Part shown: positions 1 through 64,000 of the stretch, piece after piece | Layout: every line of letters starts with the position of its first letter | How positions within the stretch are numbered: the first letter of the stretch is position 1 | Origin: Pseudomonas wuhanensis | Lineage (GTDB): Bacteria > Pseudomonadota > Gammaproteobacteria > Pseudomonadales > Pseudomonadaceae | Assembly: GCF_030687395.1 (NCBI RefSeq) | Contig: NZ_CP117430.1 | Coordinates: 1,302,001-1,366,000, forward strand | Direction of reading: 5' to 3' | DNA length: 64,000 nucleotides | The notes under the pieces: generated by a model | The model's input: only the letters and a program-made list of their open reading frames with translations | The model's database searches: none | What the model was told of the DNA's origin: nothing | Position numbers and translations under genes: made by a program

Positions 1-1118
1 TGCTGGCTCTGGCCATATTGGCCGCGGGTTGCAGCAGCAACAGCAAAAAAGAATTGCCACCGGCCGAGTTGACCGACTTCAAAGAAGAAGTGGTTCTGCA
101 GAAGCAGTGGAGTCGTTCGATCGGTGACGGTCAGGGCGAAACCTACAACATGCTGGTTCCGGCGATCGATGGCGATACCATCTATGCCGGCGACGTCACC
201 GGTGTGGTGATGGCGATGGATCGCAGCAATGGCGACGTCAAATGGAAGAAAGATCTCGAACTGCCTGTCTCCGGCGCCGTTGGCGTGGGTTACGGTCTGG
301 TCATGATCGGCACGCTCAAGGGCGAAATCGTTGCCCTGGATGCCAGCAGCGGTGAAGAGAAATGGCGCGCTCGCGTGACCAGTGAAGTGCTCGCGCCGCC
401 GGCCACCAACGGTGACGTTGTTGTGGTTCAGACCCAGGATGACCGTCTGATCGGTCTGGATGCCGCTACCGGCAACCAGCGCTGGTTGTATGACAGCACG
501 CCAGCGGTTCTTACTCTGCGCGGTACCAGCGCACCGATCGTCACCAACCGCCTCGCGGTGGCTGGCCTGTCGACTGGTAAAGTGGTCGCTCTGGATGTTT
601 CCAACGGCGTGCCGGTGTGGGAACAGCGCGTAGCGATTCCACAAGGTCGTTCGGAGCTGGAGCGTGTGGTCGATATCGACGGTGGCTTGCTGCTGTCCGG
701 CGGTACGCTGTATGTCGCCAGCTATCAGGGTCGTGTTGCGGCACTGGACCTGGAAAGCGGCCGTCAGCTCTGGCAGCGTGATGCTTCCAGTTATGCCGGC
801 GTTGCTCAGGGTTTTGGCAGCGTCTACGTGAGCCTGTCCGCAGGCACCGTTGAAGGCGTCGACGAACGTTCTACCACTGCGTTGTGGAGCAACGATTCGC
901 TGGCCCGCCGTCAACTGTCGGCTCCGGAAGTGTTCTCCAGCTATGTTGCAGTCGGTGATATGGAAGGCTACCTGCACCTGCTGAGTCAGGTGGACGGTCG
1001 TTTCGTCGGCCGCGAGCGCATCGACAGCGATGGCCTGCGTGCCCGTCCGCTGGTGGTGGGTGACACGATTTATGTGTATGGCAACAGCGGCAAACTGGAA
1101 GCCCTGACCATCAAGTAA
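1..1118 (+). CDS. bamB: Outer membrane assembly lipoprotein BamB (5' partial)
   Basis: BamB is the beta-propeller lipoprotein of the BAM complex, which folds beta-barrel proteins into the outer membrane. The reading frame is open from base 3 and the start codon lies before the window. The first visible residues form a lipobox, LAAGC, whose Cys codon is at 30-32, so only the first part of the signal peptide is missing. The rest is a run of PQQ-like propeller blades with recurring motifs such as 'ALDASSGEEKWRA' and 'GLDAATGNQRWLY'. The gene lies directly upstream of der, as in many gammaproteobacteria. A terminator-like hairpin follows before der. Identity is secure from blade pattern, lipobox and neighbour. 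Confidence 0.95.
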   Translation, partial: LALAILAAGCSSNSKKELPPAELTDFKEEVVLQKQWSRSIGDGQGETYNMLVPAIDGDTIYAGDVTGVVMAMDRSNGDVKWKKDLELPVSGAVGVGYGLVMIGTLKGEIVALDASSGEEKWRARVTSEVLAPPATNGDVVVVQTQDDRLIGLDAATGNQRWLYDSTPAVLTLRGTSAPIVTNRLAVAGLSTGKVVALDVSNGVPVWEQRVAIPQGRSELERVVDIDGGLLLSGGTLYVASYQGRVAALDLESGRQLWQRDASSYAGVAQGFGSVYVSLSAGTVEGVDERSTTALWSNDSLARRQLSAPEVFSSYVAVGDMEGYLHLLSQVDGRFVGRERIDSDGLRARPLVVGDTIYVYGNSGKLEALTIK

Positions 1119-1197
1119 AGACTATGCTTGGGGTTTAACCCCCAAGCGGCCTTGCTCTGCAAGGTTTGCGGCACTCCCAAGTGCTGCCCCGAGCACC

Positions 1198-1230
1198 AGC
1201 CGCTGCCTCGCAGCGGCTTTTGTATTTTCT
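1198..1230 (+). terminator. Hairpin terminator between bamB and der
   Basis: GCCGCTGC (1199-1206) pairs with GCAGCGGC (1210-1217) and is followed by TTTTGTATTTT. A separate 8-bp hairpin without a T-run sits just after bamB (1126-1133 with 1140-1147). The terminator could be partial, with read-through into der. Confidence 0.6.
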
Positions 1231-1253
1231 GAAATAACGAAGTGGAGAGCCGC

Positions 1254-2723
1254 ATGGTTCCCGTAATCGCCCTGGTGGGCCGACCGAACGTCGGCAAGTC
1301 CACCTTGTTCAACCGCCTGACCAGGACTCGCGACGCCATCGTCGGCGACTTGTCCGGTCTGACCCGTGATCGCCAGTACGGTGAGGCCAAGTGGCAAGGG
1401 CGTTCCTACATTCTGGTCGACACCGGCGGTATCTCCGGTGACGAGCACGGTATGGACGAAAAAATGGCCGAGCAGTCGCTGCTGGCCATTGAAGAAGCGG
1501 ATGTCGTTTTATTCCTGGTAGATGCCAAGGCCGGTTTCACCGCGGCCGACCAGATGATCGCCGAGCACTTGCGCAAGCGTAACAAGCGTTCTTACGTGGT
1601 TGCCAACAAGGTTGACAACATCGACCCTGAAATGGCCCGCGCCGAATTTGCTCCGTTGGGCATGGGCCACGCGATCCCGATCGCCGGTGCCCATGGTCGT
1701 GGCATCACCCAGATGCTGGAAATCGCCCTGAGCGACTTCCCGAAAGACGAAGAAGAGCAGGAAGAAGGCGAAGAAGAAATCGTTGCCGAAGGTGAGGAAG
1801 CCAAGCGCATTCCTGGCCCAAGCGAAAAAGACGGTATCAAGATCGCCATCATCGGCCGTCCGAACGTCGGCAAGTCGACCCTGGTCAACCGCATGCTCGG
1901 TGAAGACCGGGTTATCGTTTATGACCAGCCCGGCACCACCCGCGACAGCATCTACATCCCGTTTGAACGTAACGACGAGAAGTACACGCTGATCGACACC
2001 GCCGGTGTGCGCAAGCGCGGCAAGATCCACGAAGAAGTTGAAAAGTTCTCCGTGGTCAAAACCCTGCAAGCGATCAAAGACGCCAACGTGGTGATCTTCG
2101 TGATGGACGCCCGCGAAGGCGTGGTGGACCACGACCTCAACCTGCTGGGTTTTGCCCTTGAAGCCGGTCGTGCGCTGGTTATCGCGATCAACAAGTGGGA
2201 CGGCATGACGCCGAGCGAGCGCGACTTCGTGAAGGTCGAGCTGCAACGTCGACTGTTCTTCGTCGACTTCGCCGATATCCACTTCATCTCGGCCCTGCAC
2301 GGCACTGGCGTAGGCAACCTCTACGCGTCGGTACAGAACTCGTTCAAGTCTGCGGTCACCCGCTGGCCGACCAACCGCCTGACCCAGATTCTGGAAGATG
2401 CGGTTGGCGAGCACGCGCCGCCGATGGTCAACAACCGCCGGATCAAGCTGCGTTATGCCCACTTGGGTGGTGCGAACCCGCCGATCATCGTGATCCACGG
2501 TAACCAGATCGAGAAGGTTCCGAAGTCTTACGTCCGTTACCTGGAAAACACTTACCGTCGTGTGCTCAAGCTGGTCGGTACGCCGATCCGCATCGAGTTC
2601 AAGGGTGGCGAGAACCCGTACGAAGGCAACAAGAACACGCTCACTGACCGTCAGGTCAACAAGAAGCGTCGTTTGATGACTCACCACAAGAAAGCCGACA
2701 AGAAGCGCCGCGACAAGCGCTGA
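1254..2723 (+). CDS. der: Ribosome-assembly GTPase Der (EngA)
   Basis: Der is an essential GTPase with two G domains that acts in 50S ribosomal subunit maturation. Two P-loops with the same sequence, GRPNVGKS, are visible near residues 9 and 200, each followed by DTAG/DTGG and NKxD motifs. A very acidic linker rich in Glu separates the two G domains. The C-terminal KH-like domain ends in a strongly basic tail ([20 protein letters not shown]). The ATG at 1254 is preferred over the GTG at 1242 because it starts the conserved [11 protein letters not shown] and has a GTGGAG ribosome-binding site upstream. The product is 489 residues, usual for the family. Confidence 0.97.
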
Positions 2724-2742
2724 TTTGAGGCTAACCCGGTTC

Positions 2743-2834
2743 CTGTGGGAGCGGGCTTGCCCGCGATGAACGATAACGCGGTGTACCTGTGACACCGCGG
2801 CGTGACCATCGCGGGCAAGCCACGCTCCCACAGG
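2743..2834. repeat. REPIN (inverted pair of type-1 REPs)
   Basis: CCTGTGGGAGCGGGCTTGCC at the left and the inverted copy ending in CTCCCACAGG at the right flank a spacer with its own hairpin (CGCGGTG...CACCGCG). The right arm has the variant GCAAGCCACGCTCCC. Confidence 0.85.
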
Positions 2835-2847
2835 ATCGGGTTACAGA

Positions 2848-2873
2848 AAGGGCGCTATAGGCGCCCTTTTTTT
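2848..2873 (+). terminator. Rho-independent terminator after der
   Basis: GGGCGC (2850-2855) pairs with GCGCCC (2861-2866) and is followed by seven T residues. Confidence 0.85.
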
Positions 2874-2947
2874 ATGGGCGCCGTTTGGGCTATTCTCGAG
2901 CTCTCCCGTGCCGTCGTAGAGCCGGGTGTAGAGCCAGGGAATCACCG

Positions 2948-4096
2948 ATGATCACCAGTAAGCTGCCGAATGTCGGCATCACTATCTTCACTCAGATGTC
3001 TCAGCTTGCGGCGCAAACCGGGGCGATCAATCTGTCTCAGGGGTTTCCCGATTTCGACGGCCCGCAGGCCTTGCGCGATGCAGTTGGTCGGCACATCGCC
3101 AGTGGCCACAACCAGTATTCGCCGATGACTGGCCTGCCGGTGTTGCGTCAGCAGATTGCGGCGAAGATCGCTCGCAGCTATGGCGCCCATGTCGATGCCG
3201 ACAGCGAAGTGACAGTCACTCCCGGCGCGACTCAGGCAATCTTCTGCGCCATTCAGGCGGTGATCCACGGCGGCGATGAAGTGATCGTGTTCGATCCTGC
3301 CTACGACAGTTATGAACCTTCGGTGGAGCTGGCCGGTGGCCGTTGCGTGCATGTGCAACTGGGTCTGAAAGACTTTTCCATCGACTTCCAGAAGCTAGCT
3401 GAAGCCATTACACCGCGCACGCGGATGATTATCCTCAATACCCCGCACAACCCCAGCGGCGCGCTGATCAGTCGTGCCGAGCTCGATCAACTGGCGGCGT
3501 TGATCCGCGACCGCGATATCTATGTGATCAGCGACGAGGTCTACGAACACCTGGTATTCGACGGCGTGCCTCACGTCAGCGTATTGGCCCACGAAGAGCT
3601 CTATCAACGCGCATTTGTGGTCAGTTCGTTCGGCAAGACCTACCACGTCACTGGCTGGAAAACCGGTTACGTAGTGGCGCCGCCAGCCCTTAGCGCCGAG
3701 CTGCGCAAGGTTCACCAGTACGTCAGTTTCTGCGGCGTGACGCCGCTGCAATACGCTTTGGCCGATTACATGGCCGAGCACCCGGAACACGTCGAAGAGT
3801 TACCGGGTTTCTATCAGGCCAAGCGCGATCTGTTCTGCGATCTGCTGGCGCCGTCACGCTTCAGTTTCAGCCGCGTGGCGGGTACTTACTTCCAGCTGGT
3901 CGATTACTCGCAGATTCGCCCGGACCTCAATGACGTCGAGATGGCACTGTGGATGACCCGCGAACATGGCGTCGCGAGCATCCCGATCTCGGTGTTCTAC
4001 CAGACTCCACCGGTCGGCCAGCGCCTGGTGCGCCTGTGCTTTGCCAAGCGCGAGGAGACCCTGCGTGAAGCAGCGGCAAAACTATGCGTGATCTGA
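2948..4096 (+). CDS. PLP-dependent methionine/glutamine aminotransferase (YbdL/MtnE-like)
   Basis: This is a fold-type I aminotransferase resembling E. coli YbdL, which transaminates methionine and related amino acids. The PLP-lysine region reads SSFGKTYHVTGWKTGY, and NTPHNPSGA and SDEVYEHL are the other expected cofactor motifs. The ATG at 2948 starts the conserved MITSKLPNVG; the frame upstream to 2885 is non-conserved. The product is 382 residues. The 3' end overlaps the next gene, an omega-amidase, by 13 bp. Such enzymes act in series: a glutamine-linked transamination yields 2-oxoglutaramate or a related ketoacid amide, which the amidase hydrolyses. The exact amino-acid donor is not readable from the sequence. 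Confidence 0.85.
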   Translation: MITSKLPNVGITIFTQMSQLAAQTGAINLSQGFPDFDGPQALRDAVGRHIASGHNQYSPMTGLPVLRQQIAAKIARSYGAHVDADSEVTVTPGATQAIFCAIQAVIHGGDEVIVFDPAYDSYEPSVELAGGRCVHVQLGLKDFSIDFQKLAEAITPRTRMIILNTPHNPSGALISRAELDQLAALIRDRDIYVISDEVYEHLVFDGVPHVSVLAHEELYQRAFVVSSFGKTYHVTGWKTGYVVAPPALSAELRKVHQYVSFCGVTPLQYALADYMAEHPEHVEELPGFYQAKRDLFCDLLAPSRFSFSRVAGTYFQLVDYSQIRPDLNDVEMALWMTREHGVASIPISVFYQTPPVGQRLVRLCFAKREETLREAAAKLCVI

Positions 4097-4875
4097 GTGC
4101 TCTGCCCAATCTGAATGTCGCGCTGATCCAGACCACCCTGGTCTGGCATGATCGTCAGGCCAATCTGGAGCATTTCGAGCCCTTGCTGGAACAGGCTCGT
4201 GGCGCGGACCTGATCATCCTTCCGGAGATGTTCACCACCGGTTTCTCCATGGAGTCGGAAACCCTCGCCGAGCCGGAAAATGGCCCCACCAGTAAATGGC
4301 TGCGGGTTCAGGCAGCGAAACTGGATGCGGTGATTACCGGCAGCATCATCGTCCAGGTGGCTGACGGCAGTCATCGCAATCGTCTGTTGTGGGCGCGGCC
4401 GGACGGGGAGGTGTGGCATTACGACAAGCGTCACCTGTTCCGCATGGCGGGTGAGCACAACCATTTCACCCCGGGCGAGCGTCAGGTGCAGTTCGAATTG
4501 AAGGGCTGGCGAGTGCGGCCGCTGATTTGCTACGACCTGCGTTTCCCGGTCTGGAGCCGCGACCCTCAAGACACCGACTTGTTGCTGTACACCGCCAATT
4601 GGCCGGGCGCCCGGCGCCAGCACTGGAACCGTTTGCTGCCGGCACGGGCGATTGAAAACCTCTGCTATGTGGCAGCGGTGAACCGCATCGGTACCGATGG
4701 CAAAGGCTTTGCGTATACCGGTGACAGTCAGGTGCTGGATTTTCAGGGTGAGACGTTGCTTGGCGCAGGCGATGCCGATGGGGTCTTCAAGGTCGTTCTG
4801 GACGCGGCGGAGCTGGCGGCTTATCGCACGCGGTTTCCGGCGAATCTGGATGCGGATACCTTTGAGTTCACCTGA
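4084..4875 (+). CDS. Omega-amidase of the nitrilase superfamily (YafV/Nit2-like)
   Basis: This 263-residue nitrilase-superfamily protein resembles E. coli YafV, an omega-amidase that hydrolyses 2-oxoglutaramate and 2-oxosuccinamate. The Glu-Lys-Cys catalytic triad is visible in ILPEMFTTGF, YDKRHLFRM and LICYDLRFPVW. The gene overlaps the aminotransferase gene by 13 bp in another frame, which implies translational coupling and a shared pathway (transamination followed by amide hydrolysis). A REPIN and a terminator follow. Confidence 0.87.
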   Translation: MRDLSALPNLNVALIQTTLVWHDRQANLEHFEPLLEQARGADLIILPEMFTTGFSMESETLAEPENGPTSKWLRVQAAKLDAVITGSIIVQVADGSHRNRLLWARPDGEVWHYDKRHLFRMAGEHNHFTPGERQVQFELKGWRVRPLICYDLRFPVWSRDPQDTDLLLYTANWPGARRQHWNRLLPARAIENLCYVAAVNRIGTDGKGFAYTGDSQVLDFQGETLLGAGDADGVFKVVLDAAELAAYRTRFPANLDADTFEFT

Positions 4876-4885
4876 GATTTTCGCT

Positions 4886-5005
4886 GCCTGACAGGGCCTC
4901 ATCGCGGGCAAGCCCGCTCCCACAGTTGACCGGTGTGACACAGATTTTGTGTACACCACAATCCCATGTGGGAGCGGGCTTGCCCGCGATGAGGCCCTGA
5001 CAGGC
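4886..5005. repeat. REPIN with unusually long perfect arms
   Basis: The left arm 4886-4924 and the right arm 4967-5005 are perfect 39-bp inverted copies. They extend beyond the REP core into GCCTGACAGGGCCTCAT. The spacer is about 42 bp. Confidence 0.88.
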
Positions 5006-5025
5006 GACACAAAAAATACAGGCAA

Positions 5026-5064
5026 ACAAAAAGGCCCCAAGGTTCACACCCCGGGGCCTTTTGC
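5026..5064. terminator. Bidirectional terminator between yafV-like gene and leuA
   Basis: AAAAAGGCCCC and GGGGCCTTTT (core stems 5033-5038 and 5053-5058) form a hairpin with an A-run on one side and a T-run on the other. It would serve both convergent genes. Confidence 0.8.
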
Positions 5065-5078
5065 ATTGCAGCGCAGAC

Positions 5079-6758
5079 TTACGCCGCTTTCGCTTCCGGC
5101 TGGCTCAGGGAGCGGTTCAGCGCGCTGAACAGCGCCTTGAAGCTGGCGGTGGTGATGTTTTCATCGATGCCGACGCCATGCACCGCACGCTCACCGTTTA
5201 CGCGCAGTTCAATGTAGGCCGCAGCCTTGGCATTGGTGCCCGCGCCGATGGCGTGTTCGTTGTAGTCCATGATTTCCACCGGAATCGGCAGGCCGGCCAC
5301 CAGTGCTTCCAGAGCGCCGTTGCCCTTGCCGCGCCAGTGCAGGTTGGTTTCGCCCTGACCTTTGCTGGAGACTTCCACTTCCACGGCGCTGTGACCGTTT
5401 TCTTCCTGCAAGCGATGGCTGACCAGCGCGTACGGGGTATTGGCCTGCAAGTACTCGCTGTGCAGCAGCGCGTGGATCTGCTGGGCTGTCATCTCCAGAC
5501 CCAGGCGATCGGTTTCACGCTGCACGACCTGGCTGAACTCGATCTGCATGCGGCGCGGCAAGTTGATGCCGTATTCCTGTTCCAGCAGGTAAGCGATACC
5601 ACCCTTGCCCGACTGGCTGTTGACGCGAATCACCGCCTCGTAGCTGCGACCGATGTCGGCCGGGTCGATCGGCAAGTACGGCACTTCCCACAGCTCGTCC
5701 GGTTGCTGCTGGGCGAAGCCCTTGCGGATCGCATCCTGGTGGGAGCCGGAGAACGCGGTGTGGACCAGGTCGCCAACGTACGGGTGACGTGGGTGCACAG
5801 GAATCTGGTTGCACTCTTCGACGACTTTGCGCACGCCATCGATGTCGGAGAAGTCCAGCTCGGGGTCGACGCCCTGGGTGTAGAGGTTCAACGCCACGGT
5901 TACCAGGTCGACGTTACCGGTACGCTCGCCGTTGCCGAACAGGCAGCCTTCGACACGGTCGGCGCCGGCCATCAGGCCCAGCTCGGTGGCGGCCACGCCA
6001 GTGCCACGGTCGTTGTGGGTGTGCAGGCTGATGATCACACTGTCACGGCGGTTGATGTGGCGGCCGAACCATTCGATCTGGTCGGCATAGATGTTCGGGG
6101 TGGCGCATTCGACGGTGGCAGGCAGGTTGAGGATCACCTTGTGCTCAGGCGTCGGGTTCCACACTTCGATCACCGCGTCGCAGACTTCCTTGGCGAATTC
6201 CAGTTCAGTGGCGCTGAAAGTTTCTGGCGAGTACTCGAAAGTCCACTCGGTTTCCGGCTGCTGGGCGGCGTATTTGACGAACAGCTTGGCGGCGTTCACG
6301 GCGATGGCCTTGATCCCGTCCTTGTCCTGATTGAAGACAATGCGGCGGAAGGAAGGGGAGGTCGCGTTGTACAGGTGAACGATGGCTTTCTTGGCACCGC
6401 GCAGGGATTCGAAGGTACGTGCGATCAAGTCTTCACGGCCCTGGGTCAGCACCTGAATGGTGGTGTCGTCCGGGATGTGGCCGTCTTCGATCAGGGTACG
6501 CACGAAGTCGAAGTCGGTTTGCGAAGCAGCCGGGAACGAGGCTTCGATTTCTTTCACGCCGACTTGCACCAGGGTTTTCCAGAAACGCAGCTTCTTGACC
6601 GCGTCCATGGGCTCGATCAGCGACTGGTTACCGTCACGAAGGTCCGAGCTGCACCAGATCGGCGCTGCGGTGATGGTCTTTGATGGCCAGGTGCGGTCCG
6701 GGATGTCGATGGTCGGGAACGCGCGGTATTTAGAAGACGGGTCTTTGAGCATGCTCAT
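5079..6758 (-). CDS. leuA: 2-isopropylmalate synthase
   Basis: LeuA condenses acetyl-CoA with 2-oxoisovalerate, the first committed step of leucine synthesis. The N-terminal TIM-barrel shows the substrate loop [10 protein letters not shown] near residue 38 and the metal-site motif [14 protein letters not shown]. The C-terminal part carries the regulatory LeuA-dimer domain, ending [20 protein letters not shown]. At 559 residues it matches the longer IPMS form common in pseudomonads. The ATG at 6758 has AAGGA upstream. A short ORF with leader-peptide features precedes it, which suggests attenuation by leucine or another amino acid. Confidence 0.96.
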
Positions 6759-6839
6759 CGGGAAATCCTTATTGTGTGGGCCGAAAAAAGGCGGCCTGCC
6801 GGTGGATCAAATGTTCTGGGGATAAAACGTAAGACGAGG

Positions 6840-6890
6840 CACCGCGATTCAGCCTGGCAGTCGTGCACTGACAAGGCACAGGCTGCGGTG
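6840..6890 (-). promoter_or_regulatory. Candidate attenuator hairpin overlapping the leuA leader ORF
   Basis: The two arms are 6879-6890 and 6840-6856, with a bulge in the second. The stem encloses the end of the leader ORF and its stop codon. No clear T-run follows, so the mechanism could be translational or Rho-linked. The stretch 6927-7140 further upstream shows no gene and no confident promoter. Confidence 0.4.
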
Positions 6891-6926
6891 CTGGCGAAGC
6901 TGAATGAGGGTGTGAGAGGTTTTCAT
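6849..6926 (-). CDS. Probable leuA leader peptide (25 aa)
   Basis: A 25-codon ORF starts MKTSHTLIQL and ends LVSARLPG. It lies 90 bases upstream of leuA on the same strand and has five Leu codons clustered around a Cys. Its 3' half folds: CACCGCAGCCTG (plus-strand 6879-6890) pairs with CAGGCT and GCGGTG (6840-6856, interrupted by a five-base bulge), so ribosome position on the peptide would alter the structure. Closer to leuA, a second small hairpin (GGCCG, loop of C and T, CGGCC) sits at about 6776-6795. The role as an attenuator is inferred from this layout. Confidence 0.55.
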   Translation of the reverse strand: MKTSHTLIQLRQHRSLCLVSARLPG

Positions 6927-7140
6927 GCCTTCAACCCTAACCGCGAGGGGAAAGGATGGCAAGCAGTCGAAAAACTTTGAGAGGAATACTCGAAAAGCTA
7001 GGTTATGCGAGATTTTATTGCCCATAAGAGGCTGGATCGTTTTGATGTTTGCGCAGTGTCTCAGCCATGCGCAATAGATAGAAGAGGGGGTTGAGTGGAT
7101 TGGGAGTGTTCAGATTTATCTGCGGATTTCAGTGATGCTC

Positions 7141-7245
7141 AGGCCGTCTTCGCGGGCAAGCCCGCTCCCACAGGGTTTTGTGTCGTAGCAAAATCTTGAG
7201 TTCAGCCCCGGAAACTGTGGGAGCGAGCCTGCTCGCGAAGAGGCC
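7141..7245. repeat. REPIN
   Basis: CTTCGCGGGCAAGCCCGCTC at the left and TGTGGGAGCGAGCCTGCTCG at the right are inverted, diverged REP arms with outer AGGCC/GGCCT-type extensions. It lies 3' of the M23 peptidase gene. Confidence 0.8.
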
Positions 7246-7255
7246 ATCAGCATAT

Positions 7256-8077
7256 TTAAGGCTGAAACGCGCCAATAAAAATCGCCGGATCCACCCGCGC
7301 ATCGTTCAGGCTGATGTTCCAGTGCATGTGCGGCCCGGTCGCGCGCCCGGTGGAGCCGACTTTCCCGACCACGCCACCACGTGCCAGCTGCTGGCCGACT
7401 TTCACGTCGATCTTCGACATGTGGCAGAACATGCTGATAAAGCCCTGGCCGTGGTCGACGAACACCGTATTGCCGTTGAAGAAGTAATTCCCGATCAGGA
7501 TTACCTTGCCGGCGGCCGGGGTTTTGATCGGTGTGCCGGCGGGAACTGCAAAGTCGAGGCCCGCGTGGGGGTTGCGCTCTTCGCCATTGAAGAAGCGGCG
7601 CACGCCGAACTTGCTCGACAGCGGCCCATTGACCGGTTTGTCCAGCAGCAGGTTGCTCGGGGTGTTCGGGCTAAAGCTGCGGTAAGCCTGGATCTGCTCG
7701 GCCAATTCGCCCTCGATGCGCTTGAGATTTTCCGGGTTCGGATTGACCTGCTGCGTATTCTTCAGGGTGATGTGCTGTTCCGGGTATTTCTTGTTGCCGA
7801 CGGTGAAACTCAGGTTGCGGCCACCGCTGCTAAGCGACTGACTGCCCGGTTTGACCGTCAATGGCACGCCGACAATGGCCAGCCAGTTGTTCTGTTCCTT
7901 GACCACCAGCACCGGTTTGCCTTGATAGCTGGCTTTCGGTGCCTGGGCGGAGTTGCCCAGATCCACCACGGCCACGCCGCCCGGCACCGGTTTGTTCAAC
8001 AGGCGGGTGATGTAACTGTCTGCGTGTGCGTTGAAGGTCAGGCACAGCAACAACATCGGAGCGAAAAAACGCGGCAT
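7256..8077 (-). CDS. M23-family peptidoglycan metallopeptidase
   Basis: This is a secreted LytM/M23 endopeptidase with a signal peptide (MPRFFAPMLLLCLTFNAHA). The zinc ligands are visible: HxxxD in NPHAGLDFAVP and HxH in GPHMHWNISL, with the further motif His in MFCHMSK. This supports an active enzyme acting on peptide cross-links of the cell wall. An N-terminal beta-rich region of about 120 residues precedes the catalytic domain. The ATG lies three bases after the xseA stop, so the two genes are probably co-transcribed. The native substrate bond cannot be told from sequence. Confidence 0.9.
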   Translation of the reverse strand: MPRFFAPMLLLCLTFNAHADSYITRLLNKPVPGGVAVVDLGNSAQAPKASYQGKPVLVVKEQNNWLAIVGVPLTVKPGSQSLSSGGRNLSFTVGNKKYPEQHITLKNTQQVNPNPENLKRIEGELAEQIQAYRSFSPNTPSNLLLDKPVNGPLSSKFGVRRFFNGEERNPHAGLDFAVPAGTPIKTPAAGKVILIGNYFFNGNTVFVDHGQGFISMFCHMSKIDVKVGQQLARGGVVGKVGSTGRATGPHMHWNISLNDARVDPAIFIGAFQP

Positions 8078-8080
8078 GGA

Positions 8081-9460
8081 TCAATCCAGTAAAGAAAGGG
8101 TGACAGGCGTCAGGTGATTGTCTTCGACCCGCACTTGCAGCTCGCCTTCACCCAGTTTGGCTTTCAGGCGCTGGCCAGTATGGGTCTGCGCGGCGCTGCG
8201 AATCGCGTTGCCGCGCTCGTCCAGCAGAATGCTGTAGCCACGCGCGAGGGTCGCCAACGGGCTGACCACGTGCAGCGTCTGCATCTGACTTTGCAGTTGC
8301 AGGCGACGGGATTTAAGCCCTTCACGCATGGCCCGGGGCAGGCGTTCGGCGAGGCTGTCGAGGCGTTGGCGGAGCATCGCCAATTGTCGCCCCGGATGTT
8401 GCCCGGCGAGGCGGGTTTCCAGGCGGATCAAACGTTCGCGACGGGTATTGAGGTTGCGCTCGAACGCGCGGCGCATACGCATGTCCAGATCATCCAGACG
8501 TTGTGCTTGCTGACGCAGACGTTCGCCGGGATGGCGCAGGCGCCGGGCCATGCCCTCCAGGCGCAACCGGTCGCGCATCAAGCGGTCGCGGATGCGCATC
8601 ACCAGGCGCCGATGCAGACTTTCGACGCGACGCACCAGATCGCTGGAGTCCGGCGCGAGCAGTTCGGCCGCGGCGGACGGTGTCGGGGCGCGGACGTCGG
8701 CGACGAAGTCACTGATCGACACGTCGGTTTCATGACCGACAGCGCTGACAATCGGCGTCACGCAGGCATCCACGGCGCGAGCCACGGCTTCTTCGTTGAA
8801 ACACCAGAGGTCTTCCAGCGAACCGCCGCCACGGGCCAGGATCAACGCGTCGAAACCGCGGGCATCCGCCAGCTTCAGCGCGCGGACAATTTGCGCGGTG
8901 GCTTCGCGACCTTGCACAGCGGTGGGGATCAGCGTCAGTTGGATCTGCGGCGCGCGGCGGCGGAACACGCTGATGATGTCGCGGATCACCGCGCCCGTGG
9001 GCGAGCTGATGATGCCGATGCGTTGCGGATGCGCCGGCAGCGGCACTTTGCGCTCGGCACTGAACAGGCCTTCGGCGCTGAGCTTTTCCTTCAACGCATC
9101 GAAGGCCAGACGCAGGGCGCCGTCACCGGCCGGTTCCACGGTGTCGAGAATCAGTTGGTAGTCGCCACGGCCTTCAAACAGCGAAACCTTGCCGCGAACC
9201 TTGACCGCCAAGCCGTCTTTCAGCGCCTGGCGAACCCGCGCGGCGTTCTGCCGGAACAGCGCGCAACGCACCTGGGCACCGCTGTCCTTGAGGGTGAAAT
9301 ACACATGGCCGGACGCCGGGCGGGCGAGGTTGGAGATTTCGCCTTCGACCCAGATATTGCTGAACACGTCTTCGAGCAACACCCGCGCGCGGCCGTTGAG
9401 CTGGCTGACAGTCAGGACTTCCCGGTCCAGGCCGAGTCTTGCAAAGGGATCTTTAATCAT
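8081..9460 (-). CDS. xseA: Exodeoxyribonuclease VII large subunit
   Basis: XseA is the catalytic subunit of exonuclease VII, which degrades single-stranded DNA. The N-terminal OB-fold (VSQLNGRARVLLEDVFSNIW) is followed by the catalytic core with GIISSPTGAVIRDI, ILARGGGSLEDLWCFNEE and VGHETDVSISDFVADVRAPTPSAAAE (all family motifs). An Arg-rich coiled-coil region follows and then the C-terminal 'LARGYSIL' segment. The length, 459 residues, is normal. The small subunit gene xseB is not in this window. An M23 peptidase gene follows three bases downstream. Confidence 0.96.
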   Translation of the reverse strand: MIKDPFARLGLDREVLTVSQLNGRARVLLEDVFSNIWVEGEISNLARPASGHVYFTLKDSGAQVRCALFRQNAARVRQALKDGLAVKVRGKVSLFEGRGDYQLILDTVEPAGDGALRLAFDALKEKLSAEGLFSAERKVPLPAHPQRIGIISSPTGAVIRDIISVFRRRAPQIQLTLIPTAVQGREATAQIVRALKLADARGFDALILARGGGSLEDLWCFNEEAVARAVDACVTPIVSAVGHETDVSISDFVADVRAPTPSAAAELLAPDSSDLVRRVESLHRRLVMRIRDRLMRDRLRLEGMARRLRHPGERLRQQAQRLDDLDMRMRRAFERNLNTRRERLIRLETRLAGQHPGRQLAMLRQRLDSLAERLPRAMREGLKSRRLQLQSQMQTLHVVSPLATLARGYSILLDERGNAIRSAAQTHTGQRLKAKLGEGELQVRVEDNHLTPVTLSLLD

Positions 9461-9526
9461 GGGGCGCAGTTTAAAGGCATTCGGCGATCAATCTCCATGA
9501 TCCGGCGAAAATCCCCTGTGGTGTTG

Positions 9527-21156: not shown

Positions 21157-21172
21157 ACTCGTCTGTACGAGT
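21157..21172. promoter_or_regulatory. TreR operator 1
   Basis: ACTCGTCTGTACGAGT is a palindrome (ACTCGT-N4-ACGAGT). It is also the exact inverted copy of operator 2. The two centres are 26 bp apart. Assignment to TreR is by position. Confidence 0.75.
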
Positions 21173-21174
21173 TG

Positions 21175-21203
21175 TTGCAATAACTCGTACAGACGAGTAC
21201 TTT
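21175..21203 (+). promoter_or_regulatory. Likely treP promoter
   Basis: TTGCAA (21175-21180) and TACTTT (21198-21203) are 17 bases apart. The second operator fills most of the spacer, so repressor binding would block RNA polymerase. The -10 box is weak. Confidence 0.55.
21183..21198. promoter_or_regulatory. TreR operator 2
   Basis: ACTCGTACAGACGAGT has the same ACTCGT-N4-ACGAGT form and is the reverse complement of operator 1. It lies within the spacer of the predicted treP promoter. Confidence 0.75.
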
Positions 21204-21252
21204 TCGCTTCGGCGTGCTGCCAATAACAAAAAACTACAGTGGAAGAACAAGC

Positions 21253-22695
21253 ATGAGCCACGACTACCCGAATATCGCCTCTGAGCTGTTGGACAGCCTC
21301 GGCGGCAGCGACAACCTCGAGCAGGCCGCGCATTGCGTCACACGCTTGCGCCTGGCCCTCAAGGACCCGAGCCTGGTCGACAGCGCTACGCTGAACCAGA
21401 TCGATCTGGTCAAAGGCTCGTTCTATACCGGAGGTCTGTTCCAGGTGGTGATCGGCCCCGGCGAAGTGGAAAAGGTCTACGCCGAGCTGCGCCGGCAAAC
21501 CGGTCTCGCCGCCTCGACCATCGCCGACGTCAAACAGAAAAGCGTCGACAAGATCAACCCGATGCAGCGATTGGTGCGGGTGTTTTCCGACGTATTCATG
21601 CCGATCCTCCCGGCGCTGATCATTGCCGGCCTGCTGATGGGCATCAACAACCTGATCGGCGCCAGGGGCATGTTCATCGAGGGCAAGACCCTGCTGGACG
21701 CCTACCCCAAGCTTGACGGGCTCTGGAGCCTGATCAACCTGATGGCCAACACCTCGTTCGTGTTCCTTCCGGCGCTGGTGGGCTGGTCGGCGGCCAAGCG
21801 CTTTGGCGGCAGCGAAATCCTCGGCATTGTGCTTGGCCTGATGCTGGTACACCCGGATCTGCTCAACGCCTGGAACTACGGCAAAGCGGTTGCGGGGCTG
21901 GAGGGGCAGAGCCTGCCGTACTTCGACATACTCGGTATGTTTCAGATCGAGAAGGTCGGTTACCAAGGGCAAATCCTGCCGATCCTGCTGGCGGCCTATG
22001 TGATGAGCGTCATCGAAAAGTGGCTGCGGGCGCGAGTGCCTAATGCGGTGCAATTGCTGGTTGTGCCAATCACCACCATCGTCGTCACCGGGGTGCTGGC
22101 GCTGGCGGTGATTGGCCCGGTGACCCGCCATCTGGGGATTCTCATCACCGAAGGCGTGGTCACCCTGTTCGACCTGGCGCCCATGATCGGCGGCGCGATT
22201 TTCGGCCTGCTCTACGCACCGCTGGTGATCACCGGCATGCACCACATGTTTCTCGCGGTCGACTTGCAACTGATCTCCACCCAGGGCGGCACTTTCATCT
22301 GGCCGATGATCGTCATGTCCAACCTCGCCCAAGGCAGCGCGGCACTGGGGGTGTTCTACATGACCCGCAACGTGCGGGACAAAAGCATGGCCTCGACCTC
22401 GGCGATTTCTGCCTACTTCGGCATCACCGAACCAGCCATGTTCGGGGTCAACCTGCGCTACAAATTTCCGTTCTATGCGGCCCTGATCGGCTCGGCGCTG
22501 GGCTGCATCTTCCTGTCGCTGAACAAGGTCCAGGCCTCGGCAATCGGCGTCGGTGGCTTGCCCGGTTTCATCTCGATCATTCCGCAGTTCATTCCGATGT
22601 TCGTGGTCGGGATGGTGATTGCCATGGTCGTGCCGTTTGTTCTGACCTGCGGGTTAAGCATGAGGATTGTCCGACCCGGGTATCGGGTCGCCTGA
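21253..22695 (+). CDS. treP: PTS trehalose transporter subunit IIBC
   Basis: This 480-residue protein has an N-terminal EIIB domain with the phosphorylated Cys28 in AAHCVTRLRLAL, then a multi-helix EIIC channel (from about 105). It would import trehalose and phosphorylate it to trehalose-6-phosphate. It has no IIA domain; the fused IIA-HPr-EI protein three genes downstream can supply the phosphate. The ATG at 21253 starts MSHDYPNIA. I considered a frameshift at the C-terminus (LTCGLSMRIVRPGYRVA) but found no sign of one. treC is downstream after a REPIN. Confidence 0.93.
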   Translation: MSHDYPNIASELLDSLGGSDNLEQAAHCVTRLRLALKDPSLVDSATLNQIDLVKGSFYTGGLFQVVIGPGEVEKVYAELRRQTGLAASTIADVKQKSVDKINPMQRLVRVFSDVFMPILPALIIAGLLMGINNLIGARGMFIEGKTLLDAYPKLDGLWSLINLMANTSFVFLPALVGWSAAKRFGGSEILGIVLGLMLVHPDLLNAWNYGKAVAGLEGQSLPYFDILGMFQIEKVGYQGQILPILLAAYVMSVIEKWLRARVPNAVQLLVVPITTIVVTGVLALAVIGPVTRHLGILITEGVVTLFDLAPMIGGAIFGLLYAPLVITGMHHMFLAVDLQLISTQGGTFIWPMIVMSNLAQGSAALGVFYMTRNVRDKSMASTSAISAYFGITEPAMFGVNLRYKFPFYAALIGSALGCIFLSLNKVQASAIGVGGLPGFISIIPQFIPMFVVGMVIAMVVPFVLTCGLSMRIVRPGYRVA

Positions 22696-22702
22696 TAGAT
22701 CG

Positions 22703-22770
22703 CCATCGCGGGCAAGCCCGCTCCCACATGGAATGCGGTCACTGTGGGAGCGGGCTTGCCCGCGAAGAGG
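22703..22770. repeat. REPIN between treP and treC
   Basis: CATCGCGGGCAAGCCCGCTC and TGTGGGAGCGGGCTTGCCCG are inverted with a short spacer of about 18 bases. It lies within the operon, so it may modulate mRNA stability between the genes. Confidence 0.83.
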
Positions 22771-22810
22771 CCCGCAAGGCCAGTACAAAACTTACTGAAG
22801 GAACCCCGCC

Positions 22811-25779
<2,969 letters not shown>

Positions 25780-25841
25780 GCGATGCTGTCGGAGCCTCGC
25801 GCTCCATCAGCACTTCAAAGAACAAAACAGCAGGTGACGTC

Positions 25842-28376
25842 ATGGCCACACCCCAACAATTGCAACTGCTGGCACCCTTGTCCGGCGTGCTGATGCCGCT
25901 GGACCAAGTGCCCGATCAGGTGTTTTCCAGTCGCGTGATCGGCGACGGTCTGTGCATCGATCCGACTTCGCAAACCTTGTGCGCACCGCTGGCCGGGGTG
26001 ATCAGCAATGTGCAGGTCAGTGGGCATGCCGTCAGCATCACCGACGACAATGGCGTGCAGGTGCTGATGCACATCGGCCTCGACACCGTGAACCTGGCGG
26101 GAAAGGGGTTCACCCGGTTGGTGGAGGAAGGTCAGCGGGTCGCGGTGGGGCAGGCGCTGATCGAGTTCGATGCCGATTACATTGCCTTGAACGCCCGCAG
26201 TTTGTTGACCTTGATGCTGGTGGTCAGCGGTGAGCCGTTCACCTGGCTGGCGCCCGAAACGGGTGTGGTGGAAAGCGGCCAGCCGCTGCTGAGTCTGAAT
26301 CCATCCGAAGATGCGGCCGATGAACCGATGCCGGAAGAGGGCGAGGCGCTGTTCTCCAGACCGGTGACGCTGCCCAATACCAACGGCTTGCACGCGCGTC
26401 CTGCGGCCGTGTTTGCCCAAGCGGCGAAAGGTTTTTCGGCGAGCATTTGCCTGCATAAGCAGCAGGACAGCGCGAACGCCAAATCCCTGGTGGCGATCAT
26501 GGCTTTGCAGACCGCCCATGGTGACGTTCTGCAGGTCAGTGCGGCGGGCGCGGATGCCGAAATAGCGATCAAGACACTGGCCGAGTTGCTGGCCGCCGGT
26601 TGCGGGGAGGCCGTGACGGTGATGGCAGAGGTCGAGACGGTTGCTGCTGAGGCCTCATCGCTGAAAGTGCTGCGCGGCGTCTGTGCCTCGCCGGGGTCGG
26701 CGTTTGGCCAGGTGGTACAGATTGCCGAGCAGACCCTCGAGGTGAGCGAATCGGGTGTTAGTCCTCAGGTTGAGCGCGAGCATCTGTCCCAGGCGTTGGC
26801 GGCGGCGGTTCTGGCCCTGCAGCAGTTGCGTGACAACGCCACAGGTGACGCTCAGGCAGACATCTTCAAGGCGCATCAGGAACTGCTCGAAGATCCTGGC
26901 CTGCTGGATCAGGCCCTGGCACTGATCGATGCAGGCAAAAGCGCCGGTTTCGCCTGGCGTGCGGCCACCGAGTCGACGGCAGTCTTGTTCAAAGGCCTGG
27001 GCAATGCCTTGCTGGCCGAACGCGCCGCAGATTTGGCCGATGTCGGTCAACGGGTGCTCAAGCTGATTCTCGGCGTAGAGGATCGTGCGATGGAGTTGCC
27101 GCAAGGGGCGATTTTGATTGCCGAGCAACTGACGCCCTCCCAGACGGCTGGCCTGGACACGTGCAAGGTGCTGGGGTTCGCGACGGTCGGCGGTGGCGCC
27201 ACCAGCCATGTCGCGATTCTCGCGCGGGCCTTCGGTTTGCCGGCGATCTGCGGCTTGCCGGTTCAGGTGCTGACACTGATCAATGGCACCCGGGTTTTGC
27301 TCGATGCCGAAAAAGGCGAGCTGCAGTTGGACCCTGATCTGGCCGCCATTGAGCAGTTGCAAGCCAATCGTCAGCGACAAAAGAAACGCCAACAATACGA
27401 GCTGGAAAATGCAGGGCTGACCGCCTGTACCCGCGATGGGTATCACTTTGAAATCACCGCCAATATCGCGTCGCTGGCCGAAGCCGAACAAGCCATAGCG
27501 CTGGGCGGCGAGGGCGTCGGTCTGTTGCGTTCGGAGTTTCTTTATCTGGATCGCAATCACGCGCCGAGCCATGACGAGCAGGCCTCCACCTACGGCGCCA
27601 TCGCCCGAGCTTTGGGCCCGGCGCGCAATCTGGTGGTGCGAACTCTGGATGTCGGCGGTGACAAACCCTTGGCCTATGTGCCGATGGAGCGCGAAACCAA
27701 CCCGTTTTTGGGCATGCGTGGCATTCGTTTGTGCCTGGAGCGTCCGCAGCTATTGCGTGATCAATTCAAGGCAATTTTGAGCAGCGCCGGGCTGGCGCGC
27801 CTGCACATCATGCTGCCGATGGTCGCGCAGCTGTCGGAATTGCGGCTGGCCCGTCAGCTGCTTGAAGAAGAGGCGCTGGCCTTAGGGCTTACGGAATTGC
27901 CGAAACTGGGGATCATGATCGAAGTACCGGCGGCGGCGCTGATGGCTGATCTGTTTGCGCCCGAGGTGGATTTCTTCTCCATCGGCACCAACGATCTGAC
28001 CCAGTACACCTTGGCCATGGACCGCGATCACCCACGGCTGGCCAGTCAGGCCGACAGTTTTCATCCGGCGGTGCTGCGTTTGATCGCCACTACAGTGAAA
28101 GCCGCTCATGCCCATGGCAAATGGGTTGGGGTGTGTGGCGCCATGGCTTCGGAAAAACTGGCGGTGCCGCTGTTGCTGGGGCTTGGGGTGGATGAACTGT
28201 CGGTGAGCGTGCCGTTGATTCCGGCGATCAAAGCGGCGGTGCGCGAGGTGGATCTGCTGGACTGCCAGGCCATCGCCCAGCAGGTGTTGGGGCTGGAAAG
28301 TGCCGAGCAGGTACGCGAGGCATTGCGGCTGCACCATGAGGCGACGGTCGATACTTCATTGATTCTGGAGAACTGA
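25842..28376 (+). CDS. Fused PTS protein IIA(Glc)-HPr-Enzyme I
   Basis: This 844-residue protein joins three PTS phosphocarriers. A glucose-type IIA domain (about 1-150) has the His of LMHIGLDTVNL; HPr (about 175-255) has the His of NTNGLHARPAAVF; Enzyme I (about 275-840) has the His of GGATSHVAILAR near residue 455 and the PEP-binding signature DFFSIGTNDLTQYTLAMDR. It can pass phosphate from PEP to the EIIB Cys of TreP, so the locus is self-contained. The ATG at 25842 follows CAGGTGACGTC. Such fusions are normal in pseudomonads, where each PTS sugar has its own relay. The next gene starts two bases after the stop. Confidence 0.93.
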   Translation: MATPQQLQLLAPLSGVLMPLDQVPDQVFSSRVIGDGLCIDPTSQTLCAPLAGVISNVQVSGHAVSITDDNGVQVLMHIGLDTVNLAGKGFTRLVEEGQRVAVGQALIEFDADYIALNARSLLTLMLVVSGEPFTWLAPETGVVESGQPLLSLNPSEDAADEPMPEEGEALFSRPVTLPNTNGLHARPAAVFAQAAKGFSASICLHKQQDSANAKSLVAIMALQTAHGDVLQVSAAGADAEIAIKTLAELLAAGCGEAVTVMAEVETVAAEASSLKVLRGVCASPGSAFGQVVQIAEQTLEVSESGVSPQVEREHLSQALAAAVLALQQLRDNATGDAQADIFKAHQELLEDPGLLDQALALIDAGKSAGFAWRAATESTAVLFKGLGNALLAERAADLADVGQRVLKLILGVEDRAMELPQGAILIAEQLTPSQTAGLDTCKVLGFATVGGGATSHVAILARAFGLPAICGLPVQVLTLINGTRVLLDAEKGELQLDPDLAAIEQLQANRQRQKKRQQYELENAGLTACTRDGYHFEITANIASLAEAEQAIALGGEGVGLLRSEFLYLDRNHAPSHDEQASTYGAIARALGPARNLVVRTLDVGGDKPLAYVPMERETNPFLGMRGIRLCLERPQLLRDQFKAILSSAGLARLHIMLPMVAQLSELRLARQLLEEEALALGLTELPKLGIMIEVPAAALMADLFAPEVDFFSIGTNDLTQYTLAMDRDHPRLASQADSFHPAVLRLIATTVKAAHAHGKWVGVCGAMASEKLAVPLLLGLGVDELSVSVPLIPAIKAAVREVDLLDCQAIAQQVLGLESAEQVREALRLHHEATVDTSLILEN

Positions 28377-28378
28377 GC

Positions 28379-28669
28379 ATGTTCGGGAAAATGCAGCGGG
28401 CGTTCTGGAAAGCGTTGACGCCGGACCTGGTGGTGGATGAGCCGAAAGTGCTGGCTCAGCCTGTTTCGGGGTTGGCCGCGAATGTCGTCGCCGCCCTGGG
28501 CGGTGTGGATAACCTCAAGTCGCAACAGCCGGTGGCGCTGACCCGGGTGCGGGTGGAATTGCGGGACATGACGCGAATGGATCGGCAAGCGTTGACGGTG
28601 GCAGGGGTGCCGGGAGTGATGATGCTGGAGGGTGGAGTGGTTCATTTGATTACCGGGCTTCAGCCATAA
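28379..28669 (+). CDS. EIIB-like PTS protein lacking the phosphorylated Cys
   Basis: This 96-residue protein matches a glucose-type EIIB domain (ALGGVDNLKSQQPVALTRVRVEL), but at the Cys position of CxTRLR it has Ala53, with one extra residue before it. It therefore cannot accept phosphate by the normal route. The gene starts two bases after the stop of the IIA-HPr-EI gene, so it is the last gene of the tre operon. A decoy or regulatory role towards TreP or TreR-linked control is possible but not shown. The N-terminal 25 residues are a short basic/hydrophobic lead (MFGKMQRAFWKAL). Confidence 0.8.
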   Translation: MFGKMQRAFWKALTPDLVVDEPKVLAQPVSGLAANVVAALGGVDNLKSQQPVALTRVRVELRDMTRMDRQALTVAGVPGVMMLEGGVVHLITGLQP

Positions 28670-28724
28670 TCGGACCTTTGTGGTGAGGGGGCTTGCCCTG
28701 ATGCCGGTAAGTTAAGACGCAGAA

Positions 28725-28817
28725 CCTGTGGGAGCGTGGCTTGCCCGCGAAGAACGATGACGCGTAATACCTGAAAAACCGCGGCGCATTCTTCGCGGGC
28801 AAGCCCGCTCCCACAGG
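28725..28817. repeat. REPIN after the tre operon
   Basis: CCTGTGGGAGCGTGGCTTGC and GCAAGCCCGCTCCCACAGG form inverted arms around a 40-base spacer. The left arm has the GCGTGGC variant. Confidence 0.83.
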
Positions 28818-28866
28818 ATTTTCGTCGCTCAAACTTCTTAACTTCCCTCGCCAAAGCTGCTCAGCG

Positions 28867-29190
28867 CTACGCCGATGGCCGAGCCCGCAACCGTCGCCCA
28901 ATCACATCCAGAACATCACACCCGTCGCGCAATGGAATGGCGCAGAGCAAGGCAAAGTCACTGAGAATGAAGGACTCACACTCGACCGAACCGCGCATCG
29001 ACATGTTCTCAAGCACCTGAGTGACTGCACGAATTCGATAGTTGGCAGCGTCATACAAAACATCGAGCGGCGCGTGGGTATCGACGAACAGGGTGGGCAT
29101 GTCGTTGCAGTTGCCGGTGAGGGCCATGAAGCGGTTGTCGGGGTGGGGAATTGGATTTTCGTAGGGTGGATCGGGATGAAGACTTTTCAT
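28867..29190 (-). CDS. Small DUF3077/DUF6124-type protein (locus 1)
   Basis: This 107-residue protein is of a small helical type common in Pseudomonas (pattern 'TLFVDTHAPLDVLYDAANYRIRAV...' followed by a helical C-terminus). The function is unknown. The ATG at 29190 has AGAGG (29198-29202) just upstream; the in-frame extension beyond it is leader RNA, not protein. Its 5' leader folds into four hairpins that match, with compensatory changes, those of the gene at 39911-40288. An IS256-type element lies immediately upstream of the leader (29313-30685), so the original promoter is probably cut off. Confidence 0.7.
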   Translation of the reverse strand: MKSLHPDPPYENPIPHPDNRFMALTGNCNDMPTLFVDTHAPLDVLYDAANYRIRAVTQVLENMSMRGSVECESFILSDFALLCAIPLRDGCDVLDVIGRRLRARPSA

Positions 29191-29202
29191 TTTTAAACCT
29201 CT

Positions 29203-29303
29203 GGTAGAAGTGGAGCTACCATCGGCCTTCCTACAGGCTTGGGTGGCAGCTATACGCGGGGTAGGAATATCGAGACCAGAGAACTCGACCACACCGAAGC
29301 GTG
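29203..29303 (-). ncRNA. Structured 5' leader of the locus 1 gene
   Basis: Four candidate hairpins, in plus-strand coordinates: D' 29290-29303 (CACGC-UUCG-GUGUG in the sense strand, one G-U pair), C' 29270-29288 (TCGAG/CTCGA), B' 29214-29251 (AGCTGCCACC with GATGGTAGCT) and A' 29203-29220 (GGTAG/CTACC next to the ribosome-binding site). A' and B' share bases, so they exclude each other. Each has a counterpart in the leader at 40294-40406 with pair-preserving changes. The family is not one I recognise. Confidence 0.55.
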
Positions 29304-29304
29304 C

Positions 29305-29312
29305 CCGCGCAC
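29305..29312. repeat. Left 8-bp target duplication of the IS256 element
   Basis: CCGCGCAC. The right copy is at 30686-30693. The site lies in the leader block GTGCGCGG that is intact at the second locus. Confidence 0.85.
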
Positions 29313-30685
29313 GGGAGTGTCAGATTTTTTGTGTGCGGGCCGGTAACGGCCTGCCATAAGGCAAGCCCTCATTTCACCAGTTTGACCTGGTAAATCGATC
29401 GCCATAAAGAATCGCAAACTGATTCATTGCGCTCTTCCAGTCGTGCGCTGCGCTGCCCCAATTGGCCGTGATGTTTTGCAGTGCCAGCCAGATCAGCTTC
29501 GTCGCTGCATCATCAGTCGGGAAGTGGCCTCTTGTCTTGATGATCTTGCGCAACTGAGCATTGATGCTCTCGATGGCGTTAGTGGTGTAGATCACTTTTC
29601 GGATGGCAGGCGGGAAGACAAAAAACGGGATGACTCGATCCCAGGCACGTCTCCAAGCGGCTACGACTGTTGGGTATTGTTTGCCCCAAGGCCCCGTTTC
29701 AAATGCGTCCAGAGCTTGCTCGGCAGCTTCAACGTTAAGCGCCTGATAAACCGGCTTGAGGGCTTTGGCCAACTCGCGGCGCTTGTCCCAGGAGGCGTAA
29801 TCAAGACTGTTACGGATCAGGTGCACGATGCAGGTCTGCAAGGTCGTCGTCGGAAACACCGCACTCAAGGCTTCTGGCATGCCTTTAAGGCCGTCAGTTA
29901 CCGCGATCAATACATCCTCAACGCCACGGGTCTTGAGGTCGTTGAAGACCTTCATCCAGAACTTGGCCCCCTCAGTGGTCTCAATCCAGATGCCCAAAAT
30001 GTCTCGGGTGCCGTCCGGCAGCACGCCCAGAGCCAGGTAGATGGCCTTGTTGCGAACCAGTCCTTCCTCACGGATTTTGACCCGCAGCGCATCGAAGAAA
30101 ATCACCGGATACATCGGCTCAAGCGGGCGTTGTTGCCAGGCAGTCACTTCCTCCAACACTGCGTCAGTGACCGAGCTGATGAAATCATGGGAAACATCGG
30201 TCCCGTACTGCTCCGAAAGGAATGCCCGGATCTCTCGGACGGTCATGCCACGGGCGTACATGGCAATGATTTTGTCGTCGAAGCCCGTGAACCGACGCTC
30301 ATGCTTGGGGATCAGCATTGGCGCGAAGCTGCCATCGCGATCCCGAGGAATGTCCAGACGCAGCGGGCCATCATCGGTCAGCACGGTCTTGCTGCTTTTG
30401 CCGTTGCGCTGGTTACTCGACTCCTCAGGGCGCTCCGCGCCCTGAGGGTAGCCAAGGTGGTGACCCAGCTCCGCGCCAAGGGCTCGCTCGATAAGCGCCT
30501 TTTTGAACGCCATGGATGCGTCCTGAATCGCCTCGGCGCTCATTGGGCCTTTAACGAACTGATCGATCAGCTCCTTCGGAATCGAAGGAAGCTGGGTTTT
30601 GGCCTCCGAGGCCGGTTTCTTTTTGGTCGGCATACATGCTCCTTTTCAACATGTTATGCCCGAACACAAAATTTCTGACAGTCCC
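29313..30685 (-). mobile_element. IS256-family insertion sequence
   Basis: A 1373-bp element with inverted ends: 29313-29340 (GGGAGTGTCAG...) and 30658-30685 (same motif, inverted; about 24 of 28 bases match). It is flanked by CCGCGCAC duplications of 8 bp, as expected for the IS256 family. It carries one transposase gene and lies between a DUF3077/DUF6124 leader and its probable promoter. The intact duplications suggest a fairly recent insertion. Confidence 0.92.
29374..30633 (-). CDS. IS256-family (Mutator-type) DDE transposase
   Basis: This 419-residue transposase shows the DDE residues in VIFFDALRVKI, AVTDGLKGMPEAL and YTTNAIESINAQLR. The N-terminal DNA-binding region and the WDRVIPFFVFPPAIRKVIY stretch are typical. 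The ATG at 30633 has AAAAGGAGC upstream. It appears intact, so the element could still move. Confidence 0.93.
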   Translation of the reverse strand: MPTKKKPASEAKTQLPSIPKELIDQFVKGPMSAEAIQDASMAFKKALIERALGAELGHHLGYPQGAERPEESSNQRNGKSSKTVLTDDGPLRLDIPRDRDGSFAPMLIPKHERRFTGFDDKIIAMYARGMTVREIRAFLSEQYGTDVSHDFISSVTDAVLEEVTAWQQRPLEPMYPVIFFDALRVKIREEGLVRNKAIYLALGVLPDGTRDILGIWIETTEGAKFWMKVFNDLKTRGVEDVLIAVTDGLKGMPEALSAVFPTTTLQTCIVHLIRNSLDYASWDKRRELAKALKPVYQALNVEAAEQALDAFETGPWGKQYPTVVAAWRRAWDRVIPFFVFPPAIRKVIYTTNAIESINAQLRKIIKTRGHFPTDDAATKLIWLALQNITANWGSAAHDWKSAMNQFAILYGDRFTRSNW

Positions 30686-30693
30686 CCGCGCAC
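30686..30693. repeat. Right 8-bp target duplication of the IS256 element
   Basis: CCGCGCAC, matching 29305-29312. Confidence 0.85.
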
Positions 30694-30707
30694 AGCCGCC
30701 GCAACTG

Positions 30708-30736
30708 ATCTTACGGACACACGTTAATGGCCGCAA
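30708..30736 (-). promoter_or_regulatory. Likely original promoter of the locus 1 gene, now separated by IS256
   Basis: On the minus strand TTGCGG (30731-30736) and TAAGAT (30708-30713) are 17 bases apart. Transcription would run into the leader if the IS were absent. A short hairpin (GACGC/GCGTC) lies further upstream. The region 30740-30920 shows no other gene. Confidence 0.45.
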
Positions 30737-30920
30737 TTCAGGTGTCGACGCCAAAGCGTCCTCTCTAGTCTTGAAGGGTTCCTACACCCTGCCACTGAGT
30801 TTTCAGTGACCACCAGAGACTATCGATGGAGCGCATTTCACACCAGTTCATGGAAACCGCTACAACTTGAAGGAAACTTCCGACGACCTTGCCCAGAAAT
30901 TTCGCCGACTGTAAGACCGC

Positions 30921-30985
30921 CTTCGCGGGCAAGCCTCGCTCCTACAGATCACCGACATCCTGTGGGAGCGTGGCTTGCCCGCGAT
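30921..30985. repeat. REPIN
   Basis: CTTCGCGGGCAAGCCTCGCTCCTAC inverted against TGTGGGAGCGTGGCTTGCCC, with mixed variants and a short spacer. Bases 30986-31200 show no gene or clear RNA. Confidence 0.78.
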
Positions 30986-31206
30986 TGAGCGCGAAGCGGT
31001 CATAAAATCTATCTGCCTCAGAGATAACAGGCCTTAAGAAAATTAGGCGCGGGGACTTTGCGGGGGATCGAGCAGGAAAGAAGTCGGGAAAGGTGGAAAT
31101 GGATGTAGGGTAATTCGCTGATTAACAGCGACTAAATAACGTTCAGCGAAGCCCCAAATTCTGCAATTGAATTACATCTGAAACATCGCGCTGGAGGGTT
31201 TTACGA

Positions 31207-31247
31207 CTGCTGCGCAGCCGAACGGGGGCAAGCCCCCTCGCCACGGG
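31207..31247. repeat. Type-2 REP half-element
   Basis: CTGCGCAGCC followed by GGGGGCAAGCCCCCTCGCCAC resembles the second REP family, whose full pairs are at 35.2 and 47.4 kb. Confidence 0.5.
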
Positions 31248-31413
31248 GTTTCATTTCAATCAATTAGCTGAGGTTGAACACAGATGCATTGCCAGCCGTG
31301 CTCTGACTGTGACCATCCGCCGCGCTGCCCTTACTGTTTCTCAACCGCAGGTGTATCGTATTCGCCTTTTGCAGGCCCCGCGCCTGTGGCTGATACGTGA
31401 GGTAGTTGAGTTC

Positions 31414-32790
31414 ATGTCCTTTACCCGTCGACAAATACTCGGTGGTCTGGCCGGTCTTGTGGTGGTTGGCGTGGGGGCCGGTGGCGCGTCGCGTTACTGG
31501 CTGGGCAAAATGGCCGACGCTGACGCCGGTCACGACTATGAGCTGATCGCCGCACCGCTGGACGTCGAACTGGTGGCCGGGCACAAGACGCCGGCCTGGG
31601 CGTTCGGCCCGTCGGCGCCGGGCACTGAGTTGCGCGTGCGTCAGGGCGAATGGCTGCGGGTGCGCTTCATCAATCACCTGCCGGTGGCGACCACCATTCA
31701 CTGGCACGGCATCCGCCTGCCGCTGGAAATGGACGGCGTGCCGTACGTGTCGCAATTGCCGGTGCTGCCGGGCGAGTACTTCGACTACAAATTCCGCGTG
31801 CCCGACGCTGGCAGCTACTGGTATCACCCGCACGTGAACAGCAGCGAAGAGCTCGGTCGCGGCCTGGTCGGCCCGCTGATCATCGAAGAGCGTGAGCCCA
31901 CTGGTTTCAAATACGAAAAAACCTTGAGCCTCAAGAGCTGGCACGTTGATGAAGAGGGCGCGTTCGTCGCCTTCAGCATTCCTCGCGAAGCGGCCCGTGG
32001 CGGCACGGCGGGGGGCTTGTCGACCATCAACGGTGTCTCGCAAGCGGTGATCGACTTGCCCGCCGGGCAAATCACCCGCGTACGCCTGCTCAACCTCGAC
32101 AATACGCTGACGTATCGCCTCAACATCCCTGGTGTCGAAGCGCAGATCTACGCGCTGGACGGCAATCCGATTGAACCGCGCCCACTGGGCAAGGAATACT
32201 GGCTCGGCCCTGGCATGCGCATTTGCCTGGCGATCAAGGCACCGCCGGCCGGCGAAGAACTGTCCCTGCGCAATGGCCCGGTACGCCTGGGCACCTTCCG
32301 CTCAGTGGCGAACACCGATGCGCCGACCGAGTGGCCGCCGGCGCTGCCCGCCAACCCGGTGGCCGAGCCGGACCTGGCCAATGCCCAGAAACTCAACTTC
32401 AATTTTGAATGGGTAGGCTCGGTGTCGGTCAATGTCGAAAATGGCAAGCCGCCCAGTCTGTGGCAGATCAACGGCAAGGCCTGGGACATCACCGACAAGA
32501 CCTGCGCCGATCGACCGATTGCCAAGCTCGAAAAGGGCAAAAGCTATATTTTCGAATTGAAGAACATGACTCAGTATCAACACCCGATCCATTTGCATGG
32601 CATGAGCTTCAAGGTCATTGCTTCGAACCGGCACAAGGTCATCCCGTACTTCACCGACACGTACCTGTTGGGCAAGAACGAGCGCGCGCAAGTGGCGCTG
32701 GTGGCGGATAACCCTGGGGTCTGGATGTTCCACTGCCATGTGATCGACCACATGGAAACCGGCCTGATGGCCGCCATCGAGGTGGCGTGA
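31414..32790 (+). CDS. Periplasmic multicopper oxidase (laccase-like)
   Basis: This 458-residue oxidase has a Tat-like signal (SFTRRQILGGLAGLVVVG) and all four copper clusters: TIHWHG, YWYHPHV, HPIHLHG and the type-1 site HCHVIDHMETGL. The position five residues after the last type-1 His is Leu, which is associated with a higher-potential type-1 copper in laccases. It would oxidise phenols or metals in the periplasm; the substrate is unknown. The ATG at 31414 starts MSFTRRQIL; the earlier frame start adds non-conserved residues. The stop codon overlaps the tadA start (ATGA arrangement). Confidence 0.9.
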   Translation: MSFTRRQILGGLAGLVVVGVGAGGASRYWLGKMADADAGHDYELIAAPLDVELVAGHKTPAWAFGPSAPGTELRVRQGEWLRVRFINHLPVATTIHWHGIRLPLEMDGVPYVSQLPVLPGEYFDYKFRVPDAGSYWYHPHVNSSEELGRGLVGPLIIEEREPTGFKYEKTLSLKSWHVDEEGAFVAFSIPREAARGGTAGGLSTINGVSQAVIDLPAGQITRVRLLNLDNTLTYRLNIPGVEAQIYALDGNPIEPRPLGKEYWLGPGMRICLAIKAPPAGEELSLRNGPVRLGTFRSVANTDAPTEWPPALPANPVAEPDLANAQKLNFNFEWVGSVSVNVENGKPPSLWQINGKAWDITDKTCADRPIAKLEKGKSYIFELKNMTQYQHPIHLHGMSFKVIASNRHKVIPYFTDTYLLGKNERAQVALVADNPGVWMFHCHVIDHMETGLMAAIEVA

Positions 32791-33287
32791 TGCGTCAGAT
32801 TCGCCCCGCAGCGATTATCGACCGCAGCCGTGATCGCGATTTCATGCGCGAAGCTCTGGCCCTCGCCGCCGAAGGCGCGGCGCTGGGTGAAGTGCCGGTG
32901 GGCGCGGTGCTGGTGCAGGACGGTGAAATCATCGGGCGCGGTTTCAATTGCCCAATCAGCGGCAACGACCCCAGCGCCCACGCCGAGATGGTCGCGATCC
33001 GCGCCGCCGCCCAGGCCGCCAGCAACTACCGCCTGCCGGGCAGTACGCTTTACGTGACGCTGGAGCCGTGCAGCATGTGCGCCGGGCTGATCGTGCACTC
33101 GCGGATCGCGCGGGTGGTGTATGGCGCGCTGGAGCCCAAGGCCGGGATTGTGCAGAGCCAGGGGCAGTTCTTTACCCAAGGCTTTTTGAATCATCGGGTG
33201 GTGTATGAGGGCGGGGTGTTGGCGGAGGAGTGTGGCGCGGTGTTGAGTGAATTCTTCAAGGCCCGAAGAGCAAAACCTTCAGAGTAA
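32790..33287 (+). CDS. tadA: tRNA-specific adenosine deaminase TadA
   Basis: TadA converts adenosine-34 to inosine in tRNA-Arg, allowing decoding of CGN codons. Zinc ligands and the proton-shuttle Glu are in SAHAEMVAIR and LEPCSMCAG. The ATG at 32790 overlaps the preceding stop TGA; a GTG three bases earlier is less likely. The product is 165 residues, usual for TadA. It is probably co-transcribed with the upstream oxidase, although no functional link is apparent. Confidence 0.94.
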   Translation: MRQIRPAAIIDRSRDRDFMREALALAAEGAALGEVPVGAVLVQDGEIIGRGFNCPISGNDPSAHAEMVAIRAAAQAASNYRLPGSTLYVTLEPCSMCAGLIVHSRIARVVYGALEPKAGIVQSQGQFFTQGFLNHRVVYEGGVLAEECGAVLSEFFKARRAKPSE

Positions 33288-33296
33288 ACACCGATA

Positions 33297-33390
33297 CCTG
33301 TGGGAGCGGGCTTGCCCGCGATGGCGTCGGCACATCAAGCATTGATGTTGACTGAACCACCGCTATCGCGGGCAAGCCCGCTCCCACAGG
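33297..33390. repeat. REPIN between tadA and cmoB
   Basis: CCTGTGGGAGCGGGCTTGCC and GGCAAGCCCGCTCCCACAGG form inverted arms. The spacer includes 'CATCAAGCATTGATGTTGA'. Confidence 0.85.
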
Positions 33391-33416
33391 TTTATCTGGT
33401 GTCTGGGAGATTGAGG

Positions 33417-34373
33417 CTATTTGCGGGCGACGATCACCGCGCGCATCGGCGCCGGCAGCCCTTCGATCGTTTTACTGTGATCTTGCGGGTCAAGGAAGTC
33501 GCTCAACGACTGATACTTCATCCACTCCGTCCCGCGTTGTTCCTCGACCGTGGTCACGCTCACATCCACGCAACGCACATCGCTGAAGCCGGCGCGGCGC
33601 AGCCACAGTTCCAGCGCGGGCACTGATGGCAGGAACCACACGTTACGCATCTGCGCGTAACGGTCTTCCGGCACCAACACCTGCTGCTGATCGCCTTCGA
33701 TCACCAGCGTTTCCAGCACCAGTTCACCGCCTTTGACCAGGCAATCCTTAAGCGCCAGCAAATGCTCGATCGGCGAGCGGCGGTGATAGAACACGCCCAT
33801 GGAAAACACCGTGTCGAAGCCTTCCAGATTCGGCGGCAGGTCTTCGAAAGGGAAGGGCAGGTGCCAGGCATTGGGCTCGGACAAGTAGCGTTGTACGGCC
33901 TGGAACTGGCAGAAGAACAGCCAGTTCGGGTCGACGCCGATCACGCTATCAGCCCCGGCGCCGAGCATGCGCCACATGTAATAACCGTTGCCGCAGCCGA
34001 CATCGAGGATGCGTTTGCCTTTCAGGTCCAGGTGCGGAGCTACCCGGGACCATTTCCAGTCCGAACGCCATTCAGTGTCGACATGCACGCCGAACAGGTC
34101 GAACGGGCCTTTACGCCAGGGCGACAAACCCATCAACGCGGTGCGCATTTGCGCGCGGGTCTCAACGTCGCAATCAGTGTCCAGTTTCAAGCCATTCAAC
34201 AAGTCGACTTCGCTCGGCTGAATCTTCGGCAACGCGTCCAGCGCGCTCTGCCAGCGTTCCAGGTCACCGTGACCTTTTTCCATTTTCTTGTCGAGTTGTG
34301 CCTGCAGGGTGTTGGCCCATTCGGCCAGCGGGGTACCGGCCAGACGGCGGGCGAGGGGGGACAGATCAATCAT
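33417..34373 (-). CDS. cmoB: tRNA U34 carboxymethyltransferase CmoB
   Basis: CmoB moves a carboxymethyl group from carboxy-S-adenosylmethionine to 5-hydroxyuridine-34 of tRNA, giving cmo5U. The methyltransferase core has [15 protein letters not shown] as SAM motif [15 protein letters not shown] and [14 protein letters not shown] are typical family segments. The length is 318 residues. The start overlaps the cmoA stop (ATGA arrangement), so CmoA, which makes the cofactor, is translated just before it. Confidence 0.95.
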
Positions 34374-35113
34374 GGCAAGGCAATCAACGAGGCAAAGTTA
34401 AGACACTGGAACCACGGCACGACTTTCGAGAACCCGGCGGCCAACAGGCGCTCGCGGTGTTCTTCGAGGCTGTCGGGCTTCATGACATTTTCGATGGCGC
34501 TGCGTTTCTGGGCGATTTCCAGTTCGCTGTAGCCGTTAGCGCGTTTGAAGGCCACATGCAGGTCGGTGAGCAGCGCGTGTTCTTCGGGATCGTTGAAGCG
34601 CAGCTTCTCCGAAAGGATCAGCGCGCCACCGGGCAACAGCGATTGACGGATGCGCGAGAGCAGCGCGGTGCGCTGGTCCGGGGCGATGAATTGCAGGGTG
34701 AAGTTCAGCGCCACCACCGAGGCCGGCTGAAATTCCAAGGCAAGGATATCGCCCTCGATTACTTCCACCGGCAGCAACTCCTGGAACATCGAGTCCTGGC
34801 CGTTGAGGTATTCGCGGCAACGCTCGACCATGGCGGCGGAGTTATCCACAGCGATCACCCGGCAACCGTCGGTGCGCACGTGGCGGCGCAAGGCCTGGGT
34901 CACAGCGCCCAACGATGAGCCCAGGTCGTAGAGCACGCTGTTGGGCTGGGCGAACTGCGCGGCGAGCACGCCGAGGTTTTCCACGATGGTCGGATATCCC
35001 GGCACCGAGCGCTTGATCATGTCCGGGAATACCCGCACCACGTCCTCGTTAAAGGCGAAGTCAGGTACCTGGGTCAAAGGCTGGGCGAAAAGGCGATCGG
35101 ATTCTTTGCTCAC
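34370..35113 (-). CDS. cmoA: Carboxy-S-adenosyl-L-methionine synthase CmoA
   Basis: CmoA makes carboxy-SAM from SAM and prephenate, the donor used by CmoB. The SAM-binding motif is [11 protein letters not shown], and [10 protein letters not shown] and LSEKLRF are family features. The start is the GTG at 35113 (reading [12 protein letters not shown]), giving 247 residues, the family length; an upstream ATG would add an unlikely tail. The 4-bp overlap with cmoB indicates one operon. Confidence 0.94.
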
Positions 35114-35229
35114 GGCGGTTCCAGCGGTGTAGGTGGAAAAGGCCGGCATTTTAGCCAAATTGACGGGGGGATGCGCGGGTTGTCTGATAAAGCGCCGGAC
35201 TAACCTCGGTTAACAGAGAGACATGCAGT

Positions 35230-35361
35230 TGTGGCGAGGGAGCTTGCTCCCGCTCGGCTGCGCAGCAGTCGTCATTCGGTAAATGGGTTTTGTCTGGAAG
35301 AGTGGAGTCGCCTGGGTCGGGGCTGCTTCGCAGCCCAGCGGGAGCAAGCTCCCTCGCCACA
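35230..35361. repeat. Type-2 REP pair
   Basis: TGTGGCGAGGGAGCTTGCTC at the left and GAGCAAGCTCCCTCGCCACA at the right flank a spacer with GGGCTGCTTCGCAGCCC. This is a different REP family from the TGTGGGAGCGGGC type. Confidence 0.75.
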
Positions 35362-35365
35362 GAGT

Positions 35366-36001
35366 TCAGCGCGGTTTCTGGGCAAACGCCGACGCCGCAA
35401 TCCCCCATTGCCCCAGCCAGTAGCTGAGGATGATCACGTAAGGCGCGGCATGGAATGGCATCACAAACCGGTTAATACCAATCACGCTGTCAGAAAACAC
35501 AAATGCCACCGCGCCCGCCGCCGCCAGCAACGCCGAGCGTTTGGGCACGTCGGTGCCGAGGCGGGCCAGCGCGCGCCAGAGCATGGCGCTGATGGCCAGC
35601 CCGTAGACGATCACCGGGATCAGCAGCGGTCCCAAGCCATTGGAAATCAGAATCCCCAGCAGCACCGCGCCCACGCTCAACGCTAGCATCAACGGCAACA
35701 ATGCCAGACGCCGGCAATCGCTCAAATAAGCCTTCAGATACGCCAAATGCGCGACCAAAAACGCCCCAAGGCCAAACACGAACAAATCTTGCGGCAATGC
35801 CAGCAACACGTCGCCGACCAAGGAAAAAATCAAACCCAGGCTGATCCAGCGCCGATAGTCACTGGGCGGTGCATCGTGCAACCAGCCGAGCAGGGCCAGC
35901 ACCGGCATCGGTTTGACCAGCAGGCAGAGCAGCGTCGCATGCACACTGAGGCCATAGAGAAAGGTCACCGCGCCCATCAGCGCCAGAATCAGCCAGCCCA
36001 C
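35366..36001 (-). CDS. Lysoplasmalogenase-like membrane protein (YhhN family)
   Basis: This 211-residue integral membrane protein has about eight hydrophobic segments and YhhN-family signatures (SLIFSLVGDVLLALP, HLAYLKAYL, FSDSVIGINRF). Eukaryotic members (TMEM86) hydrolyse the vinyl-ether bond of lysoplasmalogens; the bacterial substrate is uncertain. It starts two bases after the stop of the inhibitor gene upstream, so both are in one operon. Confidence 0.85.
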   Translation of the reverse strand: MGWLILALMGAVTFLYGLSVHATLLCLLVKPMPVLALLGWLHDAPPSDYRRWISLGLIFSLVGDVLLALPQDLFVFGLGAFLVAHLAYLKAYLSDCRRLALLPLMLALSVGAVLLGILISNGLGPLLIPVIVYGLAISAMLWRALARLGTDVPKRSALLAAAGAVAFVFSDSVIGINRFVMPFHAAPYVIILSYWLGQWGIAASAFAQKPR

Positions 36002-36003
36002 GA

Positions 36004-36396
36004 TCAGTTAACCGCAATGGCGCAGTCGAAGGTTTTCACCGCCGGCACTTCGGGTGCCCACGGCTGTGAATAAGTCAGCCGCAAACGGCCAGTGCCGGTG
36101 GCAAAGGCCTGGAAGCGCCAGGTCGAGAGGCCGGCGCTGCCGACGACCCCGGCGTCTTCCGGGTTGCTGTAAACCTCGGGGCTGAGCGCGCGTAACACGC
36201 CACCGGCCGAATCCTGAATCGCCCAGCGGTAACCCGTGGTCGGGTTGCTTGGCAGGGTCAGGATCAGGTTTTGCCCGCTGTTCAGTTGCACCGGGCATTC
36301 GCTTTGTTTTTCCACGGTCACGTTGTGTGTCGATTGCGTGGCGCAAGCGCTCAGCAGGGCGAGGGCGAGGGGGATCAACAGGCGAGTGGGGGACAT
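36004..36396 (-). CDS. icp: Chagasin-type (I42) cysteine-protease inhibitor lipoprotein
   Basis: This 130-residue protein has a lipoprotein signal (LIPLALALLSAC) and the I42 inhibitor loop NPTTGYRW near residue 53, with a second loop around 'GVVGSAGLSTWRFQAFATGTG'. Chagasin-like proteins block papain-family proteases. The ATG at 36396 is chosen because the frame further upstream is REP-derived (repeated 'VGAGLPA'). P. aeruginosa carries, to my recollection, a similar inhibitor next to its asrA protease gene, which matches this layout. Its target protease is not known from sequence. Confidence 0.85.
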   Translation of the reverse strand: MSPTRLLIPLALALLSACATQSTHNVTVEKQSECPVQLNSGQNLILTLPSNPTTGYRWAIQDSAGGVLRALSPEVYSNPEDAGVVGSAGLSTWRFQAFATGTGRLRLTYSQPWAPEVPAVKTFDCAIAVN

Positions 36397-36487
36397 AAGA
36401 TCAGCGGCTCCGGCATTCACGACGAACGGCGAGCATAACTGAAGATGAGACAAAGTGTGACAGCGGACCGGGATGGCAGTGAGGGAT

Positions 36488-36706
36488 GGTGTCGTCAGTG
36501 CTGACGTCATCGCGGGCAAGCCCGCTCCCACAGGGTTTTGTGGTGAACACAAGATTTGTGAACACCCCGGATCACTGTGGGAGGGCTGTGGTGTCAGTGC
36601 CGACGCCTTCGCGGGCAAGCCCGCTCCCACAGGGTCTTGTGGTGAGCACAAGATTTGTGAACACCCCGGATCACTGTGGGAGCGGGCTTGCCCGCGATGG
36701 CGGCGG
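36488..36706. repeat. Tandemly duplicated REPIN (99-bp unit)
   Basis: Two copies of a unit starting CGCGGGCAAGCCCGCTCCCA lie 99 bases apart (at 36511 and 36610) and share the spacer with 'AACACAAGATTTGTGAACAC' or close to it. In the first copy the right REP arm stops after CTGTGGGAG and continues straight into the next copy. Confidence 0.8.
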
Positions 36707-36725
36707 TGCAGGCGCTACATAACTA

Positions 36726-39143
36726 TCAGAACAATATCTTCGCCACATCCGCAAAGCGCTTGGCAAAGTGCACGGTAATCCCTTCTTTCAGATACTCGGG
36801 CAGTTCTTCAAAGCTACCGCGGTTGGGCTCCGGCAGGATCAACTCGAAAATCTTCTGCCGCCGCGCCGCGATCACCTTCTCGCGCACCCCGCCAATCGGC
36901 AGTACATGCCCGGTCAGCGTCAGCTCTCCGGTCATGGCCACACCTTTTTTCGGTGGCTGGTTGCGGGCGAGCGAAAGCAGGGCGCTGGCCATGGTCACGC
37001 CGGCGCTCGGGCCGTCTTTCGGCGTGGCTCCTTCCGGTACGTGGAGGTGAACGAAGGCTTCGTCGAAGAACGTCGGATCACCGCCAAATTGCTTCAGATG
37101 GGAGCTGACGTAGCTGTAGGCGATTTCTGCCGATTCTTTCATCACTTCCCCCAGTTGCCCGGTGAGCTTGAAGCCCCGGTTGAGGGTGTGGATGCGCGTG
37201 GCTTCGATCGGCAAAGTGGCGCCGCCCATGCTGGTCCAGGCCAGCCCGGTGATCACGCCGATGCCGGACAGCACTTGCTCGTTACGGAACACCGGCCGGC
37301 CGAGTGAGGCTTCCAGGTCTTTGGGGCCGAGTTTGATCACTGCTTTCGGTTCGTCGAGCAACTTCATCACGGCCTTGCGCACCAGTTTGCCGAGGTTTTT
37401 TTCCAGCTGCCGCACCCCGGCTTCACGGGCATAGCCGTCGATCAAGGCTTTCAATGCGTTGTCGCTGATGCTCAGGCTACCCTTGGACACGCCAGCTTTC
37501 TCAAGCTGTTTCGGCCACAGGTGACGCTTGGCGATCGCGACTTTCTCTTCGGTGATGTAACCCGAGAGGCGAATCACTTCCATCCGGTCCAGCAACGGGC
37601 CGGGAATCGAATCCAGGGTGTTGGCGGTGCAGACGAACAGCACTTTCGACAGGTCCAGGCGCAAATCCAGATAGTGGTCGAGGAATTCGACGTTCTGTTC
37701 CGGATCGAGGGTTTCCAGCAGCGCCGAGGCAGGGTCGCCCTGGTAGCTCTGGCCCATTTTGTCGATCTCGTCGAGCATGATCACCGGGTTCATCACTTCG
37801 ACATCTTTCAACGCGTGGACGAGTTTGCCCGGTTGCGCGCCGATGTAGGTGCGGCGGTGGCCCTTGATCTCGGCTTCGTCGCGCATGCCACCGACGCTGA
37901 AGCGGTAGAACGGCCGGCCGAGGGATTCAGCGATGGATTTGCCGACGCTGGTCTTGCCCACGCCCGGCGGGCCCACCAGCAACACGATGGAGCCGCTGAT
38001 TTCGCCTTTATAAGCGCCGACCGCGAGGAATTCGAGGATGCGGTCCTTGATGTCGTCGAGGCCGGCGTGGTGTTTGTCCAGCACCTTGCGCGCGTGTTTG
38101 AGGTTGAGATTGTCTTCTCCGTACACGCCCCAGGGCACTGAGGTTGCCCAGTCGAGGTAGTTGCGGGTCACCGCGTATTCCGGTGAGCCGGTCTCGAGGA
38201 TCGACAGCTTGTTCATTTCCTCTTCGATGCGTTTCTGCGCCTGAGGCGGCAACACCTTGCCCGTCAGACGTTGCTCGAACTGCTCGATGTCGGCGCTGCG
38301 GTCGTCTTTGGTCAGGCCCAGCTCTTGCTGGATGACCTTGAGCTGTTCCTTGAGGAAAAACTCGCGCTGATGCTCGCCGATCTTGCGGTTAACTTCGGCG
38401 GAGATTTCTTTCTGCAGGCGCGCGACTTCGACTTCCTTGCGCAGCATCGGCAGGACTTTTTCCATGCGCTTGAGCATCGGCACGCAGTCGAGCACTTCTT
38501 GCAGCTCGCTGCCCGTGGCCGAGGTCAGGGCGGCGGCGAAGTCGGTCAGCGGCGACGGGTCGTTGGGGCTGAAGCGGTTGAGGTAATTCTTCAGCTCTTC
38601 GCTGTACAGGGGGTTGAGTGGCAGCAGTTCCTTGATCGCGTTGATCAGCGCCATGCCGTAGGCCTTGACCTCGTCGGTCGGCTCGGTGGGCTGGTGCGGG
38701 TATTCGACTTCCACCAGGTACGGCGGGCGATGATGCTTGAGCCAGGTTTTGATGCGTACGCGGGTCAGGCCCTGGGCGACGAATTGCAGTTTGCCGTTTT
38801 CGCGACTGGCGTGATGCACTTTGACCAGGGTGCCGTATTCCGGCAGGGCTTTGGTGTCGAAGTGGCGCGGGTCTTCCTGGGGAGTGTCCATGAAGAACAG
38901 GGCCAGGGAGTGGTGATCGGACTGGCTCACCAGTTCGAGGGTTTCGGCCCACGGCTCTTCGTTGACGATCACCGGCAGTACTTGCGCCGGGAAGAAGGGC
39001 CGGTTGTGGATCGGGATGATGTAGACCTTGCCCGGCAGGTTCTGGCCAGGCAGGGCGAGGCCTTTGCTGGTGGCGTGGTGTTCGACGTTGTCTGTTTCGG
39101 CGTATTCGCTCGTGTCTTCAGGGAATTCTTGCTGGTCGGTCAT
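36726..39143 (-). CDS. Second Lon-type ATP-dependent protease (AsrA/Lon2-like)
   Basis: This 805-residue Lon protease has the N-terminal Lon domain, Walker A GPPGVGKTSVGKS, Walker B IMLDEIDKMG, and the catalytic Ser in PKDGPSAGVTMA with the partner Lys in KVIAARR. It is probably the orthologue of P. aeruginosa AsrA, a heat-shock and aminoglycoside-induced protease, rather than the primary Lon, given its neighbour icp and its acidic N-terminus (DQQEFPEDTSEYAETDN). The ATG at 39143 is used. A heat-shock type promoter sits 33-58 bases upstream. icp is downstream after the REP block. Confidence 0.9.
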   Translation of the reverse strand: MTDQQEFPEDTSEYAETDNVEHHATSKGLALPGQNLPGKVYIIPIHNRPFFPAQVLPVIVNEEPWAETLELVSQSDHHSLALFFMDTPQEDPRHFDTKALPEYGTLVKVHHASRENGKLQFVAQGLTRVRIKTWLKHHRPPYLVEVEYPHQPTEPTDEVKAYGMALINAIKELLPLNPLYSEELKNYLNRFSPNDPSPLTDFAAALTSATGSELQEVLDCVPMLKRMEKVLPMLRKEVEVARLQKEISAEVNRKIGEHQREFFLKEQLKVIQQELGLTKDDRSADIEQFEQRLTGKVLPPQAQKRIEEEMNKLSILETGSPEYAVTRNYLDWATSVPWGVYGEDNLNLKHARKVLDKHHAGLDDIKDRILEFLAVGAYKGEISGSIVLLVGPPGVGKTSVGKSIAESLGRPFYRFSVGGMRDEAEIKGHRRTYIGAQPGKLVHALKDVEVMNPVIMLDEIDKMGQSYQGDPASALLETLDPEQNVEFLDHYLDLRLDLSKVLFVCTANTLDSIPGPLLDRMEVIRLSGYITEEKVAIAKRHLWPKQLEKAGVSKGSLSISDNALKALIDGYAREAGVRQLEKNLGKLVRKAVMKLLDEPKAVIKLGPKDLEASLGRPVFRNEQVLSGIGVITGLAWTSMGGATLPIEATRIHTLNRGFKLTGQLGEVMKESAEIAYSYVSSHLKQFGGDPTFFDEAFVHLHVPEGATPKDGPSAGVTMASALLSLARNQPPKKGVAMTGELTLTGHVLPIGGVREKVIAARRQKIFELILPEPNRGSFEELPEYLKEGITVHFAKRFADVAKILF

Positions 39144-39175
39144 GGGGCACCTGCGCAATAGGGTATGGGTCTTAG

Positions 39176-39201
39176 ATGGGGCAGGTGGGGGGTGGTTTCA
39201 A
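39176..39201 (-). promoter_or_regulatory. Sigma-32-type heat-shock promoter of lon2
   Basis: On the minus strand TTGAAA (39196-39201) is followed after 14 bases by CCCCAT (39176-39181) and then CTA. Both boxes match the heat-shock consensus and the spacing fits. The start codon is at 39143. Confidence 0.75.
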
Positions 39202-39492
39202 TGGGCCTGGATATTTCAGCGTGTGTGTTCAGGGTTTTGACAGGTACTTGTGCTTGGCAACTAGATGGCTGATCAAGCTATCGCTGGATGGGCATCATGT
39301 CGGAATAAATACGTTTTACTGCAAGCCTCTTCTTCTCGATGGGTTCATATAACCGGCTTTCAGGCTGTTATTTCGATTGCTTATGGATGACTGTTATTTA
39401 TGACAGTAGACAGCTGTCGTTCGGTGCTGGAAATTGAGCACGAGCCCCTTCGCATTGAGGGGGGAGCGTTATACGAAAATATAGGGAGATAA
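39202..39492. other. AT-rich intergenic stretch between lon2 and a small gene
   Basis: No ORF of note and no clear RNA. It is AT-rich relative to its neighbours and includes short palindromes such as GACTGTTATTTATGACAG. It may hold the promoter of the 66-residue ORF that follows. Confidence 0.4.
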
Positions 39493-39495
39493 ATG

Positions 39496-39693
39496 ATGAG
39501 TTATCCAATTAAAACGACCTATAACGGATTGACCATTCTCGAGCATGACCCCGCGAATTCAGGTAATCGTTTTCAGATCGAATATTCGCCTGGGAGTGTC
39601 GGCGCATTTTTTAAGACATTGGAAGAAGTAAAACAATCTATCGATTATCAACAGGCAGTGGCGCGAGATGAGGGTGGCAAGTTTGGATATTAA
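39496..39693 (+). CDS. Small hypothetical protein (65 aa)
   Basis: The ORF begins MSYPIKTTYNGLTILEHDPA and has GGGAG seven bases upstream of the ATG at 39496; an ATG three bases earlier is less well spaced. It lacks a signal peptide and transmembrane helices, and I recognise no family. The 'ILEHDPANSGNRFQIEY' stretch and the final helix ('FKTLEEVKQSIDYQQAVARDE') suggest a small alpha/beta fold. The region is AT-rich, so it may have been acquired recently. Confidence 0.5.
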   Translation: MSYPIKTTYNGLTILEHDPANSGNRFQIEYSPGSVGAFFKTLEEVKQSIDYQQAVARDEGGKFGY

Positions 39694-39814
39694 TGGGGAG
39701 GCAGGATGTTCAGCCGCGCGTTCCGCTTTTTGAAGGAACGAACCGCGTGGGCGGGGCGGCTCGCGGAGGCGGCCTGACAGCCAACCAATCCCTCGCAGAT
39801 GCACACGGCTCGAT

Positions 39815-39905
39815 TGTGGGAGCGAGCCTGCTCGCGATGGCGGCGTGTCAGGCGATATCAATGTTGAATGTGAGAAAGCCTTCGCGGGCAAGCCTCGCTC
39901 CTACA
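39815..39905. repeat. REPIN with the GTTGAATGTGAGAAAG spacer
   Basis: TGTGGGAGCGAGCCTGCTCG and GGGCAAGCCTCGCTCCTACA are the arms. The spacer, GTGTCAGGCGATATCAATG and then TTGAATGTGAGAAAG, is almost the same as in the REPIN remnant at 42079-42165. Confidence 0.8.
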
Positions 39906-39910
39906 GAGGA

Positions 39911-40288
39911 TTAGCTGTGTGGCGCAGGTTTTGGGATGGCAACGTTATCCAGCATCCGGTTCACCGCCAGTTCTGCCAACATGACGATCTGTTGAATCGC
40001 CATCACCGTGTGCCGGTGCGGCCCTTCCAGATACCCCGCAATATCACTCGCCATCACACTCGCCTGGGCCAACGATTCACAGGTGTGAGCCAACAGGTCT
40101 TCGTCTTTGATATCCGGCGCGACCATATACATCGTGCTCGGCTTGCGGGCCACGGGGGATTTGAGGGCGGTGGGGTTGAGGTAGTGATCGAGCGCGCGGT
40201 TAGCGGCGTCGTGGAATTTTTTTGAATCGTTGGATTCGTAGGGCGAAACGTTCTCGGTTTCAGGGGGATTCGGTGTTTCTTTGAACAT
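39911..40288 (-). CDS. Small DUF6124-type protein (locus 2)
   Basis: This 125-residue protein has a Ser/Asn-rich N-terminus (NPPETENVSPYESNDSKKF) and helices in 'LLAHTCESLAQASVMASDIAGYL' and 'RHTVMAIQQIVMLAELAVNRMLD', the DUF6124 pattern. The function is unknown. The ATG at 40288 has GGAGCT upstream as its ribosome-binding site, which is part of a hairpin. Its leader shares structure with that of the gene at 28867-29190. The IS110-type element lies about 315 bp upstream of the start. Confidence 0.72.
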   Translation of the reverse strand: MFKETPNPPETENVSPYESNDSKKFHDAANRALDHYLNPTALKSPVARKPSTMYMVAPDIKDEDLLAHTCESLAQASVMASDIAGYLEGPHRHTVMAIQQIVMLAELAVNRMLDNVAIPKPAPHS

Positions 40289-40293
40289 GATGA

Positions 40294-40406
40294 AGCTCCA
40301 AGTAAGTAATGGAGCTGCCACTGATCGCCGCGACGCGATGGAGAGTGGCAGCTGTACGCAGGTTCGCGGACCGAGCTACTTGGAAACTCGGCATACCCGA
40401 AGGTAT
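40294..40406 (-). ncRNA. Structured 5' leader of the locus 2 gene
   Basis: Hairpins in plus-strand coordinates: D 40393-40406 (ATACC-TTCG-GGTAT in sense), C 40371-40391 (CCGAG/CTCGG), B 40313-40353 (AGCTGCCACT with AGTGGCAGCT, 10 bp perfect) and A 40294-40316 (AGCTCCA with TGGAGCT, 7 bp perfect, covering the ribosome-binding site). A and B share AGCT at 40313-40316. An additional hairpin upstream (GGTCGCTG/CAGCGACC, 40499-40519) also precedes the gene. Confidence 0.6.
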
Positions 40407-40498
40407 CCCGCGCACAGCCACCATGAGACCAAACGACAGGAACGTCGATTGGGGACGGTGATTATGCACCAAGTAAGCTAATTCAGGCCGCGACGCCC

Positions 40499-40519
40499 GG
40501 TCGCTGATTTGCAGCGACC
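40499..40519 (-). other. Upstream 8-bp hairpin near the locus 2 leader
   Basis: GGTCGCTG and CAGCGACC enclose ATTTG. It lies about 90 bases upstream of the first leader hairpin. A similar but shorter hairpin stands upstream at locus 1. Bases 40520-40597 between here and the IS show no other feature. Confidence 0.4.
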
Positions 40520-40720
40520 CCCAAAGCCTATCCACCGCTCTTCCGAGCGACAACCGTCAAAACCTGTCGGAAAGTTCTCAAAAAATCACCACATCTGTAG
40601 GACCTGCGCGGATATCTCTGACGACCACAGTCAACTGTAATCGAATGGACTCGCCCACGCCGAGGCGTCTATGCGCCACGGTGGCATCCTATAGATGTCA
40701 GCGACAGCGAGGGCGAGCCC

Positions 40721-41824
40721 ATGAGCAAGAGTACGTCGAAAAAGAATTCCCTGTCTGCAAACAACCTTTCGGCCTGTACCACCGTAGCCGTGGATCTGGC
40801 GAAGAGTGTGTTTCAAGTAGCGGGTGAAGATCATCTGGGTCAAGTGATCTACGAGAAACGCCTCAAATCCCGTGAAGCCTTTTCCACCTTCTTGCGCCAA
40901 TTGCCACCTGGCACCTCGGTCTTGATGGAAACCGGCCCAGGTGCGCAGGCTTGGGCCCGGTTGCTGCTGGAACAGGGCAATCAGCCTCGAATCCTGCCGG
41001 CTCAGCATGTGGCCAAGCATCGCAGCGGACCGAAGAACGACCGTAACGACGTGTTGGCCATCCTGCGCGCCGGCCGGGACGAGCGTGCTCACGCCGTGCC
41101 GGTCAAAACCGTAGCCGGGCTGGAAATGCAAGCGTTGCACCGAGTACGCCGGCGCTACGTGAAAGAGCACACCGCCATGGGCAACCAGATGCGTGGATTG
41201 CTGCTGGAACATGGTTTTTCCATCCCCCAGGGCAAAGCAGCCATTGACCGAAACGTCACTCAGCCACTCGAAGACTCCAGCCAGCCGATCCCCGCGTTGC
41301 TACACGAGCTGATCGCCGAATTGCTCGCTGAGTGGAAGCACATGGCTGAACGTATCGAAGTGATGACCGGGCGCCTGGAGCGCGCAGTTCGTGAAGACGA
41401 CACCGCGAAGCGGCTGATGACGGTACGCGGTGTCGGTCCGATCTTCTCCTCGGCCGTGATTGCCAAGCAGACCGAACCTGAGCGTTTTGCCAATGCCCGG
41501 GATTTTGCAGCTTACTTCGGCACAGTGCCCGAGCAGTACAGCAGTGGAAATACGATCCGGCTGGGCAAGATGGCCAAACGCGGGGATGCCTACATCCGCA
41601 GTCTGGCCATACAAGGTGCACATGCTGTCCTCAGACAGCTCAATCCCAGCTCGGATCATCCTGATGACCGCCGCCTGCAACGCAGGCTAGGCCGTCATGG
41701 ACAGAAAGGGGCTGCGGCGCGTCTGGCCAACCGCAACCTGCGGATCATCTGGGTGTTACGGCAAAACAAAGACACCTATCACCGCCAGCCGACTGAGCGT
41801 CAGGAGGTGGTGATAGGTCAGTGA
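40721..41824 (+). CDS. IS110-family transposase
   Basis: This 367-residue transposase has the RuvC-like DEDD domain (VAVDLAKSVFQV near residue 25, METGPG, KNDRNDVLAILRAG) and the C-terminal Tnp domain (MTVRGVGPIFSSAVIA, FAAYFGTVPEQYSSG). It appears intact. In this family the recombinase uses a structured bridge RNA from its non-coding end to recognise donor and target DNA. The ATG at 40721 is preceded by GCGAGGGCGAGCCC. Confidence 0.94.
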   Translation: MSKSTSKKNSLSANNLSACTTVAVDLAKSVFQVAGEDHLGQVIYEKRLKSREAFSTFLRQLPPGTSVLMETGPGAQAWARLLLEQGNQPRILPAQHVAKHRSGPKNDRNDVLAILRAGRDERAHAVPVKTVAGLEMQALHRVRRRYVKEHTAMGNQMRGLLLEHGFSIPQGKAAIDRNVTQPLEDSSQPIPALLHELIAELLAEWKHMAERIEVMTGRLERAVREDDTAKRLMTVRGVGPIFSSAVIAKQTEPERFANARDFAAYFGTVPEQYSSGNTIRLGKMAKRGDAYIRSLAIQGAHAVLRQLNPSSDHPDDRRLQRRLGRHGQKGAAARLANRNLRIIWVLRQNKDTYHRQPTERQEVVIGQ

Positions 41825-42083
41825 TTTAACGAGTTCTGCCACCGAGGCGCTTGGCGCCTCAACCCTTGCTAGAGAACATTGACCCCAGGTTAAACCGTCG
41901 CGGATAGATGCCTGCGCTCCTACCGGCCCTTGAGGCCTCTCTGTAATCGGCATCCCGCGAGCTGATCCGATGTTGGCCAGAAGCCAGGCGCTTCCTCGAA
42001 CAGGCCTGATACATAGATGCAACCGGGTAGCAGTGTTCAAAAGCAAAGCGGGTTGACAGTGAGGGGCGAGTCCATACATAGGA
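41825..42083 (+). ncRNA. Candidate bridge RNA region of the IS110/IS1111 element
   Basis: The right-end non-coding region is where IS1111-type elements encode the bridge RNA. It starts with a 7-bp hairpin (GAGGCGC/GCGCCTC, 41844-41860). CGCTCCTAC (41915-41923) is complementary to GTAGGAGCG of the target REP, and TCTGTA (41940-41945) matches the left flank of the insertion site. ATACATAG (42009-42016) matches the right end of the element (CCATACATAGGA). These segments would serve as target and donor guides; RNA limits and folding are unproven. Confidence 0.55.
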
Positions 42084-42165
42084 GCGAGGCTTGCCCGCGA
42101 AGACGGTGTGTCAGGCGACATCAATGTTGAATGTGAGAAAGCCTTCGCGGGCAAGCCTCGCAGGG
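42079..42165. repeat. REPIN remnant split by the IS110 element
   Basis: TAGGAGCGAGGCTTGCCCGC is the left arm, completed by the TCTG before the IS. The right arm (CGCGGGCAAGCCTCG) lacks the last bases CTCCTA and continues CAGGG. The spacer is almost the same as in 39815-39905. Confidence 0.75.
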
Positions 42166-42202
42166 ATTTTGGGTGTGGCGGGGATTGCAGCGCCCACAAA
42201 AA

Positions 42203-42234
42203 AAGGCGACCCCCTCACAGGAGTCGCCTTTGCT
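42203..42234 (-). terminator. Terminator of gcd
   Basis: On the minus strand GGCGACTCC...GGGGTCGCC is followed by TTTTTTT. It sits directly downstream of gcd. Confidence 0.8.
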
Positions 42235-42251
42235 TTAACTGCCGCTACCGC

Positions 42252-44660
42252 TTATTCCGACAGTTTGTACGCAATCACATAGTCACCTTGCTTGGTGCCC
42301 AGCGATCCGTGACCACCCGCAACAACGAGCACGTATTGCTTGCCGTCTTTACCGGTGTAGGTCATCGGTGTGGTTTGCGCGCCGGCTGGCAGGCGGCCTT
42401 CCCACAGTTGCTTGCCGTTTTTCACGTCGTAGGCGCGCAGGTACTGGTCGAGGGTGCCGCTCAGGAAGGCCACGCCACTGGCAGTGGTGAAGGCCCCGCC
42501 CAGGCTCGGTACGCCCATGCTCAGAGGGATTGGAACCGGCGAGCTGTCGCGCACGGTGCCGTTCTTGTGCATCCAGATGGTTTTGTTGGTGGTCAAATCG
42601 ACCGCCGCCACGTAGCCCCAGGCCGGTGCCTGGCACGGCAGGCCCATTGGCGACAGCAGAGCCTCGAGGATCACGCCGTAAGGCGCGCCTTTGTTGGGCT
42701 GCACGCCTTCGGTTTCGCTGACGCGGGGGCCTTGTTTGGCGATTTCCGCGGCCGGGATCAGTTTCGATTTGAACGCCATGTAGCTCGGGTTCACGAAAGC
42801 AATCTGACGCACCGGGTCAACCGAGATACCGCCCCAGTCGAACACACCGAAGTTACCGGGATAAACGATCGAGCCTTGCAGCGACGGCGGGGTGAACATG
42901 CCGTCGTAACGCAGGGATTTGAAGTCGATCCGGCACAGCATCTGATCGAACGGGGTCACGCCCCACATGTCGCGTTCCTTGAGGGTCGGCGGCACGAAGT
43001 TCAGGTCGGACATCGGTTGGGTCGGCGAAGTGTGGTCGCCTTCCACTGCGCCTTGCGGCACCGGAATTTCCTTGATCGGTACGATCGGCTGACCATTGCT
43101 GCGGTCCAGCACGTAGATGCTGCCTTGCTTGGTGGACGCGAGCACCGCCGGTTTCACACCGTCTGCGGTTTTCAGGTCCATCAGGGTTGGCTGGCCACCG
43201 ACATCCATGTCCCACAGGTCATGGTGAGTGAACTGGAAGTGCCAGCGTACCTTGCCGGTGGCGATGTCCAGCGCGGTCAGGCCGGCGGCGTGCAGTTCCG
43301 ATTCAGGAGTACGCGCGCCACCGAACTGATCCGGGGTCTGGTTGCCCATCGGCAGGTAGATCATGCCGAGTTTTTCATCGACGCTGAAGATGGACCACAT
43401 GTTCGGCGAGTTGCGGGTGTAGACCTTGCCTTCGGCAATCGGTGTGGTGTCGTCCGGGTTGCCGCTGTCCCAATTCCACACCAGTTTGCCGGTGTGCACG
43501 TCGAACGCGCGGATCACACCGCTTGGCTCGTCGATGGAAACGTTGTCGGTCACGTGGCCGCCAATCACCACCAGGTCTTTGGTGACTGCCGGTGGCGAAG
43601 TCGAGTAATAACCGCCGGCGGTGAATTCACCGATGTTGGTCGTCAGGTCAACCTGGCCACCGTTGCCGAAGTCTTCGCACATTTTGCCGGTGTCGGCGTT
43701 CAGGGCGATCAGACGGGTGTCGGCGGTCGGCAGGAAGATCCGGCGCGGGCAGACGCTGGCCACTGGCGCGTTGGCCGTGCCGGTCGGGCTCTGCTCGGAC
43801 GTGTAGGCGGCGTCATCGTGATAGGTCACGCCACGGCAGGTCATGTGCGCCCAACCCTTGAAGTTCGCCGCGTTTTGCGTGGAGAGCTTCGGATCGAAAC
43901 GCCAGAGTTCCTTGCCGGTGTCCGGGTCCAGCGCGATCACCTGGCTGTGTGGCGTGCAGACATACAGCATGCCGTTGGCTTTGAGCGGGGTGTTTTCGGC
44001 GGTGGTTTCGCCCGGGTCGTTTGGGCCAGGCAGGTCGCCGGTGCGGTAGGTCCAGGCGGGAACCAGTTTGCTGACGTTCTGCGGTGTGATCTGCGCCAGT
44101 GGCGAGTAGCGATCGCCATGGGCGCTGCGGCCGTAGGAGTTCCAGTCGCCATCGGGCATGGCCGGGGCGGTGTTGGTCATGCCAGGCACAGCGTCCCGAT
44201 TCAGTTCGCCTTTGATTTCACCGGGGTTGGTGAACAGGCTGGCGAGCGCGGCGATACCAGTGATGACCACGGCAGCACTCAGCACGCCGGTGCCGACCGG
44301 GTTGAATTCGCCAGTACGCAATGGGCGACGAAACCATGGCAGCAGCATGACGATACCGAGGGCAAAGAGCAGCGCCAGACGTGGCACCAGCTGCCACCAG
44401 TCCAGGCCGACTTCCCACAGTGCCCAGACCGTACTGGCGAACAGCACCACCGCGTACAGGCTCAGCGCCGCATAACGGTCGGCCAGCAGCAGCCCGCCGG
44501 TCAGCATCAGGCCGATACCGGCCAGCAGGTAATACAGTGAGCCGCCGAGCATGCTCAGCTTGATCCCCCCGGCCAGCAAGGCCAGGCCCATTAGTAGAAG
44601 CACGATACCGAGCAGGCTCGGCAGCAGACGGCTTCGACTGAAAGCACCATCAGCGCTCAT
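42252..44660 (-). CDS. gcd: PQQ-dependent membrane-bound glucose dehydrogenase
   Basis: Gcd oxidises glucose to gluconate at the periplasmic side and passes electrons to ubiquinone. The first 140 residues have five membrane helices (LLPSLLGIVLLLMGLALLAG and others). The rest is a PQQ propeller with blades such as 'VIALDPDTGKELWRFDP', and the C-terminus ends GKQYVLVVAGGHGSLGTKQGDYV. The 802 residues match membrane-type glucose dehydrogenases. The ATG at 44660 has GGAGAACC upstream. It lies next to oprB, the glucose-uptake porin, forming the direct oxidation route of pseudomonads. Confidence 0.94.
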   Translation of the reverse strand: MSADGAFSRSRLLPSLLGIVLLLMGLALLAGGIKLSMLGGSLYYLLAGIGLMLTGGLLLADRYAALSLYAVVLFASTVWALWEVGLDWWQLVPRLALLFALGIVMLLPWFRRPLRTGEFNPVGTGVLSAAVVITGIAALASLFTNPGEIKGELNRDAVPGMTNTAPAMPDGDWNSYGRSAHGDRYSPLAQITPQNVSKLVPAWTYRTGDLPGPNDPGETTAENTPLKANGMLYVCTPHSQVIALDPDTGKELWRFDPKLSTQNAANFKGWAHMTCRGVTYHDDAAYTSEQSPTGTANAPVASVCPRRIFLPTADTRLIALNADTGKMCEDFGNGGQVDLTTNIGEFTAGGYYSTSPPAVTKDLVVIGGHVTDNVSIDEPSGVIRAFDVHTGKLVWNWDSGNPDDTTPIAEGKVYTRNSPNMWSIFSVDEKLGMIYLPMGNQTPDQFGGARTPESELHAAGLTALDIATGKVRWHFQFTHHDLWDMDVGGQPTLMDLKTADGVKPAVLASTKQGSIYVLDRSNGQPIVPIKEIPVPQGAVEGDHTSPTQPMSDLNFVPPTLKERDMWGVTPFDQMLCRIDFKSLRYDGMFTPPSLQGSIVYPGNFGVFDWGGISVDPVRQIAFVNPSYMAFKSKLIPAAEIAKQGPRVSETEGVQPNKGAPYGVILEALLSPMGLPCQAPAWGYVAAVDLTTNKTIWMHKNGTVRDSSPVPIPLSMGVPSLGGAFTTASGVAFLSGTLDQYLRAYDVKNGKQLWEGRLPAGAQTTPMTYTGKDGKQYVLVVAGGHGSLGTKQGDYVIAYKLSE

Positions 44661-44766
44661 AGTGTGGTTCTCCGTGACGTTTTAAGTAGTCCCGCGCAAG
44701 TTCACTGTAGATGACGATCTTGTGCGGGCATGGTTCAGTTAAGAAAGGTGTGCGGTTGATGCAATC

Positions 44767-44798
44767 CCTGTGGGAGCTGGCTTGCCTGCTCCCACAGG
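44767..44798. repeat. Short collapsed REP hairpin
   Basis: CCTGTGGGAG and CTCCCACAGG form a 10-bp stem around CTGGCTTGCCTG. It lies 3' of oprB and may stabilise or end its mRNA. Confidence 0.6.
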
Positions 44799-44812
44799 TC
44801 TTGTGGTTCTAA

Positions 44813-46195
44813 TCAGAACGACGACTGGATCTTGATCCCGCCAATCAGCGCGTCATCGACCTTGTCCACGCCACCGGGGTGGCGGATGTATTGCAGGTTC
44901 GGGCGCACGGTCAGCCAGTTCGTGACATGCACGCCGTAATAGAGTTCGGCGCTGTATTCGGTGTCTTGTGGCGGCAGAAACGATGGGTCGTCGTAATCGA
45001 AGACGGCGCGGGCCTGGTTGGTGGCCTCGGCGTTCTTGCGATAGGCCGGGTTGACGTGGACACGGGCCAGGGCAAAACCGATGTCGTCTCTGGCGCGAGC
45101 ATCGAACAAGCCTTTGTAGACGACACCAGCCTGGACGTAGTTGTCGATGGCGTTGGTCTTCTTGTCGTGCATCGTGCCGTTGGCGAACACGCTCAAGCCG
45201 CGAGAGTTATCACTGGCGCGGCTGGTCAGCTGCTGCTGAATACCGAGCCACACGCCATGCTTGCTCGATGCGCTACGGTAAGCCTCGCCACTCAGCGCTG
45301 CCGGTTGGCCGTTGCTGTCCTTGTAAACATCGGTGGCCTTGGCATTGCTGTAGTAATAACCGGCACGGTATTCACCCGGCAGGCCATTGAATTTCGGAGT
45401 CCAGACCAGTTCCACCGGCAGGATCGCGCCCTGAGTGCCGCTGCCGCTGAGCTTGAAGCCGTTGTCGCGATCCAGGTTGGACGGGTTTTGCTCGTAAGCC
45501 CCGATTTGCGCGTAGAGCTGCGGCGTCAGGTGATATTTGACGCGCATCGCCCACTGGCTGACCGGCCAGTTGTACCAGATGTCGCCCACCCAGTTGCCGA
45601 CCTGGGAGCCGCAGAACGCCAGGTTCTGGAAGTCGCAAGGGAAGCTGTTGAAGTCTTCGCCTTCGCCGAAACGGCCGACCTTGATGTCGAGCTTCTGGTC
45701 GAAGAATTTCTGCTGATACCACATCTGCGTCAGGCGCCAGGTCTGGCCGCGGCCCCAGACTTCCTGAGCCGAAGTGAAACCGCCGACACGCGGGTCGTTG
45801 ATCCGGTCGTTGCTGATGTTGTTGCCGTTGCGTTCGGTGATGGTCAGCTGAAATTCAGCGTCGTCCCAGCCGAGAATCTTCTGCAAGTCCAGGTGGGTGC
45901 CAAAGCCGAACTGGTCGCTGTAGCGAGCAGTGCGGTCATGGTCGTAGCCCCCGTGCAGGTTGCTGCCCATTTCACCGGTGTAATCGACCTTGAAGTCGTA
46001 GCCTTTTTCCGAAAGTTCGGTGCGCGTGCCGTTCCAGTCACCGAGCATCCACGGCGAATCGCTGTCGAAGGCGGGCGCAGCCTGGGTGCAGGTGGCGAGG
46101 CCCAATGCGGTGAATCCGCCAATCAGGTTGAGAGCTTTTCGACTGGCCACAGGGGGTAAGACAGCGCTGTCTCGCGGAGTTTGAAAATCAGGCAT
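44813..46195 (-). CDS. oprB: Carbohydrate-selective porin OprB
   Basis: OprB is the outer-membrane channel for glucose in Pseudomonas. It has a signal peptide (LIGGFTALGLATCTQA), then 'SPWMLGDWNGTRTELSEKGYDF', a standard OprB opening, and beta strands ending with Phe. The start is unsure: the ATG at 46195 lacks an obvious ribosome-binding site, and an internal GTG (reading ASRKALNLIGGF) would leave a shorter signal. At 460 residues (from 46195) it is of family length. gcd lies downstream on the same strand with about 150 bp between them. Confidence 0.9.
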   Translation of the reverse strand: MPDFQTPRDSAVLPPVASRKALNLIGGFTALGLATCTQAAPAFDSDSPWMLGDWNGTRTELSEKGYDFKVDYTGEMGSNLHGGYDHDRTARYSDQFGFGTHLDLQKILGWDDAEFQLTITERNGNNISNDRINDPRVGGFTSAQEVWGRGQTWRLTQMWYQQKFFDQKLDIKVGRFGEGEDFNSFPCDFQNLAFCGSQVGNWVGDIWYNWPVSQWAMRVKYHLTPQLYAQIGAYEQNPSNLDRDNGFKLSGSGTQGAILPVELVWTPKFNGLPGEYRAGYYYSNAKATDVYKDSNGQPAALSGEAYRSASSKHGVWLGIQQQLTSRASDNSRGLSVFANGTMHDKKTNAIDNYVQAGVVYKGLFDARARDDIGFALARVHVNPAYRKNAEATNQARAVFDYDDPSFLPPQDTEYSAELYYGVHVTNWLTVRPNLQYIRHPGGVDKVDDALIGGIKIQSSF

Positions 46196-46457
46196 AGAGA
46201 AGAAATTCTTGGTCTTTTTCTAAAAGGGGGTGACTGAACGCAGCGGGGGAGAAGCGTTTCAGCTGGACGGGCGTAAGGATAATGTTCTGTTACACATAGA
46301 GAAAGGGCTTTTACTGACATGGATCATTTCGGATTTGGTAATAGTGTGCGGAAAAGATCACCTACATTTAACAGAGAGCAAACAGATAGCTTCCCCCCAA
46401 CGAAGCCCTCGGCTAAGGTGCGCGGCTTCCAATTTCCACTTCGCTCGAAGGCCCGGC

Positions 46458-46688
46458 ATGACCGAACAGAACACCAACCCGCTGCACGGCGTGACGCTGG
46501 AACAGATCCTCAACGCCCTGGTTGAACACTACGAATGGTCGGGGCTGGCCGAGCGCATCGATATCCGCTGCTTCAAGAGTGACCCGAGCATCAAGTCGAG
46601 CCTGACATTCCTGCGCAAAACCCCGTGGGCGCGGGAGAAGGTCGAACGCCTGTACGTGAAGTTGATGCGCACCAAGCGACCGGTCTGA
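46458..46688 (+). CDS. VF530-type DNA-binding protein (DUF2132)
   Basis: This 76-residue protein has the VF530 sequence ([19 protein letters not shown], then [20 protein letters not shown], then [12 protein letters not shown]). Such small conserved proteins bind DNA in structural work on homologues; their physiological role is unclear. The ATG at 46458 is the family start; an upstream frame to 46230 is non-conserved. The next gene begins two bases after its stop. Confidence 0.88.
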
Positions 46689-46690
46689 GC

Positions 46691-47347
46691 ATGGTCATAC
46701 CCTCGACGCCAGGTTCTGCCGCGAGGCGTCGTTGTGTTGCCGTGGCTGCGGTTTTGGGCTGGGCGGGCTTAACCATTCAGCTGTACCTGATTCTTTACTT
46801 GCGCTGGAGTGTTGCGGCCAGTCTGCTGGGTGGGCTGGTGAGTTTTTTCAGCTTTTTTACCGTGCTGACCAACACGCTGGTGGCGGTGGTGCTGACCTGT
46901 GAATTGACGTCCCGAGAATCGGCGGCGCGGCGCTGGTTTTTGCAGCCGTGGGTGAGCAGTGGGATTGCGGTGAGCATCGCCGTGGTCGGTGTGGCGTACA
47001 GCCTGTTGTTGCGCCACTTGTGGCATCCCGAAGGCTGGCAATGGCTGGCCGATGAGCTGATGCATGACGTCATGCCGCTGCTGTTTCTGGCTTATTGGTG
47101 GTGCTGCGTGCCCAAAGGTACATTGCGACTGCGGCACATTGCGGTGTGGGCGATCTATCCGCTGGTGTACTTCGGCTATGCGTTATGGCGCGGGCATCTG
47201 CTGGCGGTTTATCCCTATCCGTTCATTGATGTGGACAAACTGGGTTATCCACAGGTGTTTGTGAATGCCGGGGGATTGTTGGCGGGGTTTGTGCTGATTT
47301 CACTGCTGGTGATTGGGCTGGATCGGTGGCGCACGGATCGCAAGTGA
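46691..47347 (+). CDS. Pr6Pr-family membrane protein
   Basis: This 218-residue protein has about six hydrophobic segments (e.g. AAVLGWAGLTIQLYLILYL, SFFSFFTVLTNTLVAVVL, LVYFGYALWRGHLL) and the family's 'YPYPFIDVDKLGYPQVFVNAG'. It is a conserved membrane protein without an assigned function; homologues include the FAR-17a/AIG1 type. The ATG at 46691 (MVIPSTPGS) is close behind the VF530 stop. The two are probably co-transcribed. Confidence 0.78.
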   Translation: MVIPSTPGSAARRRCVAVAAVLGWAGLTIQLYLILYLRWSVAASLLGGLVSFFSFFTVLTNTLVAVVLTCELTSRESAARRWFLQPWVSSGIAVSIAVVGVAYSLLLRHLWHPEGWQWLADELMHDVMPLLFLAYWWCCVPKGTLRLRHIAVWAIYPLVYFGYALWRGHLLAVYPYPFIDVDKLGYPQVFVNAGGLLAGFVLISLLVIGLDRWRTDRK

Positions 47348-47371
47348 ACACTGACTGTGGCAAGGGAGCTT

Positions 47372-47508
47372 TGTGGCGAGGGAGCTTGCTCCCGTTGGCT
47401 TGCGAAGCAAGCCCCCCAAAACCCGGCTGACGCGATGTATCAGGCAAACCGCGCCAACCGGTTTTACGACTGCTTCGCAGCCGATCGGGAGCAAGCTCCC
47501 TCGCCACA
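47372..47508. repeat. Type-2 REP pair
   Basis: TGTGGCGAGGGAGCTTGCTC and GAGCAAGCTCCCTCGCCACA are the arms. Inner inverted pieces (TTGCGAAGCAAG and CTGCTTCGCAGCC) are similar to those in the 35.2-kb copy. Confidence 0.72.
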
Positions 47509-47535
47509 ACAAGCCATGCAGCCACAGTGTTGCGG

Positions 47536-48327
47536 TTACTCCTCGTCGCTGTCATCCAGTCGCCAGTAACCGACAGCCTTCACAAACTGCTCGTTCAGGC
47601 CGTGCTCATCGAGCAATACCCGGCGGATCTGCCGCGACACTTTGGACTCGGTCGCCACCCACGCATACAGATTGCCATCGGGCACTTTGATTTGTTGCAC
47701 GGTGGTCAGCAGGTTGTTTCTGCCACCCTCACGCAATACCCATATCACGTCGACCTGCGCGGCGCTTTCCAGGCGTTGTTGTTCGGCGCCGTTTTCCACT
47801 TCCACGATCACCAATGCACGCCGATTGGCAGCCAGGCCTTCGAGCCGGCGGGCGATGGCGGGCAGGGCGGTTTCGTCGCCGATCAGCAGATAGCTGTCGA
47901 AGATGTCCGGCACGATCATCGAGCCCCGAGGCCCGCCGATGTGCAGGAACTGGCCGGGTTTGGCCTGCTCGGCCCAGGTCGAGGCAGGGCCGTCGCCGTG
48001 CAGCACGAAGTCGATGTCCAGCTCCAGCGTATTCAGGTCGTAACGGCGAGGCGTGTAGTCGCGCATCTCAGGCATCGGCCCGTTGTCCTTGCCGGCACCG
48101 AGTACCAGGGTTTCCAGCGCCGCATGTTCCGCTGCATTTTGTGGGAACAGCAGTTTGACGTGGTCGTCCGTTCCGAGGCTGACGAAGCCAGCCAGCTCTG
48201 GGCCACCCAGGGTAATCCTGCGCATGCGCGGGGTCAGGTCGACCACCCGCAGTACTTCCAGGCGACGGCGTTTGATCTCGTGGCTGACACGGTGAATGGA
48301 TTGGGATGGCACGATAACGTCGGTCAT
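47536..48327 (-). CDS. Siderophore-interacting ferric reductase (ViuB/YqjH-like)
   Basis: This 263-residue flavoprotein releases iron from ferric siderophores. FAD-binding RDYTPRRYDLNTLELDIDFVLHG and the later GPRGSMIVPD and YLLIGDETALPAIARRLE motifs fit the SIP family, as does 'VWVATESKVSRQIRRVLLDEHG' or close to it near the end. It overlaps the PadR gene by 4 bp. In E. coli the related yqjH is paired with the nickel-responsive PadR-type regulator yqjI, which fits this layout. Iron or nickel control is inferred. Confidence 0.9.
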   Translation of the reverse strand: MTDVIVPSQSIHRVSHEIKRRRLEVLRVVDLTPRMRRITLGGPELAGFVSLGTDDHVKLLFPQNAAEHAALETLVLGAGKDNGPMPEMRDYTPRRYDLNTLELDIDFVLHGDGPASTWAEQAKPGQFLHIGGPRGSMIVPDIFDSYLLIGDETALPAIARRLEGLAANRRALVIVEVENGAEQQRLESAAQVDVIWVLREGGRNNLLTTVQQIKVPDGNLYAWVATESKVSRQIRRVLLDEHGLNEQFVKAVGYWRLDDSDEE

Positions 48328-48905
48328 TCGGCTTTCTCCGAAGTGGGTTGAACGGCAGGGCCGTCGACGATGGCTTTGGCCGTGTTGTTGAGCAGGTCGC
48401 GTACCCGCAGGATTTCTTCCGGGCTCCAGCGGCCATGGTGCATTTGCAGGGCATGGCGCAGGTTGTGCACCGCTTCGTGAATTTCGGCGGGGCGGTCATG
48501 ACCGCGCAACGAGCGCTTGCTGACTTCGATGCGCATGCGCACGCCGTCCAGGGCAATCGCTTGTTCACTTAAAGACAGACGTCCGGCGTCGGTGATGCTG
48601 TAGCGTTTTTTTCCGCCCTCGGCATCGCCCAGGATCATTTCGCTTTCTTCAAGGAAGGTCAGGGTCGGGTAAATCACACCAGGGCTGGGGCTGTAGGCAC
48701 CGTCGAACATGCTTTCGATCTGGCGGATCAGGTCATAGCCATGGCATGGCTGTTCGGCGATCAGTGCCAACAGCAGCAATTTCAGGTCACCGGGGGCGAA
48801 TACTCGCGGCCCACGTCCACCGCGCTCGCGGCCGGGCCCTGGGCGTTTCTCGAAGCCGTCGCGGCCGTCGCCGTGTTCACGGTGGGGGGAATGATGGTCT
48901 CTCAT
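48324..48905 (-). CDS. PadR-family regulator (YqjI-like, His-rich N-terminus)
   Basis: The PadR winged helix is visible (LKLLLLALIAEQPCHGYDLI then GVIYPTLTFLEESEM), with a C-terminal helical dimerisation segment. The N-terminus MRDHHSPHREHGDGRDG is His-rich, as in YqjI, which senses nickel. The 193-residue protein probably controls itself and the adjoining ferric-reductase gene. A palindrome AAGATATATCTT lies 36 bases upstream of its start. The metal response is inferred. Confidence 0.85.
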   Translation of the reverse strand: MRDHHSPHREHGDGRDGFEKRPGPGRERGGRGPRVFAPGDLKLLLLALIAEQPCHGYDLIRQIESMFDGAYSPSPGVIYPTLTFLEESEMILGDAEGGKKRYSITDAGRLSLSEQAIALDGVRMRIEVSKRSLRGHDRPAEIHEAVHNLRHALQMHHGRWSPEEILRVRDLLNNTAKAIVDGPAVQPTSEKAE

Positions 48906-48940
48906 TTTTGCGTTCTCTCGTCGTGTTTAGAATACAACGT

Positions 48941-48952
48941 AAGATATATCTT
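48941..48952. promoter_or_regulatory. Candidate PadR operator
   Basis: AAGATATATCTT is a perfect 12-bp palindrome upstream of the PadR gene, and its position suits an autoregulatory site. Bases 48953-49295 are AT-rich with no gene and probably hold the promoter of the fimbrial operon. Confidence 0.5.
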
Positions 48953-49295
48953 GTGGCGCGAGCAAGACGTTTTTTGGGCCCCGTTCAGTCGGCCGACAAA
49001 CGGTGCATTGGCTGGCAACCTGATATTTATTAAAAAAACAGGACTGGAAAGTTAAAGTTATCGCTCTATTAATATCGAAGTCCTATTCTGAAAGTCCTGA
49101 AGTCCCGTGTTTGTATAGTTGAAACTGCTGTATGGTTTTTTCAATAAAACTGTATGTAGGTCATAACTTACAGTTATTGTTTTGAATTCCGATTTTTTGT
49201 TGTTTTTTCTTGCTTGTCATGAGGTTGTTTAACTACGCGATCATCGGAAGTTACTTGCTTACATTCCAGAGCGAACAGCCGATCATGCCTCGGCG

Positions 49296-49349
49296 TTGAA
49301 AGTTCAAATCAACACGGTCATTACCGGTAGGCGTTGTTTGAACTTTCAA
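49296..49349. promoter_or_regulatory. Inverted repeat upstream of the fimbrial operon
   Basis: TTGAAAGTTCAAA (49296-49308) and TTTGAACTTTCAA (49337-49349) are exact inverted copies. Each also contains the palindrome TTGAA-N2-TTCAA; the centres are 42 bp apart. It may be a paired binding site or an mRNA hairpin. Confidence 0.5.
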
Positions 49350-49384
49350 TGAACCGATCCTTTCAAGAAGACAGGTACTGAACG

Positions 49385-49876
49385 ATGTTCAAAAAAATCG
49401 CAATTGCTGCCCCTCTGGCTGTTCTGGCTCTGAGTTCCTCCGTCGTATTCGCCGCAGGCGAAGCTCGCCATTCCATCAGCCTTGTGGCTCACGTGCCGAC
49501 CAACGGTTTTTATGTAGTGCCGACTGACTTTGACCTGATCAACAAGGATCAGGACATGAGCTTCCAGCCAGGCACCGGCAAGATGAGAGACGTTGAGGGG
49601 TTCTTCGATGTGCGTAACAACAACGGTTCGGTTCATGCCAGCCTGGAAAGCGCGCCCAAATTGATCTCTGGTGCCAACACCATTGATTTGAAAGTCGAGT
49701 TGAATAACAGGCAACTCACGCTGACACCGCAACTGGTTGTGGGTGAAGCCGAGTCCGACGTGAACTATCGCGCGCCGCTGAAAATCAGTGCGGTAGGCAC
49801 AACTTTTACTCCGGGTGACTACACCGGTGTGGTGGCGATGACCTTCGATGCAGTACCTCCGGTCGTTACTCCGTAA
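49385..49876 (+). CDS. Major fimbrial subunit, CS1/CFA type
   Basis: This 163-residue protein has a signal peptide (MFKKIAIAAPLAVLALSSS) and the pilin domain of the alpha/CS1 class (VAHVPTNGFYVVP near the mature N-terminus, and GDYTGVVAMTFDAV at the end). It is the first gene of a five-gene operon and lacks the Cys pair of classical type-1 pilins. It would polymerise by donor-strand exchange into the fimbrial shaft. The ATG at 49385 has GACAGGT upstream. Confidence 0.88.
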   Translation: MFKKIAIAAPLAVLALSSSVVFAAGEARHSISLVAHVPTNGFYVVPTDFDLINKDQDMSFQPGTGKMRDVEGFFDVRNNNGSVHASLESAPKLISGANTIDLKVELNNRQLTLTPQLVVGEAESDVNYRAPLKISAVGTTFTPGDYTGVVAMTFDAVPPVVTP

Positions 49877-49985
49877 TCGGGCGATCAGGCAGTAAGCGCT
49901 GACTTTCCAAGTAGCGTTACCCGGCAGGCAAACAGCAATGTTTGCCCGCCGGACTTCAACTTGTTCGTAATCAGAGTACGTGTTC

Positions 49986-52508
49986 ATGTTCCCGATGACA
50001 CCCATCGCGGCTGCGCTTGCGCTGTTGTTTTGTGCCAGTGCAGCGGCGGCTCCTGTTTCCGCCGGTACGACACCGCGAAGTCTCCTGGCTCAGGCCAAAG
50101 GTCTGCCGGCGGATTTCGAGGAGCATTTTTTTGATGTGCCTCTGGCTGTTCGGGTGGAACTCGATCATCAGCCGCTGGGAGAGGCCATGGTGGTGTTGTC
50201 TCGCGATGATCGCATCACCCTCCTCGAATTTACCGATACCAGCGAAAACCGCTTCGGCGCTGCCGAGCGTGAGAAATGGGCCAGCACCCTCAAGCCGGGC
50301 GTGCCACTGGGCAATTGCACGGGTCAATGCCCGGATCAGCTATTGGCGGTGCACTACAGCCTGGAAAATTCGTTGGTGTCGATCCTCACCGAAAACGCTG
50401 AGCGCGATCTGGAAGCCAAGCGTTACTACGACCAACCCGAAGGCGGCAGTAGCGGCCTGATGGTGCGCAATCAGCTCAACCTCAATGGTGGGCAGGATCA
50501 GGATCTGGGCGGCCGTTTCGGCCTCGAAGCCAGCGCCAGCCTGGGCAACTGGAGCCAGACGTTCAACATGCAACTGGCTCGCCTCGGCGGGCCGGATGAG
50601 CAGCTTTATCACGCAGTCCACGAACTCTACACACAGCGTGAGTTACCCGGCAGTTTCGTTCGCCTGGGCTATTTCACCCCTAACTCCGAAGGTCTGACGC
50701 GCCAGCCCCGTTCATTCGGCACCAGTCCCGACACGGCCGTCGGCCTGATGTACGGCAGTTCCGACAGTCTGGCGATCGACAGTTCCCGGCCCAGCGTGTA
50801 CCCGGTTTATGTGACGGCGAACCGTCAGGCGTCCGTGGAGATTTACCGCGACGGCCTGTTGATCAATACCCAATCAGTGCCCGCCGGCTTGCAAACCCTC
50901 GATACCCGCCCGTTGCCCGGCGGCATTTATGAGGTGGAAGTGCGCCTGATCGAGGACGGTCAAACCACCTCGAGTACTCAGGAGCTGATCTACAAACCGA
51001 ACAACTGGCGCAACCTTGATGAGCGCTGGCGCTACAACCTGTTCGCCGGGCAGGAAACCAAATTGCTCAGCAACTGGGATCAACAGGCCAGCGGCGATGC
51101 GACCGCTGGCGCATCGCTCAACTACCTGTTGCACCCGCGAGTGATTCTCGGGCTGTCGGCCCGTCAGGTGCGCGAAAAACTGCAATACGGCAGTTCCATC
51201 GACTGGACGCTGGCCAACAACACCAGCCTCTTTGCCAATCTTTACCAGACCGAAGATCACGGCACCGGCGCCGATCTGCAGGGGCTCTACAACTATGGCG
51301 CCGGCAGTCTGGTGATCAGCCACAACCGCAGTTGGCTCGACACCCGCAACATTTACGACACGCTGCCTGACGGTACCCGGGTGCGTCAGCGCAACGTATT
51401 CACCGGTCAGACCAGCAATTCATCGCTGGCGCTGAACCATCGCATCAGCCGCAAGAGTTCACTCAATGCCCGGGTGTCCCACAGTGACGGCAACACCGAA
51501 GGCGTGGGTGTCGACCTGGGCTGGACGCAACGCACTGTGGTGTTTGGCAGCGACGCCAATTGGCGCCTGTCGCTGTTTGATCGTCCAGGCAGTTACAGCA
51601 GTGGCGATGCGCGCAATCGCGGGGTCGACTTGAGCATCAACATGGCGTTGGGCGGGCCGGACCAGCAGGTCACAGGCAGCATCGGTACCCGCACCGCCCG
51701 GGATGGCGGCCGCGACAACAACGCCTCGATCGGCTACCGCAAGAACCTGCGGGACCATGTCTTGCAGAACGTCTCGGTGACGGCGCTCACCGACACTTAC
51801 GGCATTGGTCTTTCGAGCTTGGCGAACTTTCGTACCGACGCAGTCAATGGCGACGGCTTTGTCCAGCGCTCGTCTTATAACGGCAACTTCACCGGTGGCC
51901 TGAATCTGGACAGCACGCTGATCGTTGGAGGCCAACGCATGACGTTGACCAGCCAGCATCAGGGCCGTGGTGCCGGGATGATCGTCGACGTCGAGTCCGA
52001 CATCGACGGCATTGCCTTGCGCGCCGATGACTTGAGCGGTGGCAGCGCGGCGTTGCGCCCGGGGCGCAACTTCATCCCGATCACCGCCTACAAAAACAGC
52101 TCCGTGAGCTTCGACTTCGAAGGCAATCACGTGCCGGCGGCCAGCATCGAACCGGCGCGTACCCGCTATCACCTGAACAAGGGTGGCGTCGAGTACCGCA
52201 AGGTGCGGGTGATGAAAACCCTCACCGTGCTGGGCCGTCTGCTCGACGCACAGGGCCAGCCGCTCAAGGGACACCACGTGATCAACCACGCCAGCCGTGG
52301 GGTCAGTGAGGTCGATGGCTTCTTCTCGATGGAAATGAATGCCGGCTCTCCAACCCTGGAAGTGCGTCATGCCGACCAGTTGCTGTGCCAGTTCCGGCTC
52401 GATGTGGGTAAGCACCGCAGCGAAAACGATGTGCTGATGATCGGTGATTTGCGTTGCACGCCGGACACGTTGGCGGATGCCACTTTCAAGGACGCTACGG
52501 CGAGCTGA
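49986..52508 (+). CDS. Outer-membrane usher of a CS1/CFA-type fimbria
   Basis: This 840-residue usher has a signal peptide (PIAAALALLFCASAAAA) followed by the short N-terminal domain typical of the alternative chaperone-usher class (CooC/CblC). The beta-barrel repeats include 'YRDGLLINTQSVPAGLQTLDTRPLPGG' or near equivalents. The C-terminal part has a carboxypeptidase-like domain (LTVLGRLLDAQGQPLKGH). The usher would assemble pilin subunits delivered by the periplasmic chaperone. The GTG at 49980 and the ATG at 49995 are possible alternative starts. Confidence 0.9.
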   Translation: MFPMTPIAAALALLFCASAAAAPVSAGTTPRSLLAQAKGLPADFEEHFFDVPLAVRVELDHQPLGEAMVVLSRDDRITLLEFTDTSENRFGAAEREKWASTLKPGVPLGNCTGQCPDQLLAVHYSLENSLVSILTENAERDLEAKRYYDQPEGGSSGLMVRNQLNLNGGQDQDLGGRFGLEASASLGNWSQTFNMQLARLGGPDEQLYHAVHELYTQRELPGSFVRLGYFTPNSEGLTRQPRSFGTSPDTAVGLMYGSSDSLAIDSSRPSVYPVYVTANRQASVEIYRDGLLINTQSVPAGLQTLDTRPLPGGIYEVEVRLIEDGQTTSSTQELIYKPNNWRNLDERWRYNLFAGQETKLLSNWDQQASGDATAGASLNYLLHPRVILGLSARQVREKLQYGSSIDWTLANNTSLFANLYQTEDHGTGADLQGLYNYGAGSLVISHNRSWLDTRNIYDTLPDGTRVRQRNVFTGQTSNSSLALNHRISRKSSLNARVSHSDGNTEGVGVDLGWTQRTVVFGSDANWRLSLFDRPGSYSSGDARNRGVDLSINMALGGPDQQVTGSIGTRTARDGGRDNNASIGYRKNLRDHVLQNVSVTALTDTYGIGLSSLANFRTDAVNGDGFVQRSSYNGNFTGGLNLDSTLIVGGQRMTLTSQHQGRGAGMIVDVESDIDGIALRADDLSGGSAALRPGRNFIPITAYKNSSVSFDFEGNHVPAASIEPARTRYHLNKGGVEYRKVRVMKTLTVLGRLLDAQGQPLKGHHVINHASRGVSEVDGFFSMEMNAGSPTLEVRHADQLLCQFRLDVGKHRSENDVLMIGDLRCTPDTLADATFKDATAS

Positions 52509-52513
52509 CTGAC

Positions 52514-53779
52514 ATGAAGATATTGACCAGGCTTGGAAAAAACCTCAGTCGCGCGATGCCGCTGGCTGTGTTGTGTGGATTGAGTTCATTACCGGCGAAT
52601 GCAGCGGTCTTGAACATTGACGCTACGTTTTCGCCGGACTCGGCGGCTCCGCATAAAAATGAATTCGTGAATAAGACCCCGTCTCAGGGTTTCTGTCTTC
52701 AGGTGCCAAGGGCCTGTGAGGCTGAAAACATATTCAGTTTGATTGCGCCAATTTCGTTTACTGCCAATGCACCGATCCGTGCCAATCATGTCGATCCTCG
52801 GCAAGGTGGCATGGCCAAAGTACCCTCGGACTGGCGGGATGTGCAGGTTACCCACTCATCCGGAGAAGTCCACACCGTCAAGGTCCGGATTGCGGGAATC
52901 GGACATGAGTCGCAGCTGCCGGTGCCGGTCGTCGAATTGACCGGGGTGGCGGGCGGACCTGGATGGGACAGGCTTTGGAACGGCGGATCCTGGATGTATG
53001 CCCCTCCACCCTGTCAAGGAGTCGGGTGGTCGACCGTGGGTGATATTGGTTTCAACAGCTTCTGGAAAGTACCCCTTAACGCGGGGGTGTGTTCAAAGCA
53101 ACCTTTGTTCGAGATCCCACTGTCCTTTCGATACCTGTACTTCGTGTTCGGTTATCAAATGATAACGCCGAACCCACTGGCTATGCGGGGCGGGTCTTAC
53201 ACCGGGTCCATCAACTTTGGCGTCGGGCCGAATCAGGATTTCGACATGGGTGATGTAATGCAACCCGATGATTCTGCATTGACCCTGAACTTCAATCTCG
53301 ACGTGCAGCACACCCTGAAGGTAGACATTCCTCCTGGTGGCGAAAAAATCGATCTGGTACCAGCCGGTGGCTGGCAAAGCTGGCTGCAAGCCGGGCGCCG
53401 GCCTGTGCGTTTGTTCCGCGATCAGACCTTCAATATCTCGGCGTCATCGCGCTTCAAGATGCTGTTGGAGTGTGAGATTACGGGATTCTCTTACGACTGC
53501 ATGATTAAAGACTCGGTCTCGAAAAAAGCGGTCGAGTTGCAGGTCAGCGTCAGCCTGCCCAATGGCCTGACCGATCTTGCCGAACAACCCGTCAAGCGCC
53601 AGCGTCTGAAAGCGGGAGCGGCCAATGCACAACAGTTTAAACCCGGCTTCTATGTCGATAGTGCGCCCGGCGTTCTGCACTTCGAAATTCCGCAAAGCCA
53701 GATGGAATTCATGCTGGCACCCGGCGTGGCGTCCAGCTACAGAGGCAGTGTCGCCGTGATCTGGGACTCGGAAGTTTGA
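52514..53779 (+). CDS. Fimbrial tip adhesin, CblD/CfaE-like
   Basis: This 421-residue secreted protein (signal MPLAVLCGLSSLPANAA) has the two-part make-up of CblD/CfaE tip adhesins. The N-terminal part contains Cys residues (FCLQVPRACEAE) and the C-terminal pilin-like part ends 'PGVASSYRGSVAVIWDSEV'. It follows the usher with a five-base gap. The receptor is unknown. The ATG at 52514 is used; the in-frame start at 52454 overlaps the usher. Confidence 0.83.
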   Translation: MKILTRLGKNLSRAMPLAVLCGLSSLPANAAVLNIDATFSPDSAAPHKNEFVNKTPSQGFCLQVPRACEAENIFSLIAPISFTANAPIRANHVDPRQGGMAKVPSDWRDVQVTHSSGEVHTVKVRIAGIGHESQLPVPVVELTGVAGGPGWDRLWNGGSWMYAPPPCQGVGWSTVGDIGFNSFWKVPLNAGVCSKQPLFEIPLSFRYLYFVFGYQMITPNPLAMRGGSYTGSINFGVGPNQDFDMGDVMQPDDSALTLNFNLDVQHTLKVDIPPGGEKIDLVPAGGWQSWLQAGRRPVRLFRDQTFNISASSRFKMLLECEITGFSYDCMIKDSVSKKAVELQVSVSLPNGLTDLAEQPVKRQRLKAGAANAQQFKPGFYVDSAPGVLHFEIPQSQMEFMLAPGVASSYRGSVAVIWDSEV

Positions 53780-53838
53780 TGGGCTGCGCATCGATTATTC
53801 GAGCCAGCGTGGTGTTCAATGGTGTGAGGTTCAAGGGT

Positions 53839-54582
53839 ATGAAACGTTTGTGGGTACTGTTGGGTTTGAGCGGATTCTCTCTGGCGATTCAGGCCGGGCC
53901 GCAAATCAATGTGGGAACGGTTTACGACTATCTGGATGGCGACAAGAGCACATACCTCAAGCGCGTATTCAACAGCGGCGACAGCACGGCCTTCGTCAAG
54001 GTCAATATTCTGGAAATCATCTACGACGCGGATGGCACGCCTCGCGAAGTGCCGGTCAAGGCTCAGGCCGATGCCAGCGCTCGTGATGGGCTGATGGCCA
54101 GTCCGGCGCGGTTGATCATCCCGGCCAACGGTATGCAGGGCACGCGTCTGTTGGTGATGGGCGAGCGGGAAACCGAGCGCTATTTTCGTGTGCGTTTCGT
54201 ACCGGTGGTGCCGGAAAAGGAGGACGAGTTCGCGGTGTCCAGCGAAGAGCGCGAGGACTACAAAAAGACCCTGTCGGCGGGCGTCAATGTCATGACCGGT
54301 TTCGGCACCGTGTTCTTCGTCCGGCCGCAGAACAGTCGTTATGACAGTGTGGTCGACAACAGCACCGAACGTTACAGGCTGCGCAATAACGGCAACACGG
54401 TGGTGGTGATCGATGAGTTCCGCAACTGTTCGCGCAAAAACGAAACCGACTGCGAGCCCACCACCAAGCACCACGTGCTGGCGGGCAAAACATTCGAGTT
54501 CGACAAAAAACCGGGGCGCGAATACCGCTTCAACCTGATCGAAGGTGGCTCGAAAAAGGCGTTGCACATCGCTGGCCGGTGA
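53839..54582 (+). CDS. Periplasmic chaperone of the CS1/CFA-type fimbria
   Basis: This 247-residue protein has a signal peptide (MKRLWVLLGLSGFSLAIQA) and the CooB/CblB-type chaperone fold: 'LKRVFNSGDSTAFVKVNILEI', 'RLIIPANGMQGTRLLVMG', 'RYFRVRFVPVVP'. It would carry pilin subunits to the usher. The ATG at 53839 has AAGGGT upstream; an alternative ATG at 53779 overlaps the adhesin stop. The gene order (pilin, usher, adhesin, chaperone, pilin) differs from the CooB-A-C-D order. Confidence 0.87.
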   Translation: MKRLWVLLGLSGFSLAIQAGPQINVGTVYDYLDGDKSTYLKRVFNSGDSTAFVKVNILEIIYDADGTPREVPVKAQADASARDGLMASPARLIIPANGMQGTRLLVMGERETERYFRVRFVPVVPEKEDEFAVSSEEREDYKKTLSAGVNVMTGFGTVFFVRPQNSRYDSVVDNSTERYRLRNNGNTVVVIDEFRNCSRKNETDCEPTTKHHVLAGKTFEFDKKPGREYRFNLIEGGSKKALHIAGR

Positions 54583-54645
54583 CCTCGACATATGCGGGCA
54601 GCCGCTGGCGCTCGTGGCTTTCTTTTGACGCAACAGGTACCTGAC

Positions 54646-55140
54646 ATGATCAAGCAAGCGGCCATCGTCCTGTGGATGGGCAGCGTGGCACTGATGAGTG
54701 CTTCGGCGTTCGCAGCACGAGAAGAACGTACGTTCGAAGTATCGGTGGATGTACCGACGCTGGGGTTTTACGTGATCCCCGCCGAAACGGACTGGATTCA
54801 TCGGGAGCAGGTTCTGGCCTGGAACATCAACACTTCAACCCTGGGCGGGCTGCGCAAAAACTTCGATGTCAAACACGACACCAGTGCCATCGAGGCCCGG
54901 CTGGAGAGCGAACCCTATTTGTTCAATGGGCGTGACGATCAGAACATCTATTTGCGGGTCAGCTTCAATGGCCAGGAACTGAGCCACGACCCGAAATCCC
55001 GGGAAGTGGTGTCGGCGGCGCAGGCGATGGCGGGCGGCCGCTTTCCCCTGGAGATACAACCGAAAGCACCTGCCGGCGGCTACAAACCGGGCACTTACTA
55101 CGGAAATGTCCAGCTGGTTTTCAATGCTGTCGCACCCTGA
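54646..55140 (+). CDS. Second CS1/CFA-type fimbrial subunit
   Basis: This 164-residue pilin (signal IVLWMGSVALMSASAFA) has the same class features as the first (VDVPTLGFYVIPAETDW and YYGNVQLVFNAV at the end) but differs widely from it in the middle. It may be a minor subunit. The ATG at 54646 follows CAGGTACCTGAC. It is the last gene of the operon; a convergent giant gene follows after about 80 bp. Confidence 0.85.
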   Translation: MIKQAAIVLWMGSVALMSASAFAAREERTFEVSVDVPTLGFYVIPAETDWIHREQVLAWNINTSTLGGLRKNFDVKHDTSAIEARLESEPYLFNGRDDQNIYLRVSFNGQELSHDPKSREVVSAAQAMAGGRFPLEIQPKAPAGGYKPGTYYGNVQLVFNAVAP

Positions 55141-55222
55141 TCGCCGGTGGATGGTTAACGTCAGTCTGACGGCGGTGCCGCCGTCAGACTGACTTCATCT
55201 TGCTACTTGAAGCATGGCCGTT

Positions 55223-58200
55223 TTACTGTCCGGCTCTTCTCAATGCTTCGCGCGTCAAACGCCTCGACAGTTCTTTTTCCTCATCGCCCAGATCGACCAG
55301 CAACCGGTCGAAGAGGGCATCGCTCATCGGCTCGTCGGCAAACACTACAGTCTCTGGCACCGGTAGATCGTTCATCAGTGCCCTGAGCCGGTTTCTCAGC
55401 ACAGCACGCTGGGTGTCGCTCAGCGGTGTGGCGTCGGCCCATTCCCGCTGGGTACTGCGCAACGATTCAAGCTGTTCGGATTGATCCAGGTACTGGCGTT
55501 TGTTGGTTTCAATCCGCACCGGCCAGGTTTCGCGCAAATACTGTTCCCAGAAATCCTGTTCAAGCATTTTGTTCACCAGACCATCGCCTTCCTCCAGTTC
55601 CAGCACCGTGTCACCGGCCTGCTTGATCATGGCATCGGTGACGCCGGACACGCCCCGGTAAAGCATCTTTTCGGATTGCCAAGGCAGGCCCAGACGTTGT
55701 GCCAGACCGGTCTGGTAAGCCAGATAGACTTCGACATCGTCAGGGTTGCCGTCGCGACCGACGATATCGGCCCGGGCTATTTCGTTGACCCGCTCCAGGC
55801 GCGCAGCGCCTTTGGCCAAGGTCACCAGCGAGCGTTCCAGTTGCGGGGTATCGGTGGAATACGAATACGCCTCGGAGGCCAGCACATTGATGCCCATGTG
55901 ATTGAACAACTGTGCGCCGGCATCGGCGCAATCGACCGGGGCAATGGCCATGGTGAACAGCTTCTCCCTGAGCCGGGCATCGATATGCACGGCGTCGAGC
56001 ATCCGCCATACGCGCTGCAGCAATTGCGCCTGAGCCTGGCCGCCGGCCCGATAGTCGGCGGAGTTTTGGGTGTCGATCAGCACGGCCATGAACCGTTGGG
56101 CATCGGGTTCGTCGATCAGCTCAGACCATAAGGTGGCTCGATCCACCCCCCAGCCCGGCACGTCGTTCCAGTGCGAGGCGCTGTAAGTTGAACTGATCAT
56201 CGGTGGGACCCGCGTGCTTGAGGGCTCGACAGGTTCGGCGGGCAACTGCACGGATCGGCGCAGTGCCTGATAAGTTACCTGATGCACCTCGTGCAGTTGG
56301 CCGACATCCAGCCGTGTACGCGCCACGACCCATGCGTCCGGTGAGCCGGATACCACGTCGGGAATCTGACTGATCGGATTCTCGCGCAAGTCCAGAAAGA
56401 ACCCGCGCGGGCGAGGTTTGGCCAATGTGCCTTCCGGCCAAGTGCTGAGCCCGGTATTTTTCAGGGCCACGACCTTCAGTCTGGGCATGCGCCCGATGTC
56501 CGGCAGCCTGCCCAAGGGATTATCTTCAAGCCTGAGGATTTCCAGGAAGGTCAGGTTTCGCAGCTTCTCGACCGCATACGCGTCCAGCACGATGCGGTTG
56601 CTGCTCAGTCGCAAACGTTCCAGCCTGTGCAACTGACCGATACCGTAGGGCAACTGAGTCAGTTCACAGCTTTTGGCGCTGAGTTCTCGAAGGTTGGGGA
56701 AGTCTTTCAACAGGCCATTTGGCTCGCTGCCGAACTGCGTGTTGTCGAGCTTCAGGACCGTGATCCGATTGAGAAACTGCTTCAGTTCAGGACGTTTTGT
56801 CCACCAGGTTTCCAGGTTCAACGGCAACCATTCTCGGGAGAGGTCGAGGGCATAGTGGACAGGGTCGGTGCGGTTGCCGAGTTCCAGGTTTCTGCGCTCG
56901 AAACACTCAATGAGGCGTCGGGAAATATGCTGCCCGCCACCGTTCAGAAAACCCTGGGGATCCGGGCCCCAGTGTTGCGGTTGCTGGTACTCCCAACGGT
57001 TCAGGATCACCCGCAGTTCATCAAGATCGTCTTCTTCCTGCTCCATGGCCTTGAGCGGCTCACCCTTTTCGATCAGCGCGTTGGCGAACACATCGACCTC
57101 GCGTTCACTGAAATGCGGGTACTGGTCGCGAATACGATCATGCACGGTCTCGCCATCCTTGCTCAGCCCGCCGCCGCGCACCAGCAACAGCGTTTCGTGC
57201 TCGGCAACGGGGCGAATGGGGGGGCGGGCGAGCAGCGTCCGGCGCTCGCTGGGCGGGGCGGTCTTGGCAATGACCCATTGTCTGAAGAACTCGGCGTCAC
57301 CCGGTTTATAGCCCAACGCATTTTGTCGAATCCTGCCCATGGCATGGAGGATCGCTTCAAGAAAGCCCTCGGCCTCATGAATCGGTTGATCCGAGGCATT
57401 CCGTACCTGGTACTGTCCGGCCTCGTTTCGAATCAATACCCGAACCTGCGTTGCTTCCTCGGGCCCCGCACTGCAACGAAGCTCCCCATCGAATGCACCC
57501 TGACGGATCTCGATTCGCAGGTCGCCGAATGTGTTGGTGTAGGTTCGCAACGCCCCCAGCACCAGGCGTTCTGTATCGATGTTGGTCAATGTGTCTTGAT
57601 ACACGCCCTGGGCTGCCCGAACCGATTGCGTCTCGAACTGAAGCTCCCGTGCCCGGGTTTTCAGGCGCAACGGCAGACGTCGTTGTTGCGTCATCTGTTG
57701 TTGCTCCTGGAGTGTGGCGTCCTTGATGATTCTTTCCGCAACAGGGATGGGGAGGTCGGGGAAGTCGATGAGCAGCAGGGTGACGTCGGGGGATACTGCT
57801 TCGGCGACTTTTTCGGATGCGCCAAGGCGTTGCAGGGTATCGGTCAGCAGTGGGGGGGACGGAGCGCGTTCAACGTGAACCCTGCGCAACACGGTTTCAT
57901 CGGTGCCGCTGATCTGGCGAATCTGCTCCAGCTGCGTGTCGGTAAACGTGTCGACGCGGTGACCGATGCGACGCATCAATGTCGCGCCTTCCCAGCTGCG
58001 CGGGTTTTCCGTTTCGCTGACCCAGGCGCCTTCACCGTTGTGGGTGAGCGCCGGTGCATAAGCCTCGGGGCGTTGCGGATGCTTGATGCGGTGCTGGTCA
58101 CTGTCGGGGGCTTTTTCCACCTCAAACAGCTGACCATCCAGCGGCAGCAGACGCTTGCCCTGGTGCTGATACAAGCCGAGCGCATCCGGCCGGGCGTCGC

Positions 58201-59878
58201 TGGGCAAAGCCACGCTGGGTGGTTGTTGATAGGGCGTGAGATCCGGGTTCCACAAGCGGGTCTTGCCATCGGCCAGTTGCACCGGTTTCAGCCCTTCGAC
58301 AAACGACGAAAGCTTCTGGTTCGCCACTTTGCCCACTGCTGCACCCACGGCGAAAATGCCCAGCTGAACGATGCTTTCAAGCACGCCGATAGCCTGTTCA
58401 CCTGCTTCGGCCAGACGGCCTTCAGCCAGGTCGACGATGCCCTCGACCACTTCATACGTCAGTTGATAAGCCGTGTAGGCCAGCATCAACTCACCGAGAC
58501 CGGGTACAAAGGGCATCGCCACCAGTAAGGCGACATTGAAAATATCCGAGAGCATTTTTTCCAGATTGTCCCACCAGGCCCAGCGCGCCATGCGATCGGC
58601 GTATTCGGTGGAAATCGCGATCTCTCGCGCGTCATTGAGAATCTTGTTCAGCTTCTGCTGGTAGAGGTACTTCCACAGGTCGCCGTCGAAGCGGGTCTGG
58701 CGATCATCTTCGAACCTCGACAGGCTGAACTGCAGGTCCGGCTTGTCCACCGGTGTCTCCCGCCAGCTCGGCATGTTCGAATCAGGGGCAACCTGGTGCC
58801 ATTTCACCTGGCTCAAGCGCTCATTCAGTCGGGCGAAAAACGCACCGCGCTGGGAATGGGCAATGAACTGGCTGAAGAAGGTTTGATAGTGTCCTGATGC
58901 CGGTGCTGGATCGTCCCGTAACTGGCGAGTCAGCTCGGCCATGAACTCGATGGTTGAAGGGTATTGCCTGAGTGGATGCTCGGGGTCGTTGGGGACATAG
59001 GCAATCAGTGGCTCGGGGACATTGCTGGTGAGCACATCGGCTGTGATCAGCACGATGCCGGTCAGGGCAACGTCCATCATGACCAGGTTGTAGCAGCTGA
59101 CGGCTTTACCGTTCCATGTCGGTTTTTTTTGCTCATTGAGCATGCTCTGCACAACGGCGTAGGCGTGTTGGCTGAGGTCTTTTTTTATCAGCGCCATGCG
59201 CGCGGCAGCTTTTAATGCACTTTTCTGGCTTTGATTGACCCGGTAGCGCAGCACATTGCTGGCCAGCCTGTCGGTCGGTAGCAGAAATGATTTGAGATGT
59301 CGTTCGTATTGAGCACCGAGGTTCAGATCGCGACAGAGTGTCTTGAACTGATCGATGCGCATTTTGTGCTTGAGGGGTTTTATTCTGAAATGCCCCCGGT
59401 TGTCAGGGCGAGTAATGAACTCGGAATCCGCGGTGAAGGTTTCGCTGCTCGAGAAGTTGTGCAGCGCCGCATCGAGCAGGGACACCGTGCGGCTTTGAGT
59501 GCCGGACGCGAAGTCATGCACCCACCAGGACGTTCCCACTGGCGCATACAGGCGCAGCCAGGTGTCCTTCACATCTTCTTCCAGGCCGAATCGGTCTTTC
59601 AGGGCTTTTTTCAGCAGCGGTTCGGCGAAGGCGTAAACGTCTTGCAGTTCGCTGAGCGCCTTGTCCACGCTGTTCTGCGCGACCCAATGATCCTTGATGT
59701 CTTCCTTCAAGCGCTGATGTTCGGCTGCCGAGGCGGTTCTGTGCCAGTCGGGAAGATTCAGCCTGACGGTTTTCAGCGCACTGACGCGTTGCAATGATGC
59801 ATCGGTGAGCCACGGGGGGATGGCATTGCGGATTAATTCGTGATGAGTACTTTCAGGTGTAAGCGGGGTAATCGGCAT
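55223..59878 (-). CDS. Giant DUF6543 protein with LRRs and a NEL-type E3 ubiquitin ligase domain
   Basis: This 1551-residue protein has an N-terminal DUF6543-type region (about 1-520) with a long hydrophobic part near 440-520 (ALLVAMPFVPGLGELMLAY and others). Leucine-rich repeats follow at about 1036-1173 (ITVLKLDNTQF, LRELSAKSCELTQLP, LERLRLSSNRI). The C-terminus resembles the NEL domain of IpaH/SspH ligases, with a Cys-Ala-Asp motif at Cys1317 (APVDCADAGAQLF) as candidate catalytic site. NEL proteins modify eukaryotic proteins with ubiquitin. No signal peptide, secretion genes or chaperone are nearby. It is probably a host-directed effector, although delivery is unknown. Confidence 0.82.
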   Translation of the reverse strand: MPITPLTPESTHHELIRNAIPPWLTDASLQRVSALKTVRLNLPDWHRTASAAEHQRLKEDIKDHWVAQNSVDKALSELQDVYAFAEPLLKKALKDRFGLEEDVKDTWLRLYAPVGTSWWVHDFASGTQSRTVSLLDAALHNFSSSETFTADSEFITRPDNRGHFRIKPLKHKMRIDQFKTLCRDLNLGAQYERHLKSFLLPTDRLASNVLRYRVNQSQKSALKAAARMALIKKDLSQHAYAVVQSMLNEQKKPTWNGKAVSCYNLVMMDVALTGIVLITADVLTSNVPEPLIAYVPNDPEHPLRQYPSTIEFMAELTRQLRDDPAPASGHYQTFFSQFIAHSQRGAFFARLNERLSQVKWHQVAPDSNMPSWRETPVDKPDLQFSLSRFEDDRQTRFDGDLWKYLYQQKLNKILNDAREIAISTEYADRMARWAWWDNLEKMLSDIFNVALLVAMPFVPGLGELMLAYTAYQLTYEVVEGIVDLAEGRLAEAGEQAIGVLESIVQLGIFAVGAAVGKVANQKLSSFVEGLKPVQLADGKTRLWNPDLTPYQQPPSVALPSDARPDALGLYQHQGKRLLPLDGQLFEVEKAPDSDQHRIKHPQRPEAYAPALTHNGEGAWVSETENPRSWEGATLMRRIGHRVDTFTDTQLEQIRQISGTDETVLRRVHVERAPSPPLLTDTLQRLGASEKVAEAVSPDVTLLLIDFPDLPIPVAERIIKDATLQEQQQMTQQRRLPLRLKTRARELQFETQSVRAAQGVYQDTLTNIDTERLVLGALRTYTNTFGDLRIEIRQGAFDGELRCSAGPEEATQVRVLIRNEAGQYQVRNASDQPIHEAEGFLEAILHAMGRIRQNALGYKPGDAEFFRQWVIAKTAPPSERRTLLARPPIRPVAEHETLLLVRGGGLSKDGETVHDRIRDQYPHFSEREVDVFANALIEKGEPLKAMEQEEDDLDELRVILNRWEYQQPQHWGPDPQGFLNGGGQHISRRLIECFERRNLELGNRTDPVHYALDLSREWLPLNLETWWTKRPELKQFLNRITVLKLDNTQFGSEPNGLLKDFPNLRELSAKSCELTQLPYGIGQLHRLERLRLSSNRIVLDAYAVEKLRNLTFLEILRLEDNPLGRLPDIGRMPRLKVVALKNTGLSTWPEGTLAKPRPRGFFLDLRENPISQIPDVVSGSPDAWVVARTRLDVGQLHEVHQVTYQALRRSVQLPAEPVEPSSTRVPPMISSTYSASHWNDVPGWGVDRATLWSELIDEPDAQRFMAVLIDTQNSADYRAGGQAQAQLLQRVWRMLDAVHIDARLREKLFTMAIAPVDCADAGAQLFNHMGINVLASEAYSYSTDTPQLERSLVTLAKGAARLERVNEIARADIVGRDGNPDDVEVYLAYQTGLAQRLGLPWQSEKMLYRGVSGVTDAMIKQAGDTVLELEEGDGLVNKMLEQDFWEQYLRETWPVRIETNKRQYLDQSEQLESLRSTQREWADATPLSDTQRAVLRNRLRALMNDLPVPETVVFADEPMSDALFDRLLVDLGDEEKELSRRLTREALRRAGQ

Positions 59879-60054
59879 GGGTTTGTCGTCCAGTCATCCA
59901 TGATGGGACGACCAGACTAGGCAAGGGGAGGCGCTGAAAAAAGCGCAAATATAAGCAGGGTCCGGGTAGCGTTTACGGCTCGATGCTTCCAATAATCGAG
60001 AGCGAAAAATACATAGTTACCGCCACGCCTGGAGCGACGGCTGAAAGGCCCCGG

Positions 60055-63000
60055 TTAGCGTTCTGCCGTTGTCACCGTGCCCTGGCACATCGTATGGGTG
60101 CCGGGTTGCAGATAAGGCGAAAGAATCGGCGCCATGCCCTTGAGCACTTGCGTAGGTAACGCCGAAGTGAATTTGAAATTCTCGGCCGTGCGCCCCGGGA
60201 CATAGGCGGTGAGGGTGCCGAAATGCCGGTCGCCGATGTAGAACACGAACGTCGCGGTACGGTTGATCGATTTCGAGCTGAGAATCCGCCCGCCGGAACC
60301 AATGGCCTCAATGCGGTTGTCGCCGGTACCGGTTTTGCCGCCCATGGCCAACGGGCTACCGTCAGCCAGTTTGAAACTGCCCGCCACGCGTTTGGCCGTG
60401 CCGGCATCCACCACTTGTGACAAGGCCTCGCGCATGGCCGTTGCCACCTCGGAAGGCATGACTCGTTTGCCCACATCCGGGTTATTGATCAGTTTGGTTT
60501 CGTACGGTGTATCTGCCGCAAAGTGCAGGCTGTCGATACGCAGTGTCGGCATGCGCACACCGTCGTTGAGGATGGTGCCGATCAGCTCCGCCAATGCCGC
60601 GGGGCGGTCGCCGGAGCTGCCGATGGCGGTGGCCAGCGAGGGCACCAGGTGATCGAACGGATACCCGACTTTCTGCCAGCGTTGGTGAATGTCGAGGAAC
60701 GCCTCGATTTCCAGCATAGTGCGGATTCGGCTGTCGCGGGCACCCTTGTGTCGGCTCTTGAACAGCCAGCTATAGACTTCCTGACGCTCGAACTGGCTGG
60801 CTTTGACGATCTGGCTGAACTTGGCGTCGGGGTTGTTCAGCAAGTAGCCGATCAACCACAGATCCAGCGGGTGAACCTTGGCGATGAAGCCCTGGTCCGG
60901 CAAATCGTAGCTGCCGGGGCCGTAGCTCAGGTAGAGGCGTTCAAGGCGTTCATCGGTCAGTTTTTCTTTAAGCTTGTCGCCTTTGAGGTGCGAGCGCACG
61001 AAGGTGTTGAAGCTTTCCTGATCGGCCTGGGGGAATAGATAACGATGCACGGCGGACATGCGAATCGGGGTCGGGCGCATGCCGTCGAGAAAGGTCTCGA
61101 GCCGCGCCCGGGTGTCCTTGTTGCGGTATTTCTTCCAGAACTTCAGCAGGAACGAGGTGCCTTCTTTGTCGGCGAATGAGGCCAGGTATTCCTGGCGCCG
61201 GGGGTCGCGATCATCCTTGAGCAGTTCGGCGCTGTTGTTGGGACCGGAATAGGTGGTGTAGCGCACCAGGTCGCGCATCAGCCGAATGAACGGCAGGTTG
61301 ATTGACTCACGAATGGCATCACGCAGGGTCGGCAGGCGGCCGTTGTCTTCCTTGCGAAAGTTATTGAAGGTATGCAGCCCGCCACCGGTGAAAAAGGCTT
61401 CGCCAGGGCTGGCGGAGTATTTGCGATCCAGCGCGGCATTCAGCATGTTCGGAAGGTTGCGGTCTTTGTTCTGTATCAGGTAATCGACGGCCCAGCGGCT
61501 CAGACGGTCCTGGTCCGGGACCTCGACTTTTTTCAGTTCAGGGACGCTCATCTCTGCGTACTTATCGTGCAGCTCGGCAATGATCTGCAGGTAAGTGGTG
61601 AGCACGCGCATTTTTGCGGTGGAGCCCAGTTCCAGCTTGCTGCCCTCATTGATGTCGAACGGCTGGTCGGTGCTGTCGGTCTGCACCCGTACCCGCGAGC
61701 CGTCCGGTGTCAGTTCGAACAGGGTGAAGCTGTAGCGCACCTCTGTGGTGCTGGTCGGTGTGAGCAGACGTTCGCCAATCAGGCCGATTTCCGCTGCATA
61801 AGTCGGGTCGGCCAGATGTTTGAGGTACGCGGTGGCCTGGGTTTGCAACTCGCCTTGCAGCGTGCTGGTGGCGGACAGGTCGAGGCGGTCGAGGTCATAC
61901 AGCGGACGGTTGAGCAACCCGCCCAGACGGCTGCGCGCCACACTGATGCCCTTGTTGGTTTCGATGGGCTGAATAGTGGGCTGGGTGGCCCAGTCGCGGT
62001 AGGTCACTTTACTGGCCAATGCCGCCGCCGCGAGTGGCGCATCGATCACGCCATTCTGCGCCAGCAGGCGAATATGACTGTCGGTGAGACTGGCCAATTC
62101 ATCACGGCCCTTGGTCAAGTAATGGGAAGGGCGACGCTGAGCAATCATCAGTGACAGCATTTCACGCAGGGCCAGACCTTTTTCCGACAGACTTTTCGGA
62201 TCCGTATCGGTACTGGCCAGCCGTTTGTTGGCCTGGTTGAAATCGGCGCCGTACCAGACGCGCAAACCTTCGGCCATGCCATGCACTTCACCGTGGCCCG
62301 GTACCGCCGACAGCGGAACACTGTTGAGGTAATCGCGAATCACATTTTGCCGGACCTGGAGGGTTTCCGGCCCCGCTTGATAGGCCCGCACGCTGGCGGA
62401 AATCATTTGCCGGATCTTTTCCGCGCCCGACACCGTCAAGCCGTCGGGGGAATGTCGATACTTCTCAAGCTGCGTCGCCAGCGTACTGCCGCCGGCCGAC
62501 TGGCCGGGCAGGCGCAACAACTTGGCCACTTGGGACCACGCCGCCATGCCGAACCGTGGCCAATCCACGGCGGGGTTGGCCAAAGGCTGACGGGGATCGA
62601 GCAAAAAGCGGTTTTCGATGAAGAGCAAACTGTTGACCACTACCGGAGGGATCGCCGCAAAGCTCGAATAGAGCTGTTGTGGATATTTGAATTGATACAG
62701 CGGTGCCGCGCGGCAATCGGTGATCGACAACCCAGCCTGGATTTTTTCGGCATAGGGCACGAAAAAGCCCTTGTCGCTGTACTTCATCAGCGCCGGGGAA
62801 AAGCGGGTTTGTGCCGACACTACGTAATCGCGCTTGAGCAGGCGCGGCAGAAATTCATCCAGGGAGCTGTAACCCAGGCGTTGATCGAATGGGCCTGCGC
62901 CAGGGTAGCGAATGGCGTCGCTGGGGCCGGGCTGCAGCTCGTACTTCAGCGAGGCGGCATATTTGCTGATTTCCCGGGCCTGAAACTTGGAGGTACGCAT

Positions 63001-63183
63001 TTCCTTGGCCGCGGCGAGGCCGAGGACAATCAGAATAATCAGCAGCAGCAACCAGAAAGCCCCCCAGCCGTGTCGGGAACGACGGGGTTTCTCAGGTAAA
63101 GGCGCTTCATCCACTCGTTCAGTCGGAACCACAGTTTTACTCGAATCGGTTTGCCACAAAGCGCCCATAGTCGACTGATCCAT
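60055..63183 (-). CDS. GT51 transglycosylase/transpeptidase (class A PBP-like), 1042 aa
   Basis: A short cytoplasmic N-terminus, one membrane helix at about 41-60 (WGAFWLLLLIILIVLGLAAA), and then a GT51 domain with FIENRFLLDPRQPL and GGSTLATQLEK. The transpeptidase part keeps the SxxK motif as STAK near residue 520 and the KTGT motif in GGKTGTGDNR near 948. It is longer than PBP1c or PBP1b, with extra sequence between the motifs. Similar long proteins are found next to the same permease type in P. aeruginosa, to my recollection. The exact role in wall synthesis is unclear. An amino-acid permease gene is divergent. Confidence 0.83.
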   Translation of the reverse strand: MDQSTMGALWQTDSSKTVVPTERVDEAPLPEKPRRSRHGWGAFWLLLLIILIVLGLAAAKEMRTSKFQAREISKYAASLKYELQPGPSDAIRYPGAGPFDQRLGYSSLDEFLPRLLKRDYVVSAQTRFSPALMKYSDKGFFVPYAEKIQAGLSITDCRAAPLYQFKYPQQLYSSFAAIPPVVVNSLLFIENRFLLDPRQPLANPAVDWPRFGMAAWSQVAKLLRLPGQSAGGSTLATQLEKYRHSPDGLTVSGAEKIRQMISASVRAYQAGPETLQVRQNVIRDYLNSVPLSAVPGHGEVHGMAEGLRVWYGADFNQANKRLASTDTDPKSLSEKGLALREMLSLMIAQRRPSHYLTKGRDELASLTDSHIRLLAQNGVIDAPLAAAALASKVTYRDWATQPTIQPIETNKGISVARSRLGGLLNRPLYDLDRLDLSATSTLQGELQTQATAYLKHLADPTYAAEIGLIGERLLTPTSTTEVRYSFTLFELTPDGSRVRVQTDSTDQPFDINEGSKLELGSTAKMRVLTTYLQIIAELHDKYAEMSVPELKKVEVPDQDRLSRWAVDYLIQNKDRNLPNMLNAALDRKYSASPGEAFFTGGGLHTFNNFRKEDNGRLPTLRDAIRESINLPFIRLMRDLVRYTTYSGPNNSAELLKDDRDPRRQEYLASFADKEGTSFLLKFWKKYRNKDTRARLETFLDGMRPTPIRMSAVHRYLFPQADQESFNTFVRSHLKGDKLKEKLTDERLERLYLSYGPGSYDLPDQGFIAKVHPLDLWLIGYLLNNPDAKFSQIVKASQFERQEVYSWLFKSRHKGARDSRIRTMLEIEAFLDIHQRWQKVGYPFDHLVPSLATAIGSSGDRPAALAELIGTILNDGVRMPTLRIDSLHFAADTPYETKLINNPDVGKRVMPSEVATAMREALSQVVDAGTAKRVAGSFKLADGSPLAMGGKTGTGDNRIEAIGSGGRILSSKSINRTATFVFYIGDRHFGTLTAYVPGRTAENFKFTSALPTQVLKGMAPILSPYLQPGTHTMCQGTVTTAER

Positions 63184-63312
63184 TCACGCAGATTGATCGG
63201 ACTTGTTTGAAGCTTAGACGGTGGTTGGGGTTGGTGAAAAAATTGTGAATAACCAAATGTCAGGTATGCCCCATCACCTGTGGCAAGAGAGCTTTTGTGG
63301 TGAAGGATCTGT

Positions 63313-63342
63313 TGTGGCGAGGGAGCTTGCTCCCTCGCCACA
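63313..63342. repeat. Type-2 REP hairpin (perfect 13-bp stem)
   Basis: TGTGGCGAGGGAG and CTCCCTCGCCACA enclose CTTG. It is the core of the second REP family and lies between the two divergent genes. The remaining bases 63184-63714 show no ORF and no confident promoter. Confidence 0.7.
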
Positions 63343-63714
63343 GGGGGGGGGTGTCTTCTGTAATGGCTGAGCTAGACGCATCAACGAGGTAAATGCCGCC
63401 TACGCAGGGGCATGACGATGCACCATTGCTGTGCAATACTCGGCGCCGTTTCAGTGGCGAATAATCCTACAAAAGTCAGGTAATGCCCCTCCGAAAACCG
63501 CGCTTTTGCCGAGAGTTATGGCTGAATGTTGTGGTTTATAGAGTGAAAAACCCTACTGGAAGCTTTTTATACTGCACGCCCGCTGATCTTGCAGGTTTTG
63601 TCCTGCAAGACGGGTCTGCCCATGAGGCTGGCCCGGTTTCGCAGAAGCGCTGGCTTATCGGTCGGTGCTTCGACACTCGGTGGTCAAATCCAATAACAAG
63701 ACGAGGTTGTACCT

Positions 63715-64000
63715 ATGCCAGTCGGCAATCACCTGCCTCACGGCGAGACCGCTCAGGGCGGCCCGCTTAAACGCGAACTCGGCGAACGGCATATTCGCTT
63801 GATGGCGCTCGGTGCCTGTATCGGCGTCGGCCTGTTCCTGGGTTCGGCCAAGGCCATCGAAATGGCCGGCCCGGCCATCATGCTCTCCTACATCATTGGC
63901 GGTCTGGCGATCCTGGTGATCATGCGCGCCCTCGGCGAGATGGCCGTGCACAACCCGGTCGCCGGCTCGTTCAGCCGTTATGCACAAGACTACCTTGGCC
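63715..64000 (+). CDS. Amino-acid permease, APC/AAT family (3' partial)
   Basis: The first 95 residues are visible: '[24 protein letters not shown]' followed by '[28 protein letters not shown]' (in pieces), the signature of the APC amino-acid transporter (AAT) subfamily. The substrate cannot be read from this fragment. The gene runs beyond the window end. It is divergent from the GT51 gene. Confidence 0.88.

Follow-up and report, generated by a model that had tools for sequence, protein, structure and literature searches.

The regulator C4 was first recognised in phage P1, and RNAs of its family have a 5' end made by RNase P and a processed length of about 77 nt. The phage P1 record annotates a1 and b1 (both putative), C4, a2, b2 and icd, and in its sequence the C4 junction CTGTCAA pairs with TTGACAG of a1 and a2, the C4 P3 loop TCACTAAC is complementary to b2 GTTAGTGA, and b1 GTTAGTGC is unlike b2 in its last base. 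In the excerpted text of PMC5320573, C4 is an antisense RNA that arises by processing and belongs to the immunity of phages P1 and P7, a 4-nt difference blocking cross-reaction between the two; the text also reports many C4-like group 1 sRNAs, with evidence of processing, in the single genome of Acinetobacter baumannii AB5075. According to the excerpt of PMC2864571, C4 and a1b1 are established RNA families. IsrK of Salmonella prophage Gifsy-1 (RF01394), as presented in the excerpt of PMC4825925, is a terminator-bearing leader RNA from which transcription can read through into an antirepressor-like gene, the short leader RNA turning on the read-through message, and the same excerpt describes the CI RNA of phage P4 as a processed leader that pairs with sites before and after itself (seqA and seqC).

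In the window, by which we mean the whole 64-kb stretch of DNA that was analysed, the leader of a DUF6124 gene matched C4 (Rfam RF01695) at 40341..40428 with 69.4 bits (cut-off 45), and 5' of it the a1/b1 element (RF03163, c4-a1b1) was matched at 40480..40531 with 50.4 bits (cut-off 46.7); no other Rfam match over cut-off was found in the 64 kb. All parts of this unit lie on the minus strand. One guide of C4, a' (CCGCGA, 40364..40369), is the single-stranded junction and is complementary to TCGCGG, which is carried both by the a2 hairpin directly 3' of C4 (40324..40339, the relative place of the annotated a2 of phage P1) and by the a1 hairpin (40484..40499). The other guide, b' (TTCCAAGTAG, 40376..40385), lies in the P3 loop and is complementary to b2 (TTACTTGGAG, 40296..40305), which overlaps the Shine-Dalgarno sequence, and to b1 (TTACTTGG, 40469..40476), the latter pairing including one G-U. 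Thus both guides are complementary to downstream sites, and both downstream sites are repeated 5' of C4. The gene itself (39911..40288, ATG at 40286-40288) encodes 125 aa with a DUF6124 match (PF19619, 74.2 bits, E 7.9e-21), and a putative promoter chosen by eye lies at 40525..40553 (TTGTCG at 40548-40553, 17-bp spacer, TAGGCT at 40525-40530). An IS110-type transposase gene on the opposite strand (40721-41824, plus) adjoins the unit upstream.

Judged by these matches, the window leader is a C4 antisense RNA with an a1/b1 companion target element. A preliminary description of this DNA had seen here a covarying leader that fitted no named RNA family and had proposed a new cis-regulatory RNA; the two Rfam matches contradict the former, and a new cis-regulatory family was ruled out because RF01695 names the leader as a member of the known C4 antisense RNA family. 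The hairpins on which that proposal was built do exist on the minus strand, namely the UUCG hairpins ATACC/GGTAT (40393-40406) and CACGC/GTGTG (29290-29303) and the second hairpins CCGAG/CTCGG and TCGAG/CTCGA, and the first and second hairpins are the C4 stems P2 and P3, respectively. The span of 40294-40406 proposed for the leader was too short, since the 17-bp closing stem P1 reaches 40428 and its 5' strand is left out. The third hairpin of that description joins the 3' strand of P1 (40344-40353) to a downstream copy (40313..40322, minus strand).

The C4 stretch folded with -46.8 kcal/mol compared with -27.8 for shuffles (z -5.8), and 0 of 200 shuffles were as stable; the minimum-energy fold contained P1 and P3, and the UUCG stem P2 was missing from it. 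All 48 C4 copies from the window's genome were then aligned with MAFFT for the covariation test, in which 94.0% of the cells in the 27 pairs of P1, P2 and P3 were paired. Double-changed cells numbered 128 versus 29.6 in shuffles, a value that 0 of 500 shuffles reached, so the claims that covariation would be significant and that RNA structure is under selection before DUF6124/DUF3077-type genes were both borne out. Pairs with a double change numbered 14 versus 8.6 in shuffles (1 of 500 reached this), and a control slid by +2 gave more such pairs (17 versus 14) but far fewer such cells (34 versus 128). The support sits in P1 and P2; in P3 one of five pairs was double-changed, with 87.1% of the cells paired. 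The CCACC tail at the 3' end of C4 was well conserved in the same alignment, and a hairpin beginning at b1 occurred in 33 of 48 units versus 21.5 in shuffles, which is a weak signal. Pairing of the third hairpin across the 48 units averaged 6.30 for own and 5.96 for foreign partners (412 of 20000 permutations reached it), which means that it is hardly unit-specific and is at most a competing fold; it was dropped as a conserved switch because of the nearly equal values.

The preliminary description had assigned the same leader to two DUF3077/DUF6124 genes. This is correct for the first gene, which is DUF6124, but the gene of the second unit (28867..29190, minus strand, 107 aa) has no Pfam match at all. 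Both leaders are C4, but the second one (29239..29327, minus strand) is a remnant that scored 34.5 bits, below the cut-off of 45. A Transposase_mut insertion sequence within it (29313..30686, minus strand, approximate borders; transposase 29374-30633, PF00872, 411.9 bits) separates this remnant from its a1/b1 element (30771..30823, minus strand, G000:C1:1332771-1332823; 40.2 bits, below the cut-off of 46.7), so an insertion has split the C4 unit to which the second leader belongs. Both junctions of the insertion sequence show inverted ends and the short direct repeat GTGCGCG. With a local model, R1, the remnant scored 46.8 bits, R1 having been built including that copy; the C4 of phage P1 as positive control scored 47.5 bits. 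The surviving loop and junction of the second C4 are still complementary to their downstream sites.

The window's genome (6.59 Mb, one contig; G000) contained at least 48 C4 matches, 46 of them over cut-off; of the 1818 candidates from a first look 150 were scored, and the full number may be higher. No C4 was found in 14 control genomes. The units were spaced by a median of about 100 kb, and the genes 3' of the 48 C4 were DUF6124 in 33 cases and DUF3077 in 5 (38 together), with Bro-N genes making up 2 of the other 10. An upstream a1b1 match accompanied 40 of the 48 C4, many of these matches being below the a1b1 cut-off; the whole genome had 47 a1b1 matches, of which 23 were over 46.7. There were 39 DUF6124 domain matches in the genome, none with an internal stop. 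Six DUF6124 and three DUF3077 matches (one gene is in both counts) had no upstream C4 match, so the protein can occur in the absence of a C4 lock. These DUF6124 genes are at G000:C1:3975874, 5777167, 4177585, 5658138, 2430144 and 1701768; a weak C4-like match (27.3 bits) was seen for 2430144, and a1/b1 elements at 3975656, 5776950 and 5658426 lie near such genes as if C4 had been lost.

Among 29 related genomes, the window's included, C4 was found in 20, namely in 18 of 19 of the same genus and 2 of 10 outside it. The 18 carriers of the genus had from 1 to 48 copies (at least 10 in 13 of the 19 genomes), and both outsiders had one each. DUF6124 was present in 14 of the 29, every one within the genus, and the two numbers were not always parallel, as one genome (G009) had 38 C4 and 2 DUF6124. 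In a survey of 143 gammaproteobacterial genomes, in which at most 28 candidates were scored per genome so that the counts are lower bounds, at least 6 genomes had C4; the window's own genome showed at least 28 copies there and the other five at least 1 to 3.

The summed guide-site pairing of all 48 units was 15.58 for own downstream sites and 9.82 for foreign ones, and 0 of 20000 permutations reached the observed own-pairing mean. The own site was ranked top for 40 of 48 guides and within the top three for 46. All 48 P3 loops were different, and the junction a' codes were partly common (GTCTACCAA in 7 of 48). The upstream sites matched less sharply, with 7.58 for own versus 5.81 for foreign sites of the loop and 7.16 versus 5.62 for the junction. 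Exceptions were L055 with a sum of 7.5, and L067, L068, L075 and L064 with sums of 11 to 13; for the P3 loop of L071, the Shine-Dalgarno sequence offered no good match. L055 (G000:C1:6338349-6338435) is a C4 of 69.9 bits without matching sites that stands before a methyltransferase gene, and in another unit, L032, the junction code CTGTCAA is that of the phage P1 C4. Some foreign guide-site pairs scored up to 16.0, equal to own ones; given these pairs and the partly common a' codes, cross-talk is possible. Foreign pairing was alike within the genome and between genomes (9.82 versus 9.87; share scoring at least 14, 1.5-1.7% versus 1.3%), so there is no sign of tuning to or from foreign sites, and selection against cross-talk inside the genome was discarded as giving no signal. 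By their pairing scores, the C4 codes are mostly private to their own unit.

To look beyond this genome, species genomes were searched for DUF6124, which gave 105 loci, of which 80, all from Pseudomonas, were kept. C4 was found upstream of the gene in 75 of these 80 (one of the five misses starts 41 bases before the gene), so the same leader shape does stand before other members of the family, as had been predicted. Own pairing was 15.04 and foreign pairing 10.02 for 79 C4 matches in the 80 loci, one minus-strand row being left out. Units from different strains that occupy one chromosomal place, with matching flanks on both sides, were also compared in 154 ordered pairs, which are non-independent and in some groups of which neighbouring or replaced units may be mixed: downstream, own pairing was better in 100, swapped pairing in 15 and 39 were ties, and upstream these numbers were 108, 9 and 37. 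The P3 loop and its sites thus usually change together at shared places in different strains, with exceptions. The clearest place was G000:C1:1397380, with the loops TTGGATTGGTG, TTGAATCCTC and TTGAGGGGTAC versus the sites TACCAATCCAA, GAGGATTTA and GTATCCCTCAA; L153, L155 and L159 were misfits there with a downstream pairing of only 5 to 5.5, and the upstream match of L142 was non-specific (6.5 versus every member). At 20 further C4 loci from ten genomes, b2 pairing was at least 7 in 20 of 20 and a2 pairing at least 6 in 19 of 20, values that stand without a foreign control, and a1 or b1 was weak in several. Ten genes behind these further loci were scanned and included two DUF6124, one DUF3077 just under cut-off, one Bro-N and one SymE-type toxin (PF08845, 48.8 bits). 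The last is behind L257 (G105:C13:4587-4669), a C4 with matching a1, b1, a2 and b2 in another gammaproteobacterium; no C4 was found in 3 other genomes of that bacterium's family, and the SymE protein had no viral relative, which leaves the pairing of C4 with SymE as a single case. The excerpt of PMC2718517 reports a repeat family of P. fluorescens, R178, of 101 bp, with copy numbers of 18, 28 and 9 in the three strains given, and this repeat might be a C4 element.

The unit was also found in viral sequences. Of 114 viral stretches with a DUF6124 relative, 80 were kept, and 64 of these had C4 20-120 nt 5' of the gene. Among the other 16, C4 lay about 520-550 bases before the gene in 8, one had a strong match on the opposite strand and 7 had none, two of these because their contigs start with the gene. 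Own pairing was 15.55 versus 10.50 for foreign pairing in 59 distinct viral units (76 plus-strand C4 matches of at least 71.4 bits out of 113 rows). A second C4 match of 48 to 58 bits was seen 5' of the first in L165, L166, L207, L209, L213, L216, L217, L219 and L222, mostly 400-500 bases away and further in L209 and L213, which means that units may stand in tandem. In prophage loci the unit was flanked by genes for tail fibre assembly and tail sheath proteins (L227) or lay upstream of a tail protein gene (L175 and L198), and in these three loci it looks like an autonomous added gene. DUF6124 had no match in plasmid records and one in phage records, and no match to the DUF3077 protein of L033 was found in phage records.

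We consider it very probable that the leader forms a self-contained antisense unit of the C4 type which keeps its DUF6124 gene shut. Transcription from a promoter directly upstream would run across a1/b1 and C4 into the gene. The C4 part is predicted to fold into three stems, as its covariance-model score and covariation indicate, and RNase P would probably excise it, as happens with the C4 of P1 and P7. Its guides a' (junction) and b' (P3 loop), whose complementarity was found, could then pair with a2 and b2, and with b' on the Shine-Dalgarno sequence ribosomes would be unable to start on the DUF6124 message. Because of phage P4 CI and Gifsy-1 IsrK, we infer two possible roles for the a1/b1 copy: C4 may act on its own transcript as well, or a short leader RNA may soak up C4. 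As most of the 48 copies have their own code, each would mainly regulate itself, and the most likely outcome is a translational block on the small protein encoded in the same unit.

The proposal of the preliminary description was a leader that acts only in cis, as a riboswitch or attenuator switching the gene by refolding. The 3' strand of P1 can indeed pair over 10 bp with its copy near the Shine-Dalgarno sequence, and T-runs of at least 5 within 75 bases 5' of C4 occurred in 12 of 48 units versus 2.5 expected from simple letter shuffles, which suggests a leader terminator there in some units; however, this P1-strand pairing is hardly unit-specific while the pairing of the loop with the Shine-Dalgarno sequence is strongly so, and the fold is that of the named antisense RNA RF01695, which makes a purely cis-acting leader improbable. 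That the units are decaying selfish repeats without function would agree with their high copy number, with the range of 0 to 48 per genome in one genus and with the unit split by an insertion sequence, but guide and both sites change in match at the same chromosomal place and none of the 39 DUF6124 domain matches has an internal stop, and we give this explanation hardly any credence.

Two further explanations concern what the array does. It may serve chiefly as trans-acting immunity to incoming phages or elements bringing a C4-locked gene of the same code, for C4 belongs to the immunity of P1 and P7, where according to the excerpt of PMC5320573 4 nt end cross-reaction, and viral contigs carry C4-DUF6124 units as described above; almost every unit, however, has its own site alongside, and foreign scores within and between genomes are alike, so that we think a main role in trans unlikely. 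The C4 and the small protein may instead form a pair resembling type I toxin-antitoxin systems, in which C4 silences a self-harming protein. The icd gene behind P1 C4 is annotated as an inhibitor of cell division, Bro-N genes stand behind C4 (2 of 48 here, and also L260) as does the SymE-type toxin gene of L257, and the three units among tail genes are placed like autonomous extras. Yet the window's DUF6124 protein matched no PADLOC, PHROGs or NCBIfam model and no fold at E <= 0.001, and some copies are kept although they have no C4 match, so a toxin-like role is a real possibility that we hold somewhat doubtful.

The window DUF6124 protein was predicted as a helical hairpin with modest confidence (mean pLDDT 70.3, pTM 0.45); its model had no fold match at E <= 0.001 in BFVD or PDB, and the protein had no match among PADLOC, PHROGs and NCBIfam models. 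In the available portions of the open-licence literature searched, DUF6124 was absent and DUF3077 appeared in one paper, on furfural tolerance, and neither a link of C4 to DUF6124/DUF3077 nor own-site codes in such an array was found. So, as far as these searches show, the link of C4 with DUF6124/DUF3077 and the private codes are new, the C4 and a1b1 families being already known. A wider reading, to which we give about an even chance, is that C4 is a general plug-in lock which has left the phage immunity operon, with a private two-part code that is written three times (in the guide, upstream, and at the Shine-Dalgarno sequence) and rewritten in step at shared places in different strains, in tens of copies per Pseudomonas genome. 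If this is true, one cell would contain dozens of antisense switches almost independent of one another, a natural library in which every switch guards a small protein better left unexpressed. DUF6124 and DUF3077, both named as of unknown function, would gain a concrete candidate regulator and a state, silent until C4 fails. Within a single genome, tens of guide-site pairs would be available for studying how antisense specificity persists and shifts, and the paired sequences could serve as separate switches.

Compared with the known systems, the window unit resembles the C4 of P1 and P7 in its three-stem fold, in the order a1-b1-C4-a2-b2-gene, in a junction guide on a2 and in a P3-loop guide on b2 near the start codon. 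It differs in that its target is DUF6124 and not icd-ant (no antirepressor gene was found behind the window C4, as a P1-type C4-icd-ant immunity operon would have), in its place on a bacterial chromosome, with at least 48 matches in one genome, and in the P3 loop, which is different in every copy of the window's genome. With the C4-like group 1 sRNAs of A. baumannii AB5075, as far as the excerpted source describes them, it shares the many copies per bacterial genome and the variable guide loop; a linked target gene family or pairing with own sites is not described in that excerpt, whereas here most C4 adjoin their sites and gene. The window a1b1 matches isrK (RF01394) weakly, with 27.1 bits below a cut-off of 50, and so falls short of that family, and another gene stands behind it. 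With the P4 CI RNA of the excerpted account it has in common the pairing sites on both sides of the RNA, but CI acts there by early transcription termination, whereas the position of the window's b2, on the Shine-Dalgarno sequence, suggests an effect on translation.
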